Below, piece after piece: positions 1-37,422 of a stretch of DNA of 37,422 nt. This stretch comes from an uncultured Bacteroidota bacterium. Lineage in GTDB: Bacteria; Bacteroidota; Bacteroidia; Chitinophagales; LD1. The position numbers and the translations under genes are program-made. The notes under the pieces are model-generated. The model did no database searches and was not told the origin of the DNA. It saw only the letters and a list, made by a program, of their open reading frames with translations. The DNA lies in the NCBI GenBank assembly GCA_903889265.1, contig CAISWS010000431.1, positions 1 through 37,422 on the forward strand. Reading direction: 5' to 3'. The first letter of the stretch is position 1; the number at the start of each line of letters is the position of its first letter.

Positions 1-36
1 GCCAACATTACATTTGAAATTTATTGGAAAATTATT

Positions 37-66
37 TTTGGGAATGAGAAAATTCTTTTACATTTG
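37..66 (+). promoter_or_regulatory. Bacteroidota-type promoter (TTTG-N18-TACATTTG) for the arsR/sdpI operon
   Basis: TTTG at 37-40 and TACATTTG (fits TAnnTTTG) at 59-66, 18 nt spacer, about 50 nt before the ATG at 119. Confidence 0.55.
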
Positions 67-96
67 TATTTAGATAGTTGTCTAAATATACAAATG
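61..96. promoter_or_regulatory. Candidate ArsR/SdpR operator (inverted repeat)
   Basis: CATTTGTATTTAGA-TAGTTG-TCTAAATATACAAATG: near-perfect inverted repeat (2-nt indel in one arm) overlapping the -7 box and just upstream of an ArsR-family gene. Confidence 0.6.
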
Positions 97-118
97 GCTA
101 AGTGAAACTGAACGTGGT

Positions 119-400
119 ATGAATGCACTTTTTAAAGCTTTGAACGACCCTACGCGGCGTGATATACTGGAACTTCTGAAGAAACGGGATATGACGGCAG
201 GCGAAATAGCTGACGAATTCAGGTTTTCGAAACCTACCATTTCGCACCATCTTGATTTGCTGAGGCAGGCAGGTTTGGTGGAAAGTGTAAAAGAGGGGCA
301 GTTTATTTATTATTCGCTGAATACCACCGTAATGGATGAAATTATTACCTGGTTTGTTCAGTTTACCGGCAACAAAAAGTCAAACAATAAAAAACAATAA
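119..400 (+). CDS. ArsR-family winged-helix transcriptional regulator, SdpR-like autorepressor
   Basis: MNALFKALNDPTRRDILELLKKRDMTAGEIADEF...SKPTISHHLDLLRQAGLV is a classic ArsR HTH; immediately followed by an sdpI homolog. Confidence 0.9.
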   Translation: MNALFKALNDPTRRDILELLKKRDMTAGEIADEFRFSKPTISHHLDLLRQAGLVESVKEGQFIYYSLNTTVMDEIITWFVQFTGNKKSNNKKQ

Positions 401-401
401 C

Positions 402-1067
402 ATGGAAAAGACAGATTACAAAAAGGAAATGATTTTATGGGTGTTCCTTTTATTGCCACTGGTTTACCTGGCTTACGTATGGAATGAACTACCGGGCACA
501 GTGCCCATACACTTTAACGCCGATGGCGAAGCTAATGGCTGGGCAGGTAAAGCATCTGAATTTATTATGACAGGGACTAATTTGTTTGTTTATTTCATTA
601 TGCTGTCTGTACGAAAAATTGACCCGAAGAAGCTGAACGACGGTTTTTTTACCACCAATTATTTTAAGCTTCGTGTGGTGCTAACCGTTTTTCTGTCGGT
701 TATATGCATGATGATGATTTACATTGGTTTGCCGGGTAACGAGCACATGGGCGTACACTGGATACCCGCAAGTGTGTTTTTATTCCTTGCGGTTTTGGGC
801 AATTTTATGATTAACCTGAAACCCAACTGGTTTATTGGTATACGTACCCCATGGACGTTAAGCAGTGATTCCGTATGGAAGAAAACACACCAGGTTGGCG
901 GAAGGATATTTTTTTACGGTGGCATGATTTGCATTATTGCCAGCTTTTTACTGAAAGGTGCCTGGATGAATGGCTTTATGCTGACTTTTATCCTGGGCTC
1001 TGTAGTATTTCTGTTTGGTTATTCATTCTGGCTTTTTAAGCAGGAGCAGGGGAAAGCCGGGGAATGA
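402..1067 (+). CDS. SdpI family protein (DUF1648 N-terminal region plus SdpI domain)
   Basis: Start set to ATG 402 (ORF track begins upstream at 336). Contains GTVPIHFNADGEANGWAGK and WFIGIRTPWTLSSDSVWKKTHQVGG, SdpI hallmarks; multiple TM segments. Confidence 0.85.
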   Translation: MEKTDYKKEMILWVFLLLPLVYLAYVWNELPGTVPIHFNADGEANGWAGKASEFIMTGTNLFVYFIMLSVRKIDPKKLNDGFFTTNYFKLRVVLTVFLSVICMMMIYIGLPGNEHMGVHWIPASVFLFLAVLGNFMINLKPNWFIGIRTPWTLSSDSVWKKTHQVGGRIFFYGGMICIIASFLLKGAWMNGFMLTFILGSVVFLFGYSFWLFKQEQGKAGE

Positions 1068-1185
1068 GACTTTTGAGGCGCAGAAAAGCTATTACCCTGA
1101 ATTTATTGTAAGGTACTGCCATGCCAGCCGTCCAAACTTAAACAACGATGGATTGTTTAATTATTAAACGGCTAAAAGAAATATT

Positions 1186-1695
1186 ATGAGCTACCTTAAA
1201 ATTTTGATTCCGGTTGCCTTTTCGGTGATTTTTATAAGCTATCTGATGGCGCAGGGCGACGTTACTTACGACCACAGCAAAAACCCTTATTACTCGCATA
1301 CCGATAACAAACCGGTTAAGGTGAGGGATGCAGAATGGAAAAAAATATTGCCTGCCGGAGTTTACCAGATTGCGCGTGAACAGGGTACGGAGCGGGCTTA
1401 CACCGGCAAATACTGGGATAACCATGCCAAAGGAACTTATTACTGCGCGGTTTGCGGAAACGCTTTGTATAGCTCTGATGCTAAATTTGAAAGCCATACC
1501 GGCTGGCCCAGTTTTTTTCAGGCACTTAATAAAAACAGCCTGACACTTAAAACTGATCCGGATGGAGACCGGACCGAGGTTACCTGCAAAAGGTGCGGTT
1601 CGCATTTGGGGCATGTGTTTGATGACGGGCCTGCACCTACCGGAAAACGTTATTGCATGGATGGTAATGTGCTGGATTTTGAGGCGGGGAAATAG
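1186..1695 (+). CDS. msrB: Peptide-methionine (R)-S-oxide reductase MsrB with N-terminal signal/anchor
   Basis: Two CxxC zinc motifs (CAVC, CKRC), HTGWPSF, GSHLGHVFDDGPAPTGKRYCMDG; hydrophobic N-terminus. Confidence 0.93.
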   Translation: MSYLKILIPVAFSVIFISYLMAQGDVTYDHSKNPYYSHTDNKPVKVRDAEWKKILPAGVYQIAREQGTERAYTGKYWDNHAKGTYYCAVCGNALYSSDAKFESHTGWPSFFQALNKNSLTLKTDPDGDRTEVTCKRCGSHLGHVFDDGPAPTGKRYCMDGNVLDFEAGK

Positions 1696-1755
1696 AGTTA
1701 TGTATGTTACTTTAGCAGAGGCAGTTGTATAACGGTGGCGTGGAACCCGTTAGAC

Positions 1756-1830
1756 TCACCCCTCTGCCTGTCGGCATCTCCCCTCTCCATAAGAAAGCTA
1801 AGCTGCGCAAAGCAATCTTATAGAGAGGAG
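1756..1830. repeat. Intergenic palindromic element / possible bidirectional terminator between convergent genes
   Basis: CTCTCcaTAAGAaaGCT...AGCaaTCTTAtaGAGAG inverted repeat (1783-1827), preceded by CACCCCTCTGCCTGTCGGCATCTCCCC; lies between convergent msrB and the RND permease. Confidence 0.4.
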
Positions 1831-1867
1831 AGAACCTCAGCGCTCAGAGATTCGTTTTCAGCACGAT

Positions 1868-4800
1868 TTATTTTCCAATATTTCTGAATGCTATTCGTAA
1901 AAATGAGGGTAGTACAATTAGCAATAACGGCAGGGCAATTATAAAGCCGCCGATAACAGCAATAGCCAGTGGCTGATGTAATTGGGCACCGGTGCCTATA
2001 CCCAGGGCCAATGGCAGTAAAGCGATGATAGCCCCAAGGGCTGTCATAAGCTTTGGCCGAAGGCGGGTGGCTATGGCAAAGCTGATGGCCTCGTCAACTC
2101 CTTTGGTAAGTAATGCATCAGAAAACTGCAGGTAGGTGAAAATTGCGTTTTCGCCAATGATACCTACTATCATTATTAAGCCCGTGTAGCTGCCTACGTT
2201 GAGTGGTGTATGGGTTAAGTAAATCGCCATATAACTTCCTGAAACGCCCAGGGCGGCTATGAATAAAATGATAAGAGCCACTTTTATTTTACGGAACAGG
2301 AAAAGAATAACGGCAAACACCAGCAAACATGCGGCAATCAGGATAAAAAGTAGTTCTTTAAACGATGCCTGTTGCTCTGCATAAAGGCCGCCATAAGTGA
2401 TGTGAAAACCCTGTGGAAGTTTAACCTGGCGGTTTACTGCGGCCCTGATGTCGTGCATAACGCTACCCAGGTCGCGCCCGTTTAACCGGGCATGGACCGG
2501 GAACATTGATTCAAGATTTTCGCGCACAATTTCTGACTCGCCCTCGTTTAAACTAACGGTTGATAGCTGATTGAGCGGAAGTAGTTTTCCGGTGGGTAAA
2601 AATACGGGCAATTGTTTTACCTGGTCCAACGACACATTTTTTGAACCGGGATATAACATACGGATTGCAGTTTGTTGTTCTTTTTCAAAAACATTGCCTA
2701 TGATATTTCCTTCTAACTGTGTTTGGGCCTGCATTTGAAAATTAGTCGGCGTAATGCCAAACTGCGCCAGTTTTGTATAGTCGGGCTGTACTGAAAGTGA
2801 GGGCCCTGCGATGGTGATGCCGTTAAAAACGTCGGCGGTGCCAGGTACTTTTTCAATTACCCCGGCAACCTCTTTTGCAAGCACTTTTAGTTGCGCCTGG
2901 TTAGGGCCGTATACTTTTACCTCTATTGGCTGAACGGAGGTCATTAAATCGCCGAGCATATCGCCAACTACCTGGCCGAAATCAATGGTAAGCGCAGGTT
3001 GATTGGCCGATACGCGTTTACGGATATCGTCAATAACTTCTTCGGTGGTTCGTGCCCGGTTTTTCTTTAGTTGTATGGTGTAATCACCACGGTTAGGCTC
3101 GGTTATAAAAAAGCCCAGCTCGGTACCGGTGCGGCGCGAATATGCCTGTACCTCCGGCACCTGCATAATTATTTTTTCAGCTTCGCGCAACATGTGGTCG
3201 GTCTCTTCCAGCGAAGTGCCGGGAGGAGAGAAATAGTCCAGCACGATAGAGCCTTCGTCCATTTCAGGAAGGAAACCTGTTTCGAGTTGAGGATAAATGA
3301 GTACTATGGCTGCAATTAAACCCGCTACAAAGAGAAGACTGATATAAGGTTTTTTAATAAAAAATAATATCCAGCCAGTGCGATGGTGGATTTCATGCGC
3401 GGCTTGTTGCTTTTGTTTTCCAAAGCTTAACAGCAGATATAGCGTCGGCAATATTGACCATGTAACAAAAAACGAGCATACCAGGGTAATAATCATGGTA
3501 TTGGTAAGGATGTGAAAATACGCTCCGGCCACGCCACTCATCAACATAAACGGAATGAAAATTACAATGGTACTGAGCGATGAGCCGACCATTGCAGGGA
3601 ACAGGTATCTTACTGATTGGCCCAGCAATTCGGAGGTGGGGATATTGGGCTGCTCCTCATGCGTGCGGTGTATTTGTTCTACTACTACAATCGCATCATC
3701 AATAATAAGGCCTATGGAGGCGGCTATGGCCCCCAGGGTCATAATGTTGAAGTTGTAACCTATGGCGTAAATTACCAGCAGTGTGAGGCCAACGGTAACC
3801 GGTATGGTAATCAGGATAACCGCACTGGCTTTGAGCGAGCGCAGGAAAATAACGGCTACAACAATGGCAAGCAGAAGCCCTATTAACAGGCTGTCGGTTA
3901 CGCTGCGGATTGAATCACTGACAAAATCGGCCTGTACGTAATATGGTTTCATTACCACGCCTTTGGGCAGTAGTTTATTTAACTCTTTTACTTTGGCCTG
4001 TACGTTGTCGCTCACTTCAATCAGGTTGGCGTTGGGTTGTTTAAGCACAGATACCAGCAGCGAGCTTTCCCCATTGGCGTTTATGCGGATGTATTCTTTC
4101 TTTTCGCGGATGTTTACCAGGGCTATGTCGCGGAGCAGTGTGATTCGTTTGCCATCGTTTTTGATAACGATATTTTCGATATCTGTTTTATTGGTGATGC
4201 CTGCGTTGGTAACGGTCAGGTAAAGGCGTTTATAGTTACTGAGGTAGCCATTTGCCAGTACGAAATTACTTTGGCTTAGAACTGTCATTATTACATCCGG
4301 TGTAATGCCAATGGCGCTCATTTTTTGCGCGTTTAGTTCCACCCAAAATTCTTTGGTCTTGCCGCCTACACTCCGGACTTCTGATACTCCGGCGACCTGG
4401 GACAGAAAGGGCTTTACGGTGTAGTTGGCGATAAAGTTCAACTCAATATCGCTGTGCCCCGGGCCTTGCAGGGTGTAACCCATTACAGGTAGCAGGGAAG
4501 GGTTCATTTTCTCAACGGTCATGCTAAACCCCGGAGGGAGGTCGCTGCGGATTTCGCTGATGCGGGCCTCTATTTGCTGCTGGGCAAGGTCAACATCACA
4601 GTTCCAATCCAGGTAAGCTGAAATCTCGCATGAGCCGCGGCTTGTATTACTGCGCACAGTTGTAATGTGCGGTACTTTTTTAATAGCCGTTTCCATGGGT
4701 TTGGTAACGGTTATCATCATTTTATTTACCGGTTCAAGGCCGTTTTCGGCAATGATTTTAATTTTCGGGAAGGTGACCTCGGGGAACAGAGAGGTTTGTA

Positions 4801-4888
4801 AATGGGTAAAGGCCATAAAGCCGCCCATCAGTATCATTACCGCCAATACCGCAACCGGGTTTTTATAGGTTACAAAAAACTTATTCAT
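1868..4888 (-). CDS. RND-family efflux transporter permease subunit
   Basis: About 1006 aa from the preferred start MNKFFVTYKNP (ATG at 4888; ORF track extends to 4912). IDDAIVVVEQ in TM4, large periplasmic loops, RLRPKLMTALGAIIALLPLALG near the C-terminus; AcrB/CzcA superfamily. Confidence 0.93.
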   Translation of the reverse strand: MNKFFVTYKNPVAVLAVMILMGGFMAFTHLQTSLFPEVTFPKIKIIAENGLEPVNKMMITVTKPMETAIKKVPHITTVRSNTSRGSCEISAYLDWNCDVDLAQQQIEARISEIRSDLPPGFSMTVEKMNPSLLPVMGYTLQGPGHSDIELNFIANYTVKPFLSQVAGVSEVRSVGGKTKEFWVELNAQKMSAIGITPDVIMTVLSQSNFVLANGYLSNYKRLYLTVTNAGITNKTDIENIVIKNDGKRITLLRDIALVNIREKKEYIRINANGESSLLVSVLKQPNANLIEVSDNVQAKVKELNKLLPKGVVMKPYYVQADFVSDSIRSVTDSLLIGLLLAIVVAVIFLRSLKASAVILITIPVTVGLTLLVIYAIGYNFNIMTLGAIAASIGLIIDDAIVVVEQIHRTHEEQPNIPTSELLGQSVRYLFPAMVGSSLSTIVIFIPFMLMSGVAGAYFHILTNTMIITLVCSFFVTWSILPTLYLLLSFGKQKQQAAHEIHHRTGWILFFIKKPYISLLFVAGLIAAIVLIYPQLETGFLPEMDEGSIVLDYFSPPGTSLEETDHMLREAEKIIMQVPEVQAYSRRTGTELGFFITEPNRGDYTIQLKKNRARTTEEVIDDIRKRVSANQPALTIDFGQVVGDMLGDLMTSVQPIEVKVYGPNQAQLKVLAKEVAGVIEKVPGTADVFNGITIAGPSLSVQPDYTKLAQFGITPTNFQMQAQTQLEGNIIGNVFEKEQQTAIRMLYPGSKNVSLDQVKQLPVFLPTGKLLPLNQLSTVSLNEGESEIVRENLESMFPVHARLNGRDLGSVMHDIRAAVNRQVKLPQGFHITYGGLYAEQQASFKELLFILIAACLLVFAVILFLFRKIKVALIILFIAALGVSGSYMAIYLTHTPLNVGSYTGLIMIVGIIGENAIFTYLQFSDALLTKGVDEAISFAIATRLRPKLMTALGAIIALLPLALGIGTGAQLHQPLAIAVIGGFIIALPLLLIVLPSFLRIAFRNIGK

Positions 4889-5897
4889 GGCCGCGGGTTT
4901 TAGTAATTTCAACCAATGCGGTATCGGGCAGGGCGTAGTTACCTGTTAAGAGGATGCGGTCTGAGGCATCGAAATGCGGGGTTAGTATTTCCACTTTTCC
5001 TGAAGTTTCGAGGCCGCGCGTTACCGGTACTTTTACGGCTGTAGAATCATTAATCAGTTTCATCACCCAAAAATTCTCCTCGGTTTCATCTGCCAGCACC
5101 GCTTCTTTAGGCAAGGCCTGGGCATTGCTTTTTATTGTTTTTAGCAGGCGGATGCGGGCAATCAGGTTTTCGGGCAGGTTTTTATCTGTTGCGGCTTTTA
5201 CCACAAAACTTTCGGTTTGCGAAACGGCATCCATGGCAGAGAGCTTTGAATCAATTACACCGCTTAGCATTGATTTGTCGGGTAATTCAATAGCACAGGC
5301 TTCGCCGATGTGGACTTGCTGGTTAAACTCGTAAGGAACATTCAGTAAAAATACCTGGCTGCTTTTTTGGGCTATGATACAAAGCTGCTCGCCATCGGCA
5401 ACATAGTCGTCATCGTGTTTATCAAGTTCGGTTATTATACCTGAACCGGTTGCTTTGATATCAAACCTGCCGTTGAATTTAAGAATTGAATCAAGCGCCG
5501 TTGAGGAGTAGGCCGCGGCTTCCCTGGTTTTAATGGTAAAAAGCACCTGTCCCTGTTCCACATAATCGCCTACTTTAAAACCCGTTTTTTGGATGTAGCC
5601 TGTAGCGGAGGATTTGACAATGTTTTTTTTGAGGAATGAAGTAACGCCGTTTAGGGCTATGCTATCGCTGATTAATCCTTTACTAACGTATGTTAGGGTA
5701 ATGGGGGTGCGGGCATCCACTGCTTTTTCTCCCTCATCTTCTTTAGCTTCTTTCGGTTTGCAACTTTGTATGGAGAGCAGGGCTGACATTAATACTAATG
5801 ACACGATACCCGTGATGCTAAGTTTTGCTGCGCGTTGCTTCGGGATTGCTTCGTCGAAAAGCCTCCCCGCAATGAAAAATAATTTATTTAATATCAT
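4881..5897 (-). CDS. RND efflux periplasmic adaptor subunit (HlyD/MFP family)
   Basis: Lipoprotein-like SIQSC; KSSATGYIQKTGFKVGDYVEQGQVLFTI and GSGIITELDKHDDDYVADGEQLCII biotinyl-lipoyl-like halves; 8-nt overlap with the permease start. Confidence 0.88.
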   Translation of the reverse strand: MILNKLFFIAGRLFDEAIPKQRAAKLSITGIVSLVLMSALLSIQSCKPKEAKEDEGEKAVDARTPITLTYVSKGLISDSIALNGVTSFLKKNIVKSSATGYIQKTGFKVGDYVEQGQVLFTIKTREAAAYSSTALDSILKFNGRFDIKATGSGIITELDKHDDDYVADGEQLCIIAQKSSQVFLLNVPYEFNQQVHIGEACAIELPDKSMLSGVIDSKLSAMDAVSQTESFVVKAATDKNLPENLIARIRLLKTIKSNAQALPKEAVLADETEENFWVMKLINDSTAVKVPVTRGLETSGKVEILTPHFDASDRILLTGNYALPDTALVEITKTRGHE

Positions 5898-7126
5898 TTG
5901 AAGTAGTTGAGTTGGTTAATAATTTGAAGCCTGCTGATGGTTGTTTGGGCGAGGCTTGATTTAAAGTTGATGTAATTATTGATTGCCAAAACCAGGTCGG
6001 TGATTTTTACCAGGCCTCTGTCCAGCTGGGCTTTGTAGGCATCTATCAGCTGGTTAGCCAGTTCAAGTTGTTTGTTGGTTTCGGCAACCAGTTCATCGGT
6101 AGAGCGGAGGGTTTCGTGTAACTGCTGCACCTGTTGCTGGTATTGCCTCCGGTAAAACAGTTCATAGTTATGCGATATCTGTGAGGACAGGGCTATTTTC
6201 TGGTATTCCATTTTACGTTGTTTGCCATCGTATAAGGGCATGGAGAAATTAAGGCCGATGCCCGCGCCAAAGTTTTTATAGGCTGTTGGTAAATTGGAGG
6301 TCCAGAGCCCGGCATCGCCAAAGGCGGCCAGCTTAGGCTGGTAGTTGAGGTCTACCAGGCTTTTGCGGTTGGCGAATTTAAGACTGTCGATCCGGTATTG
6401 CCTTAGCAGCACTGAATTTGCGGCATCGAACATGGCTGGCAAAGGGATATCGGGTTTACTTAGTTCAACCATTGCAGTGTCGTCAAATCCACAGAGAATG
6501 TTGAGGCTATAAAGGTCTGTACGGTATTGCATTTTTGACTGGTGGTAGCTGAGTAATTGTGTTTCTTTAACCATGCGCACATTCAGAAAATCTGTTTCAG
6601 CATAAATGCCTTTTTGCACCAGTGGTTTTAATGCCTCTTCCTCATTATTTAAAAGCGCCAGTACCTGCTGCACCGATTGAAGCAGGCTGTAGTCCCTATA
6701 GGTAATAATGTATTGGTCTGTAATGGCCTTTTTGAGGTCGAGCGTTGAAATTTCGGATTGGTTACCCAGGTAGCGGTTTTCGATATCAATGGATTCGAAC
6801 TGAGCCTTTTTCGATTTCTTCATAATCAGCTGTTGCGAAACGCCAACCTGCGCCTGGTAGTTGCCGCCGTTGGTTACTGCAGCATCGTAACCATACCCGT
6901 TTATATTGGGTGCATAATATGCCTGTGCGTTTAACCCAACCTGTGGCTTGAAGGCGGCTTTTACTTTCTGGCTGTCGATACCATTGCTGAGCATTTGCGT
7001 TTGGTAATCTTTAAGCAGCGGGCTGTTTTTAACGCCCTGCTCCAGGTAAAAATCAAGGGTACGCGTTTGTGCCGGTAGCAGGAGCCGACAGCACATAATC
7101 ACAATAAATATTTTATGTTTTTTCAT
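5894..7126 (-). CDS. TolC family outer membrane efflux protein
   Basis: Coiled-coil OEP architecture (LDFYLEQGVKNSPLLKDYQTQ, GIGLNFSMPLYDGKQRKMEYQKIALSSQI); 4-nt overlap with the adaptor gene. Confidence 0.88.
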   Translation of the reverse strand: MKKHKIFIVIMCCRLLLPAQTRTLDFYLEQGVKNSPLLKDYQTQMLSNGIDSQKVKAAFKPQVGLNAQAYYAPNINGYGYDAAVTNGGNYQAQVGVSQQLIMKKSKKAQFESIDIENRYLGNQSEISTLDLKKAITDQYIITYRDYSLLQSVQQVLALLNNEEEALKPLVQKGIYAETDFLNVRMVKETQLLSYHQSKMQYRTDLYSLNILCGFDDTAMVELSKPDIPLPAMFDAANSVLLRQYRIDSLKFANRKSLVDLNYQPKLAAFGDAGLWTSNLPTAYKNFGAGIGLNFSMPLYDGKQRKMEYQKIALSSQISHNYELFYRRQYQQQVQQLHETLRSTDELVAETNKQLELANQLIDAYKAQLDRGLVKITDLVLAINNYINFKSSLAQTTISRLQIINQLNYFK

Positions 7127-7269
7127 AACATTATTAGTTTATGGCTCCGACTATGGCGGAGCGCTACCTGCTAACCATAATAAACATAGCTATACAGGCG
7201 GGTTTGCCGAATAGCACAACGAACATGAAGTGTAGTGAATGGGGTAAATAGTAAACAGGCCGGCGTTGT

Positions 7270-7316
7270 AAAAATACCTTACCGATTCCTTTTTAAAGGG
7301 AACCGGCAAGGTTTTA
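7270..7316 (-). terminator. Rho-independent-like terminator
   Basis: Minus strand reads AACCTTGCCGGTTCCCTTTaAAAAGGAATCGGTAAGGTATTTTTAC: long imperfect hairpin followed by a T-rich tract, downstream of the PepSY-like gene. Confidence 0.55.
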
Positions 7317-7431
7317 ACCGCTACAATAACGATTGAAAACGGCCATTAAAAATATCTCATGCATATACCCCGATAGGGATAAAACACGGGGGTGAGATAT
7401 AGTTAAAAAGTTTACAACTGCGCGTTGGCTA

Positions 7432-7890
7432 CTAATCTTCCTCCTTTGCCGCTTCTTTTTTCAGCAGGTCGCCTTTGGCGGAAAACTGTACCTCGTAACC
7501 CTCTTTACCCTGGTTTATAACCAGCTCGTATAACGTGCCTTTATCGGCGGTTTCAACTTCGGTAGTTTCCTGGATAGTGAAACCTCCGAATTGTTTGTTG
7601 AAAGCGGCTGATACGGCATGTGGCAGCTGCGAGAATTTTATTTCGGTTTCAGTTTCGAGCCAGGTGCCATCTTCTTTGTAAGTGGCCGACTGTTTTTTGT
7701 TGCCGTTAAAGAATACCACCTCATAGGTGTTTTTACCTTCCATTGACCAGCTTTGCTGATTAGATGCGGGGAATTTGCTTATGAAGGCCCTGGTTACCAA
7801 GGCGGGAACTTTATCGGTAGTTATTTTCTGTGCAAACGAAACGGAGTAAAATATACTTCCGAGCAACAACACTGACATTATTTTTTTCAT
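7432..7890 (-). CDS. Secreted PepSY-like domain protein
   Basis: Signal peptide MKKIMSVLLLGSIFYSVSFAQ; repeated VPALVTRAFISKFPASNQQSWSMEGKNTYEVVFFNG / YELVINQGKEGYEVQFSAKGDLLK, typical of Bacteroidota periplasmic PepSY-like/DUF2874 proteins. Confidence 0.7.
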   Translation of the reverse strand: MKKIMSVLLLGSIFYSVSFAQKITTDKVPALVTRAFISKFPASNQQSWSMEGKNTYEVVFFNGNKKQSATYKEDGTWLETETEIKFSQLPHAVSAAFNKQFGGFTIQETTEVETADKGTLYELVINQGKEGYEVQFSAKGDLLKKEAAKEED

Positions 7891-8015
7891 AATAATATTT
7901 TATAATTTATAATTTTAAAAACATTAAAACCTGCAGTTGCGGCAAAGAAATTTTCACCTGTACTATTAAAAGTAAGGCCATTATTAACCCGTTCATCGCA
8001 ACAAAACAATCCGTT

Positions 8016-8414
8016 TCAGCCCATTGGAGGGCGGAAAACAGAGGTGGTATATCCTGAAAGGAATACCTCGTTAACCTGCGCGGTTAGCTGATTTTCAACA
8101 ACTGCCGGTTGAATTAATTCAATATTAAATTGCCGGGCTGCGGTAATAATAGGCACCAGCTGATGATGAAACTGAATGGGCTGATGTGGCTTATCGCCGG
8201 GCTCGGGTATATCGTGGCCGAATAAGCCATCTATCTGTAACAAGTGTTCGGTAATAAAATCGGGTAGGTCCATGTCGGGGTCTTCAACGGCCTTGCAATG
8301 GGCGTACATTCCAGGCATATCGGGCAGGGTAGAAAAGTCCCCCTCCGGCAGAAACATGGTGCCAGCTATAAAGTAAAAAAGTAAGAGGATGGTTAAGGTT
8401 TTTAACAAGCTCAT
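8016..8414 (-). CDS. Small exported hypothetical protein, His-rich
   Basis: 132 aa, N-terminal hydrophobic segment, MYAHCKAVEDPDMDLPDFITEHLLQIDGLFGHD...KPHQPIQFHHQL, C-terminal FRPPMG. Confidence 0.6.
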   Translation of the reverse strand: MSLLKTLTILLLFYFIAGTMFLPEGDFSTLPDMPGMYAHCKAVEDPDMDLPDFITEHLLQIDGLFGHDIPEPGDKPHQPIQFHHQLVPIITAARQFNIELIQPAVVENQLTAQVNEVFLSGYTTSVFRPPMG

Positions 8415-8532
8415 CTCTTTTCCAAAGATATTGATTTTATTCGCTTCAGAAAAATTACCCTGCCTTCGTTTTTCTTGTAAATTACCGGGCGGTACTTTTA
8501 GGATTCCGAATTCATCACAAAAAATTAAAAAT

Positions 8533-9552
8533 ATGAAACGATTCAGTATTTCACTAGCGGTGTTGGCGTTAACTTCTTTTACGACATTTGCGCAGCATTA
8601 TAAAATAGCCCATAAATTTCCGGTGGGCGGGGAAGGCGGCTGGGATTATCTGATTTCGGACCCGAAAGAAGGCCGCTTGTTTATCAGCCATGGTACTGTT
8701 GTAAATGTTGTAGCTGAGAAAAACGGTGCCCTGTTGGGAACAATACCTGACACCAAAGGAGTGCATGGTATTGCTTTAGCTTATGATCTGAACAAAGGTT
8801 TTATCAGCAACGGGCGCGATTCGTCAGTAACAGTTTTTGATTTGAAGACTTTGGCTACCATTACCAAAGTTCAGGTTACGGGTATAAACCCTGATGCTAT
8901 TTTGTATGACCCGTTTTCGCACAAAGTTTTTGCTTTTAACGGCAGAACAAAAAATGCTACGGTGATTGATGGTAAGAATAATAAAGTTGTTGCTACCATT
9001 GCGCTGGATGGAAAACCTGAATTTGCTGCTACCAATGAAAAGGGCCGCGTGTTTGTAAACATTGAAGACAAGAATAAAATAACAGTTATTAATACTACTA
9101 CTTTAAAGGTAGAAGCTAACTGGCCTATTAGCCCGGGTGAAGAAGCCAGCGGCCTTGCAATTGATATTAAAAATAACAGGCTATTTGCGGTATGCGATAA
9201 CAAAATGATGGTGGTGGTTGATGCTGAAAACGGTAAGGTTGTAGCTACGCCGGCTATTGGCGAAGGCCCGGATGCAGCAGGTTTTGACCCCGAATTAAAC
9301 CGTGCTTACAGCAGCAACGGCGAAGGGACTATTTCGGTAATAGAGGAAGTTAGCCCGAACGAATTTAAATTACTTGAAACCGTACCAACGCAAAAGGGTG
9401 CCCGGACGATGGCACTTGATACGGAGACGCATCACATTTATCTTTCTGCGGCGGAGTATGGAGATAAGCCGGAGGCTACTAAAGAAAATCCGCATCCACG
9501 GCCAGCCATTAAATCGGGATCGTTTGTGATTATTGATGTTGCAGCGAACTAG
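8533..9552 (+). CDS. YncE-family seven-bladed beta-propeller protein, secreted
   Basis: Start at MKRFSISLAVLALTSFTTFAQ (8533; upstream ORF extension unlikely). Repeated VTVFDLKTLATI / ATVIDGKNNKVVATIALDGKPEFAA / ITVINTTTLKVEANWPISPGEEASGLAID blades. Confidence 0.85.
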   Translation: MKRFSISLAVLALTSFTTFAQHYKIAHKFPVGGEGGWDYLISDPKEGRLFISHGTVVNVVAEKNGALLGTIPDTKGVHGIALAYDLNKGFISNGRDSSVTVFDLKTLATITKVQVTGINPDAILYDPFSHKVFAFNGRTKNATVIDGKNNKVVATIALDGKPEFAATNEKGRVFVNIEDKNKITVINTTTLKVEANWPISPGEEASGLAIDIKNNRLFAVCDNKMMVVVDAENGKVVATPAIGEGPDAAGFDPELNRAYSSNGEGTISVIEEVSPNEFKLLETVPTQKGARTMALDTETHHIYLSAAEYGDKPEATKENPHPRPAIKSGSFVIIDVAAN

Positions 9553-9646
9553 GCAAATTTGGCTGGATAATGGTGCCCGAGGGCAATAAGTTTGAATTAT
9601 GATAGCCGAAGCATGAAGAGTAACCAGAAGGATACTTGTAACCGGC

Positions 9647-9862
9647 TTAAAAAAATGAGCCCATTTGTTTTATAATAGCCCCTCCTTTTGTAATTACAAC
9701 CATGCCCGCCACCATAATGGCAAAGACAAAAATGTAAATACCTGAACGGAATAGCTTTAATGCCGTTTCTTCTGATTTAGGGTATAGCCACCAACCAGCA
9801 AGCGCTAAAGGGAAAAAGCAAAATGTAGCCACCACCGCTAAGCGTTTTGTTTCGGAGTTCAT
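9647..9862 (-). CDS. Small membrane protein of unknown function
   Basis: MNSETKRLAVVATFCFFPLALAGWWLY... two predicted TM helices; start overlaps the stop of the upstream gene (ATGA). Confidence 0.55.
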   Translation of the reverse strand: MNSETKRLAVVATFCFFPLALAGWWLYPKSEETALKLFRSGIYIFVFAIMVAGMVVITKGGAIIKQMGSFF

Positions 9863-11565
9863 GGGTTTTGTTTTACGCTGTATAAATAAATTTTCCACCA
9901 GCTTTGAGGGTCGGTAAAAACTTTTTCGAATTGCAGGCCCTGTGCATCATGATTACGGATGTCTGCGGCGGAGATAAGATATCTGCCTCCCATTTCTGAA
10001 AAGGCCTTTGCGTTAAAATCAAGATGATCAACGTGCTGGTTTGAAAACTTATAACAGTTAAATGCCTGGTGTTTTATACCCAGCTCTGAGCTGAAAATAT
10101 AGCAGCGGTTGCCCCAACCATCGTAGTATTGGGCTATGTCTTCGCTCTTTGCAATTTCGCCCGCAAATATGTTCCGGAATTTTTCTTTATAGCGTAAATC
10201 GTATACCGACATCAGGCCATCAAGTGTATAAAATCCATTAAACTGCGCAACACTTGGGCTTATGCCCAGACTGGCAACGTAATAACTGTTAGGTGATTGG
10301 CCAATATACTTTTTGATATCGTCAAACTGCCTGTTGGCAACATAATTTTCGAAGCCGGGAAATTTCTGGTGGCTAAAGAGCGAACGATAGTTCTGGAAAA
10401 CTTCATCATTACCAGCCAACGACTGAAATACCTGTAACACAAGCAGTGGCAATACCATTGGTTTTAACACTGTTGAGTTACTCATTTTAACCAGCCCCAA
10501 AGCAAAAACCAGAAACCACAAAAAGGGAAGTAGTATACTAAAGCGGTTAAAACGGAAACTTTTCATCAGCGCCAGTTTGCCACTTAACCAGTACTCCGGA
10601 TAAATATAAAAGCCCTGAAAAAGGCATATTAGAATAATTGCCGAAAATACAGCAATCATCAGTTTGTCTGACTTTTTGATAGTAAGCACAACAGGCATTA
10701 AAGCAACTGAAGTAATAAATATGGCAATGTGATAATGGGTAGTAAAAAACATGAGGAACGAATCGCCGAGCGCTTTGGTCAAATTGGGCGTCTCAAACAT
10801 GTAAAGATTATATGCCAACCGGTGCGATACAAAACCGCTTTTCAGGAACATACCGGCCAGCATTTGAAAATTTACAAACGCAAATGCCACTACCAGCAGC
10901 ACCATACCTGCAACATAATGTTTGCCGAGTTTTGATTGGGTGAAAAAATATATCCCGACCAACATTAGTAATACGGCAAAAGGAATTGCCAGCCATACTA
11001 CACTGGCATAAAAGGGAAAGAAGGCGATGATTAAATAGCTTACCTTTAAACGCTTACTACGGTTAAGATTAAGAAATGCCCATAAAAGCAAAGGCTGCCC
11101 CATTACAGAAATGCCAAACGGCGTAAAGACAGATAATACACTAAAGGCCAATGCGCATAACCAAACTATATACCGGTCTCCGGCATCCTTAACAAAGTAT
11201 GTAACAAGCAACAACGCCATGCTAAAAAAGCCAGTGGCGTGTATAATCAGGCTACTTACAATGTATGCATTGAAGGCCCCCAGGTTTTGCACCAGAAACA
11301 TATTTATGGATAATCCGGTGGGATAGGCGCTGCGTGGCAGGCCCTGCATTACCTGCGGAACGATAGTGCCAGGGCTAAGAATAAAGGCCAGGTGGCTATC
11401 GGCCAATAATTGCAGCCATATCCATTCGCCTTCAAGCGTATCATGGAGACGAATGTATGAGTTATGCCCTAATAAAATGATGGGTACCACATAGGCTAAA
11501 ACTACGAGTATTATTACGCTTTTTGAAAGCAATAGATGCCTTTCATTTTGGTCCGTCTGTAACAT
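9859..11565 (-). CDS. Large polytopic membrane protein, GT-C-like / DUF6044-like
   Basis: 568 aa, many TM segments; LLGHNSYIRLHDTLEGEWIWLQLL early-loop acidic motif, large soluble C-terminal region. Confidence 0.5.
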   Translation of the reverse strand: MLQTDQNERHLLLSKSVIILVVLAYVVPIILLGHNSYIRLHDTLEGEWIWLQLLADSHLAFILSPGTIVPQVMQGLPRSAYPTGLSINMFLVQNLGAFNAYIVSSLIIHATGFFSMALLLVTYFVKDAGDRYIVWLCALAFSVLSVFTPFGISVMGQPLLLWAFLNLNRSKRLKVSYLIIAFFPFYASVVWLAIPFAVLLMLVGIYFFTQSKLGKHYVAGMVLLVVAFAFVNFQMLAGMFLKSGFVSHRLAYNLYMFETPNLTKALGDSFLMFFTTHYHIAIFITSVALMPVVLTIKKSDKLMIAVFSAIILICLFQGFYIYPEYWLSGKLALMKSFRFNRFSILLPFLWFLVFALGLVKMSNSTVLKPMVLPLLVLQVFQSLAGNDEVFQNYRSLFSHQKFPGFENYVANRQFDDIKKYIGQSPNSYYVASLGISPSVAQFNGFYTLDGLMSVYDLRYKEKFRNIFAGEIAKSEDIAQYYDGWGNRCYIFSSELGIKHQAFNCYKFSNQHVDHLDFNAKAFSEMGGRYLISAADIRNHDAQGLQFEKVFTDPQSWWKIYLYSVKQNP

Positions 11566-11677
11566 TCGGGCGCCAAATTAGAAAATGATGGGGTGGCAGC
11601 CCGAATTTTATGAATTTTAAGCATATCTGGTTCCATAATATTTGAAGCAAAATATTAAAACAACTTGCCGGAAAGTA

Positions 11678-12142
11678 TTATAGCTGCCGTAACCAGGGCC
11701 GGCTTACCAGTGGCGAAAAAGGCCATGGTACTGAGGACGAAATAATAAGCAGGGCAAATGTGTAACCTAAGGCGAGCACTTTGAATTTTGCTGAATCCGA
11801 ATTTTGTTGTTTTGCCAGTAAGGAAGAGATGGTGATGACTATAATGCCAAGCAACATCATCACACTGTGCTCCATGCCGAAGAACCTTAGTTGGCGTTGG
11901 TGCACAGCTTCATCAAAATGCTGTAGAAAATAGTTTGTGACAGGACTAATGAAATAAAGCCAGAGGCCCAGTACTAACTGAATGTGCGCTAAAGTAGCAC
12001 TCCAATGCCTTATTCTATTATCAAAAGCTGAGTATTTTTTACCGGCAAGCCAGCCCATATAAGAACGGTAAAGTGCATAAATGATTCCGGCAATAACAAA
12101 CCAGCGAACCAGCGAATGAATGGCTAATATTATCGCATACAT
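11678..12142 (-). CDS. Conserved membrane protein (four-helix, cytochrome-b-like), function unknown
   Basis: MYAIILAIHSLVRWFVIAGIIYALYRSYMGW...HWSATLAHIQLVLGLWLYFISPV...; conserved His in helices. Confidence 0.55.
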   Translation of the reverse strand: MYAIILAIHSLVRWFVIAGIIYALYRSYMGWLAGKKYSAFDNRIRHWSATLAHIQLVLGLWLYFISPVTNYFLQHFDEAVHQRQLRFFGMEHSVMMLLGIIVITISSLLAKQQNSDSAKFKVLALGYTFALLIISSSVPWPFSPLVSRPWLRQL

Positions 12143-12143
12143 A

Positions 12144-12578
12144 TTATTCGCTTATAGCTGTTTTGCGGGATTTTAAAATTTCAAATACGGAAGGGGCGCC
12201 GAAGAAAAACCATGCGGCCAATATTATATCGCAAATGCAGCATCCGGCGGATGAAGAAGGGTTGAAGGGAACAATGGGGTTTCCGTAAAAATGATGCATG
12301 ATGTCCCAGGCTGAATGCATCAGCCACCCAATGCCGATAAAGTAATAATGTTTATGGCCTTTAAAGGCCATAAACAACATGATTGAGCTGAATGCAAATT
12401 CCCATACCCCCAGGCCACCACTCAAATAAACCCCTCCTGCACCTGCAACAATTATGGCGCTGAGATTTTGACGATTAGGTTCGCGAAGCAATGAAAAGAG
12501 AGTAATATAAGCTAATGCAATAATTATTGCTGCCATGGTTTCGGCGATACTAAATTCAGTGACTACGTGTACACTCAT
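12144..12578 (-). CDS. DUF6010-like small membrane protein
   Basis: Four TM segments with GLGVWEFAFSSIMLFMAFKGHKHYYFIGIGWLMHSAWDIMHHFYGNPIVPF. Confidence 0.5.
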   Translation of the reverse strand: MSVHVVTEFSIAETMAAIIIALAYITLFSLLREPNRQNLSAIIVAGAGGVYLSGGLGVWEFAFSSIMLFMAFKGHKHYYFIGIGWLMHSAWDIMHHFYGNPIVPFNPSSSAGCCICDIILAAWFFFGAPSVFEILKSRKTAISE

Positions 12579-12740
12579 GCAGGTTGTTTATGGTTTAGAC
12601 AACTGCAAACTGAATAAGGTTACACCCTACTATCTTCCAAAGGTAAATTTCCGCACAAAGCGGGTTTTCCCTGGCATGTCTTCCCTCCTCCCCGTCAAAC
12701 AATGGCGTGAAAAGAAATATTTTCAGGAATGCTTTGCGTA

Positions 12741-13916
12741 TTATTTAATTGGCCCCAACCTAACTGTATCAGGCCATTGTTTTAGTTGTTGAATGATGGC
12801 TTTGGTGGTGGCTGTATCTTTTTTGATATACCAGTTAATTGGTTGCTGGGTGGTGGTTTTATCTTCGGAGTAGTGGAAAAATACTACTGATTTAACCAAA
12901 GGATAGTTTACCGGCATGGCAGCCAGTGCATCGCTGAACCACTTGCTACGGTTTCCACCTACATCCAGGCAGCCAAACTCGGTTATCATAATCGGTTTTT
13001 TGAAACCAGTCATTTCCTTATAGTGATTGCCAAATATTTCCTGAAAACTCCACCATTTACTCCAATTAGCCACGGTGCCATAGTTAAGCGTTCCAATTCC
13101 AACATAATCTACATAATCGCTGCCGGGGTAGAAGGCATCAAAAAAACCGTAGGCAGGGTGCGGACTCCAAACCCAGATTACATTGGTAGCACCGGCCTTT
13201 ACAAACACATTATGTATGTGCCTCCAGGCAGCAATAAAATCTTTGGCAGAGTTATTTTGCGGCCCCCATGGATAACGGTAAGGGTCGTTCATTTCGTGTC
13301 CTACGCGTAAGAATATGGGGGTGCCCGATTCTTTTGCTGCAGTAGCCCATTCTTTGATGTAAGGGTCGTATAAACCTTTGGCTATATCGGCAAGGCCACC
13401 TTTATCACGTTCTTCAGCCTTGCGCAGGCCAGGATATTTTTCTGAATCGAAAGCACTTAGCCAGGGCTCCCAAGTGATAACCGGAACAGAGCCTAAGGCG
13501 ATAATGGCATCCACCTGCTGTTGGGGAAATTGCTGTTCAGCATTTGTTCCCCAGGCAGTATAGATGTGAATCAGAGGAAAACGTGTATGTAATGAATCTT
13601 CGAGCTCTATAACACTTTTAAAGGATTCACTTATTTGGTTATCATAGGCTCCTAACATAATGGAGTTAGGTTTTTTTAGCCGGGAGGGGTCAGTAATATA
13701 GGGACTGAACCATGTTAGGTCGTCCGCCCTTTTATGCTGCCGCTGCTTGATGATAACGTTGTTTTCTACCTGCTGCACAGCATTACCTGCCCCGGTAAAG
13801 AAATTCTCCAGTGGGCCACGCGATTTATTTCCTGCAAAGGATAAAGCCAATACAATAATTACACCTGTTAGCACAGCGGCCAGGGTAGAGAATACCCTAA
13901 ATGTTTTTGCCTTCAT
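12741..13916 (-). CDS. Membrane-anchored glycoside hydrolase, GH26 beta-mannanase-like
   Basis: N-terminal TM anchor; catalytic-type motifs FLRVGHEMNDPYRYPWG (acid/base E) and IMITEFGCLD (nucleophile E), NVIWVWSPH. Confidence 0.8.
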   Translation of the reverse strand: MKAKTFRVFSTLAAVLTGVIIVLALSFAGNKSRGPLENFFTGAGNAVQQVENNVIIKQRQHKRADDLTWFSPYITDPSRLKKPNSIMLGAYDNQISESFKSVIELEDSLHTRFPLIHIYTAWGTNAEQQFPQQQVDAIIALGSVPVITWEPWLSAFDSEKYPGLRKAEERDKGGLADIAKGLYDPYIKEWATAAKESGTPIFLRVGHEMNDPYRYPWGPQNNSAKDFIAAWRHIHNVFVKAGATNVIWVWSPHPAYGFFDAFYPGSDYVDYVGIGTLNYGTVANWSKWWSFQEIFGNHYKEMTGFKKPIMITEFGCLDVGGNRSKWFSDALAAMPVNYPLVKSVVFFHYSEDKTTTQQPINWYIKKDTATTKAIIQQLKQWPDTVRLGPIK

Positions 13917-15513
13917 CTTTACTGATTTTAATTTTTTCTAAATCAACACTATCCCAGGGGTCTTCCGCTTTTAAATAGTTTGCTTCCAATGCGGCCAATA
14001 CACCGCCAACACTCATAATAAAGGCAATAAAAGCAAAGCCTACCATAGCCCATGTTTTTTCGGCTGATAGTACAAGGTCGGCTTCATCAGCGTAGTACCG
14101 CCGGTAAATAAAAACAGAGGCTACTACAATCAGGAAAAGTATTATCTGCGCAACCAATGGCCGGGCAAAAGGGGTAAAATAACCGCGCACTGCCTTTTTA
14201 GCTGTTGGGATATAGGGTATATCTGCATTCACAACCGCCAATAAAAAGCCAAGGAAGAATACGGGCCAGCAGGCATATTTTAATACCATGCCCCGCCAAT
14301 GGACACCACGTTCGGTTTCGGGGTGGCACATCCATTTTTGCATGTAGAGGTAAATTAAAACACCCATGAGCGCTACGAATGAGCCTCGGATTAAAAAATC
14401 AACGAACGACATTTTAGCAGGTAAAACACCGGTAAAGAAAAACAGAAACGGAATGAGTGTAAAGAAAAACGAAGTTGCACCTACCAGGTAATACGTGCCA
14501 ATAGACAGATACGACAGCCTCTGCCAGCCAGTAAGTTTCCAAAAAAGTTTTGGAATTTCCTCGAAGGTTACTTCAAATACCCCCCGGCTCCATTTTAACT
14601 GCTGTTTGCAAAAAGAGCCAAAGTCCTCCGGCACTAATCCCCGGCTGACTACTACCGGATTGTAAACTGATTTCCAACCGGCGGCGTGTATGCGTATGGA
14701 TGTAACCAGGTCTTCGGCCAAACCGATACCATGGCCACCGATGCTTTCAAGCGCCTTTCTTCTGAAAGTACAATTGGCGCCGATGGCAACACTGCAGCCG
14801 TAGCCGCTTAAACTCATTTGTGTGGGGCCATAAAATGTGTAAGTCTGCTCTGCCGCGCCATGGGCTGTAAACGAGCGGTACTGATTGTAGTATGCCTGTG
14901 ACACCTGTACAAACCCCATTTTTTCATCTCGGAAAAAGCCGAGCGTATTATCAAGAAAATTGGGGAAAGGAATATGGTCGGGATCGAGCACCAGGATAAA
15001 ATCCTCATGTGTTAGCTTTAGTGCGCCATTTATTTTTCCGGCTTTGGCACCGGGCAGGCCTACTAATTCTAACCACACGGCGCCATTGCGTTCTGCACAT
15101 TCTCTGAATTCCGGTTTACGGGTATCATCCAGTAAATAAGTGGTGTGCGGGTAGGTGATTTCTCTACACGCCGCCAAGGTTTTTTCAAACATTTCCACTG
15201 GTTCTCCGGGCGAGCTGGTGGTGAATATGGCTACACTCAATCCTTTCTCGGGTTCCACCGGTTCAGGTTTGCTGATACCCAGGTAGTTTATCCATATTAA
15301 AATAAGGCGGCCAATGCCATACCAGAATATCAGGCTTAGCAAAATGAAAAACCAGATATTGGCAATGTGCTCCTGCCTGAACCACCAGTCAGCAAACTGC
15401 AAAACGCTGAATATGCCTGCGGCAACCAGCACAAGCAGAAAGAACCTATCCAGGTTTTTTACACCGGCAGACTGGCGAAACTCCCAAAGATTTTTACTGC
15501 CCTTTTTTATCAT
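13897..15513 (-). CDS. Processive family 2 glycosyltransferase (cellulose synthase-like)
   Basis: YLLDDTRKPEF, LDPDHIPFPNFL (DxD), GLAEDLVTSIRIHAAGW, FCKQQLKWSRG (Q-x-x-K/R-W), N- and C-terminal TM bundles; 20-nt overlaps with both neighbours. Confidence 0.88.
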   Translation of the reverse strand: MIKKGSKNLWEFRQSAGVKNLDRFFLLVLVAAGIFSVLQFADWWFRQEHIANIWFFILLSLIFWYGIGRLILIWINYLGISKPEPVEPEKGLSVAIFTTSSPGEPVEMFEKTLAACREITYPHTTYLLDDTRKPEFRECAERNGAVWLELVGLPGAKAGKINGALKLTHEDFILVLDPDHIPFPNFLDNTLGFFRDEKMGFVQVSQAYYNQYRSFTAHGAAEQTYTFYGPTQMSLSGYGCSVAIGANCTFRRKALESIGGHGIGLAEDLVTSIRIHAAGWKSVYNPVVVSRGLVPEDFGSFCKQQLKWSRGVFEVTFEEIPKLFWKLTGWQRLSYLSIGTYYLVGATSFFFTLIPFLFFFTGVLPAKMSFVDFLIRGSFVALMGVLIYLYMQKWMCHPETERGVHWRGMVLKYACWPVFFLGFLLAVVNADIPYIPTAKKAVRGYFTPFARPLVAQIILFLIVVASVFIYRRYYADEADLVLSAEKTWAMVGFAFIAFIMSVGGVLAALEANYLKAEDPWDSVDLEKIKISKDEGKNI

Positions 15514-17482
15514 TCCAGAAGTTTATTTTTAATCCTACGCCTGCGCTGTTGCTGGTATAGAAATAGGTTTTACGATAGGCGTAATCTGCTTTAAGGCTTA
15601 TTTTTTTGGTAATGCGCAACAGCACGTATGCGCTGAACTCCATCGGGTAAAATTTTTCAGTGGCGTAATTTTTGGCAATAACGGTGGCACCGGTTTGGTT
15701 TGTATCCAGGTAAAAATAAGGCGTACTGGCAGTGGCGTAAAAGCCCACATTGGCATTAAATCCGATATCGAAATTCTTAGTAGGATGAGCTATTATAGAA
15801 GCAAGGGCTGCATGGGAGCTTATATTATCGGGTGTAAAATAAGGGCTGTATATTCCGGTTATGGGAGCGCTTGCATCGTAAGGGTTAAGAATTTCGGCTA
15901 ATGTCTTTTCGGGCACAAATTTGTTTTGCTTAGCTGTGCTGTAGCTATAGGCATAGCCGATACGAAATTCTAATACCGAAACTTTAAGCGGCGGGCTAAA
16001 TATCCAGCCGCCTCCGCCTATTACGTAGTTTTTATTTACAAAACCATTGTATTCAAAACCAATGTGTCCGTTGAAACTATTCTGGTCGTTCCATTCGGCA
16101 TAGGCTGATGCCCGCGTTACCATGATAACGGTATCCAGACTGCTGATGGTATAGTAATATGGCTTACGCTCTGCCTGTGCTTGTAAAACCAGATGCTTGA
16201 AGAACGTTTTTTTCAATTCCAGATTAGCAGTCCAGGATATTTTGTTTCCATAAGGTTGCTTTACACCACCGGCATCAAAAGCCAGTTGGAAACCGGATTT
16301 GCGGAATGAGGAAACGTCTCCAAGCTGAAGCCACTGTGCATTTTGCAAAAGCCCACTGCGGATAAACAGAGGTGTTTGCAGGTTAAGTTTTAGCGTAGCT
16401 TCAGGATGCAGATAAACGTCTACCTCCGCTGCCGGAGTAATCGTTTGTAGTGGCTGGCTATCTATGGTATAGGCCCCCTTAATTTTTAAAGATGATGCTT
16501 TTGCAAGGTGCAGTTGGTCAAGTAGTACCAGTGCATCTGCGTTACCCGGCTCCTGAGCTAATATCAATCGAATATTTTTTTCCACCAGTTCAAAATTGCC
16601 TTGCGCCAGATAAACTTTTGCCAGGCCAAGTTCTGCTTTGATATTGGTTGGGTCGTAATTTTTGTAGTCGTTTAAAAGCGGAAGGGCCTTATTATAATCA
16701 GCCAGATTAACCAGCGTGTTCGCATAATCCAGCTTTAAATAATAATTACTGGTTTGGGCTAAGGCTGCCTTTTTATAAAGCTGTTTAGACCGTTTTAAAT
16801 GCTTGCTGAGATAGGATACCTGGGCAAATAACCAGGTGGTGTTGAAATCGGCATCATGGCTTTTATAGTAAAGTTTTAGCAGCTTATATGAATCGCGGTA
16901 TTTTCCTTTGCCCTTTAGTTGCTTTACTTTATTCAATGTATCGGCTGAAGCAGGCTTGTAAGTATTGTATAGCCTTTCATTGACCTTACGGTGTTTATCC
17001 ATCCAAAACATGCTGGCTATTGCTGCTTTGAAACCTGTGCTGGTTGAATCGAAGGCGTGGTAAGAAGCCAGAACCGGCTTTGCCTTTTTGGGTTCACCAA
17101 TAGAAATTAAGAAATTGGCGTAGTCGAGTTGAAGATAATAATTGGTTGGATGCGCAGTAACGGCCTGTTTATAAAGGTTTTTGGCTTCCTTGAAATTCTG
17201 AAGCCAGTATTCCGTTTGGGCATATACCCAGGTGGAGTTGAGATCGGTTGGATGGGCGCTGTGGTAGATTTTAAGTAAAGCGGCCGCTTTATTTAGTTTG
17301 CCATCGCTTTTAAACTTTTTCGCCATATCTAACGTATCGGAGGACAGCTGCGCTGAGGCCTTATTAACCATTAGCATAGCGTAAAGCAATATAAGACCAA
17401 GCTTTGAGCCCTTTTTGCCCAATGAGGTAAGCCGGAAAAAATAAGTAGCCGTCCAGGTGGCAGCGCCGGTTATAGATTGCAT
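15494..17482 (-). CDS. Tetratricopeptide-repeat protein with C-terminal outer-membrane beta-barrel-like region (YaiO-like)
   Basis: Duplicated TPR units (STWVYAQTEYWLQNFKEAKNLYKQAVTAHPTNYYLQLDYANFL and TTWLFAQVSYLSKHLKRSKQLYKKAALAQTSNYYLKLDYANTL), then alternating amphipathic beta strands ending KISLKADYAYRKTYFYTSNSAGVGLKINFW. Confidence 0.75.
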   Translation of the reverse strand: MQSITGAATWTATYFFRLTSLGKKGSKLGLILLYAMLMVNKASAQLSSDTLDMAKKFKSDGKLNKAAALLKIYHSAHPTDLNSTWVYAQTEYWLQNFKEAKNLYKQAVTAHPTNYYLQLDYANFLISIGEPKKAKPVLASYHAFDSTSTGFKAAIASMFWMDKHRKVNERLYNTYKPASADTLNKVKQLKGKGKYRDSYKLLKLYYKSHDADFNTTWLFAQVSYLSKHLKRSKQLYKKAALAQTSNYYLKLDYANTLVNLADYNKALPLLNDYKNYDPTNIKAELGLAKVYLAQGNFELVEKNIRLILAQEPGNADALVLLDQLHLAKASSLKIKGAYTIDSQPLQTITPAAEVDVYLHPEATLKLNLQTPLFIRSGLLQNAQWLQLGDVSSFRKSGFQLAFDAGGVKQPYGNKISWTANLELKKTFFKHLVLQAQAERKPYYYTISSLDTVIMVTRASAYAEWNDQNSFNGHIGFEYNGFVNKNYVIGGGGWIFSPPLKVSVLEFRIGYAYSYSTAKQNKFVPEKTLAEILNPYDASAPITGIYSPYFTPDNISSHAALASIIAHPTKNFDIGFNANVGFYATASTPYFYLDTNQTGATVIAKNYATEKFYPMEFSAYVLLRITKKISLKADYAYRKTYFYTSNSAGVGLKINFWNDKKGQ

Positions 17483-17823
17483 AGCCTTAGCTTGAGTAAA
17501 TAGTAATTAACTCTAATTTTTTAACAGTATTACACGGGGGAGAGTAAACCAAATGATTTAAATGAATAGGTAATCGATTTTGTAAGATGTATTTTAAAGC
17601 ATCGCCTTGGGTAAATAAGATTCAATAATGCTTTCGGGGTTTTCGTTTACAAAAGTTTAAGGTTTGTAATTGGTTTGATGTCAGATAATTGAAAAACCTG
17701 CGCTGGCGGCAGATTTTTTTATTGTGCCGGATAATTTCCTTTGAAATTCCCCTGACGCCGCGCAAATAAGACACTAAGCATTATTTTATGAACTTCGGAT
17801 AATTACTTACCTTCGATTCCGGA

Positions 17824-17902
17824 ACTTTAGGGGTGCCTTAATGAATGGCTGAGATTATACCCTTGGTAACCTGAACAGGGTAATGCCTGCGAAGGGAAAA
17901 GT
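17824..17902 (+). promoter_or_regulatory. TPP riboswitch (THI element)
   Basis: ACTTTAGGGGTGCC...GGCTGAGATTATACCC...AACCTGAACAGGGTAATGCCTGCGAAGGGAAAAGT: diagnostic TPP aptamer core with ACTTT/AAAGT closing stem, directly upstream of thiS. Confidence 0.95.
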
Positions 17903-17971
17903 AGCAAGAGGCCCGTGCCCTCGTTTTTCACCTACCTGAAGTTTTTCCGCTTAACGTTGAATGGATAATTT

Positions 17972-18175
17972 ATGGACATAGTTGTAAATAATAAACCCGA
18001 AAAGCTGACTAATGGGGATAGGCTTTCTGAGCTGCTGGTGCAGTTGGGATTGTTTGAAAAAAAAGGGATTGCAGTAGCAGTCAATAACAATGTTATTGGC
18101 AAATCTGAATGGGAGAAATGTGGGCTAAATCAAAATGACAAAATCACCATTATACGACCAACCCAGGGGGGATAG
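17972..18175 (+). CDS. thiS: Sulfur carrier protein ThiS
   Basis: 67 aa, MDIVVNNKPEKL..., GIAVAVNNNVIGKSEWEKCGLNQNDKITIIRPTQGG with C-terminal GG. Confidence 0.95.
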   Translation: MDIVVNNKPEKLTNGDRLSELLVQLGLFEKKGIAVAVNNNVIGKSEWEKCGLNQNDKITIIRPTQGG

Positions 18176-18246
18176 AAAGTATGGAGTATAGAGTATTAAG
18201 ACCTGACAGGTTGTAGATAATTTAAGAGCGACTTTAAAATTTATAA

Positions 18247-20139
<1,893 letters not shown>

Positions 20140-20144
20140 ATGCT

Positions 20145-20184
20145 CCTCATCCTAAATCCTTCTCCAAAGGAGACGGACTTTAAA
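20145..20184. repeat. Solo arm of CCTCATCC intergenic repeat family, within the thi operon
   Basis: CCTCATCCTAAATCCTTCTCCAAAGGAGACGGACTTTAAA; near-identical to 28693-28730 (CCTCATCCTAAATCCTTCTCCGAGGGAGAAGGACTTTGAG). Confidence 0.7.
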
Positions 20185-20196
20185 TGAAATTGTTTT

Positions 20197-20964
20197 ATGC
20201 AAATATTGCCAGACAGGCCCATTGTTTTAACCATTGCAGGGTTTGACCCCAGTGGTTGCGCAGGGCTATTGGCTGATATAAAAACCTTTGAGGCAAATGG
20301 CGTGCATGGCATGGCTGTTTGCACTGCTAACACGATACAAAATGTAAATGCCTTTAAGAAGGCAAACTGGGTAGACCGGGAGGAAATAACCAGACAGCTA
20401 AGTTTGCTGCAAGAGGAGGTGAATTTTGATTTTGTAAAAATTGGCCTGGTGGAAAGCTTTGAGCTGATGCAACTTCTGGTTGATATGCTGATTGCACGGA
20501 CACCCGGAGTTAAAATAGTTTGGGACCCGGTGTGCAGTGCAAGTGCGGGATTTACTTTTCATACAAGAATAGGGACTGAATTGCTTGAAAAAATCTGCTC
20601 TAAACTGTTCTTAATTACCCCGAATTTAATCGAGCAGGAAATATTAACGCCCGGTAGGGACACCGATGATGCAGGCATGTATTTATCGCAGTTCTGTAAT
20701 GTATTAATTAAAGGTGGACATGGTGCTACAGAACAGAGCACAGATATACTTTACACAAAAACTTCTACATATCATTTGGAAACAACGAGGATAAAAGGAG
20801 TTGAGAAGCGGGGGACTGGCTGTGTGTTGTCATCGGCTATAGTGGCTAACCTTGCCAAAGGAGAAGATGTCAGGCAAGCCTGTGTTAACGCAAAGAGTTA
20901 TATCAATCATTATTTAGGCAGCAGTCGTTCTTTAATTGGTAGCCACAGTTATGAAAATCAGTAA
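20197..20964 (+). CDS. thiD: Hydroxymethylpyrimidine/phosphomethylpyrimidine kinase ThiD
   Basis: VLTIAGFDPSGCAGLLADIKTFEANGVHGMAVCTANTIQN, WDPVCSASAGF, LIKGGHG, KGVEKRGTGCVLSSAI. Confidence 0.94.
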   Translation: MQILPDRPIVLTIAGFDPSGCAGLLADIKTFEANGVHGMAVCTANTIQNVNAFKKANWVDREEITRQLSLLQEEVNFDFVKIGLVESFELMQLLVDMLIARTPGVKIVWDPVCSASAGFTFHTRIGTELLEKICSKLFLITPNLIEQEILTPGRDTDDAGMYLSQFCNVLIKGGHGATEQSTDILYTKTSTYHLETTRIKGVEKRGTGCVLSSAIVANLAKGEDVRQACVNAKSYINHYLGSSRSLIGSHSYENQ

Positions 20965-21562
20965 GCTCCATTATATAACTGCTAACCCTTTGCACGCTGA
21001 AGAAGCCTGTAAAGGTGGAGTGGACTGGATTCAGTTGCGTGTAAAGCACAGGAATGATGACGACTGGAAAATGATAGCGGAAGAAACAAAAGCTATTTGT
21101 AGCAAGTACGGAGCTAAACTGATTATTAACGACAGTGTTAAACTGGCTAAACTGGCTGGTGCAGATGGGGTTCATTTAGGGAAAGAAGATATGCCACCGG
21201 ATGAGGCAAGAAAATTGCTGGGCCCCGATTTTATCATTGGCGGAACGGCTAACACGTTTGAAGATATGGTAAGGCTTAATGCATTGAAGGTGGACTATAT
21301 TGGATTAGGGCCTTTCAGGTATACCCAAACAAAAACAAACCTGAGTGCACTGTTGGGATTGGAAGGATACCTGGATTTAATGAAGGCTTGTGTTGTGGCT
21401 CAGATAAAGGTGCCGGTTATAGCTATAGGAGGCATTAAAATAAATGATATTGAAGAGATAATGGCCACCGGTGTTTATGGTATAGCTGTTTCATCAGCCA
21501 TCAGCAACTCGGGTGATGTAACTGCCACTGCGCAGGCGTTTATTCGAAAATTGAAAAAATGA
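20951..21562 (+). CDS. thiE: Thiamine phosphate synthase ThiE
   Basis: Start MKISKLHYITANP at 20951 (ORF track 20936). IQLRVK, LIINDSVKLAKLAGADGVHLGKED, DYIGLGPFRYTQTKTN, VIAIGGI; 14-nt overlap with thiD. Confidence 0.93.
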   Translation: MKISKLHYITANPLHAEEACKGGVDWIQLRVKHRNDDDWKMIAEETKAICSKYGAKLIINDSVKLAKLAGADGVHLGKEDMPPDEARKLLGPDFIIGGTANTFEDMVRLNALKVDYIGLGPFRYTQTKTNLSALLGLEGYLDLMKACVVAQIKVPVIAIGGIKINDIEEIMATGVYGIAVSSAISNSGDVTATAQAFIRKLKK

Positions 21563-21568
21563 TTTTGT

Positions 21569-22345
21569 ATGGAAAGTAAAGGATTGAAAATAGGCGATAA
21601 GATTTTTAACTCGCGGTTGTTTACCGGTACCGGTAAATTTAGCTCATCGGGTTTGATGGAGCAGGCGCTGCTTGCTTCGGGCTCCGAACTTGTTACTGTG
21701 GCTTTAAAGCGGGTGGATGCACAAAACGAAGATGATGATATACTGAAACACCTTGGCCATCCGCAGTTTAATTTATTGCCGAATACCTCGGGTGTAAGAA
21801 CTGCAAAGGAAGCCGTGTTTGCTGCACAGATGGCGCGCGAAGCATTGGAAACTAACTGGCTGAAACTGGAGATTCATCCGGACCCCAAATATTTATTACC
21901 CGACCCGATAGAAACTTTGAAGGCCGCGGAAGAATTAGTAAAGCTTGGTTTTATTGTATTGCCTTACGTACACGCCGACCCTGTTTTATGTAAGCGATTG
22001 GAAGAAGTTGGAGTTGCTGCTGTAATGCCTTTAGGCTCGCCGATAGGAAGCAATAAAGGATTAAGAGCCAAGGACTTTCTGGAAATAATAATTGCACAAA
22101 GTAAAGTGCCTGTAGTGGTTGATGCCGGCATTGGTGCCCCGTCACATGCTGCTGAGGCGATGGAAATGGGTGCTGATGCCTTGCTTGTAAATACGGCCAT
22201 CGCTGTTGCCGGCGATCCTGTGCGGATGGCGATTGCTTTTAAAATGGCTGTTGATGCCGGGCGCATGGCATTTGAGGCGCGGTTGGCAAAGCCTTCGGGT
22301 TTGGCGGTTGCCAGTAGTCCGCTGACGGCTTTTCTGGAGGATTAA
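21569..22345 (+). CDS. thiG: Thiazole synthase ThiG
   Basis: [92 protein letters not shown]. Confidence 0.97.
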
Positions 22346-22452
22346 TTATAATTTAAATTCAAAATGCATTTATCGCACGGAGAGAATACAGAGTAAACAG
22401 CCGGGAAATACAAATAAATATTTTTTGAGGAGATGTCTAATTGAGTGATATT

Positions 22453-23577
22453 ATGTTTAAGGAACTGTTTGATACTTATGATTGGGATGAAGTAAAAGCA
22501 TCTATCTACGCGAAGACGGAGGGTGAAGTAGTTGAAGCTTTAAATAAAACGCATAGGAATCCGGAGGATTTTAAAGCACTGATTTCGCCTGCTGCTTTGC
22601 CGTTTTTAGAGGAGATGTCGCAATTGAGCCATGCACTTACGTTAAAGCGTTTCGGCAATACAATGCAGATGTATGTGCCGCTGTATCTTTCCAATGAGTG
22701 CCAGAATATTTGTAATTACTGCGGGTTTAGTTTTGATAACCACATTAAGCGCAAAACGCTTACGGATGATGAGATATTAAAAGAGGTTGCTGCTATTAAA
22801 GCATGGGGCTATGAGCACGTTTTGCTGGTAACCGGTGAAGCAAACCAGACAGTGGGTGTTCCTTATTTAAAACATGCCGTGCAGCTTATACGTGAGCATT
22901 TTGCCAATATTTCTATAGAGGTCCAGCCTTTGGAAGAAAATGAATATCAGGAACTAGCTGAAGAAGGTTTGAATGCTGTATTGGTTTATCAGGAAACTTA
23001 CCATAAGGATAATTATAAGGCACATCATCCTAAAGGAAAAAAATCAAATTTTTACTACCGGTTGGAAACTCCGGATAGATTGGGTAAAGCAGGAGTGCAC
23101 AAAATTGGCCTGGGTGTTTTGCTTGGGCTTGAAGACTGGCGAGTAGATAGTTTTTTTACAGCGTTGCACCTGGACTACCTGGAGAAAACATACTGGCAAA
23201 CCAAGTATGCGGTTTCGTTTCCACGCCTGAGGCCGGCTGAAGGTGTTTTATTGCCTAAAATGGAATTGCGCGATAAAGAGCTGGCTCAACTGATTTGTGC
23301 TTACCGCTTGTTTAACGGTGAAATAGAGCTGTCTATCTCCACCCGCGAAAATGAAAAATTCAGAAACAACATTATTAAGTTAGGAATCACTTCTATCAGT
23401 GCCGGTTCGAAAACAAACCCCGGGGGTTATGCAGTGGAACCTGAATCATTGGAACAATTTGCCATTTCGGATGAAAGGACACCGGCTGAAATTGCAACGA
23501 TGCTTAAACAAAACGGATACGAGCCTGTTTGGAAAGATTGGGACTTAGCATTAATGACCACCCGCCATGACCACTGA
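22453..23577 (+). CDS. thiH: 2-iminoacetate synthase ThiH (radical SAM)
   Basis: LYLSNECQNICNYCGFSFDN (CxxxCxxC), LLVTGEANQTVGVPYL, VYQETYHKDNYKAHHPKGKKSNFYYRLETPDRLGKAG. ATG at 22453 preferred over TTG at 22441. Confidence 0.96.
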   Translation: MFKELFDTYDWDEVKASIYAKTEGEVVEALNKTHRNPEDFKALISPAALPFLEEMSQLSHALTLKRFGNTMQMYVPLYLSNECQNICNYCGFSFDNHIKRKTLTDDEILKEVAAIKAWGYEHVLLVTGEANQTVGVPYLKHAVQLIREHFANISIEVQPLEENEYQELAEEGLNAVLVYQETYHKDNYKAHHPKGKKSNFYYRLETPDRLGKAGVHKIGLGVLLGLEDWRVDSFFTALHLDYLEKTYWQTKYAVSFPRLRPAEGVLLPKMELRDKELAQLICAYRLFNGEIELSISTRENEKFRNNIIKLGITSISAGSKTNPGGYAVEPESLEQFAISDERTPAEIATMLKQNGYEPVWKDWDLALMTTRHDH

Positions 23578-24625
23578 GGAATTAAAAAGGTATAACCGGC
23601 ACATTATTCTACCCGAAATAGGTTTGGAAGGCCAGCAGAAACTAAAACAGGCTAAGGTATTGGTTATTGGCGCCGGTGGCCTGGGTTGCCCGGTGTTGCA
23701 ATATCTTACAGCTGCCGGTGTGGGTACGCTCGGAATTGTGGATGAAGACAAAGTGGACGAGAGTAACCTGCAAAGACAAATTCTTTATACAACAAATGAT
23801 GTTGGAAAGTCAAAAGCAGAAACTGCAGCCGAAAGGCTGAAAGCGCAAAATCCCTTTTGTGAATTTAAAGTGCATGGTGTAAGGCTTACTGCCGCAAATG
23901 CAGTTGAAGTTATTTCAGGCTATGATATAGTGGTGGATGGCTCAGATAATTTCCCTACCCGTTACCTGGTGAATGATGCCTGTGTGATGCTGAACAAACC
24001 CCTGGTATTTGGTTCTGTATTTAAGTTTGAAGGGCAGGTTTCAGTTTTTAATTATAAGGGCGGCGCAACTTACAGGTGTTTGTATCCGGTGCCACCGGAT
24101 GCAGATGAAGTGCCGAACTGTTCAGATATTGGCGTGTTGGGGGTTCTGCCCGGCATAGCAGGGCTTTTGCAGGCTAACGAAGTGATTAAAATAATTACCG
24201 GGGGCGGAGAAGTTTTAAGCGGTAAGTTGTTACGTTTTGATGCCCTGAGTATGAATTTTGAGGCCTTTACTTTTGGATTGAACCCTGACAACCACAAGAT
24301 AAATTCGTTTGCGGACTATGACATGTTTTGTGGGATTGGGGTGAAGGAAATCTCTGCCGATGAGTTGAAAGAAAAGATACGCATGAATGAAAAAATGCAA
24401 ATTATTGATGTGCGTGAGCCTGCAGAATATGAGGTAAAAAATATCGGTGCACTTTCAATACCCTTGCGTGAGTTAGTTGAAAACCTGGATAAAATTCAGA
24501 GAGACATTCCGGTTGTTGTACATTGCCAGGGTGGAAGCAGAAGTAAAAAAGCAGTTGCCCTGTTGATTGAGAAGGGATTTGATAATGCAGTGTCGCTAAA
24601 AGGTGGAATTGCTGAATTTATTTAA
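23567..24625 (+). CDS. thiF: ThiF/MoeB-type adenylyltransferase with C-terminal rhodanese domain
   Basis: RYNRHIILPEIGLEGQQKLKQAKVLVIGAGGLGCPVLQYL, DNFPTRYLVND, then rhodanese-like IDVREPAEYEV...VVVHCQGGSRSKKAV. Confidence 0.9.
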   Translation: MTTEELKRYNRHIILPEIGLEGQQKLKQAKVLVIGAGGLGCPVLQYLTAAGVGTLGIVDEDKVDESNLQRQILYTTNDVGKSKAETAAERLKAQNPFCEFKVHGVRLTAANAVEVISGYDIVVDGSDNFPTRYLVNDACVMLNKPLVFGSVFKFEGQVSVFNYKGGATYRCLYPVPPDADEVPNCSDIGVLGVLPGIAGLLQANEVIKIITGGGEVLSGKLLRFDALSMNFEAFTFGLNPDNHKINSFADYDMFCGIGVKEISADELKEKIRMNEKMQIIDVREPAEYEVKNIGALSIPLRELVENLDKIQRDIPVVVHCQGGSRSKKAVALLIEKGFDNAVSLKGGIAEFI

Positions 24626-25236
24626 ACTCCGATAATAGATTGGATATCCTTAAACGCTTTCACCGGATTCGCACTTTGCCAGATACTTCCCAATAAAGCA
24701 GCTCCGTCAAAACCTGTTTCCTTAACGCTGCCAATGTTCCCGCTGGTTATGCCTCCCAGAGCAATTATACCGGGCAAATTTGTTTTTTCAAGCCTTAGCT
24801 GTTTCAGTTCTTCGACTAACGTTTTTAAATCAAATTTTGAATGGTAGCCGGGCTTGCTGATGCTTCCGAATATAGGACTTAGGAAAATGTATCTGTAGAG
24901 AAAGGTGTTTTCTTTAATATCCCGGATGCTGTGAAAGGAAGCTGAAATGATAGTTTCTGCATTTAGTTGAGGAGCCAGTTTTTTATTAGCCTCGTTCAGG
25001 TGAATACCTTTTATCGCAAATTTATTGGCAAGTTCAAAGTGAGAATGAAGCACAATTTTGCTAAGAAACTCCTTTGGGATGGCTGCTAAAAAATCTTCGG
25101 TTTGTTCAATCTTCCAATCAGGTTTCCGTAGATGAAAGGTGGTGAGGCCGCTTTGAAATAGTTGAGTGAGGTTTTCTAACTCGCCAGGCGTATCCTGTTC
25201 TGCCGACAAAAGTATTAAGTCAAAGGCGGTATTCAT
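24622..25236 (-). CDS. Divergent thiamine-phosphate-synthase-like protein (ThiE/TenI superfamily)
   Basis: TIM-barrel ThiE-like strands: LTTFHLRKPDW, LHSHFELANKFAIKGIHLNE, YIFLSPIFGSISKPGYHSKF, IIALGGITSGNIGSVKETGFDGAALLGSIW; canonical IND/HLGxxD/TxTK motifs altered. Confidence 0.8.
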   Translation of the reverse strand: MNTAFDLILLSAEQDTPGELENLTQLFQSGLTTFHLRKPDWKIEQTEDFLAAIPKEFLSKIVLHSHFELANKFAIKGIHLNEANKKLAPQLNAETIISASFHSIRDIKENTFLYRYIFLSPIFGSISKPGYHSKFDLKTLVEELKQLRLEKTNLPGIIALGGITSGNIGSVKETGFDGAALLGSIWQSANPVKAFKDIQSIIGV

Positions 25237-25284
25237 TTTACAGGAATTGAATTTGAATTGCTGTACAGAAGTAAGGCATACGGA

Positions 25285-25992
25285 TTATTTATTTATCACC
25301 CCATCCATTTTTGCTGCCAATAACTTAGCCCACTCTGCATACATTTTTCCCGAGGGATGAAGCCCATCTCCGGCCACATAATCCGGATGTTCTTTTAGTT
25401 GCCTTGAAATGGGAGTGATGTCAATATAATTTACGTTCGCCTTTACTGACTCCTGCTTATTAATGGAATTAAAAATATCGATGGCTTTACCAATTTCTTC
25501 GCGGCTTCTGCGGTCGTTAGCTGCAAAAGGGGTAGCCCCCCAATCGGGAATGGATATTACAAATACATGATTCCCTTTTCCACTTGCAAAATGTAAAGCC
25601 GTTTGCAATAACTCAATAAACTCTTTCCTGTATTGTTCGGCATCCCTGTCGCGGTATTGGTTGTTCACACCTATCAGCAGGGTCACAAATTCGTTATCGG
25701 AACGTGCGGTGTAATTTGCTTCTTTTATTGCTGCGGCCAATTCATCGGTGGTCCAGCCGGTTTTGGCAATAATGGTGGGCTTGTCAAAGTTAATTCCTGC
25801 CTTCTTCAACAACTCAACTGCTTGCATGGGAAATCTTTCCTGTTCAGTAACGGATTCGCCTATGGTGTATGAATCGCCAAGGCATAGCATGTGATAATTT
25901 TTTTCGGGCATCATCATAAAACTGGTTATCAGGGTCAGGCTAAAGAAAATTATAAGCCCCCAAGTCTGGCGCATATTAACGGGTTTAATCAA
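25285..25992 (-). CDS. SGNH/GDSL-family hydrolase, exported
   Basis: MLCLGDSYTIGESVTEQERFP (GDS block I), LLIGVNNQYRDRD (GxN), GDGLHPSGKMYAEWA (DxxH). Confidence 0.88.
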   Translation of the reverse strand: MIKPVNMRQTWGLIIFFSLTLITSFMMMPEKNYHMLCLGDSYTIGESVTEQERFPMQAVELLKKAGINFDKPTIIAKTGWTTDELAAAIKEANYTARSDNEFVTLLIGVNNQYRDRDAEQYRKEFIELLQTALHFASGKGNHVFVISIPDWGATPFAANDRRSREEIGKAIDIFNSINKQESVKANVNYIDITPISRQLKEHPDYVAGDGLHPSGKMYAEWAKLLAAKMDGVINK

Positions 25993-26641
25993 CTAAAATT
26001 TTCCCGGCTGCTTCTTTGCTCAAAAAAACTTCTTTCCTTCCTTTCAGCTCTACCAAAAGCGATTTGTCAAAATCTACCACTTCTTTTATTACCAGGCTGT
26101 CGTTTAACGCGATGCCCTGCTTATCTAAATATTTAAGGAAGGCGGTTGAGTTATCGGTTACGCTTACCACCTTTAATTTGCGGGCAACGCCGGCCTCAGG
26201 TAACGGCTTCGATTTAACTACTGCCAGTTTGCCGTTAGCATCAGGTATCGGGTCGCCGTGCGGGTCGAATTTAGGGTAACCTAAAAACTTGTCCAGTTCG
26301 TCCGTTAATTTATCGGACTGAATATGCTCAAGCTGTTCAGCCACTTCATGCACCTCATCCCACGTAAAATTCATGTTATTCACTAAGAAAGTTTCCCAAA
26401 GACGGTGCTTGCGAACGGTTTTAACCGCCTGTTTAAAACCTTCTTTGGTAAGCTTTGCCCCGTCGGCACGATTGTAATCTATCAGGCGTTTTTCATCCAG
26501 CTTTCGCAGCATGTCGGTAACCGAAGCGGGGTTAACCCCCAGCTTTTCCGCAATCAACTGATTGGTTGCCCGGTTGTCGTTTGCGCCATTGATTGAGAAA
26601 ATGGCTTTAAGATAATTCTCCTCTGTTGTTGATAATGGCAT
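25985..26641 (-). CDS. Metal-dependent transcriptional regulator, DtxR/MntR family with C-terminal FeoA/SH3-like domain
   Basis: STTEENYLKAIFSI...TNQLIAEKLGVNPASVTDMLRKLDEKRLIDYNRADGAKLTKEGFKQAVKTVRKHRLWETFLV, HEVAEQLEHIQSDKLTDELDKFLGYPKFDPHGDPIPD. Confidence 0.92.
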   Translation of the reverse strand: MPLSTTEENYLKAIFSINGANDNRATNQLIAEKLGVNPASVTDMLRKLDEKRLIDYNRADGAKLTKEGFKQAVKTVRKHRLWETFLVNNMNFTWDEVHEVAEQLEHIQSDKLTDELDKFLGYPKFDPHGDPIPDANGKLAVVKSKPLPEAGVARKLKVVSVTDNSTAFLKYLDKQGIALNDSLVIKEVVDFDKSLLVELKGRKEVFLSKEAAGKILVD

Positions 26642-26716
26642 ATGGCTGCAAAAATAGGGGAATTATTTGGCAAACCTGACTAAACGCGGGAATTAGCACA
26701 ATGCAAGGCTAAAAAT

Positions 26717-26738
26717 ATAATTAGGTAAGCCTAAGTAT
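26717..26738. promoter_or_regulatory. Candidate DtxR/MntR operator
   Basis: ATAaTTAGGTAAGCCTAAgTAT: imperfect 22-bp palindrome with TTAGG-N4-CCTAA core, resembling the DtxR/IdeR box, between the divergent regulator and Nramp genes; followed by TAGATTTG (TAnnTTTG-like) at 26745-26752. Confidence 0.7.
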
Positions 26739-26779
26739 TATTTTTAGATTTGCAAAATAATTATCATCTTGCAAATATT

Positions 26780-28666
26780 ATGAATCCGTTAATAACACAT
26801 GAATCGCTGGAGGAAGTGCACAACAGCATTGACACCACCAAAACCAAAGGTGGCTGGCGGCGCTTTTTGCTTTTTTCGGGCCCGGCGTTTTTAGTAGCGG
26901 TTGGTTATATGGACCCGGGAAACTGGGCAACGGATATTGCCGGTGGAAGTAAATATGGCTACTCGCTGATATGGGTGTTGCTTATGAGCAACCTGATTGC
27001 TATCCTTCTGCAAACCCTCAGCGCAAGATTGGGAGTGGTTAGGGGCCGTGATCTTGCACAGGCGTCGCGTGAAACCTACCCGCGTGCTGTAAACATTTCT
27101 CTCTGGATATTAGCTGAAATTGCCATTGCGGCCTGCGACCTTGCTGAAGTTATCGGCCTGGCCATTGGACTTAATTTACTTTTTGGGTTACCCCTGGTTT
27201 GGGGTGTGGTGCTGGCCATTTTCGACACGCTGATAATTTTGTATTTGCAGCGGAAGGGGATGAGATATATGGAGTTGCTGATACTATCGCTGGTGGCATT
27301 AATTGGTGCATCTTTTTTTGTAGAACTGGTTTTTGCCCGGCCGGATGTTGGGCAGATAGCGCTTGGTTTTATACCCGGGCTAAAAGATAGTGGTGCCCTT
27401 TACATTGCCATTGGTATTATAGGGGCAACGGTGATGCCGCATAATTTATATCTGCACTCATCACTGGTACAAACCCGACGGAGAAGCAAGGATGCTCAGG
27501 GAATTAAAACGGCTATCAAATTTAATTTACTCGATTCATCTGTGGCGCTTAACCTGGCTTTTTTGGTTAACGTTTCAATCCTGGTTTTGGCGGCAGCGGT
27601 GTTTTACAAAAACGGATATAACAACGTGGCCGAAATTCAGGATGCGCATAAATTACTTGCGCCACTGCTGGGACAGAAGATTGCGCCCATTTTATTTGCT
27701 ATTGCACTAATAGCTTCGGGGCAAAGTTCAACTATTACCGGTACCCTGGCAGGCCAAATTGTTATGGAAGGATACCTCGATTTACGCATTGCTCCCTGGC
27801 TGCGCAGATTAATTACCCGGTTACTTGCCATTACGCCCACACTTTTGGTTATTCAGTTTTTTGGTGAGGATAAACTAGGGGCATTGCTCATTCTGTCGCA
27901 GGTAATTTTAAGCCTGCAACTGGGATTTGCTGTTATACCTTTAATACAGTTTGTAAGCGATAAAAAGAAAATGGGAGAGTTTGCGATTTCAAAAACTGTC
28001 AAATTTTTTGCCTGGCTTTCAGCCGCCATTATTCTTGGTTTAAACTTTAAGCTGGTTTTCGAAACACTCGGCGACTGGGAGCAAAAGTTATCGGGCCACA
28101 CCTGGATATTCAATTTCATTATAATTCCGCTGGTATCCATTACCGGTTTATTGCTGGGTTATATTTTGTGGTGCGCTATCCTTGGCCAGCGCTGGAAGAA
28201 AAAAGAAGAAACGAATGTGCCGCACGGAAAGGCAGAGGATATTCCTATTATCAGCAGAATATCTTACCAGCACATAGCTATTTGTATTGATTTTTCAAAA
28301 AGCGATATTAAGGCCATAACTCAGGGTGTGGCGCACGGAGAGAAAACAACGGATTTTTACTTATTGCATGTGGTTGAAACAGCCGGCGCAAGGCAATTAG
28401 GTGAGGAAATACAGGACCATGAAACTAATGAAGACTGGGTGCAGTTAAAACAGTACGGCAATAAGCTTCGTGAGCAGGGTTATCATGTACATGAAAGATT
28501 AGGGTTCGGAGACCCCAAGACTGAATTACCACGCCTGGCCGAAAAAGTAAATGCCCAATTACTGGTTATTGGACAGCACGGCCACCAGGGCATAAAAGAC
28601 TTTGTTTTTGGCGAAACTATCTCGGTAGTAAGGCATAACGCGAAATGCCCGGTGCTGGTTGTTTAA
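26780..28666 (+). CDS. Nramp-family divalent metal transporter fused to a C-terminal universal stress protein (USP) domain
   Basis: ATG 26780 (TTG at 26750 in the track). GYMDPGNWATDIAGGSKYGY and IGATVMPHNLYLHSSLVQTR (Nramp signatures); C-terminal YQHIAICIDFSKSDIKAITQG...AEKVNAQLLVIGQHGHQGIKDFVFGETISVVRHNAKCPVLVV is USP-like. Confidence 0.93.
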   Translation: MNPLITHESLEEVHNSIDTTKTKGGWRRFLLFSGPAFLVAVGYMDPGNWATDIAGGSKYGYSLIWVLLMSNLIAILLQTLSARLGVVRGRDLAQASRETYPRAVNISLWILAEIAIAACDLAEVIGLAIGLNLLFGLPLVWGVVLAIFDTLIILYLQRKGMRYMELLILSLVALIGASFFVELVFARPDVGQIALGFIPGLKDSGALYIAIGIIGATVMPHNLYLHSSLVQTRRRSKDAQGIKTAIKFNLLDSSVALNLAFLVNVSILVLAAAVFYKNGYNNVAEIQDAHKLLAPLLGQKIAPILFAIALIASGQSSTITGTLAGQIVMEGYLDLRIAPWLRRLITRLLAITPTLLVIQFFGEDKLGALLILSQVILSLQLGFAVIPLIQFVSDKKKMGEFAISKTVKFFAWLSAAIILGLNFKLVFETLGDWEQKLSGHTWIFNFIIIPLVSITGLLLGYILWCAILGQRWKKKEETNVPHGKAEDIPIISRISYQHIAICIDFSKSDIKAITQGVAHGEKTTDFYLLHVVETAGARQLGEEIQDHETNEDWVQLKQYGNKLREQGYHVHERLGFGDPKTELPRLAEKVNAQLLVIGQHGHQGIKDFVFGETISVVRHNAKCPVLVV

Positions 28667-28691
28667 ATTTTCGGCAACTTTGCGAATACAA

Positions 28692-28813
28692 TCCTCATCC
28701 TAAATCCTTCTCCGAGGGAGAAGGACTTTGAGCAGTTGCCCTTTTATGGTAAGTAGCGAAAAAATATGAGGACAGCGATAGAACCCTCTCCTTCGGAGAG
28801 GATAGGGTGAGGA
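28692..28813. repeat. MITE-like element with CCTCA[T/C]CC terminal inverted repeats
   Basis: Left TCCTCATCCTAAATCCTTCTCCGAGGGAGAAGG; right GAACCCTCTCCTTCGGAGAGGATAGGGTGAGGA, whose reverse complement TCCTCACCCTATCCTCTCCGAAGGAGAGGGTTC is homologous to the left arm. Confidence 0.65.
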
Positions 28814-28832
28814 GTATTGAAAACAAGCAACA

Positions 28833-29294
28833 ATGATTGACCAGAAGAAAATAAATATTCAGAATAAAAAGGCAGGGTTCGAGTTCGAGATAACAGACCG
28901 TTTTGAAGCGGGCATTGTTTTAAGGGGAAGTGAAATAAAATCTATCCGCAACGGCGGTGGCAGCATCAGCGAGGCGTTTTGTTTTATGCGAAATGATGAA
29001 TTGTTTATCAGGAACATGAATATACCTGAATACAGCCATGGCGCTTATGCTAACCATGTGCCCGATAGCCTACGTAAACTGTTGCTTACTAAAAAAGAGT
29101 TGAGCCGTATTGATGCCAAAATCCGCGAAAAAGGTTTGAGCGTTATACCACTCCGCCTGTTTATTAACGACCGTGGTTTTGCCAAAGTTGAAGTGGGCTT
29201 AGGCCGTGGTAAAAAGAAGTTTGATAAGCGCGAGAGTATTAAGGATAAAGATACCCAGCGGGAGATGGATAGGGCGATGAAGAAATATAAGTAG
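28833..29294 (+). CDS. smpB: SsrA-binding protein SmpB
   Basis: IQNKKAGFEFEITDRFEAGIVLRGSEIKSIRNGGGSISEAFCFMRNDELFIRNMNIPEY, KVEVGLGRGKKKFDKRESIKDKDTQREMDRAMKKYK. Confidence 0.97.
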   Translation: MIDQKKINIQNKKAGFEFEITDRFEAGIVLRGSEIKSIRNGGGSISEAFCFMRNDELFIRNMNIPEYSHGAYANHVPDSLRKLLLTKKELSRIDAKIREKGLSVIPLRLFINDRGFAKVEVGLGRGKKKFDKRESIKDKDTQREMDRAMKKYK

Positions 29295-29315
29295 TGGATT
29301 AAAAGACGGTTTTAA

Positions 29316-29924
29316 ATGCTCCGAAAATCGGTCATATCGGTTGTTCTGCTATTGGCAGTTTTTGTTGCCCAGGCACAGGTTTATCCGTTTGGGACTATGG
29401 TAAAAGAACCAGGTTGTGCAGATGTTTTTGTGCAACCGAAAAGAAATCCGTTCAAAATAATAAAAGAAGCATTAAGCAAACGACACATTGATACGGTAAT
29501 ATGTTATATGCATTATAATGCACAGGGTGACCTACGTTATAATCCTGACCTTGATTGGGGGATAATACTTTGGGTAAAAAACCATCAGTGCTTCGGAAGG
29601 CAAATTCAATTTAAGGAATATCTGCCGAAAATAACAAGGAAAACAAAGGTTAGGACACTTATCAGTTCTAAAATAAATTTAGGATATGATTTTGCTACCT
29701 CATTTAAAGGACAGGCGGAAAGCCAGAAGACTGAAGATGATAAAAAGAACCAGCTTGATGGAAATGATAAGTTCCGCAACGATGGAAGGTTATTATGCCA
29801 ATACGGAAGTGAAGTGCATTGTTTTGAAGGAGTAAATGAACGACTTGAATCCCTAAAGGCAGCTTTTTCAAAGCCACATACTCATAAGCATTTTTCGTGC
29901 GGTCCTATAAACAGAAGTCAATAA
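29316..29924 (+). CDS. Secreted hypothetical protein
   Basis: Signal peptide MLRKSVISVVLLLAVFVAQAQ; no recognised family; 202 aa, Lys-rich with C-terminal HTHKHFSCG. Confidence 0.55.
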   Translation: MLRKSVISVVLLLAVFVAQAQVYPFGTMVKEPGCADVFVQPKRNPFKIIKEALSKRHIDTVICYMHYNAQGDLRYNPDLDWGIILWVKNHQCFGRQIQFKEYLPKITRKTKVRTLISSKINLGYDFATSFKGQAESQKTEDDKKNQLDGNDKFRNDGRLLCQYGSEVHCFEGVNERLESLKAAFSKPHTHKHFSCGPINRSQ

Positions 29925-29930
29925 GGTTTT

Positions 29931-29964
29931 AGATTTTACAGCTTTGAAAAAAGCTGTAAAATCT
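29931..29964. terminator. Perfect 15-bp hairpin with GAAA loop between convergent genes
   Basis: AGATTTTACAGCTTT-GAAA-AAAGCTGTAAAATCT; flanking AAGGTTTTAG / CTAAAACaCCTT extend the symmetry. Located between the + hypothetical gene and - pcm. Confidence 0.6.
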
Positions 29965-29982
29965 GCGCACATGGCTAAAAGC

Positions 29983-30651
29983 CTAAAACACCTTCCCTTT
30001 CAACATAGGCACAAAGGCAAAAGCTTTGGCGGTTAAAACCTCCTCGCTATACTGTCCTTCAGCCTGTTTTGTAATGCGCAACATGGTGCAGTCAGATTCG
30101 TTACCGAAAGGTAAAACCATTTTGCCGCCGATGGCTAATTGCGGTAATAGTTTCTTAGGCAACTCCGGTACTGCGGCTGTAATAATAATTTTATCGTAGG
30201 GTGCATAGGATGGAACCCCTTCAAAGCCATCGCCAAAAAAACATTTTATATGGGTGTAGCCCAATTGCTCTAATAATGGCTTGGTGCGCTCAAAAAGTTT
30301 ACGGTGGCGTTCAATGCTGTATACTTTAGCGCCCATGGTTGCCAATACTGCTGCCTGGTAACCGCTACCGGTGCCAATTTCCAAAACCTTGTTTTTGGGG
30401 TTTATCTGTAAAGCTTCCGACTGAAAGGCTACTGTATAGGGCTGTGAAATAGTTTGTCCTTCGCCAATAGGGAATGCCTTATCTTCATAAGCATGGGTCT
30501 CAAAAAAAATGGAATCGTGGCCAAAAAATAAGTGGCGGGGAACAGTTTCAATAGCACTTAACACGTTTTTATCCGTAATCCCTTTATCTTTTAATTGCAG
30601 CGCCAATTCCTTGCGCAATCCTTTATGTCTGTAAGTATCTGTCTGGTCCAT
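29983..30651 (-). CDS. pcm: Protein-L-isoaspartate(D-aspartate) O-methyltransferase
   Basis: ETVPRHLFF, AFPIGEGQTISQPYTVAFQSEAL, VLEIGTGSGYQAAVLA, YDKIIITAAVPELPKKLLPQLAIGGKMVLPFG. Confidence 0.95.
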   Translation of the reverse strand: MDQTDTYRHKGLRKELALQLKDKGITDKNVLSAIETVPRHLFFGHDSIFFETHAYEDKAFPIGEGQTISQPYTVAFQSEALQINPKNKVLEIGTGSGYQAAVLATMGAKVYSIERHRKLFERTKPLLEQLGYTHIKCFFGDGFEGVPSYAPYDKIIITAAVPELPKKLLPQLAIGGKMVLPFGNESDCTMLRITKQAEGQYSEEVLTAKAFAFVPMLKGKVF

Positions 30652-30755
30652 TTATTACTCAAATTTTTCTTTCTACGTCCCTAAGCCGCCCTATGAAGTT
30701 GTCATATAAACCTTCATTTGAAAGATTGTAAAGTTAATGAAAAGAAAAATGCCAA

Positions 30756-30849
30756 CCTCATCCTAAATCTTCCGTATAAGGCCGGATGTACTTATTTCCG
30801 AAAGATATGGAGGGCTTTTAAACGCTCTCTTGCACCGGAAGGGATGAGG
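30756..30849. repeat. MITE-like element with CCTCATCC terminal inverted repeats
   Basis: Left CCTCATCCTAAATCTTCCG; right CCGGAAGGGATGAGG; same family as 28692-28813. Confidence 0.6.
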
Positions 30850-30887
30850 TCGCATTTTTTTATAGATTTACCGCATAAAATTCAGAA

Positions 30888-32291
30888 ATGAACAAAATCA
30901 AATTCGGAACCGACGGATGGAGGGCCATCATTGCAAAAGATTTTACAGTTGATAATGTAAAGCGTGTAGCCAAAGCAACTGCCGATTGGACTAAAAAGCA
31001 GGATGCTGATGCAAAAATTGTTTTGGGTTACGACTGCCGTTTTGGAGGTTACCTATTTTGTGAGGCTGCTATTAATGTTTTTTGCAGCAATGGCATAAAG
31101 GTTTTTTTTGATAAGCATTTTGTTACTACTCCAATGATATCACTGGCGGCCCGCGACCTGGGTTGCGAGGTGGGAGTAATTATTACAGCAAGCCATAACC
31201 CTCCATCTTATAACGGATACAAGTTAAAATCAAAAAATGGCGGACCGCTGATTCAGAAATATGTGAGTGAAGTGGAGGCACTGATTCCGGATAGCTGTGT
31301 AGTTGAAGATCTTTCGCTGGAGGAATGGGAACAAAAAGGGCTTTTGGAATTTGTTGACCTGGAGACCTTGTATTTTGCCCATGTATCCAACTACTTTGAC
31401 CTGGAAGCGTTGAATGAATCATCGGAGATGGTGGTTGCCTACGATGCCATGTATGGGGCAGGCCAGAATATTTTTCCGCGCATAATGCCGCATGCTGATT
31501 TTCTGCATTGTGAGTATAATCCTTCGTTTCATGGCCAGGCACCGGAGCCTATTGCTAAAAACCTGAAGGAACTTGAAAACTATTTAAAAGAAATGAAGCA
31601 TGTTGACCTCGGCTTTGCCACCGACGGCGATGCCGACAGAATAGGTTTATATAATGGCGCGGGAAAGTTTATTGACGCACACCATATTATCCTTATCCTG
31701 ATTCATATACTTCATAAATACAAAGAGCAGAGTGGAAAGGTAGTGATTGCATTTTCGGTATCAGATAAAATTAAAAAGCTGTGCGCTATTTATAACCTGC
31801 CGGTTGAGGTTACCAAAATAGGATTTAAGTACATCTGCGAGATTATTGAAAAAGGCGGCGTTTTGGTTGGCGGAGAAGAGAGCGGTGGCATAGCTGTGGC
31901 CGGGCATATTCCTGAACGCGATGGTATCTGGGATGGACTGGTTATTATTGAGCATCTGATAAAGCACGAACAGACTTTACAGGAGTTAATTGATGAGGTT
32001 TATGAATTGGTGGGCAAATTCTTCTATAACCGTAACGACCTGCACCTGAAAGAAGAACAAAAACTGAAGATCATAGAAAACTGCAAAAACGGGGTCTATA
32101 AAGAATTTGGTGGTATACCCGTAGCTAAAGTTGACGATCTGGATGGATATAAATTCTACCTGCAGGATGAAGAAACTGTACTGGTACGCGCAAGCGGTAC
32201 TGAACCCGTGCTGCGTATATACGCCGAAGCATCATCAGAAGAGCGGGTAGAAATTATTTTAGACCGGGTAAAGAAAACCTTGCTTGCTTAA
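30888..32291 (+). CDS. Phosphoglucomutase/phosphomannomutase family protein
   Basis: KFGTDGWRAIIAKDFT, GVIITASHNPPSYNGYKLKSKNGG (active-site Ser loop), GFATDGDADRIGLY (metal loop), GGEESGG, VRASGTEPVLRIYAEA. Confidence 0.95.
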   Translation: MNKIKFGTDGWRAIIAKDFTVDNVKRVAKATADWTKKQDADAKIVLGYDCRFGGYLFCEAAINVFCSNGIKVFFDKHFVTTPMISLAARDLGCEVGVIITASHNPPSYNGYKLKSKNGGPLIQKYVSEVEALIPDSCVVEDLSLEEWEQKGLLEFVDLETLYFAHVSNYFDLEALNESSEMVVAYDAMYGAGQNIFPRIMPHADFLHCEYNPSFHGQAPEPIAKNLKELENYLKEMKHVDLGFATDGDADRIGLYNGAGKFIDAHHIILILIHILHKYKEQSGKVVIAFSVSDKIKKLCAIYNLPVEVTKIGFKYICEIIEKGGVLVGGEESGGIAVAGHIPERDGIWDGLVIIEHLIKHEQTLQELIDEVYELVGKFFYNRNDLHLKEEQKLKIIENCKNGVYKEFGGIPVAKVDDLDGYKFYLQDEETVLVRASGTEPVLRIYAEASSEERVEIILDRVKKTLLA

Positions 32292-32295
32292 GCAC

Positions 32296-32946
32296 CTACA
32301 TAGCTTTTTTAACTACCAATAAATAGTGGTCGAAAAAGAATTCGTGTTTTAATAAAAGGGTAAGGGTGGTTTTCCAGCCTCCTGTTTCTGAAAAATCTGT
32401 GTATTCTCTGATGTCGTATTGATGAGGGTGAAGTATATCACCGGGTATCAGGCGGAATAAATATTTGAAAAAGGAATAGTTGTGGGCATCAATTGATAGC
32501 ACAATTACTCCACTAACACCACAAGCTTCTTTTAGCTTTTCAAAACCGCGTTCAATATCATGCACATGGTTAATGGCATTCATACAAAATACTACATCGT
32601 ATTTAATTCCATCAACCTCGAAATCCTCCAATCGTGATTTTAAGAAGCGCACAGAAGGGTAATCACTCTTTTTAAAAAAATGGGTTTGCTTTTCGTATTT
32701 GTCCAATAAAGGATCTATGGCTGTTGTTTTATTATCGGGCAGGGCAATAAAAATACCTGTAGGTCCGCAGCCCATATCAATAATGGTTTTTGATGCATCA
32801 ATTTTTACTTCAGCCGCAATTTTGCCCAGCAGTTTGTTCCAGTAATTTTTTTTCCATGCAAGGTAGCTGGCCTTGTCTTTACCCCGCAGGTATTGCCGCC
32901 ACCATCGTAACTCGAACCACTGTGCGATTTTCCAGCGTAAACTCAT
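32296..32946 (-). CDS. Class I SAM-dependent methyltransferase
   Basis: KTIIDMGCGPTGIFIAL, YDVVFCMNAINHVHDIERGFEKLKEACGVSGVIVLS; C-terminal FFFDHYLLVVKK. Confidence 0.8.
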   Translation of the reverse strand: MSLRWKIAQWFELRWWRQYLRGKDKASYLAWKKNYWNKLLGKIAAEVKIDASKTIIDMGCGPTGIFIALPDNKTTAIDPLLDKYEKQTHFFKKSDYPSVRFLKSRLEDFEVDGIKYDVVFCMNAINHVHDIERGFEKLKEACGVSGVIVLSIDAHNYSFFKYLFRLIPGDILHPHQYDIREYTDFSETGGWKTTLTLLLKHEFFFDHYLLVVKKAM

Positions 32947-33280
32947 CTTTTGGGTTGGTTGAAGCGGCAGTTGGTATTCATAGTTCCTTGTGAAAGCAAA
33001 AATGCCTTTTTATACCGGTATCACGATAAGCAAGGACTTTTTTATGTCAGTTAATTTAAGTTGAGCCAGGTTTTGCCAAATCATGAACCGTACCCCGTGC
33101 AACTACCAAGGATAATCTTAACTCTTTACGTAGCACCGTTTTCCGTATTTTTAGGGAAAAGTTGTATTTTCGGTTACTCTGAGATACTGACACCATCTTG
33201 GATCAATGAAAAATGATGGTTTACTGTGAAAACTATTTCCACGACCGGCTGCCCATGTTATACCCCCTAACCATTTAAAT

Positions 33281-36190
33281 ATGAAGAGATTTTTATCCGC
33301 CGTGGTTTTTATTTTATCTGCTGTGTTTACAGGAAAGGTGGAGGCGCAAGCATTCCCAAATCCGGCTTTGCTTTCAACCGGCCAGGGCGCTCAGGGCAGC
33401 CTTGACCCTATATGGCAGGTAAGTGGCTGGTATAATACACCCCCTAACCCCGGAAGTTTAACTTTTACCCCTGCTTTAATCAGTAATAATTGCGCACCAG
33501 GTTCGTGGGTTGACCCAACTACCCTGGCCCCGCCCGAAAACAACGGAAACTGGATTACCAATCCAAGCTATCCCTGCGCCACAAATACCAGTGCGGGCTA
33601 TATTGATTACAGGCTTACAGTAGTTTTGCCTCCTGCATGTAACGGGGAAAGTATTAGTGCCCCCGGTGCTTATACCCTGTACCTTTCAGGTTATGTAGAT
33701 AATGCCATAGCAGATGTATTTGTTAATACTACCAGTACCGGTACCAGCGGGGGCGGGTTTGCGGCAGGTTCACAATTAAATATGACTTTAACCGGCCCTT
33801 GGGTGCCAGGCGCTAATTACATCGATGTTTTAGTCTGGAACCAGCCAAACGGGGGGCAGCAGAATCCTTATGGCCTTTTGCTGGTAGCCAATAGCACCAC
33901 AACATATGCTAACGGATGCCCGCCTGAAATTAATGGTGACACAGTTATTTGCGCCGGAGCCAGTACTAAAATATGGGTGAATGAGACGGGTTACAGTTAT
34001 TTGTGGAGTAACGGAGCAACTACAGATACTATTACAATAAGCCCGGGTAGTACAACCAACTATTCGGTTATTGTTTATAACACATATGGATTCAGAGACA
34101 CTACTACTGTTAATGTAACGGTACATCCAACTCCGGTTATTCCGGTTAATCCGGCTGCACCTTCTATATGCATCGGTGGTCAGGCAAACCTGACAGCAGG
34201 CGGGGCGGTTAGCTATGTATGGAGTGATGCAGAAACAACATCGTCAATTACAGTTACTCCCGTTTCAACCATTACTTACACAGTAACCGGAACGGATGCT
34301 AATACCTGTACCGCTACCGGCACAAGCACGGTAACTGTAAACCCCTTACCGACTGCAACTATTAACCCGCCACAGATTCAGATTTGCGCGGGAACCAGTG
34401 CCACCTTAACCGGTGTTGGTGGGGTTGCTTATGTTTGGAGCAATGCTGCGACAACAGCTGCGGTAACAGTTTCGCCAAGTACCACGAGCCCTTATTTAGT
34501 TACCGCTACAGATATTCATGGCTGTTCCGCTACTGCCATAAGTACGGTAACTGTAAATCCTTTGCCGGTTGCAGTTATTACACCCCCGGCGGTGCAAATT
34601 TGCCTGGGTTTTAGTACCACGCTTACTGCCAGCGGTGGCTTAACTTATGCCTGGAGTGATGCCGAAACAACTGCTGCAATAACAGTTGCACCGGTTGCAA
34701 CAACTACATATGTCGTTACAACAACTGATGCAAATTTGTGCACGGCTTCAGCATCAGCGGTGGTAACGGTTAACAACCCGCCGGTGGTTTCAATTAATCC
34801 GGCAACTGTGCAAATTTGCCTTAATGGTAGTACCACGCTTACTGCCAGTGGTGGGGTGGGCTACCTTTGGAGCAATACCTCCACCACAAATACTATTACT
34901 GTTTCACCAACTGTTACAACCACCTATTCGGTTACGGCTACTGATGTGAATACCTGTGTTGACAGTGCTAAAAGCACAGTAACAGTAAACCCATTACCTG
35001 CGGCAGCTATTAATCCTGCAACTGCGCAGATTTGCGAGGGTGATAGTACCGCGCTGACTGCAAGCGGGGGAACAATTTATTTATGGAGTAATGCTGCAAG
35101 CGCAGCAACAATAACGATTGCCCCGATGGTAGCAACAACCTATAATGTTACAGTTACTGATGCCAATAGTTGTTCTGCCACAGCTTCGGTACCAGTTGCT
35201 GTTGATCCTTATATTACCGCTTCGGTTAGCCCAACCAATATAGATTGTAACGGAGCAGCGGATGGTAAAATTGATTTAACTGCTGCGGGCGGGCAAACAC
35301 CTTATGGTTATTTATGGAGTTCCAGTGCCACCACTCAAAACGTTAGCGGCCTGGCACCCGGAGGTTATTCTGTAATAGTAACTGATGCGCTGGGATGTTC
35401 GGCTTCGGCCAGTGCTGCCATTACTGAACCAACTGCGCTTCAGCTTACATCAGCAGTAACCAACCCTACGTGTCCTACCTTTGGTAATAATGGAAATATT
35501 TCAATCAGCGACACCGGCGGTGTTTTGCCATATCGGTATTTTTGGTCCGATAGCTCGGTAAGTGAAAGTTTAAATGGTATAGGCCCGGGCAATTATTCAT
35601 TAACCGTTACCGATGCCAATGGCTGTACTGCCGGTGCAAACTTTGCATTGGCTTACATTTATGACTTTTCAGTTCAGGCTTCAGCTGCCGCCACTATAAA
35701 GCTTGGCGAAAGCACCACCCTTGGTTATAGCATTACCGGTAATGCAGGCAATTATGTAAACTTCTGGAGCCCATCATTTGGCCTTAACTGCATTGATTGC
35801 GTGGCACCTGTGGCTCAACCCAATGCTACTACACTTTACTATATTGAAGTAAAGAACGATTCTGGTTGCGTTGCTACCGATACGGTTACTGTTACAGTTA
35901 TACCAGACTATGCCCTGTTTGTTCCCAACGTTTTTACCCCTAATGGCGATGGTAAAAATGATGAATTTAAGATATTCGGAAACCTGAGTGCATTAGAGTA
36001 TTTCAACGTGAGGATTTTTAACCGCATTGGAGAAATTGTGTTTGAAAGTAACGATGCAAATTTTGGCTGGGATGGAACCTACAAAGGTGTGATTCAGTTG
36101 TCCGGTGTGTTTGTATACGAGATGAAACTGGTATTTACGGATGGCCACAGTGATGGTATAAGAACAGGCACAATTACGCTGATGAGATAA
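33281..36190 (+). CDS. Large secreted repeat protein with Ig-like tandem repeats, SprB-like repeats and gliding-motility/T9SS type B C-terminal domain
   Basis: Signal peptide MKRFLSAVVFILSAVFTGKVEAQ; about five ~72-aa tandem repeats ending TVTVNPLP; SprB-like NIDCNGAADGKIDLTAAGGQTPYGYLWS..GLAPGGYSVIVTDALGC; C-terminal FVPNVFTPNGDGKNDEFKIFGN...VRIFNRIGEIVFES...WDGTYKG. Confidence 0.9.
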   Translation: MKRFLSAVVFILSAVFTGKVEAQAFPNPALLSTGQGAQGSLDPIWQVSGWYNTPPNPGSLTFTPALISNNCAPGSWVDPTTLAPPENNGNWITNPSYPCATNTSAGYIDYRLTVVLPPACNGESISAPGAYTLYLSGYVDNAIADVFVNTTSTGTSGGGFAAGSQLNMTLTGPWVPGANYIDVLVWNQPNGGQQNPYGLLLVANSTTTYANGCPPEINGDTVICAGASTKIWVNETGYSYLWSNGATTDTITISPGSTTNYSVIVYNTYGFRDTTTVNVTVHPTPVIPVNPAAPSICIGGQANLTAGGAVSYVWSDAETTSSITVTPVSTITYTVTGTDANTCTATGTSTVTVNPLPTATINPPQIQICAGTSATLTGVGGVAYVWSNAATTAAVTVSPSTTSPYLVTATDIHGCSATAISTVTVNPLPVAVITPPAVQICLGFSTTLTASGGLTYAWSDAETTAAITVAPVATTTYVVTTTDANLCTASASAVVTVNNPPVVSINPATVQICLNGSTTLTASGGVGYLWSNTSTTNTITVSPTVTTTYSVTATDVNTCVDSAKSTVTVNPLPAAAINPATAQICEGDSTALTASGGTIYLWSNAASAATITIAPMVATTYNVTVTDANSCSATASVPVAVDPYITASVSPTNIDCNGAADGKIDLTAAGGQTPYGYLWSSSATTQNVSGLAPGGYSVIVTDALGCSASASAAITEPTALQLTSAVTNPTCPTFGNNGNISISDTGGVLPYRYFWSDSSVSESLNGIGPGNYSLTVTDANGCTAGANFALAYIYDFSVQASAAATIKLGESTTLGYSITGNAGNYVNFWSPSFGLNCIDCVAPVAQPNATTLYYIEVKNDSGCVATDTVTVTVIPDYALFVPNVFTPNGDGKNDEFKIFGNLSALEYFNVRIFNRIGEIVFESNDANFGWDGTYKGVIQLSGVFVYEMKLVFTDGHSDGIRTGTITLMR
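34129..35209 (+). repeat. Tandem ~213-216-bp coding repeats (5 units)
   Basis: Repeated ...P-x-x-x-I-N/T-P-x-x-x-Q-I-C-x-G-x-S/T-x-x-L-T-A-S-G-G-x-x-Y-x-W-S... ; near-identical DNA blocks such as GTGCAAATTTGCCT...AGTACCACGCTTACTGCCAG[C/T]GGTGG in units 3 and 4. Confidence 0.85.
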
Positions 36191-36494
36191 ACTCTTACAT
36201 TTTATCCGGGCGTGCCCCGGCCAAGCGGCTTAAAATTAAATTCAAATGTAGTTTAACACAAAGTGCACAAAGGGAAATGCCAATACAAAGGCCATAAAGG
36301 ATTTTATTTTTGTTGTGCTTGGTTTTAACAGGTGCCTATTTAAGTTAAACAACTTCAAGCGCTAAGATTTTTCTTGCTTCTAAGATCTTGGTTCTCTCTT
36401 TGGCTATCCACAATTATTCCCCAAATTTCCACAATCTCCTAAAGTGTCAAAAAAATAGTGCGTCCATAAAATTAAACGTATATTTTCGCCTACG

Positions 36495-36930
36495 GCTGCA
36501 TGCTGTTCTATCGTTCTTCATTTAATGAGGGAAGGAAAGTCCGGACAATACAGAGCACCGTATCCCGATAACTTCGGGACATTTGTTAAGGAATTAACAG
36601 AGCGAGACAGTGCCACAGAAAATAACCGCCAGCCCGGCCCTTAAATCCCCGAAAGGGACTTTAAAGCCGGTAGGGTAAGGGTGAAAAAGTGAGGTAAGAG
36701 CTCACGGTTTCTCAATGGAAGTTGAGATTGGGGCAAACCTTGCGGATTGAAAGCCCACGTATATCTGTCCTAAAGCGCTGCTCGCGCGATGGCCCGGCTT
36801 CGGCAGGGCAAGGCAGAGGGGTTGAGCGTAACAGGTGCCGGGCAACCGGTATCGCAGATAAATGATAGATGTCCTGCAACACCGGTAACGGGTTTGCAGG
36901 AAACAGAATCCGGCTTACAGGCAGGCAGCT
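36495..36930 (+). ncRNA. rnpB: RNase P RNA (bacterial type A-like)
   Basis: GAGGGAAGGAAAGTCCGGACAATACAGAGCACCG, GGTAAGGGTGAAAAAGTGAGGTAAGAGCTCACGG, GGCAAACC, and 3' ACAGAATCCGGCTTACAGGCAGGC; GCTGC/GCAGC ends pair, then a T8 tract. Ends approximate. Confidence 0.93.
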
Positions 36931-36991
36931 TTTTTTTGAAGACACACACAATCCATAAACCCGGCCCCGTGGCCGAAAAACATTTTAGCTT

Positions 36992-37422
36992 ATGCCAAAC
37001 GTTCTTGTAGCAGACGACGAAAAAAGCATCCGCAAAACCCTGCGTGAGATACTTGAATACGAAGGGTATAAAGTAGATGAAGCCGAAGACGGCGCCAAGG
37101 CTTTTGAAATGCTGAAAGACGGCGCTTATGACTGCGCCCTGCTGGACATTAAAATGCCTAAAATGGATGGCATGGAAGTGCTTGAAAAATTAGCGGGCAC
37201 AGATGCAGGTACTCCGATTATAATGATATCAGGCCACGGCAGCGTTGAAAATGCTGTTGAGGCCGTGAAAAAAGGGGCCTATGATTTTATCAGCAAGCCA
37301 CCTGATTTAAACCGCCTTTTGATAACCGTGCGCAATGCACTTGAAAAATCAACACTGGTTACGGAAACCAAGGTGCTGAAAAGAAAGGCAGGAAAAACGC
37401 GTGAAATTATTGGCGATTCGCC
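36992..37422 (+). CDS. Response regulator, likely NtrC-type sigma-54-dependent activator (N-terminal part, truncated by window end)
   Basis: MPNVLVADDEKSIRKTLREILEYEGYKVDEAEDGAKAFEML...DCALLDIKMPKMDGMEVLEKL...PIIMISGHGSVENAVEAVKKGAYDFISKPPDLNRLLITVRNALEK...KRKAGKTREIIGDS; not in the ORF track because it runs off the end. Confidence 0.88.
   Translation, partial: MPNVLVADDEKSIRKTLREILEYEGYKVDEAEDGAKAFEMLKDGAYDCALLDIKMPKMDGMEVLEKLAGTDAGTPIIMISGHGSVENAVEAVKKGAYDFISKPPDLNRLLITVRNALEKSTLVTETKVLKRKAGKTREIIGDS

Follow-up and report, generated by a model that had tools for sequence, protein, structure and literature searches.

A compact TPR-barrel, GT2 and GH26 operon of Bacteroidota, a predicted synthase-dependent exopolysaccharide system with an unusual hydrolase partner

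Synthase-dependent exopolysaccharides build biofilms, and we found little described on them for Bacteroidota. The motifs QxxRW, FxVTxK and QxPH/Q are reported to be fully conserved in the synthases BcsA, CrdS and BgsA (PMC6821405). Two BcsA-related GT2s, RiGT2 and BgsA, make (1,3;1,4)-β-glucan, and the first Asp of the DD motif in RiGT2 is assigned to the uridine ring (PMC10374906). The GH26 family consists mostly of β-mannanases (PMC6556568). A GH26 gene has been described in a Wzx/Wzy-type exopolysaccharide cluster of Actinoplanes, in a paper according to which no GH26-involving cluster of this kind had been characterised (PMC13390465). Our survey of the literature, mostly open-access, returned no description of a TPR-GT2-GH26 operon, of GT2-GH26 fusions or of the apparent donor switch presented below.

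The window analysed here is a 37,422-nt stretch of DNA from an uncultured Bacteroidota bacterium (contig CAISWS010000431.1, assembly GCA_903889265.1, positions 1 to 37,422). It contains three minus-strand ORFs, which are read in the order TPR protein, GT2 and GH26 and have the following features.

15494..17482, minus strand: gene 1, 662 aa, TPR and outer-membrane β-barrel protein, proposed periplasmic scaffold and export pore (Pfam TPR, model, Foldseek)
16499..17344, minus strand: TPR superhelix of gene 1, about residues 47-328 (model)
15518..16495, minus strand: β-barrel of gene 1, about residues 330-655, roughly 16 strands (DSSP of the model, Foldseek)
13897..15513, minus strand: gene 2, 538 aa, BcsA-like processive GT2, predicted in the inner membrane (Pfam, PDB match, hydropathy)
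15124..15129, minus strand: GT2 "DD" dyad, residues 129-130, nucleotide-binding pocket (aligns with the BcsA DD motif)
14977..14985, minus strand: GT2 DxD motif, D177-P-D179 (DPDH in 82/82 triplet-type GT2s)
14710..14718, minus strand: GT2 [TAS]ED motif, A266-E-D268, predicted catalytic base (motif comparison)
14590..14604, minus strand: GT2 QQLKW, residues 304-308, in place of the canonical QxxRW (motif comparison)
14197..14214, minus strand: GT2 gating-loop YIPTAK, residues 434-439, in place of FxVTxK (motif comparison)
12741..13916, minus strand: gene 3, 391 aa, membrane-anchored GH26 of the lichenase clade (PDB match, model, Foldseek, tree)
13821..13907, minus strand: N-terminal membrane anchor of the GH26, residues 4-32 (hydropathy)
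13293..13295, minus strand: predicted acid/base of the GH26, Glu208 in the HEMNDPYRYPWG motif (invariant in 20/20)
12978..12980, minus strand: predicted nucleophile of the GH26, Glu313 in ITEFG (invariant in 20/20)

All three ORFs begin with ATG, and the overlaps are exactly 20 nt at both junctions (13897-13916 and 15494-15513), so the ORF coordinates bear out the three overlapping minus-strand genes of the preliminary description. The same exact overlap is found at both junctions in the close relatives L041 and L042, while at the other loci both junctions are also tightly packed, with 4-nt overlaps being common. The operon is flanked by thiamine genes on the plus strand, which lie behind a TPP riboswitch, and by genes for DUF6010 and DUF6044 proteins on the minus strand, none of these neighbours being an obvious polysaccharide gene.

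The GT2 of gene 2 matches the Pfam families PF13632/PF13641 at about 1e-18, and its best PDB match is BcsA (5ej1, 3.9e-30). Hydrophobic segments flank the catalytic domain on both sides, and the DD, DxD and ED motifs are present along with the transmembrane segments and the Trp of the QxxRW-type motif, the Arg of which is replaced by Lys. The protein scores below the curated cut-offs for both CelA (144.8 vs 699.1 bits) and PgaC (44.9 vs 422 bits), and Pfam finds no PilZ domain in it. The GH26-linked GT2s share QQLKW, YxPTxK and a QxPQ motif without the Pro, the window's GT2 having QVSQ where QxPH/Q is expected. Since three motifs conserved in BcsA, CrdS and BgsA are thus changed, a plain β-glucan product is not assured. 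We observe QQLKW in 82 triplet-type GT2s, nine fusion GT2s and locus L017; as the scan patterns included FCKQQLKW, part of its invariance among the 80 loci described below follows from the search itself, and the fusion proteins and L017, which were found without patterns, back it independently.

The model of gene 1, built from an alignment of 27 sequences, has a mean pLDDT of 87.8 and shows a TPR superhelix followed by a C-terminal barrel. (Residue numbers in the models of gene 1 and the GH26 are those of the full protein minus one, the first Met being absent from the alignment.) In Foldseek, the best match is BcsC (9b8a, 2e-16), with 6tzk, PgaA (4y25, TMt 0.78) and PelB (9h80) also matched, and the barrel itself corresponds to those of PgaA and BcsC. 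An internal TPR duplication (residues 51-180 vs 183-315, 35% identity) accounts for the window's protein being about 150 residues longer than most homologues. With a TPR protein joined to a predicted outer-membrane barrel, gene 1 would suit a role in export.

Gene 3 is recognised by the Pfam GH26 profile (2.3e-11; 44.1 bits vs a cut-off of 20.2) and has one predicted N-terminal membrane segment; no obvious lipobox is seen among the homologue GH26 N-termini listed. Its best PDB match is the Clostridium thermocellum lichenase CtLic26A (2vi0, 8.5e-34, about 30% identity). The structural model (mean pLDDT 84.3) has CtLic26A chains as its top seven Foldseek matches (TMt 0.87), with mannanases fitting far worse, and in the tree the protein groups with CtLic26A outside the mannanase branch (SH-aLRT 100). 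Sequence, fold and tree therefore agree that this GH26 belongs to the lichenase clade. These results also agree with the roles assigned in the preliminary description, namely an outer-membrane TPR/β-barrel export component, which holds as a predicted fold with the barrel modelled as proposed there, a cellulose-synthase-like GT2, for which BcsA is the best PDB match, and a membrane-anchored GH26-like hydrolase, which is supported by Pfam and the predicted anchor.

Membership of the lichenase clade does not extend to the substrate site. We compared residues with the references from PDB alignments, at the positions listed for BoMan26B (PMC6556568) and in approximate CjMan26A numbering. All 20 triplet GH26s retain the Arg, the His and both catalytic Glu, and all 20 have substitutions at four other positions: Asp/Glu for Gly215, Tyr for Trp217, Gly/Thr/Pro for Asp283 and Leu for Tyr285. 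At His143 and these four positions, the window's GH26 has E, D, Y, G and L. All four residues are kept by CtLic26A and by every mannanase reference, and likewise (G215, W217, D283, Y285) by the free, secreted lichenase-clade GH26s L188-L191. In one alignment, a Glu occupies the position of the mannanase -1 His (His143), as it does in CtLic26A, while in a second this column is unaligned, which makes the position less secure than the rest; the second alignment agrees on the other four positions, and the TWEPW motif is plain in both the GH26 and CtLic26A. With the four residues replaced, the synthase-linked GH26 does not conform to the usual type of either mannanase or lichenase; it may act on a substrate other than mixed-linkage glucan, turn over slowly or not hydrolyse at all. 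This signature separates synthase partners from unlinked lichenase-like enzymes and would correct "mannanase" annotations.

To place the operon among its relatives, we scanned GTDB genomes for the GT2, which yielded 80 loci, all in other Bacteroidota; among the named bearers are Algoriphagus, Aquiflexum, Hymenobacter (H. crusticola), Flavobacterium, Salinimicrobium and Segetibacter. A TPR relative is present in 77/80 loci and a GH26 relative in 77/80, and wherever found, the genes keep one strand and the order TPR-GT2-GH26 in every case. The missing GH26s and one missing TPR gene coincide with contig ends, while L050 and L056 have no recognisable TPR gene adjoining the GT2. Within the window's family (30 genomes), the GT2 and GH26 are both present in the same eight and both absent from the same 22. 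The set is sparse: a phylum-wide draw of 395 genomes recovered only the window's genome and G194, and another 395 genomes added no triplet locus. Given the order and strand kept across the 80 loci and the joint presence and absence of GT2 and GH26 across the 30 genomes, the conservation of the set is far beyond chance. The preliminary description had made its reading depend on a conserved triplet, and such a triplet is what these Bacteroidota loci contain.

The window's genome, which is 99.5% complete, has no GGDEF protein, and it has no BcsB (PF03170), for which the profile finds matches in the E. coli and B. subtilis controls. Since the genome has neither BcsB nor a GGDEF protein and the GT2 has no PilZ domain, control by c-di-GMP is unlikely, and the BcsB-less machine is probably c-di-GMP-independent. 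The earlier remark that PilZ and BcsB were not seen thus extends to the whole genome in the case of BcsB. Three genes without BcsB or c-di-GMP control would be simple enough for transfer to another host. The accompanying description of the locus as minimal stands for the window's genome and fails as a general statement, since 11 relatives carry a further three-gene cassette.

This cassette consists of three CDP-6-deoxyhexose genes, located between the GT2 and GH26 genes or beside the operon in 11/80 loci: a glucose-1-phosphate cytidylyltransferase, a CDP-glucose 4,6-dehydratase and an SDR resembling 4-epimerases/4-ketoreductases. In L099, the locus of Flavobacterium aciduliphilum, both the cytidylyltransferase and the 4,6-dehydratase exceed curated cut-offs. 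In the GT2 tree, the cassette loci are confined to one part, which also holds L108 and L109 as nested members; these two have no cassette near the operon and have apparently lost it. The state of the DD dyad follows the cassette: it is altered in 11/11 cassette loci (LLDS, LLDN, LLTD, LLSD, FLDS) and is LLDD in 69/69 scorable cassette-free loci, L108 and L109 included. In the latter two, positions 101, 130 and 132 are in the cassette-free state, while the clade markers 119, 139, 262 and 456 are not. One further locus, L117, has the dyad motif LLDS on a contig that ends after the GT2, and would be expected to have the cassette. Cassette and pocket each change twice on the tree, where a sign test with two pairs cannot reach significance, and with one gain and one loss the association is a strong lead rather than proof. 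A second candidate, GH26 Tyr279, is Phe in 8/10 cassette loci, yet we rejected it as a cassette-tracking residue: the cassette loci L118 and L120 keep Tyr like their sisters L108/L109, so this position follows descent and not the cassette.

The pattern in the dyad suggests a donor switch in the cassette clade, in which the GT2 itself would use the cassette's CDP-sugar and the pocket would follow the donor. With DD in cassette-free loci and an altered dyad beside the cassette, the GT2 would bind the donor made there and the window's type would use another, presumably a UDP-sugar. No gene exceeds the TIGR02623 (cytidylyltransferase) cut-off in the window's genome or in the family's other seven triplet-bearing genomes, and with a DD pocket as well, we rejected a CDP-sugar as the donor in the window. 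If the cassette-pocket link holds, comparison of close relatives would reveal the residues that set donor choice in a processive GT2.

More distant Bacteroidota encode GT2s about 40% identical to the window's within ORFs of 850-1290 aa that carry a C-terminal GH26. In three of these (L005, L010 and L016), the fused GH26 domain has lost catalytic residues. At most of the fusion loci inspected, there is no nearby TPR-barrel gene and the neighbour is a protein of 435-472 aa, for which two tested copies gave a weak GH2 TIM-barrel match. In genomes that we take to be Chlorobium-like, TPR-PgaA barrel, GT2 and GH8 genes are consecutive, the GH8 having been identified in the copy tested (L178), and the GT2s of this GH8-linked type in L019 and L020 keep QQHRW, FQVTPK and QTPQ. 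The occurrence of this arrangement in a distant relative places the GH26 in the position of a BcsZ-type hydrolase.

Taken as a whole, the locus is very probably a compact synthase-dependent exopolysaccharide machine in which the GT2 polymerises, the GH26 trims and the TPR-barrel protein exports. At the inner membrane, the GT2 would build the chain from a nucleotide sugar, which is most likely a UDP-sugar and probably UDP-glucose, and would feed this chain through its channel into the periplasm. Near the exit, the anchored GH26 may cut, edit or release chains, the role held by GH8/BcsZ in cellulose systems, and the TPR scaffold and β-barrel would then guide the polymer across the outer membrane. 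Our first guess at the product is a β-linked, glucose-type, β-glucan-like homopolymer distinct from both cellulose and mannan.

Among the other products considered, a polymer of a different UDP-sugar (e.g., UDP-GlcNAc, UDP-Gal or a UDP-uronic acid), handled by a GH26 of matching new specificity, is somewhat unlikely: the altered motifs of the GT2 and the altered substrate site of the GH26 suit a product that is modified or not made of glucose, and the DD pocket fits uridine, but the window's operon has no linked sugar-nucleotide genes and, for both enzymes, the closest homologues of solved structure are glucan-active. We consider it unlikely that the product is mixed-linkage β-(1,3;1,4)-glucan and the GH26 a lichenase dedicated to it. 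Among solved structures CtLic26A is the nearest in sequence as well as in fold, and among characterised enzymes it is the nearest in the tree; bacterial GT2 synthases of this product exist in RiGT2 (PMC10374906) and BgsA. However, all 20 synthase-linked GH26s tested have lost the G215, W217, D283 and Y285 that mark the free lichenase-clade enzymes, and the window's GT2 lacks the PilZ domain, QxxRW and FxVTxK that RiGT2 has (PMC10374906).

The preliminary description suggested a mannanase-clan enzyme and a polymer that perhaps contains mannose; such a product, with GDP-mannose as the donor and a mannanase as the trimming enzyme, is very improbable. The predominance of β-mannanases in GH26 (PMC6556568) favours it and a GDP-mannose donor is conceivable, but the enzyme falls outside the mannanase branch (SH-aLRT 100), Foldseek fits it far worse to mannanases than to the lichenase, the -1 His aligns with Glu in one alignment, and the four further mannanase residues are replaced; on this placement and these substrate-site residues we rejected mannan. 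We give almost no credence to a glycan-degradation locus with a catabolic GH26 and an incidental GT2. Utilisation loci of Bacteroidota do hold GH26 genes (PMC6556568, PMC9860051; e.g., L155), but this operon has no SusC/SusD or other catabolic genes, its GH26 is membrane-anchored and strictly co-occurs with the GT2, and in other lineages GH26 is fused to a related GT2.

Returning to the exopolysaccharide machine, a broader reading is possible and is offered tentatively, namely that these loci represent an undescribed Bacteroidota class in which a GH26 works with, or is fused to, a BcsB-less GT2. Use of a UDP-sugar would be ancestral, and one clade would have adopted a CDP-6-deoxyhexose pathway, retooled its pocket and come to make a 6-deoxyhexose polymer, while the degenerate fused GH26s may guide chains instead of BcsB.

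When compared to the described systems, the operon resembles Bcs in its BcsA-related processive GT2, its BcsC-fold TPR-barrel protein and its directly linked hydrolase gene (BcsZ, a GH8, in Bcs), whereas it differs in having no BcsB, PilZ or GGDEF, in having QQLKW/YxPTxK rather than QxxRW/FxVTxK and in its use of GH26 rather than GH8. With Pga/Pel export (PgaA, PelB) it shares a TPR superhelix that leads into a barrel matching PgaA in size and fold, but it has no deacetylase gene, its hydrolase is of a different family and its GT2 lies far under the PgaC cut-off. The GH26 keeps both catalytic Glu and TWEPW of CtLic26A; unlike that enzyme, it has four substrate-site changes, is membrane-anchored and is tied to a synthase. 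RiGT2 and BgsA are, like the window's GT2, related to BcsA, and RiGT2 is similarly not linked to a bcsB gene; RiGT2 differs in having QRDRW, FNVTLK and a PilZ domain, and for RiGT2/BgsA the sections of PMC10374906 drawn on here mention no GH26 or TPR-barrel partner. The Chlorobium-like TPR-barrel/GT2/GH8 operon (L175, L178) follows the same three-gene logic and order, with GH8 (L178) and canonical-type motifs (in the related GT2s of L019 and L020) as the differences. The type of machine is thus already known, and what appears to be new is the combination of a GH26 with a BcsB-less, altered-motif GT2 and a TPR barrel, together with the apparent donor switch.

Among the triplet-type loci, eleven carry a three-gene CDP-6-deoxyhexose cassette (glucose-1-phosphate cytidylyltransferase, CDP-glucose 4,6-dehydratase and an SDR) in or adjoining the operon (L065, L066, L070, L071, L099, L103, L104, L106, L111, L118 and L120), and in 11/11 the nucleotide pocket of the GT2 is changed. 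Two loci, L108 and L109, have no cassette near the operon, though both are nested within the cassette clade, and their GT2 pockets show the cassette-free state again at residues 101, 130 and 132. In L117, where the contig stops past the GT2 (1716-3242), the pocket reads LLDS, one of the altered forms; on the strength of this motif, a cassette is predicted in the part of the locus beyond the contig end.

Eight loci (L168-L173, L176 and L177) encode GT2-GH26 fusion proteins, some with a degenerate GH26 and some with an additional C-terminal domain. Most are adjoined by a companion gene of 435-472 aa, two tested copies of which weakly match a GH2 TIM-barrel.

Separately, a Bacteroidota-type triplet closely resembling the window's own lies on a contig labelled Candidatus Saccharibacteria (L044), which is probably mis-binned. 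The window itself also contains:

9859-11565, minus strand, DUF6044 membrane protein (strong, full-length match)
17819-17914, plus strand, TPP riboswitch preceding the thiamine genes on that strand and pointing away from the operon
36495-36933, plus strand, class A RNase P RNA

A TPR-barrel/GT2/hydrolase operon also occurs in Chlorobium-like genomes (L175 and L178), with a GH8 hydrolase in L178; its GT2 type is frequent in one genus within the sample. Finally, four free secreted GH26s with sorting-type C-terminal tails (L188-L191) fall in the lichenase clade, with CtLic26A, and are probable lichenases.
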